A stretch of 64,000 nt of DNA from an uncultured Pelagibacteraceae bacterium (GTDB lineage Bacteria > Pseudomonadota > Alphaproteobacteria > Pelagibacterales > Pelagibacteraceae): positions 1-64,000 of the forward strand of contig CACNEM010000001.1 in NCBI GenBank assembly GCA_902619495.1, read 5' to 3'. Position 1 is the stretch's first letter. The number at the start of each line of letters is the position of its first letter. Below the pieces are notes generated by a model. That model was not told where the DNA came from. It was given only the letters and a program-made list of their open reading frames with translations, and made no database searches. Of this stretch, positions 1 to 64,000 are shown in pieces. Position numbers and translations under genes: made by a program.

Positions 1-659
1 ATCCCAGCTGCAATATCCCAATAGTTTAGCTCTCTTTGCCAATAACCATCAAATCTACCACAAGCCACATAAGCTATGTCTAAGGCAGCACTTCCAAACT
101 TTCTTACATTAGAAACATTTTTTGAGACATTAATATATTCAGAAAAAATTTTATCTTTAATTTTGCTACCTCCTTTAGGACCGCCAGTTACTATTAGAGC
201 ATCATTGATTTTCTTTTTATTGGAAACTCTTATTCTTGCATTATTGAGGTAAGATCCATTACCTTTTTCAGCACAAAACATTTCATTCATAATAGGATTA
301 AATATAACTCCACATTTAACTTCACTATTTTCCTCATAAGCAATTGATATTGCAAATTGAGGTATACCATTTAAAAAGTTCATTGTTCCGTCTATTGGAT
401 CAATTATCCATCTATTATCCAAATTAGATTTATTTATTATTCCCGCTTCTTCAGTTACTATCCCGTAATCTGGGTGAGCTCTTTGTAATTCTTCTATTAT
501 AATTTTTTCAGTTCTTTTATCAGCTGATGTTACGAAATCTCCAGGACCTTTAGTTGAAACTTGTAAATTTTCTATTTCTCCAAAATCTCTTATAAGCGAC
601 CTTGAAGCTTTCATACATGCCTTTATTATTAAATTAATTTGAGGAGAATTTAATCTCAT
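1..659 (-). CDS. suhB: Inositol monophosphatase family protein, 3' end truncated by window edge
   Basis: Manual reverse translation from CAT at 657-659: MRLNSPQINLIIKACMKASRSLIRDFGEIENLQVSTKGPGDFVTSADKRTEKIIIEEL...WIIDPIDGTMNFLNGIPQFAISIAYEE, with the IMPase motif DPIDGTxNF. Open to window start. Confidence 0.9.
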   Translation of the reverse strand, partial: MRLNSPQINLIIKACMKASRSLIRDFGEIENLQVSTKGPGDFVTSADKRTEKIIIEELQRAHPDYGIVTEEAGIINKSNLDNRWIIDPIDGTMNFLNGIPQFAISIAYEENSEVKCGVIFNPIMNEMFCAEKGNGSYLNNARIRVSNKKKINDALIVTGGPKGGSKIKDKIFSEYINVSKNVSNVRKFGSAALDIAYVACGRFDGYWQRELNYWDIAAG

Positions 660-1222
660 TAATTGACTCTTTTTACATATTCGAGTGTTCGAGTATCAAT
701 AATTATTTTTTCTCCACTTTCTATAAATGGCGGGACATTAATTTTAATACCACAATCAAGAAGAGCAGGTTTATAAGATGATGAAGCTGTTTGGTTTTTA
801 ATAGCAGCATCTGTAGTTTCAATCGTACATTCAATATTGTTTGGTAACTCAATTGATATCGGCTTATCTTCCATAAAAGAAATCGTAACTTCTAAATTTT
901 CTTTTAATAATTTATGCTGTTCTCCAGCTAAAGATTTCGATATTTCTACTTGTTCATAAGTATTGTTATCCATAAAATGGCAACTGTCTCCATCTAGGTA
1001 CAAAAAATTAAATTTTTTTTCATCAACTTCGGCTTTTTCTACTGTTTCACTTGATCTAAACCTTTCATTAAGTTTTGTGCCTTTGATAACACTTTTTAAT
1101 TCTACTTGATTAAAAGCCCCACCTTTTCCAGGCTTAACATGTTGAGTTTTAAGAACATTCCAATAATCATTTTTATGTTCAATTATCATTCCAGGTTTTA
1201 TTTCAATAGCAGTTATTTTCAT
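659..1222 (-). CDS. efp: Translation elongation factor P
   Basis: 187 aa; KPGKGGAFNQVELKSVIKGTKLNERFRSSETVE and the C-terminal EF-P pattern. Confidence 0.95.
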   Translation of the reverse strand: MKITAIEIKPGMIIEHKNDYWNVLKTQHVKPGKGGAFNQVELKSVIKGTKLNERFRSSETVEKAEVDEKKFNFLYLDGDSCHFMDNNTYEQVEISKSLAGEQHKLLKENLEVTISFMEDKPISIELPNNIECTIETTDAAIKNQTASSSYKPALLDCGIKINVPPFIESGEKIIIDTRTLEYVKRVN

Positions 1223-1821
1223 TTGAATTTTCTAATCGCAAGTTCTGGTTTTAATTCGGGGTTATCCCAAATAAAACTTGATATTGCAATATATTTTGCT
1301 CCTGCTCTTATTAATTTTCTGTAATTTTTATTATTTATTCCACCTATTGCCACAATAGGTTTTTTTACGTTCTTTTTTGCCCATCTCAAAATATTAAGAT
1401 TAGCCTTTATTGCATCATGCTTAAGTTTGGATTTAAAAAAAGATCCAAAAGCAATATAATTTGCATTATTTTTGATTGCATTAGTAGCAAGTTTTTTTGA
1501 GTTATGACATGTGATACCAAATATTTTGTTTTTGAGTTTTTTTCTAGCTTTTAAAAACGATCCATCGTTTTGACCCATATGACATCCATCAGCGTTTATT
1601 TTCGATGCTAAAATAAAATTATCATTAATGATAAACTTAACTTTATGTTTAGTAGTAATTTTTATAATTTTTTTAGAGAAATTAAGAAGTTTTTTTTGAC
1701 TCAAATTTTTTAATCTTAATTGAAAAAACTTTACATTCTTAAACGACAATACCTTATCTAAACTAGCTAAGAAATTCTGATCAATTTTATTAGGTGAAAT
1801 TAAGTATACTAATTTCTTCAA
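1219..1821 (-). CDS. Thiamine-phosphate synthase-like (ThiE/TenI family) protein
   Basis: FQLRLKN, FIINDNFILASKINADGCHMGQNDGSF and VAIGGI motifs of the TMP synthase/TenI fold; phosphate-binding segment is divergent. Confidence 0.75.
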   Translation of the reverse strand: MKKLVYLISPNKIDQNFLASLDKVLSFKNVKFFQLRLKNLSQKKLLNFSKKIIKITTKHKVKFIINDNFILASKINADGCHMGQNDGSFLKARKKLKNKIFGITCHNSKKLATNAIKNNANYIAFGSFFKSKLKHDAIKANLNILRWAKKNVKKPIVAIGGINNKNYRKLIRAGAKYIAISSFIWDNPELKPELAIRKFK

Positions 1822-1826
1822 ATGTT

Positions 1827-2843
1827 TTAGGCCGCAAATTCTTTCTCTAATTCTTCAGACCACTCCCCTTTAGATGATAGACCATTCATTTTAGCTCTAT
1901 GGTTAAAGGCTTTCTGAATATTTTCTGTATTTTCTTGATTTTTTCCAAATTCCTTTAATGCACTTGCTTGCAACCCTCTTCCATAAGAGAAAGTAATTAA
2001 AAAATTACTATCATTTATTTTGTTTATTTCATTAAGATTTTTACTAGACTCAATTTCAGACTGACCGCCCGATAAAAATGCAATTCCAGGAACATCACTT
2101 GGAACATTTTTCTTTAAGCAGTCCAAAGTTTTTTTTGCAATTTCTTCTGTATTTGATTTATCTTTACACTCCGAGCCAGGTATAACCATATTAGGTTTAA
2201 GAACAGTTCCTTTCAAATCAACTTTATGAATTTCTAGTTCGTTATAACACTCATTAAGCACATTTGTTGTAACTTGATAGCATTTATCAATGTTATGTGA
2301 ACCATCCATCAAAACTTCTGGTTCGACTATCGGTACCATTTTAGCTTCTTGTACTAAAGCAGCGTATCTTGCTAATGCGTGGGCATTAGACTTAATAGAT
2401 TGGGCAGATGGAAATTTATCTGAAATTTTATAGACAGCTCTCCATTTCGTAAATCTTGCACCAAAATCATAATACTCTTTTAATCTTTCGCGTAAACCAT
2501 CTAAACCCTCTGTTACAGTTTCATCACTAGATCCAGCAAGTGTTTTAGCACCTTTATCAACTTTTATGCCTGGTACAGCTCCATGTTTAGATATTAATTC
2601 TGGGATTGATGGACCCAAGGTAGTTTTTTGTCTTATTGTTTCATCAAATAAAATCACTCCCCCAATAAAATCTTTCATAGCACTTGAATTAAAAAGTGTT
2701 TGTCTAAAATTTAGTCTATTTTTTTCTATGTTTTCAACATTTATACTTTTAAATCTTTTAGCTATTGTTCCAGTACTTTCATCTGCAGCAAGGATACCTT
2801 TTCCTTTAGCACACATTTTCTTAGCAATTTCATTTAATGTCAT
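1827..2843 (-). CDS. Fructose-bisphosphate aldolase class I
   Basis: KGILAADESTGTIAKRF, GVILFDETIRQ, VPIVEPEVLMDG and GIAFLSGGQS class I aldolase motifs. Confidence 0.93.
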   Translation of the reverse strand: MTLNEIAKKMCAKGKGILAADESTGTIAKRFKSINVENIEKNRLNFRQTLFNSSAMKDFIGGVILFDETIRQKTTLGPSIPELISKHGAVPGIKVDKGAKTLAGSSDETVTEGLDGLRERLKEYYDFGARFTKWRAVYKISDKFPSAQSIKSNAHALARYAALVQEAKMVPIVEPEVLMDGSHNIDKCYQVTTNVLNECYNELEIHKVDLKGTVLKPNMVIPGSECKDKSNTEEIAKKTLDCLKKNVPSDVPGIAFLSGGQSEIESSKNLNEINKINDSNFLITFSYGRGLQASALKEFGKNQENTENIQKAFNHRAKMNGLSSKGEWSEELEKEFAA

Positions 2844-2852
2844 AGCGATTAT

Positions 2853-4043
2853 TTATTTTAAAACACTTATACCAGGCAAGTCTTTTCCTTCTAAGTACTC
2901 TAAAAATGCTCCTCCTGCTGTTGATAAGTGAGAGAAAGTAAGTTTGTCATCACTTTTATTTATTGCCGCGAGTGTGTCTCCACCTCCAAGAATAGATATT
3001 AAAGATTTTTCAATAGTATTTTTAGAGATATTTTCTGCAATCGATAATGTGCCTTTTAAGAAGTTGTTATTTTCAAAATACCCGGCAGGTCCATTCCACA
3101 GAACAGTATTTGACTCGTTAATCTTGTTTTGAATTTTTTTGATTGTGTTTAAGCCAATATCTAAAATTATTTCATTTTCTTGAATCTCATCAAGATTTTT
3201 ATTTTTACCGGTCCCTTCAAAGTCTGTTCCTACCATGCAATCTTCAGGTATTAATATTTTACAATTATGCTCCTCTGCTTTTTTATAAATATTTGCTATT
3301 ATCTCTTTTGTATTTTTTTCAATTAAAGATTTACCAACTTTTAAATTCTTATGAACAAAGAAATTATTAGCCATTGCCCCAACAATTACTATATTGTTTA
3401 CTTTTTTTAAAAGATTAGTAATGACATTAATTTTTGTAGAAATTTTTGATCCTCCGATAATGCAAGTGACTGGTTCTTTTTTATTTTTTATAACAAGATT
3501 TATTGCCGTTATTTCCTTTTTTAATAATGGACCAGCATAACATTTTTTTACAAATTTTGTTATACTATGCACAGAAGCTTGTTTCCTATGTGAGCATGAA
3601 AATGCATCATTAATATAAATGTCGCCAAGTTCGCCTAACTTTTTTGAGAAATCTAGGCTGTCTTCGGTTTCTTCTTTAAAAAATCTAATATTCTCAATTA
3701 ATATCACCTCACCCCCTTTTAGGTGAGAAAATTTTTCTTTAGTTTCACCATCAAAAGTTCCTCTAAAAAAATAAACATTAGTTTTAAGCGCATCTTTGAG
3801 ATATTTGTAGATAGGTATTAAAGATAGGTTAGGAACATTAATTCCTTTTGGTCGACCCAAATGACTAATAATTATAATTTTCGCTTTTTTATCAATTAGT
3901 CTATTTATAAAAGGTAAACATAAAGTTATTCTTGTATCATCTTTTATAACTTTGTCTTTAATTGGAACATTTAAATCCAATCTAAGAATTATCTTTCGAT
4001 CTTTGATTTCTAACTCGTCAGGAAAGAAATTTATTTCACCCAT
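2853..4043 (-). CDS. pgk: Phosphoglycerate kinase
   Basis: LRLDLNVPIKD, SHLGRPKG, FSCSHRKQASV and GGGDTLAAI motifs. Confidence 0.95.
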   Translation of the reverse strand: MGEINFFPDELEIKDRKIILRLDLNVPIKDKVIKDDTRITLCLPFINRLIDKKAKIIIISHLGRPKGINVPNLSLIPIYKYLKDALKTNVYFFRGTFDGETKEKFSHLKGGEVILIENIRFFKEETEDSLDFSKKLGELGDIYINDAFSCSHRKQASVHSITKFVKKCYAGPLLKKEITAINLVIKNKKEPVTCIIGGSKISTKINVITNLLKKVNNIVIVGAMANNFFVHKNLKVGKSLIEKNTKEIIANIYKKAEEHNCKILIPEDCMVGTDFEGTGKNKNLDEIQENEIILDIGLNTIKKIQNKINESNTVLWNGPAGYFENNNFLKGTLSIAENISKNTIEKSLISILGGGDTLAAINKSDDKLTFSHLSTAGGAFLEYLEGKDLPGISVLK

Positions 4044-4052
4044 TGACTTTTA

Positions 4053-6035
4053 TTACTCTCTCAATTTTTTTTGAATAAAATTTGTTATATCTTCCTCTGA
4101 TAATTTAAAATGTTTGTAAACTTCTTTATAAGGAGCACTTTCACCAAATTTATCTATTCCTAAGTTTAACCCTTTATTTTTAATATATTTTTGCCAAGAA
4201 ATTACACTTCCAGCTTCCATTGTAACAATTAACGATCTTTCTTCTAAAATATCTTTTTGATAATCTTCAGGCTGTTTATCAAATAGCTCCATACAAGGCA
4301 TTGAGACTACTTTGGAATGAATATTATTTTCTTTAAGTCTCTCTTGAACTTTTAAAGCTAGTTCTACTTCTGTGCCTGAAGCAATTAGCGTCACATTGCT
4401 TTCATGTGAAGTTAAGTTTACTACGTAAGCTCCTTTTTCACACTTATTGTCTCTAGAGTTACTAGGATTAATGTAAGGAACCTTTTGTCTTGATAAAGCT
4501 ATTGCACTCGGGGTATTTTTACTTTTTAAAGCAATTTCCCAACATTCTAATGTTTCATTAATATCCGCAGGTCTAAAAACATTTAAATTTGGAATTGCTC
4601 TAAGTCCAGCAAGTTGCTCAACAGGTTGGTGAGTAGGGCCGTCTTCACCAAGACCAATAGAGTCATGTGAAAAAACATAAATTACTTTAAGTCCCATTAA
4701 AGCTGATAGTCTAATAGAGGGTTTACAATAGTCAGAGAATATTAAAAATGTTCCTCCATAGGGAATTATACCACCGTAAAGCGCTAAACCATTCATAACT
4801 GCTGCCATACCATGTTCTCTAACTCCGTAATGAATATAATTTCCATTAAAATTTTTAGAGTTTATAATTTTAGAATTATTTGTTTTTGTATTATTAGAAC
4901 CACTTAAATCTGCAGAACCACCTATTAATTCAGGAAGAAAAGCAGAAATTTTTTCTATAGCTGCCATCGAGCATTGTCGTGTAGCTAAACTTGGCTTAGA
5001 TTCAAAATGTTTATCTTTTTCTTGACGAATTAAATTTTCTAAACCGCTCAAATCCAATTTCTCATTAGTGCCGTTAAGTTCACTCTTAATTTTAGGATTC
5101 TTTTTATTGAGTGTTTCAAGCCATTTATTTTCCAGTTGCTCACCCTTGTTACCTATATTTCTCCATTCATCTAGTATTTCTTGAGGTACTTCAAATGGCT
5201 GGTTGTTCCATTTTAGTTTTTTTCTCACTAAAGCTATTTCCTCATCTCCTAAAGGAGAGCCATGAGAGGAAGCTTTACCAGATTTATTAGGTGATCCAAA
5301 TCCTATTATAGTTTTACAAGATATTATTGTAGGTTTTTTTGATTTTGATGCTTTTGTGATCGCTTTTGAAATTTGTTTTTCATTGTGACCATCTACCTCT
5401 AAGAAGCTCCAACCGTAAGACTCAAATCTTTTTTTGTAATTATCTGAAACACTAAGCGATGTTGAACCGTCAATTGAAATTTTATTATTATCAAAAAAAA
5501 CTATTAAATTCTTTAATTTTAGATGGCCAGCTAGACTCATTGCTTCATGACTAATTCCCTCCATTAAGTCTCCGTCACTCGCAATTACATAGGTTTTGTT
5601 ATTAATGACAGAAGAACTAAATTTTTTTCTGAATATTTCTTCTGCTATTGCCATACCTACAGCGTTTCCTAACCCTTGTCCTAAAGGTCCAGTAGTCGTC
5701 TCAATTCCAGAGCCTTCTTTGTACTCGGGATGTCCAGCACAAATAGAATTAAGTTGTCGGAAATTTTTTATATCCTCAATTGAAATACTTTTGTAACCAC
5801 AAAGATACAAAATAGAGTAAAGCAACATTGAACCGTGTCCTGCAGATAAAATAAATCTATCACGATTAATCCAATTGGGATTTTTTGGATTAAACCTCAG
5901 GTGGTATTTAAATAAAACAGTAGCCACGTCCGCCATACCCATTGGCATGCCTGGATGACCAGAATTGGCTTTTTGAACAGCGTCGATTGATAAAAATCTT
6001 ACTGCATTTGATAATTGATTAAAATTTACGCTCAC
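4053..6035 (-). CDS. tkt: Transketolase
   Basis: [33 protein letters not shown] and [12 protein letters not shown] motifs. The ORF track extends to 6107, but a GTG at 6033-6035 ([14 protein letters not shown]) fits the family N-terminus better. Confidence 0.93.
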
Positions 6036-6092
6036 TTTTAATAACCTATATAGACTTAAACTAAGTATATCAATAATATGATATAATATTTT

Positions 6093-6416
6093 ATGAGTAT
6101 AATTCAAAATAAAGAAAAAAATTTAAATCTATTAATTAAAAAACTTAACTCTCTAACTTTAACTTATTCACAACCGACTTATGAAGTAGAAAAAATTAAG
6201 ACAGAAAAAAATGAAATTTTAAGACAAAAAATTGAAATTGAAAAAAAAAATCAAGAATTAATAAGAGAACACAAATATCTTAAAGAGAAAATAAAAAAAT
6301 TACAGCATGAAGTAAAAAAAAAATCAGAATTGGAAGATAATTTTAATCAAGAAATAGAGGAACTTAGCCAAGAAACAGAAAATTTAGTGACTGAAATCGA
6401 AAAATGGCAAATGTAA
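6093..6416 (+). CDS. Small Lys/Glu-rich coiled-coil protein upstream of zapA (ZauP/DUF4164-like by position and composition)
   Basis: 107 aa, heptad-like K/E/L/I pattern; overlaps the zapA start by 13 nt. Confidence 0.75.
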
Positions 6417-6850
6417 ACATAAAATTTAACAACAAAGATTATTTACTTTCTTGCGATGATGGGCAAGAAGAGTCATTAAAAAAACTCACTAAATTTTTAG
6501 ATAAAAAATATACCGAACTTAAAGATAAGCTTGGAAATATTGGAGAAAATAAACTTTTATTAATCACAACAATACAGCTTATTGATGAATATTTTGATTT
6601 AAAACAAAAAGTGGCAAATCAGAAAACAAAACTTGATGAAATATCAAACAAATTTAAAGAAATTAAGTCTCTGGCTATTGAATATAAAAAAGACAAAGAT
6701 ACAGAAATAAAAAAACTGAATGAGGAATTAGAAAAATTTAAAAAAACTATTGACGAAAATAATAATCTTTATGAGTCCATGTTAGACAAAACCACTCAAT
6801 CTCTTGAAAAAATAATTTCAAACACAGAGTCGTTATCTAAAATACAATAA
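6404..6850 (+). CDS. zapA: Cell division protein ZapA
   Basis: [39 protein letters not shown]...LLITTIQLIDEYFDL; followed by the 5-FCL gene as in other bacteria. Confidence 0.85.
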   Translation: MANVNIKFNNKDYLLSCDDGQEESLKKLTKFLDKKYTELKDKLGNIGENKLLLITTIQLIDEYFDLKQKVANQKTKLDEISNKFKEIKSLAIEYKKDKDTEIKKLNEELEKFKKTIDENNNLYESMLDKTTQSLEKIISNTESLSKIQ

Positions 6851-7399
6851 ATGGATAGAAAAAAATTGATAAGAAAAAGATATTTTTCTATTAGAAAAAA
6901 AAAATACTTCAAAATAAGTGATAATTTTTTTAAACCTCTTATCAATATATTTAAAAAATATAGATTTAATAAAAAAAATATTTCATTATATTACCCTAGT
7001 TCATATGAGGTAAATATTTTTAAAATTTTTAATTTAAAATTTTTTAAAAAATTTAATTTCTCTCTACCTGTCATTGAAGAAAATAACACAATGAATTTTT
7101 ATAAATGGAAAACAAATGATATATTACGTCTAAATAAATTTGGAATACCTGAACCAATTAAGTCTGAAATTATAATACCGAATGTTATTTTAGTCCCCAT
7201 GCTAGCTTACGATACAGACAAAAATAGACTAGGCTATGGAAAAGGTTATTATGATAAGTATCTCAACAAAGTTTTTAAAGAAAAGAAAAAAATTTTGACT
7301 ATAGGTGTTGCATTTTCCTTTCAAAAACATAAAAACCTTCCAGTAAATGATAAAGACTTTAAATTAAGTTATATAATATCAGAAAAGGGAATAATTTAA
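6851..7399 (+). CDS. 5-formyltetrahydrofolate cyclo-ligase
   Basis: VILVPMLAYDTDKNRLGYGKGYYDKYL signature. Confidence 0.9.
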   Translation: MDRKKLIRKRYFSIRKKKYFKISDNFFKPLINIFKKYRFNKKNISLYYPSSYEVNIFKIFNLKFFKKFNFSLPVIEENNTMNFYKWKTNDILRLNKFGIPEPIKSEIIIPNVILVPMLAYDTDKNRLGYGKGYYDKYLNKVFKEKKKILTIGVAFSFQKHKNLPVNDKDFKLSYIISEKGII

Positions 7400-8205
7400 T
7401 GAAAATTTTAATTTTAGGCGATGTGATGGGTTTATCAGGCAGAGACGCTATTAGGAAAAATCTTTCAAATATTATTAAGAAAAATAAAATAAATTTTTCT
7501 GTCATTAATGGAGAAAACGCAGCTGATGATGGAAAAGGAATCACAAAGGAAATAGCTGAAGAATTTTTTTCATTGGGTATTGATGTGATCACTTCTGGCA
7601 ATCATATTTGGGACAAAGAAGAAGCTACAAGTTATATCGAAAATGAGAATAGGCTTTTAAGACCTGCGAATTTAGCAGAGGGTTCCCCAGGAAATGGTTA
7701 TGGTATTTATTTTTCAAAAGATAAAAAATATAAAATTGGAGTGGTAAACTTAATGGGAAATGTCTTTATGAGAAAAACAGAAGATGTTTTTCAAGTTGCA
7801 AAAGAAATTAAGAAAAAAATTATTTTAAAAAATAACGTTGATTTTTCTGTAGTAGATTTTCATGGAGAAATTACTAGTGAAAAAATGGCAATCGGGCATT
7901 TTTTTGATGGCTTTTCAACTTGCGTTGTAGGCACTCATACACATGTTCCAACAGCTGATACAAGGGTTTTAGAAAATGGAACAGCTTATCAAACTGATAT
8001 AGGAATGTGCGGAGATTACAATTCGGTTATTGGTATGAATAAGGAAAATTCTTTAAAAAAATTTTTAAAAGATAAAGATGCTCTAAAGCATTTTCCGTCG
8101 GAGGGAGAAGCTTCTTTATCAGGAGTGATTGTTGAAGGAAACAAGGAAACAGGTTTGGCAAATAGAGTCTCAAGAATAATTTTTGGTGGCACTTTAGAAA
8201 ATTAA
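7399..8205 (+). CDS. TIGR00282/YmdB-type metallophosphoesterase
   Basis: ILGDVMGLSGRDAIRKNL, INGENAADDGKGIT, SGNHIWDKEE and GTHTHVPTADTRVL. Confidence 0.92.
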   Translation: MKILILGDVMGLSGRDAIRKNLSNIIKKNKINFSVINGENAADDGKGITKEIAEEFFSLGIDVITSGNHIWDKEEATSYIENENRLLRPANLAEGSPGNGYGIYFSKDKKYKIGVVNLMGNVFMRKTEDVFQVAKEIKKKIILKNNVDFSVVDFHGEITSEKMAIGHFFDGFSTCVVGTHTHVPTADTRVLENGTAYQTDIGMCGDYNSVIGMNKENSLKKFLKDKDALKHFPSEGEASLSGVIVEGNKETGLANRVSRIIFGGTLEN

Positions 8206-8207
8206 TT

Positions 8208-8930
8208 ATGGCTGGACACTCTCATTGGGCTGGAATTAAACATAAAAAAGGAAGAGCTGACAAAGAAAAATCAAAAATATTTTCTAAACTTTCAAGAGAA
8301 ATTACAGTTGCCGCTAAGCTTGGAGATAAAAATCCTGAAATGAACCCTAGATTAAGAACTGCTATTCAGGCAGCCAAGCAGGCTAATATGCCGAAAGATA
8401 ATATTTCAAGAGCAATTAGCAAGTCGGAAATCTCAAACGATAGAAATTATGAAAATTTAAGATACGAGGGATTTGGTCCTTATAATATAGCATTAATTAT
8501 TGAAACATTAACTGATAACAAAAATAGATCAGCATCAAGTATAAGAACAGTTTTACAAAAAAATGGAGGAAGATTAGGAGAAACAGGGTCTACAACTCAT
8601 TTATTTAAAAATTATGGAGTCATTCATATTGATAAAAATAGAATTAGCGAGGAAGATGCTTTTGAAATTGCAATTAATTCTGGAGCAAACGACTGTTTAA
8701 CTATTAACGATGTCTATGAAATCGTTACTAAAAAAGAGGATTTTTATAAGATTAGAACAGAATTAGAAAAGAGAATAGACAGTTTTGTTTATTCAGCTAT
8801 AGAGTGGAGAGCTTTTAATTTTTTGAATTTAGATAAAGAGCAAAGTAAAAAGATGATAGAAGTTTTAAATACACTAGAGGAATTAGATGATGTTCAAAAT
8901 ATATTTACTAATGCTAATTTAGAAAATTAA
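8208..8930 (+). CDS. yebC: YebC/PmpR family protein
   Basis: MAGHSHWAGIKHKKGRADKEKSKIFSKLSREITVAAK N-terminus. Confidence 0.95.
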   Translation: MAGHSHWAGIKHKKGRADKEKSKIFSKLSREITVAAKLGDKNPEMNPRLRTAIQAAKQANMPKDNISRAISKSEISNDRNYENLRYEGFGPYNIALIIETLTDNKNRSASSIRTVLQKNGGRLGETGSTTHLFKNYGVIHIDKNRISEEDAFEIAINSGANDCLTINDVYEIVTKKEDFYKIRTELEKRIDSFVYSAIEWRAFNFLNLDKEQSKKMIEVLNTLEELDDVQNIFTNANLEN

Positions 8931-8934
8931 TACT

Positions 8935-9426
8935 ATGAAAGTAATAGGAATAGATCCTGGATTAAGTGGAGCAATTGCAGTATTAGAGGAAAAAAGGGTT
9001 TTGGGTATCTTTGATATGCCGGTAATGGCAGAAGGAAAAAAGAATAAAAGACAATTAAATAGTGCCCAATTGGTAAATGTTATAAAAGCAAATATAAATC
9101 AAAATGAGGAAATTTCAGTGGTGGTAGAGCAGGTAAACGCTATGCCTGGCCAAGGGGTTACAAGTATGTTTAATTTTGGTCAAACTTTTGGAGCGATTAA
9201 GGGTGTTTGTGCTGCATTAAAACTACCTATTTATTTTGTAAGACCGTCAAAATGGAAAAAACATTTCGAGTTGATTAATTCATCTAAAGACTCAAGCAGA
9301 ACAAAAGTCATAGAAATGTATCCAACTTTGTCTGATCAACTGTCAAAAAAAAAGGATGTAAATAAGTCCGACGCGATTTTAATAGCAAGATATTATATTG
9401 AGACCAGTTTAAAAGTGAACAATTAG
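8935..9426 (+). CDS. RuvC-fold Holliday-junction resolvase, phage/MOC1-like subtype
   Basis: IGIDPGLSGAIAVL, VVVEQVNAMPGQGVTSMFNFGQTFGAIKG, RPSKWKKHF and KSDAILIARYY. Acidic residues fit the RuvC fold, but motifs resemble phage/chloroplast MOC1-type resolvases rather than canonical RuvC. Confidence 0.85.
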   Translation: MKVIGIDPGLSGAIAVLEEKRVLGIFDMPVMAEGKKNKRQLNSAQLVNVIKANINQNEEISVVVEQVNAMPGQGVTSMFNFGQTFGAIKGVCAALKLPIYFVRPSKWKKHFELINSSKDSSRTKVIEMYPTLSDQLSKKKDVNKSDAILIARYYIETSLKVNN

Positions 9427-9483
9427 TCTCAATTTAGTAAAAAACGCCAAATTCATGACACAATCACAAAGTAATCAATTTCA

Positions 9484-10164
9484 ATGGAACAAGATATTGC
9501 AGCTCAAGTTGTAGGATTAGGTGGAGCATCAGACTTTACTCTCTGGAGCCTTTTTATACGAGCAGACTTCGTTGTTAAATTTGTAATTATATTACTAATT
9601 GCAAGCTCAATATTTTCTTGGGCATTAATTTTCGATAAATTTAAACTTTTTAAAAACATAAACAAATCAACAGAAGATTTTGAAAAAAAGTTTTGGAAAG
9701 CAAAATCTGCAGAAAATTTCAATAGCAATCTTCCTGTAAACTCTAAGGACCCAGCAACTTTAATTTTTAAGGCAGCAATGGCAGAACTTCTTAAAACAAA
9801 AAGACAATCAGCTGCAATTCAATCGGCAAGAGTTGAAAGAATTTTAGAAATAGCGACAGATAATGAGTTAAAAAAGGTTGAAAAAAATTTTACGTACTTA
9901 GCTACTATTGGATCTACAGCTCCATTTATAGGTTTATTTGGAACTGTTTGGGGAATTATGAACTCTTTTCAATCAATCGCAATTTCAAGAAACACTAGTC
10001 TAGCAATAGTAGCTCCAGGAATAGCAGAGGCATTATTTGCTACAGCATTGGGTTTACTTGCAGCTATACCTGCAGTAGTTGCCTATAATAAATTCAACAG
10101 CGATTCTAGAAGATATTTTTCAAGAATTGATAATTTTTCAAAAAGATTTTTATCAATAATCTAA
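9484..10164 (+). CDS. tolQ: TolQ proton channel subunit
   Basis: FTYLATIGSTAPFIGLFGTVWGIMNSFQSIA and APGIAEALFATALGLLAAIPAV. Confidence 0.95.
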   Translation: MEQDIAAQVVGLGGASDFTLWSLFIRADFVVKFVIILLIASSIFSWALIFDKFKLFKNINKSTEDFEKKFWKAKSAENFNSNLPVNSKDPATLIFKAAMAELLKTKRQSAAIQSARVERILEIATDNELKKVEKNFTYLATIGSTAPFIGLFGTVWGIMNSFQSIAISRNTSLAIVAPGIAEALFATALGLLAAIPAVVAYNKFNSDSRRYFSRIDNFSKRFLSII

Positions 10165-10166
10165 CA

Positions 10167-10580
10167 ATGGCATTCAAATTTAACCGCTCAAGAAATGAAC
10201 CGATGAGTGAGATTAATGTTACGCCATTTGTAGATGTGATGTTGGTGCTTTTAATCATTTTTATGGTTACCGCCCCACTATTGACAGTTGGTGTTCAAGT
10301 TGACTTACCTGAGTCCGCAGCTGACTCCTTGCCAGACGACCAAGAACCATTAACAATTAGTATTAATTCTAAAGGTGAGATCTATATCCAGGAGCATCAA
10401 GTAACATATCAAAAAATGGTTCCAAAATTACTTGCAATTGCAAAAAATAGAACTGATACAAGAATTTATGTAAGAGGTGATAAAAATATTAATTATGGAA
10501 GAGTTTTAGAAGTTATGGGAACTTTATCTGGAGCTGGTTTTTCAAAAGTTGCCCTTATTTCGGAACCTTACAAAAATTAG
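10167..10580 (+). CDS. tolR: TolR
   Basis: MSEINVTPFVDVMLVLLIIFMVTAPLLTVGVQVDLPE. Confidence 0.95.
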   Translation: MAFKFNRSRNEPMSEINVTPFVDVMLVLLIIFMVTAPLLTVGVQVDLPESAADSLPDDQEPLTISINSKGEIYIQEHQVTYQKMVPKLLAIAKNRTDTRIYVRGDKNINYGRVLEVMGTLSGAGFSKVALISEPYKN

Positions 10581-10588
10581 GATGAAAT

Positions 10589-11398
10589 ATGATAAGAAGT
10601 TTGTTTTATTCAATTACTTTTCATTCAGCGATGATTTTGTTAACTGTATTAACACTTCCCTTCATGCTTAGAGAACCAATAGACCTACCACCAATAGTTT
10701 CAGTCGAATTAATTCAAATATCTGACAAAACTAATATCCCATATGCTCCAAAAGCAAGGAAAATAATTGAAGAAAAGAAGAAAAAAGAGGAGGAAAGAGT
10801 CGTTTCAGAGCAAGCACCCCCTGCTGCAAAAGCAAAAGAAAAACCAGATAGAATCCCATTACCAAATGAGGAGAAAGAAGAAAAGAAAATTATAAAAAAA
10901 AAACAAAATCCAGAAGAGGTCAAGCCCCAAATTAGACAATCCTCTGAATTTGAAAAAAAAGAAATTATTGACACTAATCAGATAGCAGCCTTAATTGATA
11001 AGGCAAAAGAAGTTGAAGCAGTAAAAAGGGAAGATAAAAACAAGATTACTCAGAGTAGTAGGAAAAACTCTTTTGCTACTGGTCTTACTTTATCTCAGGA
11101 AGATGCATTAAGAGCTCAAATTTTTGGTTGTTGGAGTGTTCCATTAGGCCTACCTTATGATCAAAATTTATTGGTAAGAATAAAATTACAACTAAAAAAA
11201 GATGGCACAATATTAAAATCTGAAATACTTGACCATGAAAGAATGAATAGACCGGGTCAAAAATTTTACAAAGTTTTAGCTGAAAGTGCATTAAGAGCAG
11301 TTAGACTATGCCAACCATTAAAAGTACCTCCAACTGGGTATGACAAATGGAAAGATTTACAACTTAACTTCAATCCAACTGAAATGTTGAAAGGATAA
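10589..11398 (+). CDS. tolA: TolA-like periplasmic linker protein
   Basis: N-terminal TM, charged K/E-rich middle, C-terminal domain ([28 protein letters not shown]); lies between tolR and tolB. Confidence 0.88.
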
Positions 11399-11399
11399 T

Positions 11400-12737
11400 A
11401 TGAGGATATTAATTTTAATATTTTTTTTAAATTTGTTTGTAAGTCACAAAGCTTTAGCTCTAATCGAAATTGACATCACTAGGGGAAATTTAGATCCTTT
11501 ACCTATCGCAGTTTCACCTTTGCATGTCGATGTGAAATCTGAAGAGTATAAAGATATTAAAGTTAAAGAACTTGGCGACAATATATCTAAAATTATAGAG
11601 AAAAATTTTAGAAATACAGGTTTATTTAATCCTTTAAAGAAAGATGCATTTGTTCAAAAACCAGATATCGCACATTTAAAACCAAGATTTGAAGACTGGA
11701 GGTTGATTAAGGCTCAAGCATTAGTAACGGGGAAACTTTTAGTAAAAGGCGAAAAACTAAAAGTAGAATTTAGACTTTGGGACTTAACAGCCGCAAAGGA
11801 AATTACCGCCCTTGCATTTACTACAACGCCATCAAACTGGAGAAGAGTAGCACACATAATTTCTGATAAAATATATGAAAGACTCACAGGTGAGGAAGGT
11901 TATTTTGATACGAGAATTATATATGTTGCTGAGAGCGGTCCAAAAAATCAAAGGATTAAAAAATTAGCAATCATGGATCAAGATGGAGCTAATACAAAAT
12001 ATTTAACTCTAGGTAATGAATTGGTATTAACACCAAGATTTAATCCTACCAATCAAATGGTGACTTACATGTCCTACTTCAGAAACATGCCTAGAGTTTA
12101 TTTACTTGATATAGAAACAGGAACTCAAGAAATTGTAGGAAACTTTCCTGGTATGACATTTGCCCCAAGGTTTTCTCCTGACGGCAAAAAAATTATAATG
12201 AGTTTTGCTAAAGACGGAAACTCAGATATTTATACTATGGAATTAGAATCTCGAATAGTTGAGAGGATAACAGAACATTCTTCGATTGATACCTCACCTT
12301 CATTTTCTCCAGACGGAAAGTTTATTGCATTTAATTCAGATAGGAGTGGACTGCAACAGATCTATATTATGAGAAGTGATGGTAGTAATGTAAAAAGAAT
12401 TACATTTGGAAAAGGAATTTACGGAACACCTGTTTGGTCTCCTAGAGGAGATTTAATAGCATTTACAAAAATGCATAAAGGAAGATTTTACATTGGTGTT
12501 ATGAGAACTGATGGCACTGGAGAAAGATTGTTAACGGAGAATTACTACCAAGAAGCACCGTCATGGTCGCCCAATGGAAGAGTTTTAGTATTTTATAGAG
12601 AAACTAAAGCAGGGGACAAAGGAGAGGGATTTACCGCGAAATTATGGTCTATAGATATTACAGGATATAACGAGAGAAGACTTTCCACGAAAACCGACGC
12701 TTCAGACCCATCTTGGTCCTCTTTATTAACTAAGTGA
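11400..12737 (+). CDS. tolB: Tol-Pal beta-propeller protein TolB
   Basis: Repeated FSPDGK / WSPRGD / WSPNGR propeller motifs; N-terminal signal sequence. Confidence 0.95.
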
Positions 12738-12812
12738 GGTTGAATTTTATGTAAAATATACTTGAATAACTTTAAATAATTTGAAATAACCACATTAAAC
12801 CTAGGGGAAAAA

Positions 12813-13289
12813 ATGACATTAAAAACGAATTTAAAAAACATATTACTAGTAATTTTTACTACATTAGTTCTTAGCGCATGTTCTACCGCTAAGAAATCTG
12901 GCGATATTGACGGAGATGTTTACACTGGTAAGGAAACAGTTGAATATTTAGCTTCAGGAGTTCCAGATAGAGTATTTTTTGCTACTAACAAATCATCTTT
13001 AACGACTAAATCAAGAGAGACATTAAGAAAGCAAGCTACTTTCTTACGAAAGAATAAAAAACTTAATGTTACTATTGAAGGTCACGCAGATGAAAGAGGT
13101 ACAAGAGAGTACAACTTAGCATTAGGTGAAAGAAGAGCTAATGCAGCAAGAGATTATTTAATGACATATGGAATTTCAGGTAAAAGAATATCTGTAATAA
13201 GTTATGGAAAAGAAAAGCCTGTAAATCCTAAGTCATCACCGATATCTTGGTCTCAAAACAGAAGATCTGTAACGGTTAAAGTTAATTAA
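12813..13289 (+). CDS. pal: Peptidoglycan-associated lipoprotein Pal
   Basis: Lipobox-like LVLSACS; OmpA-like VTIEGHADERGTREYNLALGERRANAARDYL. Confidence 0.95.
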   Translation: MTLKTNLKNILLVIFTTLVLSACSTAKKSGDIDGDVYTGKETVEYLASGVPDRVFFATNKSSLTTKSRETLRKQATFLRKNKKLNVTIEGHADERGTREYNLALGERRANAARDYLMTYGISGKRISVISYGKEKPVNPKSSPISWSQNRRSVTVKVN

Positions 13290-13312
13290 TAAATAAAAAT
13301 TTAGATTTTATT

Positions 13313-13348
13313 GACCCCTTGATAGAAATATTAAGGGGTCTTTTTTTT
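13313..13348 (+). terminator. Rho-independent terminator after pal
   Basis: GACCCCTT-(12 nt loop)-AAGGGGTC followed by TTTTTTTT. Confidence 0.9.
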
Positions 13349-13375
13349 GCCATTTTATCTAAATAAAAAAGAATC

Positions 13376-14335
13376 ATGCGTAATTATATTAAATTCATTA
13401 AACATACACTTTTATATTTATTAATTTTTTTTAGTCATTTAAATGCTGAACAAGAAGAAATTTATCTTCAATCAATTTCAGATCAGATCCAGGTAATTAC
13501 AAAAGACCTTAAGACTTTAGAAAAAGCAGTTTATCAAAAATCAGATGTCAATAATAAGTCTTCCATAAACTCCTTAAAGTCTGATGGATTAAACGAAGAT
13601 ATATTAACAAAACATTTATTAAAATTAAATGAAATTGAAGATCAATTTAGAGAACTGACTAATAAATTTGAAGAGGTGAGTTTTAAATTAGATAAATTAT
13701 CAACTCGAGTTACAAAAATTCAATCAGATAATCAATTAAGATTTACAGATTTAGAAAATAATTCACCAGTAGTTAAAGAAAAGAAGAAAAATATTTTACC
13801 AGGCACAAGTAAACCACAAGATTTCGGAGCAACACCAAGCTATCAAACCTCAAGCTTACCAAATCAACAGACTATAAATTCAGTCGAAAGTGCTAAAACA
13901 GTAATTACTGAGGAGCCAGAGAAAAAAGATTCACTCCTTCCAAATAAAGTTGCTGAGGAACAATATGAATTTGCAGTCAGTTTTATGAAAATCGGAGATT
14001 ATGAAACTGCTGAGTTTGCTTTAAAAGAATTTATAGAAAAAAATAAAGATCATGACCTTGCTGGAAGTGCACAATATTGGTACGGAGAAACATTTCGAAT
14101 AAGACAATTATACTCTGACGCGGCCACTGCTTATTTGGATGGATATCAAAATTATCCAAAAAGTAAAAAAGCTCCAGACAACCTTTTAAAATTAGGTATT
14201 ACAATGGTTCAACTTGGTGAAAAAGATCAAGGTTGTAAAATGATATCTGGGCTGAAAAAAGAATACCCAAAAGCTAGCAAGTCTGTGTTACAAAAAGCTC
14301 AATATGAGCAAAAAAAATTCAAGTGTAAGTCTTAA
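13376..14335 (+). CDS. Tol-Pal system protein CpoB/YbgF (coiled coil + TPR)
   Basis: N-terminal coiled coil; AEEQYEFAVSFMKIGDYETAEFALKEFIEKNKDHDLAGSAQYWYGETFRIRQLYSDAATAYLDGYQNYPKSKKAPDNLLKLGITM. Confidence 0.9.
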   Translation: MRNYIKFIKHTLLYLLIFFSHLNAEQEEIYLQSISDQIQVITKDLKTLEKAVYQKSDVNNKSSINSLKSDGLNEDILTKHLLKLNEIEDQFRELTNKFEEVSFKLDKLSTRVTKIQSDNQLRFTDLENNSPVVKEKKKNILPGTSKPQDFGATPSYQTSSLPNQQTINSVESAKTVITEEPEKKDSLLPNKVAEEQYEFAVSFMKIGDYETAEFALKEFIEKNKDHDLAGSAQYWYGETFRIRQLYSDAATAYLDGYQNYPKSKKAPDNLLKLGITMVQLGEKDQGCKMISGLKKEYPKASKSVLQKAQYEQKKFKCKS

Positions 14336-15323
14336 ACAGCTCTTTAAAGACAAAGAGGAGTTTTCAAATATTTTTTCGAATTTCTTCAAAAGAATTTCGG
14401 ATTATAAAAAAAAATCATTTGTAGTAGCAGTTTCTGGTGGACCAGACAGCTTAGCTTTAGCCGGTTTAACAAAGGCATATAGTTATGTCAAAAAAACTAA
14501 GTTTCATTATATTTTAATTAATCATAATATTAGAAAAAATTCATCTAAAGAGGCAAAACAAGTTAAAAGTTTGTTAAAAAGAAAAAAAATAAATCTAATA
14601 ATTATTTCAAATAAAAAAAAAATTGACCGAAATATTCAAGGACAAGCCAGAGAAATAAGGTATAATTTGATTAAAAGGTTTTGTAATTCAAAAAAAACTC
14701 ATGCAATTTTAACAGCACATAACTTAGAGGATCAAGTAGAGACTTTTTTAATCAGGCTTTCAAGGGGAAGTGGGCTGACAGGCCTTTCCTCAATGAAAAA
14801 AATAAGTAAAATTAGCGATACGATTAATCTTTATAGACCTTTATTAGATGTTAAAAAAGAAGTTCTTATCAAAATTTCAAAAGAAGTTTTTGGTAAATAT
14901 TTTAAAGATCCATCTAATAAAGACATTAAATTTTTGAGAACAAAAATCAGAGGTTTAAAAAAGCCATTAGAACGAAGTGGAATAAAATATGATCAAATCA
15001 TAAAATCAATAAATAATTTAGCTTCAAGTAAAGAAACTTTAGATGAATATTTTGAAAAAATTTATAAAAACTTAACTACTAAAAATGGTTCGTCAATATT
15101 TGTGGATTTAAAAAAATTTAAAAGATTAAATAAAGATATAAAAATCGATTTGATTAATAAATCAATTAAAAAACTTAAGAGCAATTATTATAATCTTAGA
15201 GCGAGAAAAGTAGAAAATTTGATAAAAAAGATACAAAGTAAAAATTTCCATAAATCCACACTTGGAGGATGTATCTTTTTCAAAGAAAAAGATAAATTAC
15301 GTTTAAAGGTAGAAAAAACTTAA
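14304..15323 (+). CDS. tilS: tRNA(Ile)-lysidine synthase
   Basis: VVAVSGGPDSLALAGL PP-loop; INHNIRKNSSKEA; TAHNLEDQVETFLIRLSRGSGLTGLSSM. Confidence 0.93.
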   Translation: MSKKNSSVSLKQLFKDKEEFSNIFSNFFKRISDYKKKSFVVAVSGGPDSLALAGLTKAYSYVKKTKFHYILINHNIRKNSSKEAKQVKSLLKRKKINLIIISNKKKIDRNIQGQAREIRYNLIKRFCNSKKTHAILTAHNLEDQVETFLIRLSRGSGLTGLSSMKKISKISDTINLYRPLLDVKKEVLIKISKEVFGKYFKDPSNKDIKFLRTKIRGLKKPLERSGIKYDQIIKSINNLASSKETLDEYFEKIYKNLTTKNGSSIFVDLKKFKRLNKDIKIDLINKSIKKLKSNYYNLRARKVENLIKKIQSKNFHKSTLGGCIFFKEKDKLRLKVEKT

Positions 15324-15421
15324 ATTTTCAAGGAAATATGGGTTATAATTTGTCTTATTTACAACGTATTAATTATTAAACTATACTTGTAGAAAAAAAA
15401 TAAATGATTATTTAATTAAAT

Positions 15422-17317
15422 ATGAACGTTAAAAACTTAATAATGTGGGTCATAATAGTCTTACTTTCTGTAGGTCTATTCAATATGTTTCAGGACCCTA
15501 ATAAGATCAGTTCTGAGAGAAATACTCTTCCGTTTTCAAATTTCTTAAATGAAGTAGAGGCAGGTAGGGTTGTGGAAGTAAAAATTCAAGGTAATAACAT
15601 TTCAGGTGTATTAGCTGACGGTAAAAATTTTAAAACATACTCTCCAAACTATCCCGAGTTAGTTGATAAACTATCATCAAAAGGTGTAAGTATTAATGCT
15701 TCACCTCAAGAAGATAAGATGCCTTCACTCCTAGGTATTTTGCTATCTTGGTTTCCAATGCTTTTACTTATTGGTGTTTGGATATTTTTTATGCGACAAA
15801 TGCAAGGTGGAAAAGGTGGAGCCATGGGTTTTGGAAGATCCAAAGCAAAACTTCTTAATGAGGCGCAAGGAAAAGTAACTTTTAATGATGTTGCTGGAGT
15901 AGAGGAAGCAAAAGAAGAAGTCGAAGAAATTGTCGAATTTTTAAAAGATCCAAAAAAATTTAGTAGATTGGGAGGCAAAATTCCAAAAGGTGCTTTGTTA
16001 ATCGGACCACCAGGAACTGGAAAAACTTTACTGGCAAAAGCCATAGCAGGTGAAGCAAACGTTCCTTTTTTCTCAATATCAGGATCAGACTTTGTTGAGA
16101 TGTTTGTAGGTGTAGGAGCATCAAGAGTAAGAGATATGTTTGAACAAGGAAAGAAACATTCTCCGTGTATAATTTTTATAGATGAAATCGATGCTGTAGG
16201 AAGAAGTAGAGGAGCAGGTTTAGGCGGTGGAAATGATGAGAGAGAGCAAACTTTAAACCAACTTTTAGTAGAGATGGATGGTTTTGATACGAATGAAGGA
16301 ATTATATTAATCGCGGCAACTAATAGACCTGATGTTTTAGATCCAGCATTACTAAGGCCAGGAAGGTTTGATAGACAGGTTGTTGTAGGTAACCCAGATA
16401 TAATTGGAAGAGAAGCAATTTTAAAAGTTCATGTAAAAAAAATTAGCACAGGTCCGGATGTTAAATTAAGAACTATAGCTCGAGGAACCCCAGGTTTTTC
16501 AGGAGCAGATTTAGCAAACTTAATAAATGAGTCAGCTTTACTTGCTGCAAGAAAAAACAAAAGAGTTGTTACAATGTCAGATATTGAGGAGGCTAAAGAT
16601 AAAGTAATGATGGGTGCTGAAAGAAGATCTATGGTGATGTCCGAGGATGAAAAAAAATTAACCGCTTACCACGAAGGAGGCCATGCTATAGTTGCATTAA
16701 ATGAAAAGGCATCTGACCCCATTCATAAAGCAACAATCATTCCTAGAGGTAGAGCATTGGGTATGGTTATGCGACTACCTGAAAGAGATCAACTGTCAGT
16801 TACGAGAGAAAAAATGCACGCAGATATAGCTGTTGCTATGGGTGGAAGAATAGCAGAAGAAATAATTTTTGGTCATGATAAAGTTACATCTGGTGCTTCT
16901 TCAGATATTGATATGGTAACAAAAATGGCAAAAAATATGGTTACCAAATATGGTATGAGCACAGAACTAGGAACAATAGCCTATGGAGAAAATGAGGAAG
17001 AAGTATTTTTAGGAAGATCAGTTACTAGACAACAAAATATGTCAGAGGAAACTGCAAAAAAAATTGATGAAGAGGTTAAAAAAATAGTTGATAAAGGTTA
17101 TGAAAGAGCAAGAAATATTTTAAACGAAAAGATAGACGACTTACATAAAATAGCTAAAGCTTTACTTATTTATGAGACTTTGTCGGGTGACGAAATAAGA
17201 GATTTAATTTTAAAGAATATTAAACCTACGAGATCATTTAAAGACGAAGAAAACGACGATGGCAAATCGGCATCGGCATTAGGTTCACTTGGGTTAAAGC
17301 CAAAACCAGCAATTTAA
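15422..17317 (+). CDS. ftsH: ATP-dependent zinc metalloprotease FtsH
   Basis: [39 protein letters not shown] and HEGGHA zinc site. Confidence 0.97.
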
Positions 17318-17322
17318 TTATA

Positions 17323-18387
17323 ATGGTCAAATATTACACTCGTGCGTGTAATTTTTATTATGGTACTCATGCTAAAATTTTAATTAAAAAAAGAAAAGCG
17401 CTCCCTCTTTGTGGTAATAAACAAATTTGTTTTGATAGTGTTGAAATTTTCATAAGAAAGAATAAAAAAATTAGTAGCAAAATTGTAAGTTTATCGAATC
17501 TCAAAAATCTTAACATAACCCAAGTAAAAAAGGTTAAAAAAGACTTAAAAAAAATAACATCAAAGAGAAAAAATTTTCTCAAACATGTGGATTTTTCAAA
17601 ACCATCAATTATGGGTATTTTAAATATGACTCCTGATAGTTTTTCAGATGGTGGTAAATTTAATAAAGGCAAAAAATCATTTAAACATATTTCAAAATTA
17701 ATAAAATCTGGCGCAGAAATAATTGATGTTGGGGGAGAGTCGACAAGACCTGGTTCAAAAACAATTGACCCAATAATCGAATGGAAAAGAGTTAAAAAGG
17801 TAATTAAAGTATTTAAAAAAAAATATAAAAGTGTTTGTCTATCAATAGATACAAGAAAATCAGATATAATGATAAAAAGTATTAATTGTGGTGCAGATTT
17901 AATAAACGATGTTTCTGGATTTGAGTATGATCTCTCATCTTCAAAAAAAATAAAAAAATATAAAATTTCAAAAGTTCTTCATCATATGAGAGGCACCCCT
18001 GATATTATGCAAATAAATCCAAAATATAAGAATGTCCTTCTAGATATTTACGATTTTTTTGAACAAAGCTTAAAAAATAAATTTAGTGATAAAAAAATCA
18101 TTGTTGATCCTGGGATAGGTTTTGGTAAGTCTTTGAAACATAATTTGACTTTAATTTCTAAAATATCTCTGTTTCATAGTTTAGGTTTACCTATTTTAGT
18201 TGGTACATCTAGAAAAAGATTTATAGGTCAAATATCTGGAAAAAATGATAGTAAGGATCGAATTGGCGGTACTTTAGCATCTATTCTTTTTTTGTTGTCC
18301 CAAGGAGTACAGATATTTAGAGTCCATAATGTAAATGAGATAAAACAAGGAATTTTAATTTATAAAAAATTTTTATTAAATCAATGA
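17323..18387 (+). CDS. folP: Dihydropteroate synthase with ~95-aa N-terminal extension
   Basis: SIMGILNMTPDSFSDGGKF, IDVGGESTRPGS, INDVSGF and DPGIGFGKS. Confidence 0.92.
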   Translation: MVKYYTRACNFYYGTHAKILIKKRKALPLCGNKQICFDSVEIFIRKNKKISSKIVSLSNLKNLNITQVKKVKKDLKKITSKRKNFLKHVDFSKPSIMGILNMTPDSFSDGGKFNKGKKSFKHISKLIKSGAEIIDVGGESTRPGSKTIDPIIEWKRVKKVIKVFKKKYKSVCLSIDTRKSDIMIKSINCGADLINDVSGFEYDLSSSKKIKKYKISKVLHHMRGTPDIMQINPKYKNVLLDIYDFFEQSLKNKFSDKKIIVDPGIGFGKSLKHNLTLISKISLFHSLGLPILVGTSRKRFIGQISGKNDSKDRIGGTLASILFLLSQGVQIFRVHNVNEIKQGILIYKKFLLNQ

Positions 18388-19715
18388 AGAACAAGTATTT
18401 CGGAACAGACGGTATCAGAGGAACAGTTAATAGTGGAAACATCACCGGAGAAAAATTTTTTAAATTTGGTTTGGCTTCTGGAACCTATTTTAAAAACCAA
18501 AAAAAAAATAAGCAAATCGCGATTATTGCAAAAGATACAAGATTATCTGGATATACTCTGGAACCAGCATTAGTTTCTGGTTTGGTATCCGGAGGAATGC
18601 ATGTTTTTACTCTTGGACCATTACCTACTAACGGATTAGCTATGCTTACAAAAATGATGAAAGCTAATATGGGTATAATGATAACTGCATCGCATAACCC
18701 CTATCATGATAATGGATTAAAATTATTCGGGCCTGATGGGATGAAATTATCAAACAAAATTGAAAAAAAAATAGAAAAATTGATAGACTCTAAGATAACG
18801 AAACAACTAACAAATCCAAAGTTACTAGGAAGAGTAAAAAGATTAGAGGACGGAAATGAAAGATATATCAAAATATTAAAAAATAATTTCCCTTCAAACT
18901 TTAATTTAAAAGGATTAAAAATAGTTCTAGATTGTGCTAATGGAGCCTCATATAAAGCTGCACCAAAACTTTTAAAAGAGCTTGGTGCAAAAGTTTTTTC
19001 AATGGGTGTAACGCCAAACGGGCTAAATATAAATGATAAATGCGGCTCTACCTATCCCTTAAAAATAAAATCAGCAGTAAAAAGGCATAAAGCACATATC
19101 GGTATTTCATTTGATGGAGATGCAGATAGAATTATTATGTGTGACGAAAATGGTAAAATTATAAATGGAGATCAAATAATTGCTATGCTTGCACGAAGAT
19201 GGAAGTCAAAAAAAATATTAAAAGGAGGAGTAGTAGGAACAATAATGTCTAACTACGGCTTAGAAAAATTTTTAAAAAGAGAAAAGATAAAATTTTTTAG
19301 ATCGAAAGTAGGAGATAGATATGTAAAAGAAAAAATGAAAAAATTAAAGTTTAATCTGGGAGGTGAACAATCCGGCCACATAATTTTGGGTAAATTTGCA
19401 ACTACAGGAGACGGTCTCTTGGTTGCTTTAGAAATCTTGTTTTCATTGAGGAAAAGAAATAAAGCAAGTGAACTATTAAATCTTTTCAAACCTCTACCCC
19501 AGGTATTAGAAAATATTTTTGTTAAAGATAAAGAAATTATACGAAGGCCAAAGTGTAAAGCGGCTATAAAAAAAGCAATAAGTCTTATGGGTAATAAGGG
19601 AAGAATTTTGGTAAGAAAGTCTGGCACAGAGCCAATGATTAGAATTATGGCAGAGTCTAACGATAAAAGACTTATTTTAAAAAGTATAAGACTAATAAAA
19701 AAATCAATCAAATAA
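18384..19715 (+). CDS. glmM: Phosphoglucosamine mutase
   Basis: KYFGTDGIRGTVN, GIMITASHNPYHDNGLKLFG, SFDGDADRII and RKSGTEPMIRIM. Confidence 0.95.
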   Translation: MKNKYFGTDGIRGTVNSGNITGEKFFKFGLASGTYFKNQKKNKQIAIIAKDTRLSGYTLEPALVSGLVSGGMHVFTLGPLPTNGLAMLTKMMKANMGIMITASHNPYHDNGLKLFGPDGMKLSNKIEKKIEKLIDSKITKQLTNPKLLGRVKRLEDGNERYIKILKNNFPSNFNLKGLKIVLDCANGASYKAAPKLLKELGAKVFSMGVTPNGLNINDKCGSTYPLKIKSAVKRHKAHIGISFDGDADRIIMCDENGKIINGDQIIAMLARRWKSKKILKGGVVGTIMSNYGLEKFLKREKIKFFRSKVGDRYVKEKMKKLKFNLGGEQSGHIILGKFATTGDGLLVALEILFSLRKRNKASELLNLFKPLPQVLENIFVKDKEIIRRPKCKAAIKKAISLMGNKGRILVRKSGTEPMIRIMAESNDKRLILKSIRLIKKSIK

Positions 19716-19716
19716 C

Positions 19717-20532
19717 TTGAAACCTATTTCAAAAATTTTAATTATAGCTGGTTCAGACTCATCTGGGGGTGCCGGTATTCAAGCAGATATAAAAACCGTC
19801 ACAGCTCTGGGTAGTTATGCAATGACCGCAATTACTGCAATAACATCTCAAAATACTACTGGAGTTAATTCTGTTTTTCCTGTGACTCCAAGTGAAATTA
19901 AAAATCAAATAATTTTTACGTGCAAAGACTTAAAACCAGATGCTGTAAAAATAGGCATGTTATACTCCACTGAAGTTATATTACAAATTATTGAAGCTCT
20001 AAAAAAAATTAAAGCAAAAAATATTATTTTAGATCCGGTAATGGTAGCTAAAGGAGGTGCTAGACTTATAAACAATTCTGCAATAAAAACTCTAAAGAAT
20101 AAATTGATTAAAAAAACAGAGTTAATAACACCTAATATTCCTGAAGCTGAGGTTCTAACAAAGTTAAAGATAAAAAATATCGATGATATGATTAATTCAG
20201 GAAAAATATTAATTAAATTAGGCGCTAAAAATGTTTTGATAAAAGGTGGGCATAAAAGTTCAATGCAAATCGAAGATGTTTTTATAAATAAGAGAGAAAT
20301 TAAAATTTTTAAAAATAAAAAAATTAAGACTAAAAATACTCATGGTACGGGCTGCACATTATCAAGTGCAATTACAACATTTTTATCATGTGGAAAACCC
20401 CTAAAGAAATCTTGTGAATTAGGAATTAAATATGTTAACCAAGCTATAAAATCAAACCTTAATTATGGAAAGGGACACGGTCCAATAAATCATTTGACAT
20501 CGTTTAATATAAAAGGTGAATTTAAAATATGA
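19717..20532 (+). CDS. thiD: Hydroxymethylpyrimidine/phosphomethylpyrimidine kinase
   Basis: [30 protein letters not shown] and [15 protein letters not shown] start. Confidence 0.95.
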
Positions 20533-21821
20533 ATAACGTAGTTGTAGTAGGTTCTCAGTGGGGAGACGAAGGAAAAGGTAAAATAGTTGATTGGTTATCA
20601 AGTGAAGCTGATGTTGTGGTTCGATTTCAAGGTGGACATAACGCAGGACACACTTTAGTTATTGAGGGAAAAGTATTCAAACTGAGATTACTTCCATCTG
20701 GGATAGTGAGAAAAGGAAAAATTTCTATTTTAGGAAATGGTGTAGTGATTGATCCCTGGGCGCTTTTAAGTGAAATTGAAGAAATAAAAAAACAAGGCAT
20801 AGAAGTTACTCCTGAAAATTTTATGATTTCTGAAAGTGCTTCATTAATACTGCCTTTTCATCAAGAGATGGATGAAATAAGAGAGGATGCAGCAGGTAAA
20901 GAAAAAATTGGAACTACAAGAAGAGGTATAGGACCGTGTTATGAAGATAAAGTTGGAAGAAGGTCAATTAGAGTAATGGATTTAAGATCAGAAAGTAATT
21001 TAGAAAATAGATTGGAAAACGTTTTATCGCACCATAATGCAATTAGAAAAGGTTTAAACAAAAAAATTTATGAAAAATCTGAACTTAAAAAAAAATTATT
21101 AGAAATTGCTCCTGAAATATTAAAATTCGCAAAACCAGTTTGGTTTAAATTAGATGAATTTATGGAAAATAAAAAAAAAATTTTATATGAAGGAGCGCAA
21201 GGAGTTCTTTTAGATGTTGATCATGGGACTTATCCTTACGTTACTTCTTCAAACACTGTTCCAGCTACGGCAGCTACAGGATCAGGTTCAGGTCCCAATA
21301 AAATTAATTATATTTTAGGTATTACAAAAGCATATACAACTAGAGTGGGAAGTGGTCCATTTCCTACTGAGTTAAATAATGAAATCGGAGAAAGTTTAGG
21401 GAGGCGAGGTAAAGAATTTGGTACGGTAACAGCAAGGAAAAGAAGATGTGGCTGGTTTGACGGGGTACTAGTTAGACAAACAATTAAGATTTCAGGAATA
21501 AATGGAATAGCTTTGACTAAACTTGATGTTTTAGATGAACTTGAAGAAATTAAAATGTGCGTACAGTATGAACTAAATGAAAAAAAAATAGACTATTTGC
21601 CAGCTGCTTCAGAAGATCAGTTTAATATTAAGCCTATTTATAAAACATTTAATGGATGGAAATCTAATACACAAGGTGTTCGAAACTTCAAAGATTTACC
21701 TGATAACGCTAAAAGGTATATTCATGCTTTGGAAGATTTTATAGGTGCAAGAATATCAAGTATTTCTACAAGCCCTGAAAGAGACGATACAATTTTGGTT
21801 GAAGATCCTTTTAGTATTTAG
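20529..21821 (+). CDS. purA: Adenylosuccinate synthetase
   Basis: [30 protein letters not shown] and [13 protein letters not shown]. Confidence 0.97.
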
Positions 21822-22714
21822 TTTGCGGGAAGCAAATTTCTTGACTTACTTGCATTAATCATAGATTTTTGTAGTTTTTCGAAAGCTTTTGTTTCTATTT
21901 GTCTTATTCTTTCCCTGCTTATTTTGTATTTTTTACTTAATTCTTCCAAAGTCACTGGATTTTCTAATAATCTCCTAGCATTAATAATTTCTCTCTCCCT
22001 CTCATTTAAAATTTTCATTGCACTATCTAACAATTCTTTTTTATCATTAAACTCTTGTTGTTGAGATACGATTAATTCTTGATCTAAACTATCATCAACT
22101 AACCAATCTTGCCATTCTTCTGTCTCTCCTTTTTTAATAGGATCATTCAATGATTTTTCTTGGCCCATCATTCTTCTATTCATATTAATAACTTCTTTAG
22201 AGTCCACATCTAGTCTTTTTGAAATTTCATTTACCTGATCATCTTTAAGATCTCCATCCTGTCCAGGAGCTATTTGATTTTTTATCTTTTTTAAATTAAA
22301 GAAAAGTTTTTTTTGTGCTGTTGTTGTGCCCATTTTAACTAAACTCCAAGACCTTAATACGTACTCTTGAATAGCAGCTTTTATCCACCACATCGCATAT
22401 GTCGCTAACCTAAATCCTTTATCTGGATCAAATTTTTTTACTGCTTGCATTAATCCTATGTTTCCCTCTGAAATCAATTCATTTACTGGTAATCCATATC
22501 CTCTGTAACCCATCGCAATTTTAGCTACTAACCTTAAATGACTAGTCACCAGTTTATGGGCAGATTGTAAATTTCCATTTTCTCTCCAGTTTTTTGCTAA
22601 CATGTATTCTTCCTCTGCATCTAACATTGGAAACTTTTTTATTTGGGCTAAATAAATAGATAGACCTCCGACTGAAGGAGTTGGAAGGTTATTAATTTGA
22701 TTTTTTTCAACCAT
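21818..22714 (-). CDS. rpoH: RNA polymerase sigma-32-type factor
   Basis: [64 protein letters not shown]; RpoH-box region and sigma4 HTH. Confidence 0.95.
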
Positions 22715-22744
22715 ATTAAAGATTTATATATTAATCGTATTTTT

Positions 22745-23725
22745 TCAACCAGTTAAATTATTTAATAAATTTAACAATTTTTTAAAGTCAGGTGGTAATT
22801 TTGAGTCAAAACTCATTAATTTATCTGATCTCGGGTGAATTAATTCTAGGGTTTCAGCATGCAAAGCTTGCCCTTTTAAATTATTTAATTCAGAAAAAAA
22901 ATTTGCATTTATTTTCTTAAATTTCATATCTTTTTTCCCATATTGTTTATCTCCCAGTATCGAAGCACCTTTGAATTTTAAATGAACTCTAATTTGATGC
23001 GTTCTTCCAGTTTCTAATTGACATTCTATTAAACTGATTTTAGGAATATTTTTTATATTAAAAGATTTTAATGTTTTGTAATTTGTAATCGCTTTCTTTC
23101 CTTTCAAATCGCTTACAGCCATAAGTTGCCTATTTTTTTTATTTCTAGTAATAAAAGTTTCAATTTTTCCAGATAAAGGACGAATTATTCCCCAAACTAA
23201 GCATTTATATTTTCTTTTAATTGAGTGTTCACTAAACTGTTCACTTAATTTGGCATGAGAAAAATTATTTTTAGCTATTACCAACAATCCACTAGTTTCT
23301 TTATCAATTCTATGAACTATACCAGGTCTTAACTCTCCATTTATATTAGATAATTTATTTTTGTATTTATGAACTAAAGCATTAGCCAAGGTATTTTCGA
23401 AATTTCCAGCACCAGGATGTACAACCATACCCTTTGGCTTATTTATAATAAGTATGTCATTATCTTCATAACAAATATCTAAATTTATATTATATGGTTT
23501 AAGCTCCTCAGATTTTTTTTCTTCTAACTTAATTTTAATAGTATCATTTAACTTAATTATTTTTGATGGTAAGTTTAATATTTTATCGTTAATTTTAACA
23601 TTATTAGAGTCTATAATTTTTTTAATATTAGATCTTGTTAAATAATTAATTTTCTTTGATAAAAATATATCAAGCCTTGATCCCACATCTTTCTCTGAAA
23701 CTATGAATTTCATTGAGTTAATCAT
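22745..23725 (-). CDS. rluD: RluD-family pseudouridine synthase
   Basis: S4 domain followed by PGIVHRIDKETSGLLVIAKN and GRTHQIRVHL. Confidence 0.93.
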   Translation of the reverse strand: MINSMKFIVSEKDVGSRLDIFLSKKINYLTRSNIKKIIDSNNVKINDKILNLPSKIIKLNDTIKIKLEEKKSEELKPYNINLDICYEDNDILIINKPKGMVVHPGAGNFENTLANALVHKYKNKLSNINGELRPGIVHRIDKETSGLLVIAKNNFSHAKLSEQFSEHSIKRKYKCLVWGIIRPLSGKIETFITRNKKNRQLMAVSDLKGKKAITNYKTLKSFNIKNIPKISLIECQLETGRTHQIRVHLKFKGASILGDKQYGKKDMKFKKINANFFSELNNLKGQALHAETLELIHPRSDKLMSFDSKLPPDFKKLLNLLNNLTG

Positions 23726-23817
23726 GATTTAATCTTGATTATAGTCAAAAGTCTTGCTAGCTCAACTTTTCAAATGATTAATAGTAGATAATCCTATATA
23801 AGTTAATTATTAGTTGT

Positions 23818-23891
23818 GCGCCGCTAGCTCAACTGGATAGAGCACTTGATTTCGAATCAAGGGGTTATAGGTTCGACTCCTATGTGGCGCA
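23818..23891 (+). tRNA. tRNA-Arg (anticodon TCG)
   Basis: Cloverleaf by hand: acceptor GCGCCGC/GTGGCGC, anticodon stem CTTGA-TTTCGAA-TCAAG, T arm ATAGG-TTCGACT-CCTAT, discriminator A. Confidence 0.95.
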
Positions 23892-23912
23892 AATTTAGTA
23901 TCGAAAAAAAAT

Positions 23913-24827
23913 TTAAGTTTTTTTTCTCATTTCTTTTAGAATATTATTCGACAAAAGATGCTCCTTTACACCTATGTTGAGATTAGAAATAATTTTTTTC
24001 TTTTGAATATTCCTTAAAAAGACAGCCAAAATACATTCAATAGAGGTTTTTGTTGATTTGATTATTTTCTTTTTTTTACAAAAAATAAAATTATCTTGAG
24101 AATTATAACTATTAAATTTTATATAACCTCTTGAACCTATGATTTTAATATTTCTACTTTTAGATCCTGGATAATTCGAAAAATAAAAAAATAAATCAAT
24201 TTTTTTTTTTAAAAGCTTTACAAAAACTTCTTCAAATAAAAGACCATTTTTTTTTTCAAGTTTGTATTTAATTATTTTAAATTTTTTGATATCTCCACAA
24301 AATTTTATGAAAATTGAAATTGGATGAGAAATCCAGTTTTGAACTGGATAATATTTTTTTTTAACAGGGTATCTGGTGTTATCATTACCATAGTTTCCAA
24401 TAATCTTTTTAATTTTACCAATTTTATTTTCTCCAGAACTTAAAAGTTTAACTAGCTTTGGATCAAATGTATCTGAGTAATTGATTAAAAAAGATGATTT
24501 ATATTTCCTAAACAAGCTTTTAATTTTTTTTGATTGTGAGAAAGTTTTACAAAAAGGTTTTTCTATTAAAATAGGTACTTTTTTTTCTAAAAAAAATTTA
24601 GCATACCTATAGCTTACATCAAATTTTGTAGCGATTATTACTCCATCGATTTTAGTCAGGTATTTAAGGTCAGAGTAAGTTCCTCCAACGTTTTTGTTTT
24701 TGAAAAAGATTTTTCTTTTGTTTTTGACGATTATTTTAACAACATCTATGTTATTTTTTTTCTTTAAATTGGCAAAAAATCTTTGCCCGGCTGTTCCAAA
24801 TCCAATTATAGCTATTTTTTTTTTCAT
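23913..24827 (-). CDS. Gfo/Idh/MocA-family oxidoreductase
   Basis: MKKKIAIIGFGTAGQRFFANLKKK Rossmann N-terminus; GVIIATKFDVSYRYAKFFLEKKVPILIEKPF motif. Confidence 0.85.
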   Translation of the reverse strand: MKKKIAIIGFGTAGQRFFANLKKKNNIDVVKIIVKNKRKIFFKNKNVGGTYSDLKYLTKIDGVIIATKFDVSYRYAKFFLEKKVPILIEKPFCKTFSQSKKIKSLFRKYKSSFLINYSDTFDPKLVKLLSSGENKIGKIKKIIGNYGNDNTRYPVKKKYYPVQNWISHPISIFIKFCGDIKKFKIIKYKLEKKNGLLFEEVFVKLLKKKIDLFFYFSNYPGSKSRNIKIIGSRGYIKFNSYNSQDNFIFCKKKKIIKSTKTSIECILAVFLRNIQKKKIISNLNIGVKEHLLSNNILKEMRKKT

Positions 24828-24894
24828 AAAGTATTGGTAATATTTAAATAAATCTATATTAAATCAAAGTGTAAATTAAATCAGTGAAAAATTA

Positions 24895-25977
24895 ATGAGA
24901 ATATCAATTTTAGGTGGGGGAATCTTTGGTGTTACAACATTCTTAATATTAAGAAAAAAAGGACTTAATTGTTACCTTTACGAAAAAGAAAAAGAGTTAT
25001 TAAGTGGGGCGACAACGAAAAACCTTAATAGAGTTCACTTAGGTTACCATTACCCAAGAGACAAAGAAACAGTTTTTCAATCACAAAAGGGATTTAATTC
25101 TTTTTCAAAGATGTATGCCAATTCAATAATAAAAAAGTTTAACAATTACTATGCGATAGCAAACTCAAGCAAAGTCAAAAGCGATAAATATGAAAAATTT
25201 TTAAAGGAAACAAAGCTTAAGTACAAAAAAATAAGTCCAAAAAAATTTAAATTCAAAACACGAAATATTGAGAATATTTATGAAGTAAGTGAACCAGTTT
25301 ACTCTTGGAGCTTACTCAAAAAGCAGGTTAAAAAATTAATCGGAAAGGATATGAATAGAATTTTCTTAAATAACGAAGTTAAAAATCTTAAATTTGAAAA
25401 CGAAAAATACTCTTTTGAAACAGACTCTAAAAAAAAAATTTTTAACGATATAGTAATTAATGCAACATACGAAGGAAGTAATGAAATTTCAAAAAATATT
25501 AGCAAGTTGAAAAACTTTGAATACCAAGTTACTAACATAATGGAAATAAATAGTAAAAAATTTAAGTCTACCGGCTTTGCTCTTATGGATGGACCTTTTT
25601 TTTCTTTTCTACCTATGGGTACTGAAAAAAATAAACAAATATTATATCACGTGATATATTCAGTTTTAAAAAAAGAAACAAACAATAAATTTAAAAAAAA
25701 TTGGTTAAAGTTAAATAAAAATTTTAAAAAAAAAATTAGGTTGAGTAATTTGAGAACACTTAAAGATCTTAAAAAATATTTTCCTGAAATGGATGTTAAA
25801 AAAATAAATAAAAATTATATTAGCTCTAGAGTTTTATTGCCTAGAACCAAAAAAACAGCAAAAAGAATTTCTTACTTAAAAGAAAGTTCAAAAAATTATT
25901 TTGAAATATTTTCAGGAAAAGTAGACCATAGTGTAGACATAGCTCATAAAATATACAAAAAAATTAGTAAATTTTGA
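24895..25977 (+). CDS. FAD-dependent oxidoreductase (DAO-like)
   Basis: MRISILGGGIFGVTTFLILRKKGLNCYLYEKE dinucleotide-binding N-terminus; NRVHLGYHYPRD. Confidence 0.82.
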   Translation: MRISILGGGIFGVTTFLILRKKGLNCYLYEKEKELLSGATTKNLNRVHLGYHYPRDKETVFQSQKGFNSFSKMYANSIIKKFNNYYAIANSSKVKSDKYEKFLKETKLKYKKISPKKFKFKTRNIENIYEVSEPVYSWSLLKKQVKKLIGKDMNRIFLNNEVKNLKFENEKYSFETDSKKKIFNDIVINATYEGSNEISKNISKLKNFEYQVTNIMEINSKKFKSTGFALMDGPFFSFLPMGTEKNKQILYHVIYSVLKKETNNKFKKNWLKLNKNFKKKIRLSNLRTLKDLKKYFPEMDVKKINKNYISSRVLLPRTKKTAKRISYLKESSKNYFEIFSGKVDHSVDIAHKIYKKISKF

Positions 25978-25982
25978 TATCT

Positions 25983-26789
25983 TTATAAGCTTTCTTTATA
26001 AGAATTAACGTTTTGCGAAAATTCACCCCACCTTTTGTCGTATTGATGAACAAGTAAGTATGGTTTTCCAATATCATTTATTAGTCTAGATTTATCATCA
26101 AAAATTATCTTTTTTAAATAAAATACTGTAGCAACAGGTCCTTTACTATTAGAATGTAAGTAAAAATCTTTTATAATTTTTTTATGGACTAAATAATTTG
26201 CATGTCCTTGTTCACAACCTCTTCCCTCAGGATCAGGCCTGAAAGTTAAAAGATATTTTAATTTTTTTTTGTATTTATAATTTGAGCCATATTTTTTTAA
26301 TAAATCTAAATACTCAAGAATTTTATTATTTGATCCTAATACTGTGCCAGAACATAAAATAGTTTTATCACTAATATTGTCATATTCTATTTTACCATAA
26401 GTTTTTAAAATCCAATTTGAGTTGTAAGGACAATCTTTAATTCTATAATCTTCCAAAAAAAAATTTATTGGACTTTGATACTCGTATTCAAATGGATTTC
26501 CTTGGAAATATATGTCTCTGCTATCACATAACAAAATATTATTATAATTCTTATCTTTTAAATATGCTGAAAAAAGTTCATTTCTTTTATTTATAGTCTC
26601 ATTTTTATGAACTTTGGTTTTGATAATATTACAATTATATTGCTTTAATCCATTTTCTAAATTTTCGTTTTTATCATCAACAGCCACGCATATTTCATCA
26701 TTATAATATTTTCTAAGGCTTTTGATAAAAAACTCAATTTGATGAAAATTGTATCCTACGGCTGCTGTAAGAACTAAATATTTATTCAT
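25983..26789 (-). CDS. Uncharacterised GT-A-like putative glycosyltransferase
   Basis: LVLTAAVGYNFHQIEFFIKSLRKYYNDEICVAVDD and LLCDSRDIYFQGNPFEY (DxD-like DSRD). Confidence 0.55.
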   Translation of the reverse strand: MNKYLVLTAAVGYNFHQIEFFIKSLRKYYNDEICVAVDDKNENLENGLKQYNCNIIKTKVHKNETINKRNELFSAYLKDKNYNNILLCDSRDIYFQGNPFEYEYQSPINFFLEDYRIKDCPYNSNWILKTYGKIEYDNISDKTILCSGTVLGSNNKILEYLDLLKKYGSNYKYKKKLKYLLTFRPDPEGRGCEQGHANYLVHKKIIKDFYLHSNSKGPVATVFYLKKIIFDDKSRLINDIGKPYLLVHQYDKRWGEFSQNVNSYKESL

Positions 26790-26811
26790 AAAACTTATAG
26801 TTATAAAGAAA

Positions 26812-27627
26812 TCAAATTATCCATTCTTTTAAAATTTCTTGATTATTTACTATATACTCTGGAAAAGATTCGTCTACTTCTATTACTTTATATTTCATAT
26901 TTCGATTAAATAAATCTTCGTGCCGGTCTATCTTTAATCTTATATTTTTTTCGTCTATGAATTCTGGTTTATTAAACTCTTGGTGTGAGTAAGAAATTAT
27001 TTTCTTTTTAATTAAGGATGGTTCTTTCAAAAAACTAAAATGCCAACCACCATCTTTAATTAATTGAGGCTCTTTATCTTTAAAAAATTTCCAAAATGGC
27101 CTTTTTTTTGTTTTTAAATTTCTTAACCATTGAGGAGATTTTAAAAATTTTTTCTGACAAATTTTAGTTCCAGGCCAGTTCTTATCGGTTATATTTAAAA
27201 GATTTAATTTTGATTGAAAATTTTTTTGAATTAAACACGCATATCTCTTTTTAACATCAAATTCTTTTATTTTATAAGGATCAGGAATTTCATCTATATC
27301 AGAAATCATAATTAGATCATCAGGATCACAGTTTCTATAGCCTCTCTCTAATGAATTTCTTTGATATTGATCTCTCAAGTGATTGTCGTGCCAATTCTTT
27401 TTTTTTGATTTTACATTAATTGGCAAATCATCGATAATTAAATACTCAATTTTATCTTTAAATTTATCAAATTTTTTTATATCAAAATTAAGTTTTTTAA
27501 CATTGCCTGCATGGTCTCTTGTAGCTTCAGCAATTACAAATTTATCTACTATATTATTAAGAGTATTTAACCTTATTTCTAAAATTAAATCCTCGTCAAA
27601 GTACATAAAGCAATCAATTAATTTCAT
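26812..27627 (-). CDS. Glycosyltransferase family 17 (N-acetylglucosaminyltransferase-like)
   Basis: MKLIDCFMYFDEDLILEIRLNTLNNIVDKFVIAEATRDHAG, DLIMISDIDEIPDP and GGWHFSFL motifs. Confidence 0.8.
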   Translation of the reverse strand: MKLIDCFMYFDEDLILEIRLNTLNNIVDKFVIAEATRDHAGNVKKLNFDIKKFDKFKDKIEYLIIDDLPINVKSKKKNWHDNHLRDQYQRNSLERGYRNCDPDDLIMISDIDEIPDPYKIKEFDVKKRYACLIQKNFQSKLNLLNITDKNWPGTKICQKKFLKSPQWLRNLKTKKRPFWKFFKDKEPQLIKDGGWHFSFLKEPSLIKKKIISYSHQEFNKPEFIDEKNIRLKIDRHEDLFNRNMKYKVIEVDESFPEYIVNNQEILKEWII

Positions 27628-28321
27628 TTAATTTAGTAGATGTTGTAAATCCAATTTTTTTCCTATTCAAGTTGCTTGATGAGCAATGTAAACTTGTTCT
27701 GTCAAAAATTAGTATTTCTCCAAGTTTCCACTTGTATATCATATCAATCTCTAAACCTCTTAGATTTTCTATTTCCTCATGTTGCAAATACTTCTCATGC
27801 ATAATTTTATCAAATGGTTTTTTATTATATAATTCTATATGTTCAGACGATCTTTTATTATACCCTTCAGCGGCTAGTTCTCTTTCATTTATTGAAAATG
27901 TCGTGGAACATCCATAAAACCTATTTTTGAAAATTACTGTTTCGCCTTTATCAGATAATGGTAAGAGTGTTTGTTTATAAATGACCTTATCAAAATCAAA
28001 ACCAGTATCAACGTGAAGTGAAACAGGTTTGAAACTTTCTTGAAACAAACCTAAACTTTCATTTCCCATTTTATCTTTAGGATTGTCCATAGAAAACTCA
28101 CCAATAGCGGATTTTAATTTTTCAATGTAAATCTTTTGTAAATCAGGAAACAATTTCGTTGACCATTTTTTTTTAACAATTTTTTGTCTTTGATTATTAA
28201 CTTCAATCGGTAATTTTTGGTAAAGATCAATAAATTCTCTAATTTCATTCGAATTTAAAAAATTTTTTATTACATAAGGCTTTTCTTCATTATTTTTTAT
28301 TTTTTTAATAAATTTATGCAT
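27614..28321 (-). CDS. Putative 2-oxoglutarate/Fe(II)-dependent oxygenase-like protein
   Basis: HVDTGFD (HxD) and distal LIFDRTSLHCSSSNLNRKKIGFTTS (H...K) in a cupin-like pattern. Confidence 0.55.
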   Translation of the reverse strand: MHKFIKKIKNNEEKPYVIKNFLNSNEIREFIDLYQKLPIEVNNQRQKIVKKKWSTKLFPDLQKIYIEKLKSAIGEFSMDNPKDKMGNESLGLFQESFKPVSLHVDTGFDFDKVIYKQTLLPLSDKGETVIFKNRFYGCSTTFSINERELAAEGYNKRSSEHIELYNKKPFDKIMHEKYLQHEEIENLRGLEIDMIYKWKLGEILIFDRTSLHCSSSNLNRKKIGFTTSTKLNEIN

Positions 28322-29113
28322 TTATTCACCCATATTTATTAATGTTCCACGATTTTTTGCACCGGCATATGACAAATAAAACAAAATTACACCAAATATG
28401 AAATATAAAATTGATATAACTACAGCTTTGCTGATTTGATAATAACTAATTATATCGTAAATTAATATATTTCTCATTTCTTCAAAAATATAAACTAGTG
28501 GCAATAATTTAGCAGCTAATTGTAACCAACCAGGTAGTACTTCGATTGGATAATATATACATCCTAATGGAGCAAGAAAAAATAAACTTGCCCAGGCTAT
28601 ATTTTCAAAAGAGGGGCCAAAACGAACCAATCCTGAAGTAACCATAAGTCCGAGTGTTACACCAAATAAATATAATGTTACCAGCAATAGGATCAATGGT
28701 AGGCCTATTTTAAATATAGATACACCAAACAAAGGTATTGCTAATAAAGCTGCAGGTATTAGGCCAATTAATGTTCTAAAAATTGCTGTAAAAGTTAGCG
28801 CAGCTATTATCTCACTTAATTTAATAGGAGCAATGAAAAGATTAGTGAAATTTCTACTCCAGATTTCCTCTAAAAACATCATATTATAACTGATGCTTGA
28901 TCTAAATAAAAAATCATAAAGGATTGCAGCGCTTAATATAACACCAACCGTATTTTCAAAATAAGAGGAGTTCATTGTAAAAAATTTCGAGATAAAACCC
29001 CAAAGAAAAATTTGGATAGTAGGCCAATATATTAGATCAAGAATTCTAGGAAAAGATCCTTTTATTAAATATATATGTCTTAAACTTAAAGCAAATATTT
29101 TAGCCCAACTCAT
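28322..29113 (-). CDS. ABC-2 type transporter permease
   Basis: Multiple TM segments; ABC-2 signature region APLGCIYYPIEVLPGWLQLAAKLLPLVYIFEEMR. Confidence 0.88.
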   Translation of the reverse strand: MSWAKIFALSLRHIYLIKGSFPRILDLIYWPTIQIFLWGFISKFFTMNSSYFENTVGVILSAAILYDFLFRSSISYNMMFLEEIWSRNFTNLFIAPIKLSEIIAALTFTAIFRTLIGLIPAALLAIPLFGVSIFKIGLPLILLLVTLYLFGVTLGLMVTSGLVRFGPSFENIAWASLFFLAPLGCIYYPIEVLPGWLQLAAKLLPLVYIFEEMRNILIYDIISYYQISKAVVISILYFIFGVILFYLSYAGAKNRGTLINMGE

Positions 29114-29834
29114 TTTTACTCCTCGCGATTTTCAAAAAAGTTTCTTCAAGGTTTTTTCTACCATGTTTTTGAATTAATTCATTGCATGTACCGCTATCAA
29201 CAATTTCACCATCTTTCATCATTATTATTTTATCGCAAAGTCTTTCAACTTCTTTCATATTATGTGAAGCTAGTAAAATAGTTAGTTCATTTTTTTTTTT
29301 ATAGTTTTCCAGATATTCTCTCACAAAATCTCCTACGTCTGGATCTAGACTAGCAGTAGGTTCATCTAAAAATAATAAATTTGGCTTATTAATTAGAGAT
29401 TTTGCTAAAGCCACTCTATTTTTTTGCCCAGAGGAAAGTTCACCTGTTTTTCTTTCTAAAAAATTACTTAAATTTAATTCATCCGTCATTTCATTTATTC
29501 TTGAGCTAATTTTCTTCACTCCATAAAGCCTAGCGTAAACTTCAAGATTTTGTTTTACAGTGAGTTTTTTTGGAAGCTCAATATATGGTGAAGCAAAGTT
29601 CATTTTACTTAATAATCTAATTCTATTTTTAGGGTCTAAATTTATTCCATCAATAAAAACTTTTCCTTCAGTAGGTGTTATTAAACCAAGCATCATACCG
29701 ATTGATGTAGTTTTCCCGCATCCATTAGGACCTAAAAGTCCTAAAGTTGAATTTTTTTCAATTTGAAAATTAATTCTTTTGACAGCAATTGTATTTCCAA
29801 ATTTTTTTGTTAAATTTTTAACTTCTAATTTCAT
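29100..29834 (-). CDS. ABC transporter ATP-binding protein
   Basis: LGPNGCGKTTSIGMMLGL Walker A, LSSGQKNRVALAKSL signature, LLFLDEPTASLDP Walker B. Confidence 0.95.
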   Translation of the reverse strand: MKLEVKNLTKKFGNTIAVKRINFQIEKNSTLGLLGPNGCGKTTSIGMMLGLITPTEGKVFIDGINLDPKNRIRLLSKMNFASPYIELPKKLTVKQNLEVYARLYGVKKISSRINEMTDELNLSNFLERKTGELSSGQKNRVALAKSLINKPNLLFLDEPTASLDPDVGDFVREYLENYKKKNELTILLASHNMKEVERLCDKIIMMKDGEIVDSGTCNELIQKHGRKNLEETFLKIARSKNELG

Positions 29835-30811
29835 TAATTATAAGCTGCTTTTTTGATTCGATCATTAATTGCTAAACCAGGGCCCCTTTTAGGAATTTTC
29901 TGGATTTGTATCTTTTTAAAACCCATTTTTTTTATTTTTCTAAATAGCATATATAAATTTGAAGCTGCTTCTTTAAGATTAGATTTTTTACTTAAACTAA
30001 AAAAATTTTTCCTATTTGTATATTTATTACCCAGATAAATAAATGCGCTATTTTTGACAGGTTTTTTTTGATTAATTAGCACCGGTATACCTGGGGAGTA
30101 ATGTTTTTTTTGAAGACCTGGTGAGTTTATTTTAGAAATTTTTAAATTTGTTTTTATTTTCTCTTTTAATATTTTTTGAATTTTTAAATGGCTAATTATT
30201 CCAGGCCTAAGAAGTTTAGGATCTCTAGTTAAGTCGATCACTGTAGACTCTATTCCAATTTTACTTTTACCTCCATCAATAATTATCTTTAATTTATCTT
30301 TAAATTCATCATATACGTCTGTAGCTTTCACTGGACTTACTTTTGAAGAAATATTTGCACTAGGCATTGCAAGAGGAAAATTTAATTTTTTTAATATTGA
30401 CCTTAAATTTTTATGTTTTGGAAATCTTACGGCAATAGTTTTTAAATTTGCCGATGCGTTTGAAACAATTTTTGAATTAATCTTCCTTTTCAAAATATAC
30501 GTAATCGGACCAGGACCAAATTTTTTATAAATTTTTTTAAAATTACTGTTTATTTCAATATCTTTCAGTGCTCTATTAAGGTCAAAATAATGAATAATTA
30601 GAGGATTATATTTTGGCCTCTTTTTTAATTTATAGATCTTATTAATTGACGATTTTGAGTAAGCATTACCTGCTAGACCATATACAGTTTCTGTTGGTAA
30701 ACCGATAATTTTATTTTTCTTCAATAATATAACAATTTTACCAAGTATTTTTTTGTTAAAAGGAAATATATTTAAATAGATATTTTTCATAATGTTATTA
30801 TTATTTATCAA
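29834..30811 (-). CDS. L-threonylcarbamoyladenylate synthase (TsaC/Sua5 family)
   Basis: GLPTETVYGLAGNAY, PLAMPSANISSKVSPV and a C-terminal Sua5-like domain. Confidence 0.93.
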   Translation of the reverse strand: MINNNNIMKNIYLNIFPFNKKILGKIVILLKKNKIIGLPTETVYGLAGNAYSKSSINKIYKLKKRPKYNPLIIHYFDLNRALKDIEINSNFKKIYKKFGPGPITYILKRKINSKIVSNASANLKTIAVRFPKHKNLRSILKKLNFPLAMPSANISSKVSPVKATDVYDEFKDKLKIIIDGGKSKIGIESTVIDLTRDPKLLRPGIISHLKIQKILKEKIKTNLKISKINSPGLQKKHYSPGIPVLINQKKPVKNSAFIYLGNKYTNRKNFFSLSKKSNLKEAASNLYMLFRKIKKMGFKKIQIQKIPKRGPGLAINDRIKKAAYN

Positions 30812-31036
30812 ATGAAAAATGAAAATATTCCAGCAGAAATTAAAAGTAAATCATTAAAAGAGGCAAAGGATGAAATAAATAAGATTTTAACTAAGTTAGA
30901 GAGCAAGGATTCAGATTTAGATGCATCATTTAAAGATTATAGGAGATTAATTCAATTAAATAAATATGTAGATGGACTTTTTAAAAAAAAATTTAAAGAT
31001 CTATCTTTTACTAAAAATTTAAAAGAAAATGATTAA
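30812..31036 (+). CDS. xseB: Exodeoxyribonuclease VII small subunit
   Basis: 74 aa; KEAKDEINKILTKLESKDSDLDASFKDYRRLIQLNKYVDGLFKK; upstream of ispA-dxs. Confidence 0.8.
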   Translation: MKNENIPAEIKSKSLKEAKDEINKILTKLESKDSDLDASFKDYRRLIQLNKYVDGLFKKKFKDLSFTKNLKEND

Positions 31037-31901
31037 AAAAAAATTAATCTATAATGCAAAAAAGGTTGATCGGTTTTTAATTAACTACCTAAAAAAACAA
31101 AAAAAATCTCTCCTGTCTAGTCCAATGAAATATGGAGTAATTTCAGGAGGTAAGAAAATTAGATCAACAATCATCTTCGATACAGGAAAACTTTTTAAGA
31201 TTAAAGAAAAAAAATTAATAAGCGTTTGCGCTGCAGTAGAATGTATTCACTCATACTCATTAATTCACGATGATCTTCCTTGTATGGATAATGACTCAAT
31301 GAGAAGAGGAAAAGCTTCAACACATAAAAAATTTGGAGAAGCCACTGCAGTATTGGCTGGAAATTCTTTACTTACTTTAGCTTTTGAAATCATTTCGGGT
31401 AAAAATTTCCTATCTTTAAGCCAAAAAAATGAAATTATTAATTTATTATCTCATTGTGCAGGCCATACAGGTATTGCAGGGGGTCAAGAAATGGATTTAC
31501 AATTTGAAAATAAAAAAAAAAATTTAAATCAAATATTAAATATGCAAGTTAAAAAAACAGGAAAATTATTTAATTTCTGTATTCAATCAACAGGCATAAT
31601 AGCTAATAAAGATAAAAGGACAAAAATATTTTTAGGAAAACTTGGCGAAGAAATAGGATTATTGTTTCAATTGGCCGATGATTTTTTAGATATTAAAGGT
31701 TCTAAGAATTTAGTTGGTAAACCAACAAAAAAAGATAAAAAAAAAGGAAAATCCACTTTAATTAATTTGATGGGTTATAAAAAAGCTTATATGTACGCAG
31801 ACAAATTAAAGAAAAAAATATTAATAAAGTTAAAAAAACATGGAAAAAATGCTAAAGACTTAATTGACACTATAGAATTTATATTAGAAAGAAAATTTTG
31901 A
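31029..31901 (+). CDS. ispA: Polyprenyl (farnesyl) diphosphate synthase
   Basis: [25 protein letters not shown] and QLADDFLD motifs. Confidence 0.93.
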
Positions 31902-33814
31902 TGACAACAAAAATTAAACAAATCAATTTTCCCTCAGATTTGAAAAAATTTAAAAAAGAGGATTTAAAACAGATTTCCGACGAGTTAAGAGAAGAGTTAA
32001 TAGATGTAGTTTCTGAAACTGGTGGACACCTTGGTGCTGGTTTAGGTGTGGTAGAACTTACAGTAGCATTACATTATGTTTTTGAAACTCCAAAAGATAG
32101 ATTAGTTTGGGATGTCAGCCATCAATGTTATCCCCATAAATTGATTACTGGAAGAAGAGACCGTATCAAAACTTTAAGAAAAGGTGGTGGTTTATCAGGT
32201 TTTACAAAAAGAACTGAGAGCGAATATGATCCGTTTGGTGCAGCTCATAGCTCAACATCAATTTCATCAACATTAGGAATGGCAGTCGCAAAAAAATTAT
32301 CAAATAACAAAAATAATGTAATCGCAGTAATAGGTGACGGAGCAATGAGCGCAGGAATGGCTTATGAGGCAATGAACAATGCTGGAGCATTAAAATCAAA
32401 TTTGATAGTTATTTTAAACGATAATGATATGTCAATTGCAAGACCTGTAGGTGCTATGAGTAATTATTTAGCAAAACTTCTCTCTGGAAAATTATATTTT
32501 AGTTTAAGAGAGACATTTAAAATGATTATTTCATCCTTTTCAAAGCGTTTTAGTCAAAAAGCTGGAAAAGCTGAGGATTTATTAAGAAATATTGTAACAG
32601 GCGGAACTTTATTTAGTGAACTTGGATTTTACTATGTTGGACCGGTAGATGGACATGATGTTGAAAATTTAGTGCAAATATTTGAAAATGTTAAAAATTC
32701 TAGCCATCAAGGCCCAGTCTTAATACATGTAAGAACTCAAAAAGGTAAGGGTTATAAACCAGCCGAGGAGTCCGGTGATAAATATCACGGTGTATCAAAA
32801 TTTAATGTGTCTACTGGAGAACAAAAAAAGTCTAAATCAAATATTCCATCCTACACAAATGTATTTGCTGAAACATTAATAAAGCATGCTGAACAAGATA
32901 CAAAAATAATAGGGATAACTGGTGCAATGCCATCAGGTACTGGTCTTAATTTATTTGAGAAAAAATTTCCTGAAAGGACATTCGATGTTGGTATAGCCGA
33001 ACAGCATGCTGTAACATTTGCAGCAGGATTGGCAACAGAGGGATATAAACCATATGCAGCAATTTATTCTACTTTTTTACAAAGAGCTTATGATCAAGTA
33101 GTTCATGATGTTGCCCTACAATCACTCCCAGTAAGGTTTGCCATAGACAGAGCAGGATTGGTAGGAGCTGATGGACCAACACATGCAGGTTCATTTGATA
33201 TTACTTATTTATCAACTCTGCCAAACTTTATAGTAATGGCTGCAAGTGATGAAGCGGAGTTAGTAAAAATGATTAACACATCAGTTAATATTAACAACCA
33301 ACCTTCAGCATTTAGATACCCTCGTGGAAATGGAGTTGGAGTGAAGTTGCCATCTATCAAGGAAATTTTAGAAATTGGAAAAGCTAGAATTGTAAAAGAG
33401 GGAAAAAAAGTAGCAATTTTAAACTTTGGTACTAGACTTGAAGAATGTAAAAAAGCATCAGAAAAATTATCTGCAAAAGGAATTAATTGTACAATTATTG
33501 ATGCTAGATTTGCTAAACCCTTAGATGAAAAGCTAATTATGGAGGTTGCTACTAATCATGAGGTATTGATTTCAATCGAAGAGGGCTCAATTGGTGGTTT
33601 TGGCTCTCATGTAATGCAATTGCTTTCAGATCGTGGAGTATTTGATACTGGTCTTAAATTTCGATCAATGATTTTACCAGATTTATTTATCGATCAAAAT
33701 ACTCCTGAAAAAATGTATGAGACTGCTAATCTTGACAGTTTATCTATAGTCAATAAAGTTGAAGAAACATTAAACTCAAATATAATTTTAGCTAAAAATA
33801 AGATTTCAAATTAA
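31901..33814 (+). CDS. dxs: 1-deoxy-D-xylulose-5-phosphate synthase
   Basis: [36 protein letters not shown] and [21 protein letters not shown] at 31901; the track's 31898 start is TTG. Confidence 0.96.
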
Positions 33815-34893
33815 CCGCATTGTGCTTTATGCATAAGAAGGTGATCAAGTAAAACACAGTTGATCATTGCCTCTCCGATTGGAACCGCCCTTATACCAAC
33901 GCAAGGGTCGTGTCTTCCCTTAACAGAAATTTTTGTATTTTTACCTTTTTTATCTATTGTATTTCTTTTTGTAAGTATAGACGATGTCGGTTTCACTGCA
34001 AATGATGCTACTATATCCTGGCCTGAGGAAATACCGCCTAAAATTCCCCCAGCTTGATTAGATTTAAATTTAATTCTTCCACTCCCTTTATGCATTTCAT
34101 CTGAGTTTTCTTCTCCACTTAAAAAAGCAGCATTCATCCCTGCTCCAATGTTAACTCCTTTTACTGCATTAATACTCATTAGTGCAGCAGCAATATCAGT
34201 ATCCAATTTTGAATAAATAGGAGCACCTAAACCAATTGGAATCCCTGTTGCTCTCAATTCAATAATTGCTCCGCAAGATGAACCTGCTTTTCTGACAGCT
34301 AGAAGATATTTTTCCCAGAGTTTTACAGATTTTTTATCAGGACAAAAAAAAGGATTTTTTCTAATCTCGCTATCTTTCCAGTTTGATTTATCACAAGACA
34401 TTAAGCCTAGTTGAGTCACTGCCCCTATAACATTGAATTTGGTACCTAACATTTTTTTTAATACAATACGTGCTATTGCACCTGCTGCCACTCTACTAGC
34501 TGTTTCTCTTGCTGACTGCCTTCCGCCACCTCGATAATCTCTAATGCCGTATTTTTTCAAATAAGTATAATCAGCATGTCCTGGTCTAAATTTATTTTTA
34601 ATAGTTTCATAATCTCTTGATCTTTTGTCTTCATTGTAAATAATAATAGATATTGGCGTCCCTGTTGTTTTGCCTTCAAACACACCAGATAAAATTATTA
34701 CTTTATCTGCCTCTTTTCTTTGAGTTGTAAACTTTGACTGGCCAGGTCTTCTTCTATCCATATCTATTTGTATATCACTCTCTGAAAGCGGTATATTAGG
34801 CGGACATCCATCAATTACGCAACCAATTGCAGGTCCATGTGACTCTCCCCACGTAGTAAACCTAAAAATTTTTCCAAAAGTATTAAAAGACAT
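33811..34893 (-). CDS. aroC: Chorismate synthase
   Basis: [49 protein letters not shown]. Confidence 0.97.
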
Positions 34894-34927
34894 AGATATT
34901 TAATGTATAGATTATTTTAAAGAAATT

Positions 34928-35560
34928 ATGAATCAAAAAAATGGCAAAAATTCACTGGGCATAGATATTTGCTTCGAAGATTTAGACAATCCTATAGAAT
35001 TGTTCAAAAAATGGTTTTCTAAAGCAAAGGAAAGTGAAATTAATGACCCAAATGCTGTTGCAGTGGCAACTTCTAATAAAAAAAACCAGCCAAATGTAAG
35101 GATGGTTTTGCTTAAAGGATTAAGCGATAAAGGTTTTGTCTTTTATACAAATTTTAATAGTAAAAAAGGCAATGAACTTAAAGAAAACCAAAAAGCTTCA
35201 ATGTGTTTTCATTGGAAAAGTTTAAGACGCCAGGTTAGAGCTATTGGTAGAGTTGAAGAGGTTTCATCCAAAGAAGCAGATGATTATTTTAATTCAAGAC
35301 CATATAAAAATAGGATTGGCGCATGGGCATCGTCACAATCAAAAATACTAGACAAACGAGAAACATTTTTGAAGAAAATTAAAGAATTTGAAAAAAAATA
35401 TCCTGATGAAAAAAATGTTCCGAGACCTCCCCATTGGTCTGGTTGGAGATTATTACCAGACGAAATTGAGTTTTGGTTAGATGGTGAAGGTAGAATTCAT
35501 GAGAGATTAAACTATAGAAAAAATAATAGTAAATGGGAAAAAGAACTTCTTTACCCTTAA
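34928..35560 (+). CDS. pdxH: Pyridoxamine 5'-phosphate oxidase
   Basis: RMVLLKGLSDKGFVFYTNFNSKKGNEL; C-terminal PDEIEFWLDGEGRIHERLNYRK. Confidence 0.95.
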   Translation: MNQKNGKNSLGIDICFEDLDNPIELFKKWFSKAKESEINDPNAVAVATSNKKNQPNVRMVLLKGLSDKGFVFYTNFNSKKGNELKENQKASMCFHWKSLRRQVRAIGRVEEVSSKEADDYFNSRPYKNRIGAWASSQSKILDKRETFLKKIKEFEKKYPDEKNVPRPPHWSGWRLLPDEIEFWLDGEGRIHERLNYRKNNSKWEKELLYP

Positions 35561-36570
35561 AAAGATCTGTTTAGACTGAAGCTAGTTAAATTTTGTAAAA
35601 TTCTTTTATCTTCTGTATCTGGAAAAATAGCCAATGAATCAAATGAAACATTTACAAAATATTCTGCTTTCTTAAAAGTTGCTTCAACAGCTTTATATTT
35701 ATAAATTAATGCAAGTGTTTCACTAAAATCTTCCTCAGTTCTATTTTCTTTTTTCATGATTTCGTTTAAAAAATTTTTTTCTTCTTCATTTCCTTTTTGA
35801 AAAATTGTAATTAGAGGCAGAGTTACTTTACCTTCAAAAAAATCTTTACCAACCTCTTTTCCGAAAAGTTTCTCCTTTGCATAATAATCAAGAGCATCAT
35901 CAGCAATTTGAAATGCTAAGCCTAAATTTCTTCCATAAGACTCTAAAGCTTTTTTTTCTTTCTCATTACTACCAGACAAACAAGCTCCTGTTTTAGTTGC
36001 AGCTGAGAAAAGAGATGCAGTTTTCAAGTTTATAATATCTATATATGTCTCTTCTAGTAAATCAGCTTCTCCTTTGTGCTGAAGTTGCAATACCTCCCCT
36101 TGAGCAATCTTTGCTGATGTAGATGATAATAATTTCAAAATTTCTAAATCACCGTCTTCAACCATCATTTCAAAACATCTACTTAATAAATAATCACCAA
36201 CTAAAATTGATGATTGATTACCCCAAATAGAATTTGTTGTTTTTTCTCCTCTTCTTAATTCACTTTCGTCTATAACATCATCATGTAATAAAGTTGCTGA
36301 GTGTATAAGTTCAACACAAGCTGCCAAATTTATATCTCTTTTATTTCCTTTATAACCAGTAAGCTTTGCAGACTCTAAAGTTAATAAAGCCCTCAATCTT
36401 TTTCCACCTGAGCTTAAATGGTGATCGCTCATTTTTTTAATTAGACTTACTTCACTTTTTAACTTCTGTTGAATAAGAGTTTCTACATTACTTAGTTTAC
36501 TGCTCAGAAGGTTTTTTAGTTCTAAGTAAGCAGAATTTGCTGATTTTTTAAGTGGTACAACTGATCCCAT
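35557..36570 (-). CDS. ispB: Octaprenyl-type polyprenyl diphosphate synthase
   Basis: GGKRLRALLTLESAKL, LLHDDVIDESELRRG and QIADDALDY. Internal Met at 36570 (MGSVVPLKK) is a more likely start than 36642. Confidence 0.9.
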   Translation of the reverse strand: MGSVVPLKKSANSAYLELKNLLSSKLSNVETLIQQKLKSEVSLIKKMSDHHLSSGGKRLRALLTLESAKLTGYKGNKRDINLAACVELIHSATLLHDDVIDESELRRGEKTTNSIWGNQSSILVGDYLLSRCFEMMVEDGDLEILKLLSSTSAKIAQGEVLQLQHKGEADLLEETYIDIINLKTASLFSAATKTGACLSGSNEKEKKALESYGRNLGLAFQIADDALDYYAKEKLFGKEVGKDFFEGKVTLPLITIFQKGNEEEKNFLNEIMKKENRTEEDFSETLALIYKYKAVEATFKKAEYFVNVSFDSLAIFPDTEDKRILQNLTSFSLNRSF

Positions 36571-36714
36571 ATGTAATTTATATGTGTTTTTATATAATAA
36601 TAAAATTTTAAATCGTAACGTGGTGACGCACCTATAATTCAACTATAAGTAGCGCAATTATTAATTAAAATTTTAATTATTACTGCTATAAGAATAATAG
36701 ACCACCGTAAAAAT

Positions 36715-37527
36715 ATGTTTTCATTTTTTAAAAAAAAAAAAATTGTACCACACGTTAGGCTTACCGGAATAATCGGTTCAGCTGGTAAATTTAAACAAGG
36801 TATGGAATTAGCTAATCAAAGAGATATTTTGAAAAAAGCTTTTTCAGTTAAAAAAATCACTCATGTAGCTATATCAATTAACTCTCCAGGCGGATCACCA
36901 GTTCAATCACATTTAATTTATAGTTATATAAGGCAATTAGCTGAAAAAAATAAAGTAAAGGTAATTATATTTGCAGAGGATGTAGCAGCATCTGGCGGAT
37001 ATTTTATTGCATGTGCTGGAGACGAAATTTATGCAAACTCTAGCTCAATTATTGGTTCAATAGGAGTAATTTCAGCTTCATTCGGCTTCAAAGATTTAAT
37101 TCAAAAAATTGGAGTCGAAAGGAGAGTTTATACTGCGGGAAAAAATAAAAGTACTTTGGATCCTTTTAAAGAGGAGAAAGAAGAAGATATAAAAAGATTA
37201 AAAACTATTCAATTAGAGCTACACGAAGATTTTATAAAAATTGTAGAGAAAAGTAGAGGAACAAAACTAAAAGATCCTGAAAAAAATAATATTTTCACAG
37301 GAGAGTTTTGGACTGGTAAAACGTCTCTAAAATTGGGGCTAATAGATGGAATTGGTAATGCTGATCAAGTTTTAAAAGAAAAATTTGGAGATAAAGTAAT
37401 AATCAAAACTTTTGAAAAACCAAAAGGATTTATCGCACGAAAACTATCCTCCTCTTTTCATGATCCTGTTGAAAAACTTGCAAATATAATCGAGGAAAAA
37501 TCGATATGGCAAAGATTTGGTTTATAA
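36715..37527 (+). CDS. S49 family (SohB/SppA-like) peptidase
   Basis: INSPGGSPVQSHLIYSYIRQLA, AEDVAASGGYFIACAGDEIYANSSSIIGSIGVI. Confidence 0.9.
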   Translation: MFSFFKKKKIVPHVRLTGIIGSAGKFKQGMELANQRDILKKAFSVKKITHVAISINSPGGSPVQSHLIYSYIRQLAEKNKVKVIIFAEDVAASGGYFIACAGDEIYANSSSIIGSIGVISASFGFKDLIQKIGVERRVYTAGKNKSTLDPFKEEKEEDIKRLKTIQLELHEDFIKIVEKSRGTKLKDPEKNNIFTGEFWTGKTSLKLGLIDGIGNADQVLKEKFGDKVIIKTFEKPKGFIARKLSSSFHDPVEKLANIIEEKSIWQRFGL

Positions 37528-38412
37528 ATGCCGGCTAAAAAAAAAGTCAAAAAAAAATCTAAAATTTTCTCATTTCAAGATCTCATAATGAGTCTTCAAA
37601 AGTTTTGGGGAAGAAATGGATGTGTAATTTTACAACCTTACGATTTAGAGGTTGGAGCTGGAACTTTTCACCCTGCAACAACATTAAGATCTTTGGGCCC
37701 TCAACCATGGAGAGCTGCTTATGTACAACCGTCAAGAAGACCAACAGACGGAAGGTATGGTGAAAATCCTAACCGCTTGCAACATTATTATCAGTATCAG
37801 GTAATAATAAAACCATCTCCTAAAAACATTAAGCAAACATATTTAAGAAGTTTGGCTGCAATAGGAATAGAGGTTAAAAATCACGACATCCGTTTCGTTG
37901 AGGATGATTGGGAAAGTCCAACGCTCGGTGCATCTGGATTAGGATGGGAAGTTTGGTGCGATGGCATGGAAATTACTCAGTTTACTTACTTTCAACAAAT
38001 GACAGGACTTGAATGTAAGCCTGTTCCAGTTGAAATAACCTATGGTTTGGAAAGATTATGTATGTTTGTTCAGGGTAAGAATAATGTATTTGAACTTGAC
38101 TGGAATAGTGAAGGAGTTAAATACAAAGAAGTTTTTCTTCAAGCTGAAAAAGAATTTTCAGCTTATAATTTTGAATTTGCTAATACGGAAAGCCTTTTGA
38201 AAAATTTTGAAAACACCGAAACTGAATGTAAATCTTTACTCGAAAAAAAGCTTTCTCTACCAGCTTATGATCAATGTTTAAAAGCAAGTCACATTTTCAA
38301 TTTATTAGACGCTCGTGGTGTTATCGGTGTTGCGGAAAGAACTGGTTATATAACTAGAATCAGAGAACTTGCAAAAGGTTGCGGAGCACTTTGGCTAAGT
38401 TCACAAAGTTAA
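37528..38412 (+). CDS. glyQ: Glycyl-tRNA synthetase alpha subunit
   Basis: [43 protein letters not shown]. Confidence 0.97.
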
Positions 38413-38415
38413 ATT

Positions 38416-40470
38416 ATGGCAGAATTTTTATTGGAATTATATAGCGAGGAAATTCCACCACAATTACAAATAGCAGCAAGATCTCAAATAAAACAATTTA
38501 TAGAAAACTCTTTGAAAGAAGCTAACGTAAAATATAAAGAATTATCAGTTTACTCTTCACCAACCAGATTAACACTATTTATTAAGGAACTTACAGAAAA
38601 AATCAAATTAGAAGCAAAAGAAATTAAAGGACCTAAGGTAGGGTCTTCAGATCAAGTGATTCAAGGTTTTCTTAAAGCCAAAAATGTATCGGAGAAAGAC
38701 TTAATTGAAAAAGATACAAATAAGGGAAAATTTTATTTTTTCAAAACAACATCTCAAACAATTTTTGTTGAAGATATATTAATTAGAATTATACCAAAGG
38801 CCATAGGTTCGATTAGTTGGAAAAAGTCAATGAAATGGTCAGATCATAATTTGATGTGGGGAAGACCTCTCAGATCAATCTTTGCGAAGTTTAACAATAA
38901 AAAATTATCATTTGAATATGAACACCTTGATGCAAAAGATGAAGTAATTATTGAGCAAGATTTAGTAATTAAAACAAAAAAAATTATAGATTTTAAAGAT
39001 TACCTAAGTTTTTTGAAAATCAATAATATAATTGTTAATCACAAGGAACGAGAAGAGATCATTCTCAAAAAAATTAGTTCATTTTTTAAATCTAAACAAT
39101 ACAAAGATTACTTAAATCCAAAGCTTTTAGAGGAAGTTGTTAACATTGTAGAAGATCCAAATGTACTTCATGTTAGTTTTAGCAAAGATTATCTAAAAAT
39201 ACCCAAAGAGATCATAATCTCTACTTTAGAGAAACATCAAAGATATTTCCCTATTTTTGATACTAGAAACCGTTTAACAAACTATTTCTTTGTAGTAGCG
39301 AATAAAAAAGATGAAAAAAAATTAATTACTCAAGGAAATAAAAGGGTTGTAGAAGCAAGACTAGCTGATGCTAAATTTTTCTGGGATAAAGATAGATCAA
39401 AAAATTTGATCAAACAAATAGCTAATCTCAAGTCAGTGACTTTCTTTGAAAAATTAGGAACTATTTATGATAAAACACAAAGATTAAGACTATTGGCTGG
39501 TTTATTATCAGACGACTTAAATATTAATAAAGAAAAAATTCAAGTTGCTGCTTCAATTTCCAAATCTGATTTATGTTCAGACTTAGTTGGAGAATATCCA
39601 GAGCTCCAAGGTGTTATGGGAAAATATTTTGCGTTAGAACAGGGTTTTGAGGAAGATGTAGCAAATTCAGTAAGCGATCATTATTTACCAATAGGTCTAA
39701 CATCAGTGTTACCTAAGAAACCTTTTAGCTACTCAATTTCAATTGTAGATAAGATAGATACCCTAGTTGGTTTTTTTATTATTGATGAGAAGCCTACAAG
39801 TTCAAAAGATCCTTTTGCTTTAAGACGAGCTGCGATTGGGTTACTTAGAATAATAATAGAAAATAAATTGTCATTTAAACTTAGAGATTTAATTAGTTAC
39901 GCTATAAGACTTTATCAAGAACAAGGCGTCGAAATTAAAAATGAAAAAACTGAACAACAAGTTCTAGAATTTATAAAGGAAAGAATGCGAAACGTATTAA
40001 AATTAAAAAACATTAAAACTGATGTTATTGAAGCATCAATTAGTTCTCATGCTGGAGATAATTTTTTGGCACTTTATGCAAAAACTCTTTTAATGAATAA
40101 ATACAAAAATAAAGGTATAGGACTTAATGCAATTAACTCGTATAAAAGAGCTTCAAATATTTTAGATAAAGCTGGAAAAAGAATCACAGGTAGACCCGAT
40201 GCAGTATTATTTAGAAAAGATGAAGAAAAAATACTTCATGAAAAAATAAATGAGATTCGTAAAGCTTTCACAGTTAAAGATGACAATAAGGACTACGAAA
40301 GCTTGTTGATAAAACTTTCTGATACGAAAGAATCTACCGATAATTTTTTTGACAATGTTGTAGTAAATGATGAAAATCAAAATATTAGAAATAATCGATT
40401 AGAGCTATTAAAAATGTTTTGCAATACTTTTGATAACTTTATTGATTTTTCAAAATTAGAAGGTCTGTAA
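38416..40470 (+). CDS. glyS: Glycyl-tRNA synthetase beta subunit
   Basis: LELYSEEIPPQLQ; KHQRYFPIFD; adjacent to glyQ. Confidence 0.95.
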   Translation: MAEFLLELYSEEIPPQLQIAARSQIKQFIENSLKEANVKYKELSVYSSPTRLTLFIKELTEKIKLEAKEIKGPKVGSSDQVIQGFLKAKNVSEKDLIEKDTNKGKFYFFKTTSQTIFVEDILIRIIPKAIGSISWKKSMKWSDHNLMWGRPLRSIFAKFNNKKLSFEYEHLDAKDEVIIEQDLVIKTKKIIDFKDYLSFLKINNIIVNHKEREEIILKKISSFFKSKQYKDYLNPKLLEEVVNIVEDPNVLHVSFSKDYLKIPKEIIISTLEKHQRYFPIFDTRNRLTNYFFVVANKKDEKKLITQGNKRVVEARLADAKFFWDKDRSKNLIKQIANLKSVTFFEKLGTIYDKTQRLRLLAGLLSDDLNINKEKIQVAASISKSDLCSDLVGEYPELQGVMGKYFALEQGFEEDVANSVSDHYLPIGLTSVLPKKPFSYSISIVDKIDTLVGFFIIDEKPTSSKDPFALRRAAIGLLRIIIENKLSFKLRDLISYAIRLYQEQGVEIKNEKTEQQVLEFIKERMRNVLKLKNIKTDVIEASISSHAGDNFLALYAKTLLMNKYKNKGIGLNAINSYKRASNILDKAGKRITGRPDAVLFRKDEEKILHEKINEIRKAFTVKDDNKDYESLLIKLSDTKESTDNFFDNVVVNDENQNIRNNRLELLKMFCNTFDNFIDFSKLEGL

Positions 40471-43130
40471 TGGTAAAAGTAATATTTAGCTTCGATGATA
40501 AATCCGCCAAAAAGTTAAAAAATAAAAAAAATATTTTGGGCGGAAAAGGAGCAAACCTTGGAGAGATGGGTAGATTAGGTTTACCCGTTCCTCCTGGATT
40601 TACTATTACGACAGATGTTTGTGATCTATTTTACAAAAATAAAAAAAAATTACCAAAAAAAGTAATACAAAATATTGAGTCAGAGCTAAAAAATATAGAA
40701 AAGAAAACTAAAAAGAAATTCGGTGATCTTAAAAATCCATTACTGGTATCAGTTAGATCAGGGGCTAGAATTTCAATGCCTGGTATGATGGATACAATTT
40801 TGAATCTTGGTCTAAATGATAAAACAGTTGTGTCTTTAAAAAAAAAAACATCTAACGGAAGATTTGCAAAAGATAGCTATAGAAGATTTATACAAATGTA
40901 CAGCAATGTAGTTTTGGGCGTAGAGGGACATTTGTTTGAAGAACTAATTGATAATTACAAGCTTACCAAAGGAGTTTTACTAGACACAGATTTAGATGAG
41001 AGCGATTGGGATGGATTAATTATTAATTTTAAAGAGTTAGTAAAAAAAGAAAAGAAAATTAATTTTCCTCAAGATGTGAAAGAACAATTATTTGGAGCAA
41101 TCAACGCAGTATTTTTATCTTGGGACAGCCAAAGAGCAAAAACTTATAGAAAATTAAATCAAATTCCAGACCATTGGGGAACAGCTGTAAATGTTCAAGC
41201 TATGGTTTTTGGAAATATGGGTGATGATTGTTCAACAGGTGTTGCCTTTACAAGAAATCCTTCAACAGGAGAAAATTCTTTCTTTGGAGAATTTTTAATA
41301 AATGCACAGGGTGAAGATGTTGTAGCGGGTACGAGAACTCCTCAATACATCACTAAAAAAGCAAAAAAAGATTCAGGATCTAAAGATCCTTCAATGGAAG
41401 AGGCTATGCCTAAAGTTTATAAAGAACTTGCAAAAGTATTTCTTAAGTTAGAAAGACATTACAAAGATATGCAAGATATCGAGTTTACAGTAGAAAACAA
41501 TAAGCTTTGGATGCTTCAAACAAGATCTGGAAAAAGAACTGCTAAAGCTGCAATTAAAATTGCGGTAGATATGGTTAAAGAAAAATTAATTTCAAAAAAA
41601 GAAGCAATCAAAAGAATTGATCCAAATACTCTAGATACTTTACTACATCCTACTTTGGATGATAAAGTTGAGAAAGAAGTAATTGCTTCGGGTTTACCTG
41701 CATCACCAGGTGCTGCAAGTGGTAAAGTTGTTTTTACTGCTGATGAAGCAGAAAAATTAAATGGGATGATGCAAGAAACGATATTAGTGAGGTTAGAAAC
41801 TTCACCAGAGGATATTCATGGAATGCATGCAGCTAAAGGAATTCTTACTGCAAGGGGAGGAATGACAAGCCATGCCGCAGTAGTAGCAAGAGGAATGGGA
41901 AGACCATGTGTTTCAGGTTCAAGTGAAATAACAATCGATTATGAGTTGAAACAATTCAAAGCTGGGAACATAATCATTAAAGAGGGAGATATTATTACGA
42001 TAGATGGTGGAAGTGGAAAAGTGATGAAAGGGTTAGTTCCTACTGTCCAACCGGAAATTTCTGGATACTTTTCTACAATTATGAAATGGGCTGATGAATT
42101 TAGAAAATTAAAAGTAAGAACAAACGCCGAAACTGAAGCAGATAGTAAAACTGCTAGAGAGTTTGGTGCTGAGGGCATCGGTTTATGTAGAACTGAGCAT
42201 ATGTTCTTTGATGAAGAGAGAATTCTTTCCGTTAGACAAATGATTCTGTCCAAATCAAAAGATGATAGAAATAGTGCTCTAGATAAACTTCTTCCTTATC
42301 AAAAAGAAGACTTTAAAAAAATATTTAAAGTTATGTCAGGTTTACCAGTTACTGTGAGATTATTAGATCCACCACTTCATGAGTTCTTACCAAAAACTGA
42401 CAAAGATATAGAGGAAGTAGCAAGATCTTTAAATTTATCAGCAAAAGAGGTTAAAGATAGAATAGCAGAACTTCATGAGGAAAACCCTATGCTTGGGCAT
42501 AGAGGATGTAGGCTTGGCATTTCTTTCCCAGAGATTTATGAGATGCAATGTAGAGCAATATTTGAAGCTGTAGTCGAATTAAAAAAACAAAAAGTAAAAG
42601 CGGCTTTTGTAGAAATAATGATACCTTTAATATCTACTGAGTCTGAATTAAAAATTCTAAGAGCTTTAGTTAATAAAATAGCTAAAGAAATAGAAAAAGA
42701 AAATAAATCAAAACTTGAATTCATGGTAGGCACTATGATTGAATTACCACGTGCTGCTTTACAAGCAAGGTCTATCTCAAAACATGCTGACTTCTTCAGT
42801 TTTGGAACAAATGATTTAACACAAACAACCTTTGGGATAAGTAGAGATGACTCAGGAAAATTTTTAAACGATTATATTGATAATAAAATTTTTGATGTAG
42901 ATCCATTTGTAAGCATCGATCAAAATGGAGTAGGTGAGTTAGTAGAAATAGCCTCCTCAAGAGGCAGAAAAACAAATAAAAATATTAAGTTAGGTATTTG
43001 CGGCGAACACGGTGGTGATCCAAAGAGTATTGAATTTTGTTCTAAAACAGGACTAAACTATGTTTCTTGTTCTCCATTTAGAGTTCCTGTTGCAAGACTT
43101 GCGGCTGCACAAGCAGAATTATCTAAATAA
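40470..43130 (+). CDS. ppdK: Pyruvate, phosphate dikinase
   Basis: LGGKGANLGEMGRLGLPVPPGFTI, GGMTSHAAVVARGMGRPCVSG and SFGTNDLTQTTFGISRDD. Confidence 0.97.
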   Translation: MVKVIFSFDDKSAKKLKNKKNILGGKGANLGEMGRLGLPVPPGFTITTDVCDLFYKNKKKLPKKVIQNIESELKNIEKKTKKKFGDLKNPLLVSVRSGARISMPGMMDTILNLGLNDKTVVSLKKKTSNGRFAKDSYRRFIQMYSNVVLGVEGHLFEELIDNYKLTKGVLLDTDLDESDWDGLIINFKELVKKEKKINFPQDVKEQLFGAINAVFLSWDSQRAKTYRKLNQIPDHWGTAVNVQAMVFGNMGDDCSTGVAFTRNPSTGENSFFGEFLINAQGEDVVAGTRTPQYITKKAKKDSGSKDPSMEEAMPKVYKELAKVFLKLERHYKDMQDIEFTVENNKLWMLQTRSGKRTAKAAIKIAVDMVKEKLISKKEAIKRIDPNTLDTLLHPTLDDKVEKEVIASGLPASPGAASGKVVFTADEAEKLNGMMQETILVRLETSPEDIHGMHAAKGILTARGGMTSHAAVVARGMGRPCVSGSSEITIDYELKQFKAGNIIIKEGDIITIDGGSGKVMKGLVPTVQPEISGYFSTIMKWADEFRKLKVRTNAETEADSKTAREFGAEGIGLCRTEHMFFDEERILSVRQMILSKSKDDRNSALDKLLPYQKEDFKKIFKVMSGLPVTVRLLDPPLHEFLPKTDKDIEEVARSLNLSAKEVKDRIAELHEENPMLGHRGCRLGISFPEIYEMQCRAIFEAVVELKKQKVKAAFVEIMIPLISTESELKILRALVNKIAKEIEKENKSKLEFMVGTMIELPRAALQARSISKHADFFSFGTNDLTQTTFGISRDDSGKFLNDYIDNKIFDVDPFVSIDQNGVGELVEIASSRGRKTNKNIKLGICGEHGGDPKSIEFCSKTGLNYVSCSPFRVPVARLAAAQAELSK

Positions 43131-43949
43131 TAAAGTAGTATCAAATGATCTGGTGCTATGAGTAATTGCACCAACTGAAATTCTATTTACACCTGTTTTG
43201 GATATTTGTTTAATATTATTTAAAGTAGCATTTCCGGAATACTCTGTTTCGTATTTATTTTTACAAAGTTTTAAACAATATTTTAATTGTGAAGATTTCA
43301 TATTATCAAAAAGTATTCTTTTAAATTTTAAGCCTAAAATTTGTTTAAGTTGATTTACATCTTCAACTTCAACTGTAACAATTTTTTTTGTTTGTATAGC
43401 TTTCTTAACTAATTCCCTAAGACTATTAGATGCACTTATATGATTATCTTTAATAAGAATTTCATCGCTTAAATTGTATCTATGATTATAGCCACCACCT
43501 TTCTTGACAGCATATTTTTCAAGTGTTCTCAAATTAGGTGTAGTTTTTCTTGTACAACAAATCTTTGTTTTTTTACTAATTTTTTTCACGAATTGATTAG
43601 TAATTGTTGCAATACCTGAGGCATGATTAAGAAAGTTTAAAGCAGTTCTTTCAGCGGTTAAAATTGTTTTTGTTTTAGCTTTTATATTAGCAATTACTTT
43701 ATTTTTTTTTATTTTTTTCCCATCAGAGACTTTCTTTGTAAAAATAGTTTCTCTCCCAATTAACTTAAACGCTGTTTTACAAAATTCTAAACCAGCTATT
43801 ACACCATCTTGTTTAGCTATTATTCTAGCTTCAATAATTTTATTTTTTGAGTTTACGATGTTTGTAGTGATATCACCTCTAGGTCTGAGATCTTCCTCTA
43901 GAGCTTTTCTTACAACTGATTTTATATAAAATTGATCTAATATTTGCAC
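43119..43949 (-). CDS. nadC: Nicotinate-nucleotide pyrophosphorylase (carboxylating)
   Basis: DLRPRGDITTNIV, AERTALNFLNHASGIAT, CTRKTTPNLRTLEKYAVKKGGGYNHR. Confidence 0.95.
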   Translation of the reverse strand: MQILDQFYIKSVVRKALEEDLRPRGDITTNIVNSKNKIIEARIIAKQDGVIAGLEFCKTAFKLIGRETIFTKKVSDGKKIKKNKVIANIKAKTKTILTAERTALNFLNHASGIATITNQFVKKISKKTKICCTRKTTPNLRTLEKYAVKKGGGYNHRYNLSDEILIKDNHISASNSLRELVKKAIQTKKIVTVEVEDVNQLKQILGLKFKRILFDNMKSSQLKYCLKLCKNKYETEYSGNATLNNIKQISKTGVNRISVGAITHSTRSFDTTLLFR

Positions 43950-43953
43950 TGAG

Positions 43954-44943
43954 CTAACGACCGATCTCGGTCATTCTGATTACAGATTTTCTCGCAGCCT
44001 TTATAGTTTTATTATCTAAAATAATCTCATTAGTTTCATTTTCTAAACAATCTAATATTTTTTTTAAATTAATTTTTTTCATATAAGGACATAAATTACA
44101 TGGTTTGATAAAAGATACGTTCGGATTATCAGCTTCTACGTTATCACTCATTGAACATTCTGTAACTAACATTACTTTTTTAGGTTGTTTATTTTTTACA
44201 TAATCTATCATTCCAGACGTTGATCCTGCAAAATCAGAAGCAGCAATTACATCTGGTGGACACTCAGGATGAGCTATAATTTTAATTCCAGGATTTTCGG
44301 ATTTAATTTCTTCAATTTCTTTTCCTGTAAATTGTTCATGCACTATACAAGTTCCTTTCCAAGAAATTATTTTTACCTTAGTTTTTTTTGCTACGTAGTC
44401 TGCTAAATATTGATCAGGTAAAAAAATTACTTTATCTACATTTAAAGACTCGACTACTTTTACTGCATTAGCTGAAGTACAACAAACATCAGTTTCTGCT
44501 TTAACGTCCGCAGAAGTATTTACGTAAGATACAACAGGGACACCTGGAAACTTCTGTTTTAGTAATTTTACATCTTCACCTGTTATAGAATTAGATAAAG
44601 AACAGCCTGCTTGCATGTCAGGAAGAAAAACTTTTTTCTCTGGACACATTAATTTTGCTGTTTCTGCCATAAAGTGAACCCCGCACATTATAATTTTTTC
44701 AGCTTTTGTTTTAGATGCTTCGATTGCTAGTGCTAATGAGTCAGCAGATATATCTGCTACACCATGATAAATTTCTGGGGTTTGATAATTATGAGCAAGT
44801 ATAATTGCATTCTTCTCTTTCTTAATTTTATTAATTTTCTCTATTAATGGAGCATGAATTTTCCATTCAGCTTCAGGAACGAATTTTGAGATTTTCTTAT
44901 AAATCTCTTGTGTAGGGCTCAAATTTTGTTGTTGTACAGACAT
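43954..44943 (-). CDS. nadA: Quinolinate synthase A
   Basis: AIILAHNYQTPEIYHGVADISADSLALA, CGVHFMAETAKLMCPEKKVFLPD, HPECPPDV. Confidence 0.95.
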   Translation of the reverse strand: MSVQQQNLSPTQEIYKKISKFVPEAEWKIHAPLIEKINKIKKEKNAIILAHNYQTPEIYHGVADISADSLALAIEASKTKAEKIIMCGVHFMAETAKLMCPEKKVFLPDMQAGCSLSNSITGEDVKLLKQKFPGVPVVSYVNTSADVKAETDVCCTSANAVKVVESLNVDKVIFLPDQYLADYVAKKTKVKIISWKGTCIVHEQFTGKEIEEIKSENPGIKIIAHPECPPDVIAASDFAGSTSGMIDYVKNKQPKKVMLVTECSMSDNVEADNPNVSFIKPCNLCPYMKKINLKKILDCLENETNEIILDNKTIKAARKSVIRMTEIGR

Positions 44944-45004
44944 ACTAACTCTAATTTACCAACTTGAGATTAAATTGTCATTCATTTATTGTCGCATTAT
45001 TACA

Positions 45005-45088
45005 GCGGTCGTGCTGAAATTGGTAGACAGGCACGCTTGAGGGGCGTGTGGGTTTCCCGTGAGAGTTCGAGTCTCTCCGACCGCACCA
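45005..45088 (+). tRNA. tRNA-Leu (anticodon GAG), CCA encoded
   Basis: Acceptor GCGGTCG/CGACCGC, anticodon stem CACGC-TTGAGGG-GCGTG, long variable arm, 3' ACCA. Confidence 0.93.
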
Positions 45089-45100
45089 AAAAAGGTATTT

Positions 45101-45220
45101 ATGATTAATTATTTAAGAAAGCATAAAAGAATTATATTTATAATTTTAGTAATAGCTTTTATTGAATTGAGTGGATATGGAATACTAGCATCTTTATCTA
45201 GGTTACTTAACGTTCTCTAA
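45101..45220 (+). CDS. Putative 39-aa single-TM small protein
   Basis: ATG to TAA read manually: MINYLRKHKRIIFIILVIAFIELSGYGILASLSRLLNVL; begins 12 bp after tRNA-Leu; not in ORF track. Confidence 0.45.
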   Translation: MINYLRKHKRIIFIILVIAFIELSGYGILASLSRLLNVL

Positions 45221-46087
45221 AATTTTACACTTTTTATTGTTAGCTAATAATATTTCATTTTTAAAATCTTCAAGGTTAGGTTCGAGAACTTTAATTAATC
45301 CGAAGGGGTAAGGCTGATTAATAAGTATTTTTCCTATTTTAATATTATTAAAAGTAATTTCATCACCAATATTTAGTTCTTCAGACGATGATATGGGCAA
45401 CAATCTTCTTCTAAGTTTGTTTTTTAATTTCATCCTCGCAGTATTTTCTTGCCCCACAAAACATCCTTTTTTAAAATCTATAGCTTGAAGTGTCTCAAAA
45501 TTTGCTTCTAAACCAAACAATTGATCTTTTAAATTTGTCAATCCTTTTTCAGGTACTCCTAATTTGTGAGCAAGAGAATAATATTCTTTATTATCGATAA
45601 TTTTAAGGCTCAATTTTTTAATTGTTAAGTAAAGTTTTTCAAGATTTGAAATTATTCTTGCTCCTAATTTTCTATTTCTCGGATCTAAAAAAATAGGAGT
45701 ATCTCTGTAAGTAATAGTATTTTCATTTGAATTTAAATCTCCTTGTAATTCTTTGAATTTTGAATCGTTTATAATTCCAATAACAAATTCAGTAGAAAAG
45801 TCTTCAATTTCAACTTTTGATCTTAATTTGTATTTTGATAAATCTTTAATTAGCTCCCCAGTGGAGTTTTCGCTACAATCTAATAAATATCCTTTAACAT
45901 TTTGAATTATAAAAAATTCACTCAAATATTTGCCTTGAGGAGTTAACAAGGCTGAAAAAACAGAGTTTTTATTAGAAACTTTGTTTATGTCGTTTGTAAT
46001 TATATTTTGTAGAAAATCTTTAGAGTCTTCTCCACTTACTAAGATTACACCTCTTTTTTCTAAAATTACAACTTGATCTTTTTTCAT
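45203..46087 (-). CDS. ygfZ: YgfZ/GcvT-domain folate-binding protein
   Basis: RGVILVSGEDSKDFLQNIITNDI; KGCFVGQENTARMK (K-G-C-[FY]-x-G-Q-E motif). Confidence 0.9.
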   Translation of the reverse strand: MKKDQVVILEKRGVILVSGEDSKDFLQNIITNDINKVSNKNSVFSALLTPQGKYLSEFFIIQNVKGYLLDCSENSTGELIKDLSKYKLRSKVEIEDFSTEFVIGIINDSKFKELQGDLNSNENTITYRDTPIFLDPRNRKLGARIISNLEKLYLTIKKLSLKIIDNKEYYSLAHKLGVPEKGLTNLKDQLFGLEANFETLQAIDFKKGCFVGQENTARMKLKNKLRRRLLPISSSEELNIGDEITFNNIKIGKILINQPYPFGLIKVLEPNLEDFKNEILLANNKKCKILENVK

Positions 46088-46122
46088 AATTGTACTTATA
46101 CAATATATTATATATAAAAAAC

Positions 46123-47436
46123 ATGTCTGATAATTATAGTCTCATTATTAAAAATGGTTCCTGTTATATCGATGGAAAATTGATTAAATCTGATATTGGG
46201 TTGTATGAAAATAAAATTAAAAAAATAGGAAATATAGAGGAAAATAATTCTAAAGTTTACGACGCATCTGGGAGAGTAGTTTTGCCAGGGATCATAGACA
46301 CCCAAGTGCATTTTAGAGAACCTGGATCAACTGATGCAGAAGATTTAGAAAGCGGAAGTAGAGCTGCAGTTCTTGGAGGTGTAACTTCTTTGTTTGAGAT
46401 GCCTAATACTAACCCTCCAACAGCAAATTTGGTAGAGTTTGAAAAAAAATTAAAAGCTGCAAAAAATAGAATGCATAGTAATTATGCGTTTTATTTTGGT
46501 GCAACTCCGCAAAATACTGAACAACTTGCGCAACTTAAAAACGTTAAAGGTTGTTGTGGAGTAAAACTTTTTGCAGGTTCATCGACTGGAAACTTATTAG
46601 TTGATAAAGAGGCTGATATTGAAAAAGTGATTTCAAGTAGTGACAGAATAGTTTCGATTCACTCTGAGGATGAAGATATTATAAAATTAAGAAAAAAATT
46701 TATTAGACAGGGAAATGTGCACTCTCATCCTGATTGGAGAAATGTCGAGTGTGCAATATCTTCAACTCGAAGGGTAGTAAAAATTGCTGAAAGATATGAC
46801 AAAAGAATTCATGTACTTCACGTGACCACAAAAGAAGAAGTAGATTTTTTAGCCATGCATAAAAAAAACGTAACTTTCGAAACTACACCTCAACATTTGA
46901 CATTATATGCTCCAGATTGCTACGATAAATTAGGTACCTATGCTCAAATGAATCCGCCACTAAGATCCAAAGATCATTATGACCGTCTCTGGGTTGCTAT
47001 AAAAAATAATATTGTAGATGTTCTTGGGTCTGATCATGCACCGCATCTAAAAATAAATAAAGATAAAGAATACCCTAATACTCCATCAGGAATGCCAGGA
47101 GTTCAAACAATTTTTCCAGTCATGATTGACCATGTAAACAATGGAAAACTCTCATTAAATCAGCTTATAAATTTGATGTGTGAAAACCCATGCAAAATTT
47201 TTGGAATTAAGAATAAAGGTTTTATAAAAGAGGGTTTTGATGCAGATTTAACAATTGTTGATATGAATAAAGAGGTAACTATAAAGAATGAAATGATCGC
47301 TAGTAAATGTGGATGGACTCCTTTTCATAATTATAAAGTAAAGGGTTTTCCTGTAGGAACAATTGTAAATGGTATTTTAGTTATGTCTGAAGGCAAAATA
47401 ATAGTTGAGTCTAAAGGGCAGCCTTTAAAGTTTTAA
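46123..47436 (+). CDS. Dihydroorotase/cyclic amidohydrolase
   Basis: GRVVLPGIIDTQVHFREPGSTDAEDLESGSRAAVLGGVT; VLGSDHAPH. Start set at MSDNYSL. Confidence 0.9.
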   Translation: MSDNYSLIIKNGSCYIDGKLIKSDIGLYENKIKKIGNIEENNSKVYDASGRVVLPGIIDTQVHFREPGSTDAEDLESGSRAAVLGGVTSLFEMPNTNPPTANLVEFEKKLKAAKNRMHSNYAFYFGATPQNTEQLAQLKNVKGCCGVKLFAGSSTGNLLVDKEADIEKVISSSDRIVSIHSEDEDIIKLRKKFIRQGNVHSHPDWRNVECAISSTRRVVKIAERYDKRIHVLHVTTKEEVDFLAMHKKNVTFETTPQHLTLYAPDCYDKLGTYAQMNPPLRSKDHYDRLWVAIKNNIVDVLGSDHAPHLKINKDKEYPNTPSGMPGVQTIFPVMIDHVNNGKLSLNQLINLMCENPCKIFGIKNKGFIKEGFDADLTIVDMNKEVTIKNEMIASKCGWTPFHNYKVKGFPVGTIVNGILVMSEGKIIVESKGQPLKF

Positions 47437-49323
47437 AATATTATTATCTTTCAAGTCTTGTTTAATTTCATCTAAAATAGCAGGGTCATCTATAGTTGCA
47501 GGCATTTTATAAGGCTCATTATCCGCAATTTTTCTTACCGTTCCTCTTAGCACTTTCCCCGATCTTGTTTTTGGCAATCTCTTAACTACAATCGCTATTT
47601 TGAAAGCTGCAACAGGACCAACTTTTTCTCTAACCATTTTTACACATTCACTAATTATTTCTTTTTTATCTTTAGTTACCCCTGCTTTAAGTGCAAGCAA
47701 ACCGATAGGTATCTGACCTTTAAGTTTATCGGCAATTCCTATTACTGCGCACTCCGCAACATTTGTATGTTCTGCCAAAACTTCCTCAATAGCCCCAGTA
47801 GACAATCTATGACCTGCAACATTAATAATATCATCTGTTCTTGACATGATCCAAACATAGCCATCCTCATCTATGTGTCCCGCATCATAAGTTTGATAAT
47901 ATCCAGGGTAAGTAGTCATGTAATTTTCCTTATATCTTTTATCTGCGCCCCACAATGTTGGAAATGTTCCTGGAGGAAGAGGGAGTTTTACAACGATATC
48001 CCCCATCTTACCCGGGCCTACTTCTTTACCTTCAGAATTTAAAACTTTGAGATCATAACCTGGCACTGGTTTAAAAGCTGAACCATATTTTACAGGAAAA
48101 TTTTCTATACCTGTGCAACTTGATGTTATTGCCCAACTAGTTTCAGTTTGCCACCAATGATCTATAACAGGTGAGTTGGAAAGTTTTTCAAACCATTTTA
48201 TTGTATCAGGGTCGGCCCTCTCTCCAGCAAGAAACAGTTTATCAAATTTGCTTAAATCATACTTTTTAAAAAATTCTCCGTTAGGATCCTCTTTTTTTAT
48301 AGCTCTTATTGCTGTTGGTGCAGTGAAAAGAGATTTTACTTTGTGTTCTGAAATTACTCTCCAAAAAACTCCTGCATCAGGAGTTCCCACTGGTTTTCCT
48401 TCAAACAGAACAGTAGTACAACCATAAAATAATGGGCCATAAACTATGTAAGAGTGTCCAACAATCCAACCAATATCACTTGCAGACCACCACACGTCCT
48501 CCGGTTTTATATTATAAATATTTTTCATAGTCCATTTTAATGCCACAATATGTCCACCAATATCACGAACTATTCCTTTAGGAAGACCTGTAGTTCCCGA
48601 TGTATACAGAATATAAGCGTAATCATTTGCATTCATTTTTTCACACTCTGCAGATTTTACATCTTTGTGAGCATCATCCCATGTAATATCAACTGTAGGA
48701 TTTAACTCTGCTTTATCTTTTTCTCTTTGAAAAATTATACATTTTTTTATTTTATGATTTGCTAATTCTAATGCCTTATTTACTAAAGGTTTGTAATGAA
48801 CAGTTCGTCCAGGTTCATACCCACATGAGGCAGTTACAAGAATTTTAGCTTTTGAGTCGTCAATTCTACTTGCAAGCTCATTAGCAGCAAACCCTCCAAA
48901 TACAACTGAGTGAACTGCACCAATTCTACCACAGGCAAGCATAGCCACTACAGCCTCAGGTATCATCGGCATATAGATTATAACCCTATCCCCTTTGCTT
49001 ACGCCTTGTTTTTTTAAAGCTCCAGCAAATAAAGCAACTTTTTCCTTAAGTTTACTGTAAGTTATTTTTTCTTTTGAACCAGTAATGGGGCTATCATAGA
49101 TAATTGCGAGCCTTTCACCTTTACCCTGATCTACATGAAGATCTAGTGCGTTATAACATGTATTTGTTATCCCGTCTTCAAACCATTTATAAAATGGAGG
49201 GTTATCAGAATTTAAAATTTTAGTTGGTTTTTTGTACCAAAATATATCATTTGAAATTTCTTTCCAAAAATCTTCTCTATTATCTATAGATTTTTGATAA
49301 ATCTCATTATATTTTTGAGTCAA
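47425..49323 (-). CDS. prpE: Propionyl-CoA synthetase (PrpE-like acyl-CoA synthetase)
   Basis: YILYTSGTTGLPKGIVRDIGGHIVALKWTM; GHRLSTGAIEEVLAEHTNVAECAVIG; TRSGKVLRGT. TTG at 49323 (LTQKYNEIYQKS) fits the family start; the track extends to 49395. Confidence 0.88.
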   Translation of the reverse strand: MTQKYNEIYQKSIDNREDFWKEISNDIFWYKKPTKILNSDNPPFYKWFEDGITNTCYNALDLHVDQGKGERLAIIYDSPITGSKEKITYSKLKEKVALFAGALKKQGVSKGDRVIIYMPMIPEAVVAMLACGRIGAVHSVVFGGFAANELASRIDDSKAKILVTASCGYEPGRTVHYKPLVNKALELANHKIKKCIIFQREKDKAELNPTVDITWDDAHKDVKSAECEKMNANDYAYILYTSGTTGLPKGIVRDIGGHIVALKWTMKNIYNIKPEDVWWSASDIGWIVGHSYIVYGPLFYGCTTVLFEGKPVGTPDAGVFWRVISEHKVKSLFTAPTAIRAIKKEDPNGEFFKKYDLSKFDKLFLAGERADPDTIKWFEKLSNSPVIDHWWQTETSWAITSSCTGIENFPVKYGSAFKPVPGYDLKVLNSEGKEVGPGKMGDIVVKLPLPPGTFPTLWGADKRYKENYMTTYPGYYQTYDAGHIDEDGYVWIMSRTDDIINVAGHRLSTGAIEEVLAEHTNVAECAVIGIADKLKGQIPIGLLALKAGVTKDKKEIISECVKMVREKVGPVAAFKIAIVVKRLPKTRSGKVLRGTVRKIADNEPYKMPATIDDPAILDEIKQDLKDNNILKL

Positions 49324-49385
49324 TTTAAACCCCCAGGATTCTTTAATTTTTAGGATTATTTCATAAATATCCCCAAAAAAAAATA

Positions 49386-49412
49386 AAAAAACCAATAAAT
49401 ATGCGGTTTTTT
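49386..49412. terminator. AT-rich hairpin with flanking A/T runs between prpE and proteorhodopsin
   Basis: AAAAAACC-(11 nt)-GGTTTTTT; low-GC stem, function uncertain. Confidence 0.35.
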
Positions 49413-49501
49413 AATGAAAAAAACACTTCACTGTAACTTTTTTTTTTACTATGGTTCCCGACAAGTTATTCGGTAGTGGGTGAAATTTCCATTTGTCCGA
49501 G

Positions 49502-49519
49502 TAGTTTATATATAAACTA
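49502..49519. promoter_or_regulatory. 18-bp perfect palindrome upstream of proteorhodopsin
   Basis: TAGTTTATATATAAACTA; its 3' end is 31 bp from the ATG. Confidence 0.5.
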
Positions 49520-49550
49520 AACGAAAACTAAACAAACGAGGGAGGTTTTC

Positions 49551-50321
49551 ATGAGAAAATTAGGTCTTCTTGCATTAGCAGCTGTTGCCTTTTTAGGTAT
49601 AACTAGCTCAGCTAACGCAGCGACTGCCATGTTACAGACTAATGATTTCGTAGGAATATCATTTTGGCTTGTATCTATGGGAATGATCGCAACAACTGTT
49701 TTTTTCTTTTCAGAAAGAGGAACAGTAGCTGCATCATGGAGAACATCTTTAACAGTAGCTGGACTTGTAACTGGTGTTGCATTTGTTCACTATATGTATA
49801 TGAGAGAAGTTTGGGTGACTACAGGTGATACACCAACAGTATATAGATATATTGACTGGTTGATTACAGTGCCACTTCAAATGATCGAATTCTATCTAAT
49901 TTTGGCAGCTGTAAGAAAGGTGCCAACTTCTATATTCTGGAAGCTATTAATTGGTTCGTTAATAATGTTAATCGGTGGATACTTAGGTGAAGCTGGTTAT
50001 ATTCAACCATTTGTAGGTTTCGTAATTGGAATGGCTGGATGGATTTACATCTTGTTTGAAATATTCTCAGGTGAAGCTGGAACAATGGCAGCAAAAGCTG
50101 GTAACAAAGCTATGTCTACTGCTTTCAGTGCTATGAGAATAATCGTAACTATTGGTTGGGCGATTTATCCTTTAGGATATATTTTCGGTTACCTAACTGG
50201 TGGTGTTGATGCAAATGCTTTAAACATAATTTATAATTTAGCTGACTTTGTTAACAAGATCGCTTTTGGTCTAGTTATCTGGGCAGCAGCAATGCAGAAC
50301 ACAAGATTATCATCTAGATAA
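49551..50321 (+). CDS. Proteorhodopsin, blue-type (Gln at GPR-105 position)
   Basis: YRYIDWLITVPLQMIEFYLILAAVRK (D97, Q105, E108 equivalents); H75 equivalent in GVAFVHY; retinal Lys in NLADFVNKIAFGLVIW; strong SD GGGAGG. Confidence 0.97.
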   Translation: MRKLGLLALAAVAFLGITSSANAATAMLQTNDFVGISFWLVSMGMIATTVFFFSERGTVAASWRTSLTVAGLVTGVAFVHYMYMREVWVTTGDTPTVYRYIDWLITVPLQMIEFYLILAAVRKVPTSIFWKLLIGSLIMLIGGYLGEAGYIQPFVGFVIGMAGWIYILFEIFSGEAGTMAAKAGNKAMSTAFSAMRIIVTIGWAIYPLGYIFGYLTGGVDANALNIIYNLADFVNKIAFGLVIWAAAMQNTRLSSR

Positions 50322-50343
50322 TAGATAATTAAATTAAAAAAAA

Positions 50344-50380
50344 GGGCAGGTGCATTTTGTGTACTTGCCCTTTTTCTTTA
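50344..50380 (+). terminator. Terminator after proteorhodopsin
   Basis: GGGCAGGTGCA-TTTTG-TGTACTTGCCC stem (two G-U pairs) followed by TTTTTCTTT. Confidence 0.9.
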
Positions 50381-50398
50381 GATACTTATATTGAAGTT

Positions 50399-50536
50399 AT
50401 GGAAATTTCAAAACCATATAAAGGAAAGGGAAAACGCAAAATAAAAAAAATGCCTTTTACTGTAAAAGGTTATATTCTTTATTATGCTTTTTTTTGGGTA
50501 GTAATTATTTCGATTTATTTAGCTTATAATGCCTAA
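50399..50536 (+). CDS. 45-aa basic single-TM small protein
   Basis: MEISKPYKGKGKRKIKKMPFTVKGYILYYAFFWVVIISIYLAYNA; stop overlaps the ferredoxin start by 8 nt (ferredoxin ATG at 50529). Confidence 0.65.
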   Translation: MEISKPYKGKGKRKIKKMPFTVKGYILYYAFFWVVIISIYLAYNA

Positions 50537-50849
50537 AATTATTTATAATGATAATCAAGGAAATTCAAAAACAATTGAAGTTGAAAATGGACTTTCAGTG
50601 ATGGAGGGAGCTATCCAAAACGATATACCAGGTATTGATGCAGATTGCGGTGGATCAATGGCTTGCGCAACTTGCCATGTTTATGTCGAGGAAAAATGGT
50701 TAAATAAAATTCCAAAAGCAGAAGAAGCCGAGGTAGACATGATAGACATGGCTTACGAGCCAAAAAAAAATAGTAGATTAAGTTGTCAGCTAATTGTTTC
50801 TGAAGAATTAGATGGATTAATCGTAACCACTCCATCAAAACAATCTTAA
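50529..50849 (+). CDS. 2Fe-2S ferredoxin
   Basis: DADCGGSMACATCHVYV (C-x5-C-x2-C) and a distal C in SRLSCQLIVSEELDGL. Confidence 0.93.
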   Translation: MPKIIYNDNQGNSKTIEVENGLSVMEGAIQNDIPGIDADCGGSMACATCHVYVEEKWLNKIPKAEEAEVDMIDMAYEPKKNSRLSCQLIVSEELDGLIVTTPSKQS

Positions 50850-51862
50850 TGAAAAAAACTGATACAATTATAATAGGAGCAGGACCCGTCGGGTTATTCG
50901 CTGTTCATCAATTAGGCATCAAGGGACTAAAATCAATTGTTATTGATAATTTAGATAAAGCTGGTGGACAATGTATAGAACTTTACCCAGATAAACCAAT
51001 CTATGATATTCCAGCTGTGCCAGAGTGTACAGGCGAAGAATTAACAAATAAATTATTAAAGCAAATTAAACCTTTTAAGACAGAATTTTTTTTAAACGAA
51101 AGAGTTGAGGAAGTAAAGCAAGATGAAGAAAACTGGATTGTTAAAACAAATAATGATAATGAATTTTTAGCTCCAAATATTATTGTTGCTGGAGGTGTCG
51201 GATCATTTGAGCCAAGAAAGCTTGCAGTCAAAGAAGCAGAAAAGTTTGAAGATAAATTTTTATTTTATGCTGTAAAAGATAAGGAACAACTTAAAAATAA
51301 GAATATTTCAATATTCGGAGGTGGCGACTCAGCTTTGGATTGGGCATTGGAATTATCTAAGTTTTCAAAAATAAATTTAATTCATCGAAGAGATGAATTT
51401 AGAGGAGCCCCACACACATTATCAGAAATAAAGAAACTAGAAAAAGAAGGAAAAATTTTTATAAAAACTCCATGTCAATTAGAGTCTATTGAGGGAAAAG
51501 ATAAAATTGATACTATAACTATAAAATTTGACAGTGGAAAAATTGAACAAATTAAAACAGATGTCGTTTTAAGTTTTTTTGGATTAATAATGAAGCTAGG
51601 ACCTATCGCTGAATGGGGATTAAATATGAACAAAAAAACTATAGAAGTAAATTCTAAAAACTTTGAAACAAATAAAAAGGGAATTTTTGCTGCAGGCGAT
51701 ATTTGTAGCTATCCAGGAAAACTTAAGCTAATTTTATCGGGATTTCACGAAGTTGCTCTTGCTGCAGTAGAGTGTTTTAAACGTGCTCGACCTAATGAAA
51801 AATATAGATTTGAGTTTACAACATCATCTAAGATAATCCAAAGCAGGCTTGGAAAAAAATGA
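50849..51862 (+). CDS. Ferredoxin-NADP reductase, thioredoxin reductase-like type
   Basis: IIGAGPVGLFAVHQLGIKGLKSIVIDNLDKAGGQC, IFGGGDSALDWAL, GIFAAGDI; no CxxC redox motif. Confidence 0.9.
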   Translation: MKKTDTIIIGAGPVGLFAVHQLGIKGLKSIVIDNLDKAGGQCIELYPDKPIYDIPAVPECTGEELTNKLLKQIKPFKTEFFLNERVEEVKQDEENWIVKTNNDNEFLAPNIIVAGGVGSFEPRKLAVKEAEKFEDKFLFYAVKDKEQLKNKNISIFGGGDSALDWALELSKFSKINLIHRRDEFRGAPHTLSEIKKLEKEGKIFIKTPCQLESIEGKDKIDTITIKFDSGKIEQIKTDVVLSFFGLIMKLGPIAEWGLNMNKKTIEVNSKNFETNKKGIFAAGDICSYPGKLKLILSGFHEVALAAVECFKRARPNEKYRFEFTTSSKIIQSRLGKK

Positions 51863-52485
51863 TAGAGTTGCTTACCGCAGATACTCCTAACGGTAAGAAA
51901 ATTTCTATAATGCTAGAAGAGATTAAGTTTGATTATAAAGTTACGAAGATAAATATTTATAAAGATGATCAATTTAAACCAGAGTTTAAAAAAATAAGCC
52001 CTTTTAGTAAAACTCCCGTAATTATCGATCACGAAAATAAAACTAGTTTATTTGAGTCTGGTGCAATATTAATTTATTTAGCAGAAAAAAGCGGGAAGTT
52101 TTATGACAAAGATCAGCGTACAGTAATAAATCAATGGTTGATGGGTCAAATGGCATATGTGGGACCTATGTTGGGCCAACATCATCAATTTCATCATTAC
52201 AATCCTGGTAAAAGTGAATTTGGTGAAAAAAGATATTTTAAGATTTCAAAGAGAATTTATAAAGAACTTGATGAAAGGTTGTCTCACTCTAAATTTTTAG
52301 CTGGAAAAGATTACACTATAGCTGATATTGCAACATTTCCTTGGATAGCAAGACATGAGTGGCATGATATAGGTTTAAAAAAATTCAAACACCTAACGAA
52401 ATGGTATGAGGAAATGTCTAAAAGGGAAGCAGTGCAGAAAGGATATGATCTTTTAAATAAAGGAGACCAAATACCTAAAGTTTAA
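51859..52485 (+). CDS. Glutathione S-transferase family protein
   Basis: FSKTPVIIDHENKTSLFESGAILIYLAEKSG; AGKDYTIADIATFPWI. Confidence 0.92.
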   Translation: MIELLTADTPNGKKISIMLEEIKFDYKVTKINIYKDDQFKPEFKKISPFSKTPVIIDHENKTSLFESGAILIYLAEKSGKFYDKDQRTVINQWLMGQMAYVGPMLGQHHQFHHYNPGKSEFGEKRYFKISKRIYKELDERLSHSKFLAGKDYTIADIATFPWIARHEWHDIGLKKFKHLTKWYEEMSKREAVQKGYDLLNKGDQIPKV

Positions 52486-52907
52486 TCATCAATAAATATT
52501 TTTTCATCTCTTTCATGTCTTTCCTGGGCTTCTATTGAAAGTGTAGCAACAGGTCTTGCCATAAGTCTTTTTAAACCTATTGGTTCGCCAGTTTCCTCAC
52601 AAAAACCATATGTACCATCTTTTAATCTTTGTAAGGCAGAGTTGATCTTAGAGATCAACTTTCTACTTCTATTTAAGGCTTTCATCTCAACTGATTTATC
52701 AGTGTATGAAGAGGCTTGATCAACAATATCAGCAGAAGATACATTGTCATCAGAGGAATTTAATATATTACCTAAATTATTTGCTTTAATAATGTCTTTT
52801 TTCCAATTCAATAATTCTTCTGTAAAAAATTTTTTGTGTTTTGCGCACATGTATTTTTCCTTAAGGCTTGGAATATATTTTTTTTTAGTAGTGGTTTTCT
52901 TTACCAT
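52482..52907 (-). CDS. dksA: DksA-family RNA polymerase-binding protein
   Basis: ALQRLKDGTYGFCEETGEPIGLKRLMARPVATLSIEAQERHER. Confidence 0.9.
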   Translation of the reverse strand: MVKKTTTKKKYIPSLKEKYMCAKHKKFFTEELLNWKKDIIKANNLGNILNSSDDNVSSADIVDQASSYTDKSVEMKALNRSRKLISKINSALQRLKDGTYGFCEETGEPIGLKRLMARPVATLSIEAQERHERDEKIFIDD

Positions 52908-52982
52908 TTCAAGATTTTGGCGAGTATATGTTTGATTTTAGTCGTGTCAATAGCTTATAAATTGTAATAATTTCGTATTATA

Positions 52983-54356
52983 ATGAATATAAAAAAAAAT
53001 ATTAACAAAATATTATATTTATTTCTTTTTTCACATTTGTTGCTGTGGACATTAGTGCCTTCTCTTTCAAATACAAATTTACCTTTAGATACTATTGAGG
53101 CATTAGCTTGGGGTAGCAATTTAGACTGGGGTTTTAATAAACACCCACCGTTAAGTGCTTTTGCTGTAGAATTTTTTTTTAATATATTCGGTAATAATGA
53201 TTGGGCGTACTATTTATTAAGCCAAATTTTTGTTTTAATAACTTTTTTCTTTGTATGGAAATTTTCTAACGAGATATTAGAGGACAAAATATATTCATTA
53301 TTATCAATTTTATTACTTGTGGGGATTTATTTTTATAATTTTACAACCCCAGAATTTAACGTAAATGTGAGTCAACTTCCTTTTTGGGCGCTATCAGTAT
53401 ATTTTTTTTGGAGAGGTTTAAATTTAAACAAAAATATAGATTGGATATTATTTGGTGTTTTTTCTTCTTTAGGTTTTTTGTCAAAATATTTATTTATTTA
53501 TATTTTAATAGCATTATTTATTTTTTTTATTTTTAATTTTAAAAATTATCAAAAGTGTTTAAAGGGGTATTTATTATCAATCTTAATTTCTCTAATTTTA
53601 CTAATTCCTCATTTTCTATGGCTGTTTGAAAATAATTTTGCAACAATTTTTTATGGCTTGAATAGATCCGGCTTATCGGAATTTAATATGATTAACCATT
53701 TTAAAAATCCAATAGAACTTTTTATAAAACAAGCAATTATACTTATACCGTTTTTTTTGATGATTTTCACAATTTTAAAAAAAATTAAAATTAAGATAAA
53801 CACAAAAAATAAGAAAGTAATTTTTCTACTTTCTATTAACTTTATTCCAATATTATTAATACTTGCAACCTCACTATTTGCAGGTGCAAAAATTAGAACT
53901 ATGTGGATGACACCTTTTTATTTATTTTTTGGAACTTTATTTTTATTTATTTTTAAAAATTTTATCGATTTAAAAAAAATAAAAAGATTTTATTATATAT
54001 TCTTATTTTTTTTTATTTTGTCACCTGTATTATACTCAGTTGTTTCTCTAGCAGATAAAACAAAAAGAACAGATTACCCAGGTAAAGAAATTGCCAGACT
54101 GGTTCAAAATAAATGGGATGATAATTTTTCCAATGAAATAAAAATTGTTATAGGCGATGAATGGTATGCAGGTAACTTATCTTATCATTTATATTCAAGG
54201 CCGATTTGGGTCAACGATTTAAAAAATAAAGCCGCAAATATATCAGAAGACGAAGGAGTTATTTATACAGGGAATCCAAAAATTCTTAAAAAAATATGCC
54301 CAGGTGTTTTTGGTACAATAAAACCAGTTGGTTATTGCATGATAGGAAAAAGATGA
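52983..54356 (+). CDS. GT39/ArnT-like polyprenyl-linked glycosyltransferase
   Basis: Multi-TM; LPLDTIEALAWGSNLDWGFNKHPPLSAFAVEFFFNIFGNNDWAYYLL. Confidence 0.8.
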   Translation: MNIKKNINKILYLFLFSHLLLWTLVPSLSNTNLPLDTIEALAWGSNLDWGFNKHPPLSAFAVEFFFNIFGNNDWAYYLLSQIFVLITFFFVWKFSNEILEDKIYSLLSILLLVGIYFYNFTTPEFNVNVSQLPFWALSVYFFWRGLNLNKNIDWILFGVFSSLGFLSKYLFIYILIALFIFFIFNFKNYQKCLKGYLLSILISLILLIPHFLWLFENNFATIFYGLNRSGLSEFNMINHFKNPIELFIKQAIILIPFFLMIFTILKKIKIKINTKNKKVIFLLSINFIPILLILATSLFAGAKIRTMWMTPFYLFFGTLFLFIFKNFIDLKKIKRFYYIFLFFFILSPVLYSVVSLADKTKRTDYPGKEIARLVQNKWDDNFSNEIKIVIGDEWYAGNLSYHLYSRPIWVNDLKNKAANISEDEGVIYTGNPKILKKICPGVFGTIKPVGYCMIGKR

Positions 54357-55225
54357 AAAAAATAATTATTTTAATTCCTGTGTACAATGATTGGGAGTCA
54401 TTAAAAAAACTTCTTATAGAGATTAATGGAAATATTAAATACTTTAATGAAATAAGTTTTGAGTGTTTGATCGTAAATGATGCCTCAACTATTCAACCTC
54501 CAAAATTAAATAAACCAAGTAATTTTGAGTCAGTAGAACTTCTAAATATGAGTGAGAATAGAGGGCATGCTAGGTGTAATGCATTTGGTATAAGATATAT
54601 TTTTCAAAATAAAAAATTTGATAATTTAATTTTAATGGATGGCGATGGAGAAGATAGACCAGAGGAAATTAAAAGTTTAGTTGAAAAGATAAAAGAAAAT
54701 CCGAATTTATCTGTTGTAGCAAAAAGAATAAAAAGGTCTGAAGGTCCTTTTTTTCAATTCTTATATCAATTGCATAAACTCATTACCCTCATATTCACTG
54801 GACAAAATATTAATTTTGGAAATTACTGTATATTAACAAGAAGTGATGTAGAAAAACTACATTCAAAAGCAAGTCTGTGGAGCAGTTTTTCTGGTACAGT
54901 TAAAAAAAATTTAAAATCTTTCAATGAAGTAAATTCTGTGAGGGGTTTAAGATATTTTGGACCATCACAAATGTCATTATTTAAACTTCTTATTCACTCT
55001 TTTTCTATAATTGCAGTTTTTAAATATCATGTTTTTTTAAGGTCAACCTTTATTATAATTTTATTAGCTTATTTCAGCTCAACATTAGTAAAATTATCAA
55101 TTTTTTTAATAATACTAATCGTAATTTTTAATTTATTAATTTTTATTATTTCTCAAAGAGAGTCAGAAAAGGATCTAATAAATTGTCATCAAAACCTCTC
55201 CAAAGTAAAAGAAATAACACGCTAA
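54353..55225 (+). CDS. Family 2 glycosyltransferase (dolichyl-phosphate mannosyltransferase-like)
   Basis: KKIIILIPVYNDWESLKKLL, CLIVNDAST, LILMDGDGEDRPEEI; C-terminal TM hairpin. ATG at 54353 overlaps the upstream stop. Confidence 0.88.
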   Translation: MKKIIILIPVYNDWESLKKLLIEINGNIKYFNEISFECLIVNDASTIQPPKLNKPSNFESVELLNMSENRGHARCNAFGIRYIFQNKKFDNLILMDGDGEDRPEEIKSLVEKIKENPNLSVVAKRIKRSEGPFFQFLYQLHKLITLIFTGQNINFGNYCILTRSDVEKLHSKASLWSSFSGTVKKNLKSFNEVNSVRGLRYFGPSQMSLFKLLIHSFSIIAVFKYHVFLRSTFIIILLAYFSSTLVKLSIFLIILIVIFNLLIFIISQRESEKDLINCHQNLSKVKEITR

Positions 55226-55357
55226 TAAGTTGAAATAAGAGACTCTAATAGAATCAAAAAGGAATCAAAAGGTGAACATTTCTATGAGATTTTGAAGCCT
55301 TGTGGATATAGAGAAACATGCGTAAGGTAATTCGAATTAATTAAATTTAGTAAAATT

Positions 55358-55960
55358 ATGAAAGTAGACTATTATTTCAGTATAGCATCACCTTTCTCAT
55401 ATTTGGCAGTCGAGAGATTTTCATCTCTAATAAAAAAATATAACCTACAAGTGGACGAGAAACCCTTTGATTTAGTAGGCACAGTTTTTTCGAATACTGG
55501 CGGTTTGCCAGTACCAAAAAGGCATCCTTCAAGACAAAAGTATAGACTGATAGAAATAGATAGAATTGCTAAAAAATTTAATGTTCCAATAAACAGACAG
55601 CCGAAATTTTTTCCTCCATCAGACCCACATTTGCCAGCGAAATTTGTTATAGCAGCATGTAATCAAGGAGATAAACTTAACTTTAGTAGTACTTGTTTGG
55701 AGTATCTTTGGTCTCTTGAAAAAGATATTTCTGATATTAAAGTTCTCGAAGAAATTTGTGAAAAATTAAATTTAAAATTTGAAGAAATCAAAAATTCGGC
55801 ATTATCTGATGAAATTAATGATAAGTATAAAAAAAATTCAAAAGATGCTATTGATCAAAATGTATTTGGGGCACCAACTTATGTTTTTAAAAATGAAATA
55901 TTTTGGGGTCAAGATAGGCTTGACTATTTAGAAGATGCTATAAAAAATGCCTCTAGCTAA
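55358..55960 (+). CDS. 2-hydroxychromene-2-carboxylate isomerase/DsbA-family protein
   Basis: VDYYFSIASPFSYLAVERF; C-terminal GAPTYVFKNEIFWGQDRLDYL. Confidence 0.88.
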   Translation: MKVDYYFSIASPFSYLAVERFSSLIKKYNLQVDEKPFDLVGTVFSNTGGLPVPKRHPSRQKYRLIEIDRIAKKFNVPINRQPKFFPPSDPHLPAKFVIAACNQGDKLNFSSTCLEYLWSLEKDISDIKVLEEICEKLNLKFEEIKNSALSDEINDKYKKNSKDAIDQNVFGAPTYVFKNEIFWGQDRLDYLEDAIKNASS

Positions 55961-55975
55961 TTTAGAATAAACGAT

Positions 55976-56896
55976 ATGCAATTTAGCAATTTGAATTATC
56001 AGAAAATCAAAAAAAAATATTTAAAATTTCTTAAATCACAAGAAATAATGTCTGAACCATTTAGAGATAAATTAGGTCAATTAAAAAAGTTTTATTTACC
56101 AATTAGTAAAATGATTTATGAGGAATACTTAAAGAGTAAAAGAGTAAAAGTTATAGGTCTTACAGGAGGACAAGGATCAGGGAAATCGACAATTTCCAAT
56201 ATAATTAAAATTATATTAAAGGAAGGTTTTAATTTAGAAACAGTAATATTTTCAATAGATGATTTTTACAAAACCTTAAAAGAGAGAAAAATAATTTCTA
56301 AAAGAGTAAGCCCACTTTTCCAAACTAGAGGAGTGCCTGGAACTCATGATACTAAATTGCTTTTAAGTTGTTTAAAAACTCTTAAGAGGTCAAAAATTAA
56401 TAAAACTTTTTTTATTCCTAAATTTGACAAATCTATAGATGATAGATTTCCTAAGAAAAAGTGGCAAAAAATTGAAAAAAAACCAGATATCGTTATTTTT
56501 GAAGGCTGGTGCGTGGGAGCAAAACCCCAAAAAAATAAAGATTTATTAGTTCCAATAAATACCTTAGAAAAAGAAAATGATAAAAAAAGAATTTGGAGAA
56601 ACCGAGTAAATAATGAACTTAAAAATGATTATAAAAAAATATTTAAATTTATTGATAATTTTATTTTTTTAAAAGTACCAAATTTTAAGTATGTTCTAAA
56701 ATGGAGATTGCTTCAAGAGAAAAAATTGAAAGTCGTATCAAAAGGGAAAAAAATAATGGATAAAAATCAAATTAAAAATTTTGTCATGTTTTATGAGAGA
56801 CTTACTAAACACATGTTAAAGAATTTTGATAAAGACTCAGATATTATAATTAAAATTGATAATAAACACAGGTTAAAATCGATAAAATTTATTTAA
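55976..56896 (+). CDS. D-glycerate 3-kinase-like P-loop kinase
   Basis: VIGLTGGQGSGKSTISNII, FSIDDFYKT, RGVPGTHDTKLL and VIFEGWCVGAKPQ. Confidence 0.82.
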   Translation: MQFSNLNYQKIKKKYLKFLKSQEIMSEPFRDKLGQLKKFYLPISKMIYEEYLKSKRVKVIGLTGGQGSGKSTISNIIKIILKEGFNLETVIFSIDDFYKTLKERKIISKRVSPLFQTRGVPGTHDTKLLLSCLKTLKRSKINKTFFIPKFDKSIDDRFPKKKWQKIEKKPDIVIFEGWCVGAKPQKNKDLLVPINTLEKENDKKRIWRNRVNNELKNDYKKIFKFIDNFIFLKVPNFKYVLKWRLLQEKKLKVVSKGKKIMDKNQIKNFVMFYERLTKHMLKNFDKDSDIIIKIDNKHRLKSIKFI

Positions 56897-58183
56897 ATGA
56901 AAAAAGTTGCAATTTTATTTTTTATACTTTTTTTTACTAACCTTAATGCTAAGGAAAATTTGAAGTTTTATGTAGATAAAGCGATTGAAAATAATTTGAA
57001 ATTAAATGCTGAGAGAAAAAATTTTCAATCATCTAAGCAAAAAAAGAATATTGCAAGAAGTGAGTTTTTACCTAATATAACCATATCTGGAGATCAAACT
57101 AGCACAACTTCAACCAGTCGAACTGATCAAAGTGGAACTAGTCTGAGTGATACTAACACAGACTCTGAAAATAAAACGATTTCTTTAGAACAAAAAATAT
57201 TTTCTGGTTTTAAAGGTTACAATACATTTAAAAAAACCAAGATAGAAACTCGTAAAGCAAATTTAGAGCTAAAAAAAGTTGAACAACAAACGATTTTAGA
57301 TACAGCTTCAGCTTTCTCTGATTTAATTTTTAAATACAGAAATGAAGAATTTAATAAACTAAACGTCAATTTATTTGAAAGACAAGTTGAGTCAGATAAT
57401 GCTAGATTGCAGAAAGGTGAAATAACTCTGACAGATCTGGCTCAGTCAGAGTCATCTCTTGCAGGTGCCAAAGCAGAATTGATCAAAGCGGAAACTGAAC
57501 TTTTTTCCTCAAAAAGAAATTTCGAGAGAATAACAAGAGAAAAAGCACCAAAAGCCCAAAATTTAGTAAGTAAAATTGTTTTAGAATTACCGAGCTCTCT
57601 TAATGCATCTCTTGAGATATCAAAAATGAATAATGTTGATCTTTTAATCGCCCAAGCAGAATATGAAATTAATATAAAACAACTTGAAATTGAAAAAGCA
57701 AGGTTATCACCATCTGCATCAATAAAAGTTTCAAAGTCTCAAAATAAAGATTTTAGTTCGACCATTGATGAAAAAGACGATGAGACCGTAAAAGCAACTA
57801 TTACTTGGCCAATTATAAAAGGAGGGGAAAATATTTCCAAAATTAAAAAATCATCTTTAGATAAACAAAGGGCTAAATTTATTTTACAAGACACCAAAGA
57901 CAAAACAATTACCGAAACATCAGTATACTGGTCTAAGTTTCAGTCTTCAAAAAGTGTTCGTGATGCAACTATATCTCAACTAAAAGCTGCAGAAATTGCG
58001 AATGAGGGTATTTCACTGGAATACGACTCAGGAAATACTAGAACAACGTTAGAGGTAATTCAATCAAGAGGCCTTTTGCTTGAGTCTAGAATTGCCTTTG
58101 CTAAAGCTGAAAGAGATTTTATTATTTCGCAATTTGAGCTAGCTAAGCAAATAGGTATTTTATCCTCAAAGCTATTGAATTAA
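56897..58183 (+). CDS. TolC-family outer membrane efflux protein
   Basis: Signal peptide; SEFLPNITISGDQTS; FERQVESDNARLQKGEITLTDLAQSESSLAGAKAELI; repeated in the second half. Confidence 0.88.
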   Translation: MKKVAILFFILFFTNLNAKENLKFYVDKAIENNLKLNAERKNFQSSKQKKNIARSEFLPNITISGDQTSTTSTSRTDQSGTSLSDTNTDSENKTISLEQKIFSGFKGYNTFKKTKIETRKANLELKKVEQQTILDTASAFSDLIFKYRNEEFNKLNVNLFERQVESDNARLQKGEITLTDLAQSESSLAGAKAELIKAETELFSSKRNFERITREKAPKAQNLVSKIVLELPSSLNASLEISKMNNVDLLIAQAEYEINIKQLEIEKARLSPSASIKVSKSQNKDFSSTIDEKDDETVKATITWPIIKGGENISKIKKSSLDKQRAKFILQDTKDKTITETSVYWSKFQSSKSVRDATISQLKAAEIANEGISLEYDSGNTRTTLEVIQSRGLLLESRIAFAKAERDFIISQFELAKQIGILSSKLLN

Positions 58184-58276
58184 CCATAATTTACCTGGTT
58201 TATTTAAACTTCTTGATAAAAAGAACAAAATGTGTACATTTAATATAATGATTCGAACAACAAAAAAAGGAAAAAA

Positions 58277-59380
58277 ATGACAAAAAATAACTTAAAAGTC
58301 GTTAAAACAGACAACAAAAAACAACAAGAATTAAAAGAAAAAAATAAGTCTTTAGAGGCAGCAATTAGCCAAATTGATCAAAACTTTGGAAAAGGCTCAG
58401 TCATGAGACTTGGTCAACAACAAGCATTGGATGTTGAAGCTATCTCAACTGGCTCATTAAGTTTGGATTTAGCTTTAGGGATAGGAGGTTTACCTAAAGG
58501 TAGAATTATTGAAATTTATGGTCCTGAGTCATCAGGAAAAACAACCTTAGCACTACAAGTGGTTGCTGAAGCTCAGAAAGCTGGTGGAATTTGTGCTTTT
58601 GTCGATGCAGAACATGCAATGGACCCAGTTTATGCTAAAAAATTAGGTGTTAAAACTGAAGAGTTACTAATTTCTCAACCAGATACAGGTGAGCAAGCTT
58701 TAGAGATAACTGATACATTAATAAAATCTGGATCAGTTTCTGTACTAGTTGTCGACTCAGTAGCAGCATTGACACCAAAAGCTGAATTAGAAGGTGAAAT
58801 GGGAGATCACCACGTTGGCTTACAATCAAGACTAATGAGCCAAGCTTTAAGAAAAATTACTGGTTCGGTTTCTAAATCAAACACTATGGTAATATTTATA
58901 AATCAAATTAGAATGAAGATTGGTGTAATGTTTGGTAATCCAGAGACTACTTCTGGAGGTAACGCTCTAAAATTTTATTCGTCAGTAAGAATGGATATTA
59001 GAAGAATTGGCGCTATTAAAGAAAAAGATCAAATTATAGGAAATTCAACAAGAGTAAAAGTAATTAAGAATAAAGTTGCTCCCCCATTTAAAGTTGTTGA
59101 ATTTGACTTAATGTACGGAAAAGGAATAAGTAAATTAGGTGAGTTGATTGATCTTGGTACTAAAGCAGGTGTTGTTGAAAAATCGGGTGCTTGGTATGCC
59201 TATAAGGGTGAAAAAATAGGTCAAGGAAGAGAAAATGCAAAAATCTACCTACAAAAAAATCCAAACGTTGCAGCAGAAATAGAAAAAATAATTAGGGATG
59301 AAGCTTCAGCGATTAGCAAAGAGCTTGAAGGCAATCCTTCTGCAAACGAAAAAACTAGCGATAAAAAAGAGGAAGAATAA
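58277..59380 (+). CDS. recA: Recombinase RecA
   Basis: [43 protein letters not shown] and [27 protein letters not shown]. Confidence 0.98.
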
Positions 59381-59398
59381 TTTTTCTGCCATCATTTC

Positions 59399-59426
59399 AA
59401 CGGGAGGTTTAATTAAACCTCCCGTT
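59399..59426 (+). terminator. Hairpin after recA
   Basis: 28-bp perfect palindrome AACGGGAGGTTTAATTAAACCTCCCGTT followed by CTTTATT. Confidence 0.8.
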
Positions 59427-59554
59427 CTTTATTAAATCTCAACTTAAGATTGATTAAGTCTATATTTAGTATTTAAAAAATTCTGGTCAAAAAAACATAT
59501 GTACAAACAAGCCCATATTGGTTTTAATTAATAATTAGAACAAAAGGGGGAAAA

Positions 59555-61108
59555 ATGAGTACACAACAAGCATCAAACTCGAAAGTGTCTTCATCTTTAG
59601 ATACCTCTCATTTGAAGGTTAAATTTCCATTTAAAGCTAAATATGGAAACTACATTAACGGAAAATTTGTAGAACCTAAATCTGGAAAGTATTTTGATAA
59701 TACTACTCCTATCACTAATGAAGTTATCTGTAAGGTGCCACGATCGAACGAGAAAGACGTTGATTTCGCTCTAGACGCAGCTCACGCAGCTTTTCCTACA
59801 TGGGGAAAAACATCAATCACAGAGAGATCGAACATTCTCTTAAAGATTGCTGATGTTATAGAGAAAAATTTGAACGTTTTAGCGACAGCAGAATGTTTAG
59901 ACAATGGTAAGCCAATTAGAGAATGTATGGCTGCAGATTTACCTTTGGTAATTGATCATTGGAGATATTTTGCAGGAGTAATAAGAGCAGAGGAAGGTTC
60001 AGTTGCTGAAATCAGTAACAGTGAATATTCTTACCATATACCTGAGCCATTAGGTGTAGTTGGTCAGATTATACCATGGAACTTCCCTTTATTAATGGCT
60101 ACATGGAAACTAGCACCAGCACTGGCAGCAGGAAACTGTGTAGTTTTAAAACCAGCTGAACAAACACCAGCATCGATAATGCTTTTAATGGAACTTATTG
60201 GAGATCTATTACCAGCAGGTGTTGTTAATGTTGTGAGCGGATATGGTCTTGAAGCAGGTAAACCACTTGCATCTTCTAAAAGAATTAAGAAGATCGCATT
60301 TACTGGTGAAACTACGACTGGACGTTTAATAATGCAGTATGCATCTCAAAACTTAATTCCAATCACTTTAGAATTAGGTGGTAAATCGCCAAACATTTTC
60401 TTTGAAGATGTAATGGCTAAAGATGACGACTTCTTTGATAAATGTTTAGAAGGTTTTGCTATGTTTACGCTTAACCAAGGAGAAGTTTGTACTTGTCCGA
60501 GCAGAGCTTTAATTCAAAAATCTATCTATGATAAATTCATGGAGAAGGCGATTGCAAGAACTAAAGCTGTAAAACAAGACAATCCTTTGAAAATGGAAAC
60601 TATGATTGGAGCTCAAGCTTCACTAGAACAAATGGAAAAAATTAAGTCTTACTTAGACTTAGGTAAAAAAGAAGGTGCCAAAGTTCTTTGTGGTGGAAGT
60701 GCTGCAAAAATAAATAGTGGTCTTGAAAAAGGAAACTATATCCAACCAACAATTTTCGAAGGAAAAAACAACATGCGAATATTCCAAGAAGAGATCTTTG
60801 GACCAGTTGTATCAGTTACAACATTTAAAGATGAGAAAGAAGCATTAGAGATAGCTAACGATACTCTTTACGGATTAGGAGCAGGTGTTTGGACTAGAGA
60901 TGGAAACATTGCGTACAGAATGGGTAGAGGTATTGAAGCGGGTAGAGTTTGGACAAACTGCTACCACGCATATCCAGCTCACGCTGCATTTGGTGGATAC
61001 AAACAATCTGGTATCGGAAGAGAAACTCACAAAATGATGTTAAATCATTATAGACAAGTAAAAAATTTACATGTGTCTTATAGTGAGAAAAAATTAGGCT
61101 TCTTTTAA
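59555..61108 (+). CDS. NAD(P)-dependent aldehyde dehydrogenase
   Basis: [44 protein letters not shown] and [13 protein letters not shown]. Confidence 0.95.
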
Positions 61109-61122
61109 CCAATAATATATAA

Positions 61123-61149
61123 TGGCCCATGATTCTAAATCATGGGCCG
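61123..61149 (+). terminator. GC-rich hairpin between aldehyde dehydrogenase and DUF779 gene
   Basis: TGGCCCATGAT-TCTAA-ATCATGGGCCG; no clear U-tract follows. Confidence 0.45.
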
Positions 61150-61159
61150 AAATATAGAA

Positions 61160-61516
61160 ATGAAAGTATCATTTACATTATCAGCAAAAAAATTATTAAG
61201 TGAAATCAAAGAAGTTCATGGAGATGATCTTTTGTTTCACCAATCGGGTGGATGCTGCGATGGCAGCGCACCTATGTGCTTTCCAGCAAAAGAATATCAA
61301 GTAGGTAATAGTGACGTTAAACTGGGAGAAGTAGATGGAACCCCTTTCTATATGAATGAGGATCAATATGAAAAATGGAAACATACAGATTTAACTATTG
61401 ATGCTGTTAAGGGAATTGGAGGCATGTTTTCCTTAGATAATGGAACAGGGCAAAGATTTTTAACAAAATCTGAAATTTGCGTAGTAGTAGACAACGATAA
61501 AAAAGCTTCAAACTAA
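61160..61516 (+). CDS. DUF779 family protein
   Basis: HQSGGCCDGSAPMCFPAKEY, VGNSDVKLGEVDGTPFYM; ATG at 61160 is preferred over the track start inside the hairpin; adjacent to the aldehyde dehydrogenase. Confidence 0.88.
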   Translation: MKVSFTLSAKKLLSEIKEVHGDDLLFHQSGGCCDGSAPMCFPAKEYQVGNSDVKLGEVDGTPFYMNEDQYEKWKHTDLTIDAVKGIGGMFSLDNGTGQRFLTKSEICVVVDNDKKASN

Positions 61517-61559
61517 TCTCTTTATAGACAAGTTCTAAAATATCTGTATTTAATTAAAT

Positions 61560-64000
61560 ATGGGTCAAATTTTACTTATAGATGTTAGGAAAAAATTCTT
61601 AGATTTCTTTAAAAAAAACAATCATAAGATTGTAGACTCTAGTAACTTAGTTCCAAACAATGATCCTACTCTGATGTTCACTAACTCAGGCATGGTTCAA
61701 TTTAAAAATGTTTTCACAGGTTTAGAAAAAAGAGATTATAAAACAGCCACAACATCTCAAAAATGTGTAAGAGCTGGCGGTAAACATAATGATTTAGAAA
61801 ACGTAGGATACACACCGAGACACCATACTTTTTTTGAAATGCTTGGAAATTTTTCCTTTGGAGATTACTTTAAAGAGCAGGCAATTATTCATGCTTGGAA
61901 TTTATTAACAAAAGATTTTCAATTGCCTAAAGAAAAACTTTCTGTGACAGTTTACCATGAAGATGAAGAGTCATTTAAACTTTGGAAAAAAATAGCAGGG
62001 TTAAGTGAAGACAAAATAATAAAAATAGCAACTTCAGATAACTTTTGGTCAATGGGAGACACTGGTCCATGTGGTCCTTGCTCAGAAATTTTCTACGATC
62101 ATGGCGAAAAATTAAAAGGAGGACCTCCAGGAAGTCCAGAAGAAGATGGAGATAGATTTATTGAGGTATGGAATTTAGTATTTATGCAGTACGAGCAAAT
62201 TTCAAAAGATAAAAGGATAAATTTACCAAAACCATCAGTTGATACTGGAATGGGCCTTGAACGAATGACAGCTGTTCTTCAAGGGACCCATGATAATTAT
62301 AAGATCGATCACTTTAAAAAAATTATGAGTGCATCTTCTGATTTATTAAATTCGCCTATAAATGAGTCAACTATTGCGAGTCACAGAGTTATTGCAGATC
62401 ATTTAAGGGCTAGCAGTTTTTTAATCGCTGAAGGAATATTACCTTCTAATGAAGGAAGAGGATATGTTTTAAGAAGAATCATGAGACGTGGAATGAGACA
62501 TGCTCATTCCTTAGGAAGCAAAGATCCTGTTTTTTTTAAGTTATTTGATATTTTATTAAATGAAATGAAAAGTAGTTATCCTGAATTAACTACTGGTAAA
62601 GAATTAATAATTGAGACTTTAAAAAATGAGGAAGAAAAATTTTCTTCTCTTTTAGAACGAGGAATAAAAATACTTGATGAAAATTTGACTAAAGTTTCAA
62701 ATAAAACCTTTCCAGGATCAACAGCATTTAAATTATATGACACTTATGGTTTTCCTTTAGATCTTACCGCCGACATATTAAAAGGGAAGGGAATTAAAGT
62801 AGATAATGTTGGATTTGAAAAGGAGATGGAAAAAAGTAAAGCTCTTGCACGAGCTAATTGGAAAGGGTCCGGAGACAGGTCTGTTGAAGAAAGGTGGTTT
62901 AAAATAAGAGAAGAAATAAATCCAACTGAATTTTTAGGTTATGAATTTGATAAAGCAGAAGGTGTTGTTATCAAAATTTCAAAAGACGGTAAGTTTGTAG
63001 ACTCAGCTAGCACTGGAGATGAGGTAGAAGTTATAACAAATCAAACCCCTTTTTACGGAGAGTCAGGAGGTCAAGTTGGTGACCAGGGTTATATTTTTAA
63101 TTCAAATTGTAAAATAAAGATTAATAATACTCAGAAAAAAATGGGAGATTTATTTGTTCATTATGGAAAAATTGAAAAAGGTTCAATTTCAATTATGCAA
63201 AACGTTAATTTAGAAATAGATGTTTTAAAAAGAAATAACTCTAAAGCTTATCATTCAGCAACTCATTTATTACATGAGTCTTTAAGAAGAACTTTAGGAA
63301 AACATGTCACTCAAAAAGGTTCTTTAGTTTCACCTGAGAGGCTAAGATTTGATTTTAGTCATAATAAGCCCATTGAAAAAGATGAAATGAAAAAAATAAA
63401 TAAAATTGTAAACGAAATTGTAGTTGGCTCTTCCGATGTGAAGACAAGAATAATGACTCCAAAAGAAGCAATAAGCATGGGTGCATTAGCATTATTTGGT
63501 GAAAAATATGGAGAAGAAGTGAGAGTGGTTTTTATGGGAAAGGAAAATAACGGTTTTTTCTCAACTGAATTATGTGGAGGTACTCACGTTAAAAATACAA
63601 AAGAGGTTGGTAGATTTAAAGTTATAAGTCAGTCTTCGATCGCTTCAGGAGTCAGGAGAGTTGAGGCTTTAAGAGATAAACAATTAGAAGTTTATGAAAA
63701 AACGCAAAAACAAGATAAATCCCTAAAAGAGTTAAATTTAAAAGATGAGATTACACTAATAAAAAAAGAATTACGTAAACTAAAAATAAACCCAGATTAT
63801 AAAGATAATTTAAATTTAACCGAAAACTTAAAAAATTTAAATAAACAGCTTAACAAAGTAAAAGTTGAGAGTATTAAGAAAGATAAAAGCAAAAATATAA
63901 TACAGGACAAAAAAATTGGAGATGTAATAATTCGAGAACAAATTTTGAAAGATTTTCCTTCTAAAGAATTAAGAAGCATTATAGACGAAGGAAAAAAAGA
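61560..64000 (+). CDS. alaS: Alanyl-tRNA synthetase, truncated by window edge
   Basis: Manual translation: [104 protein letters not shown]; open to window end. Confidence 0.97.

Follow-up and report, generated by a model that had tools for sequence, protein, structure and literature searches.

The five genes beside tRNA-Arg(TCG) in this SAR11 Pelagibacter genome occupy a slot with conserved flanks and exchangeable contents, in which a GT17 glycosyltransferase is constant across the genus and a putative 2OG/Fe(II) oxygenase nearly so. Our analyses of gene families, predicted folds, operon structure, modular turnover and the co-inheritance of these two genes lead us to regard it as rather probable that the slot is a small replacement-type flexible island, located at the distal end of the tsaC–ABC operon and tailoring a surface glycan. 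SAR11 bacteria are very abundant in the ocean, and its strains carry differing gene sets in the slot, probably to vary their cell surface.

The slot and its flanks

The window, that is, the whole stretch of 64,000 nucleotides analysed, comes from an 870 kb assembly. The features that frame and fill the slot are as follows.

22745-23725, minus strand: rluD, the far flank of the slot
23817-23892, plus strand: tRNA-Arg(TCG), one edge of the slot (ARAGORN and Rfam)
23913-24827, minus strand: P1, Gfo/Idh/MocA oxidoreductase (Pfam PF01408, GFO_IDH_MocA, 1e-13); rare optional cargo, divergent from P2
24895-25977, plus strand: P2, DAO-family FAD oxidoreductase (Pfam PF01266, DAO, 3e-8); rare optional cargo
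25983-26789, minus strand: P3, putative GT-A-fold glycosyltransferase with a DSRD motif (predicted fold); optional cargo
26812-27627, minus strand: P4, GT17 glycosyltransferase (Pfam PF04724, Glyco_transf_17, 1.1e-18); constant Pelagibacter cargo
27614-28321, minus strand: P5, putative 2OG/Fe(II) oxygenase (predicted fold and motif); nearly constant cargo
28322-29113, minus strand: ABC-2 permease (YadH-like); ancestral flank, not cargo
29100-29834, minus strand: ABC ATPase; ancestral flank
29834-30811, minus strand: tsaC, first gene of the operon, which the slot genes extend, with junctions at or near overlap

The original prediction placed five genes on mixed strands beside the tRNA, followed by an ABC-2 exporter pair, and our analysis agrees on their order, orientations and coordinates. 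Its family calls were borne out for the Gfo/Idh, DAO and GT17 proteins by Pfam, and for the GT-A-like P3 and the oxygenase-like P5 by predicted fold; the genes are indeed accessory and tied to glycan and redox chemistry. P3 and P5 have no significant match in Pfam, NCBIfam or PHROG. Homologues and conserved motifs over many genomes rule out chance ORFs. Their GC content (0.23-0.26; window mean 0.30) is close to that of rluD and tsaC (0.25 each), so that composition gives no strong sign of foreign origin.

The start at 23756 that had been assigned to the cassette proved to be a short repeat: 12 nt from the 5′ part of tRNA-Arg recur at positions 23756-23767, 67 nt upstream of their place in the tRNA itself. 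The 9-nt core of this repeat is not doubled within 150 nt in any Pelagibacter slot locus retrieved. An integrase-mediated tRNA island was rejected, since the slot genes include no integrase, the 3′ end of the tRNA is single in the window and only the 12-nt 5′ copy was found. Phage origin was rejected as well. P5 and P3 have no relatives in viral contigs, nor does P3 have any in phage genomes, and viral relatives of the GT17 protein lie at only ~30%, mainly in Synechococcus phages.

The family as a whole shares the syntenic frame rluD–tRNA-Arg–slot–ABC permease–ABC ATPase–tsaC. The tRNA-Arg gene occupies the same place in 24/24 Pelagibacter loci checked and in 17/18 loci from other genera, one with the anticodon ACG. 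Our survey outside Pelagibacter covered 1-5 genomes per genus. It revealed an empty slot with both flanks (rluD/tRNA-Arg and permease/ATPase/tsaC) retained in genera g6 and g13. Elsewhere the rluD–ABC frame encloses transhydrogenase genes (g7; L244, L245), a TonB receptor (g12), genes for betaine/amino-acid transport (g5), a D-Ala-D-Ala ligase-like gene (g8), an aldehyde dehydrogenase (g15) or an epimerase (g14). GT17 lies in the slot of g1, g9 and g10, and P5 in that of g1 and g9. The ABC pair, originally counted as a member of the set, is thus syntenic even in genera with an empty slot or with unrelated genes in it, and is therefore older than the cargo and not cargo itself. Because other genera fill the slot with non-glycan genes, its location is by itself uninformative on function.

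Slot contents and their turnover

In the genus, rluD was located in 133 of 169 genomes and the interval was retrieved from about 120. Contents were counted with one locus per genome (n=117, with GT17 and rluD). GT17 is present in every resolved Pelagibacter slot (117 loci), and P5 in 97/117, in the same operon as GT17; the 20/117 slots with GT17 and no P5 indicate that P5 is not obligatory. The FkbM methyltransferase (41/117) and P3 (16/117) are less frequent, and P1/P2 occur in 2/117 slots, those of the window's species and one other species only; P2 was found in 4/169 Pelagibacter genomes. Further optional genes encode another 2OG oxygenase besides P5 (c11, PF13640), an epimerase (c13), a protein without family assignment (c15) and a B12-binding radical SAM protein (c14), which is not obviously a glycan enzyme. 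The radical SAM protein lies beside GT17 in slots L049, L071, L119 and L240; it has 560 aa in Pelagibacter and a distant 543-aa relative in g10. At L094:6803-7984, the 3′ end of a c15 ORF crosses the tRNA-Arg gene in antisense.

The five genes had been proposed to form a single system, which the interval between rluD/tRNA-Arg and tsaC does not bear out: relatives do not all share the same five genes. The slot is instead layered: GT17 (plus oxygenase) forms a near-constant core, to which a third gene may be added and, rarely, the Gfo/DAO pair. Between rluD and the permease lie 918-4608 nt, and the window, with 4596 nt, is near the longest. Median gaps are 2 nt from the ABC permease to P5, 3 nt from P5 to P4, -1 nt from FkbM to P4 and 17 nt from P4 to P3. 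These overlapping or near-abutting cistrons suggest translational coupling of the cargo to the tsaC–ABC operon.

The redox pair stands somewhat apart. We give some weight, short of an even chance, to the idea that P1/P2 are an independent recent insertion, a divergent unit of their own that makes a modified sugar or amino acid with no connection to GT17 and P5; this would be compatible with the island reading. P2 is oppositely oriented, and the slot holds the pair in two species only. Moreover, distant P2 homologues adjoin Gfo/Idh genes, or lie one gene away from them, in two other Pelagibacter genomes, with no adjoining GT17 or P5. The glycan islands around these distant pairs contain GT2-like, CMP-sugar-synthetase-like and asparagine-synthase-like neighbours, named by sequence reading, as only the pair was profile-scanned. 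However, the order and orientation of P1/P2 are conserved in both species at 70-83% identity, implying retention over substantial divergence.

The core genes travel together. Among the 87 loci in which all genes are complete, P4 and P5 distances correlate with r=0.77, compared with 0.16-0.32 with the flanks (rluD, ABC genes), and the partial Mantel correlation of P4 and P5 given the flanks is 0.75, with 0/999 permutations as high. Co-divergence so far above the flank correlation argues that P4 and P5 are exchanged as a module. For this pair, the absence of co-inheritance, named at the outset as an outcome that would speak against a linked system, is refuted. GT17 proteins of type 1 are accompanied by P5 in 81/81 slots and by FkbM in 41/81, and those of type 2, the window's type, by P5 in 16/36 and by FkbM in 0/36. 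In FastTree trees built from one flank each, the GT17 type switches 8 times (permease) or 19 times (rluD), compared with about 29 times for shuffled labels, counts that tree error inflates. The presence of P3 is near-random on the flank trees, with 12 and 15 changes versus shuffled means of 14.9 and 15.3. The slot therefore has the marks of a replacement-type flexible island: its flanks are conserved, its contents are exchangeable and, within Pelagibacter though not across genera, similar in function, and these contents are discordant with the flank phylogeny, as seen in the GT17 type switches and the low flank correlation.

A permissive insertion hotspot, where functionally unlinked genes simply land at the operon end beside a tRNA, would account for the unrelated cargo of other genera and for the near-random distribution of P3. 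We consider it unlikely as the whole explanation, because GT17 is fixed in the Pelagibacter slots, P4 and P5 co-diverge, FkbM occurs with type-1 GT17 exclusively (41/81 vs 0/36), and genome G060 has P4 and P5 together at another site as well, its lon locus.

The predicted glycosyltransferases and oxygenase

P4 belongs to GT17 (CAZy; PF04724) by sequence: it scores 67.9 bits against a PF04724 cut-off of 26, 8/8 divergent members match the model, and the acidic DxD-type motif is retained, with D110 and D112 in 119/119. The characterised member of GT17 is the eukaryotic MGAT3, while P4 is bacterial. Our searches found no papers on GT17 in SAR11. Outside the window, genome G000 carries a second GT17 gene (C1, about 128.6-129.5 kb; L209:8605-9495) flanked by lon and a long epimerase-like gene. 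Of the slot GT17s, the best-matching one shares 50% identity with it, and the same place in G060 holds a GT17-P5-GT17 set.

The AF2 model of P3 (pLDDT 87, pTM 0.87) supports a putative GT-A enzyme closest to GT6. Its top Foldseek matches are the GT6 alpha-1,3-galactosyltransferase and ABO enzymes (E about 1e-8, TM about 0.54), its DSRD motif falls, by eye, near the position of their DxD region, and the motif residues D89, R91 and D92 are present in 17/17. P3 nevertheless differs from GT6 in its 10-15% identity and a TM of about 0.5, and it has neither a Pfam glycosyltransferase match nor a PDB sequence match that would place it in the family. Searches for structural homologues at the sequence level gave none significant for P3, P4 or P5.

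The AF2 model of P5 (pLDDT 82, pTM 0.83) supports a putative 2OG/Fe(II) oxygenase. Its top Foldseek matches are HygX (first), OkaE and WelO5 (E about 1e-6, prob 1.00), and the model has the double-stranded beta-helix fold of such enzymes, with a TM of only about 0.5. The HxD…H…K motif is strongly conserved, H103 in 96/97 and D105, H212 and K222 in 97/97, although its geometry is poorly modelled: residues 104-106 have pLDDT <50, the model being weakest exactly around the metal site. The sole exception in the 97, at L047:7321-8022, carries Gln where the others have the first metal-binding His. P5 thus resembles the HygX/WelO5/PhyH-like 2OG-Fe(II) oxygenases in predicted fold and in the HxD...H motif with a distal Lys, but shares only about 10-14% identity with them and matches no Pfam family above cut-off. 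The window protein matches no Pfam subfamily, and one P5 member reaches WelO5 at E 0.09. The 15 P5 loci found in named genomes are all from Pelagibacteraceae or Pelagibacterales. A P5 homologue with 45% identity in L201 (G336, genus g6) lies off the rluD/ABC frame, near an epimerase-like gene.

Proposed function and comparison with known systems

In the island reading that we favour, P4 would add a sugar from an activated donor, and P5 would hydroxylate or oxidise the same product. FkbM, in other strains, would O-methylate; in the window's slot, P3 would transfer a further sugar, and the redox pair P1/P2 may give a modified or epimerised one. The other slot genes FkbM, epimerase and 2OG oxygenase are likewise of glycan type, and the islands around the distant P2/P1-like pairs lend the reading further support. 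Swapping of alternative gene sets between lineages would let strains display differing epitopes at the surface, with pressure from phages or grazers as a plausible cause. We infer the acceptor, the linkage, any export, the location at the cell surface and this selective reason, and each is to be read conditionally.

The original prediction had a dedicated biosynthesis-and-export system in mind, in which GT17, P5 and their partners make a glycolipid or small polar metabolite for export by the ABC-2 pair. The cargo follows the permease closely on its 3′ side and the pair always flanks it in complete Pelagibacter slots, yet this is an unlikely reading, weakened because the exporter persists in synteny with an empty slot and with slots that contain transhydrogenase or other genes; in addition, permease distances track those of the ATPase and tsaC, not P4/P5, and the ABC pair matches YadH/DrrA-type models below cut-offs only, with no Wzm/Wzt polysaccharide-exporter model among its best NCBIfam matches. 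A search of titles and abstracts on yadGH gave nothing functional bearing on the slot.

A stronger form of the island reading holds that GT17 and the Pfam-less 2OG oxygenase are an undescribed two-enzyme glycan-tailoring module and P3 a new GT-A family, exchanged separately from the O-chain cluster as a second, independent locus of surface variation; we think this possible, at perhaps one chance in a few. Should the slot indeed tailor the cell surface, it would give SAR11 a second locus of surface variation, compact and trackable, whose linkage with phage susceptibility can be tested. Being small and having a fixed core, the slot is easier to genotype from metagenomic data than the large O-chain cluster, and it supplies two enzyme families lacking a Pfam assignment.

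The open-access literature that we searched contains no description of the rluD/tRNA-Arg slot. As far as their gene tables show, it is not among the four hypervariable regions listed in 2007, and identity with HVR3 or HVR4 was rejected, as their listed genes do not match. The closest known system is hypervariable region 2 (HVR2) of SAR11, or O-chain biosynthetic cluster, a large replacement island for surface polysaccharide (PMC2217521, PMC11898729). There, too, surface sugar genes are exchanged between conserved flanks in Pelagibacterales, and the cluster contains oxidases, methyltransferases and glycosyltransferases, as the slot does. HVR2, however, spans tens of kb between the 23S and 5S rRNA genes, and has been relocated to a place beside tRNA-Val/Met genes in Ib.4 (PMC2217521, PMC11898729), whereas the slot measures 0.9-4.6 kb, is located at rluD/tRNA-Arg and has a fixed GT17 core. 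The slot is a small, previously unremarked case of a well-known kind of variable region.
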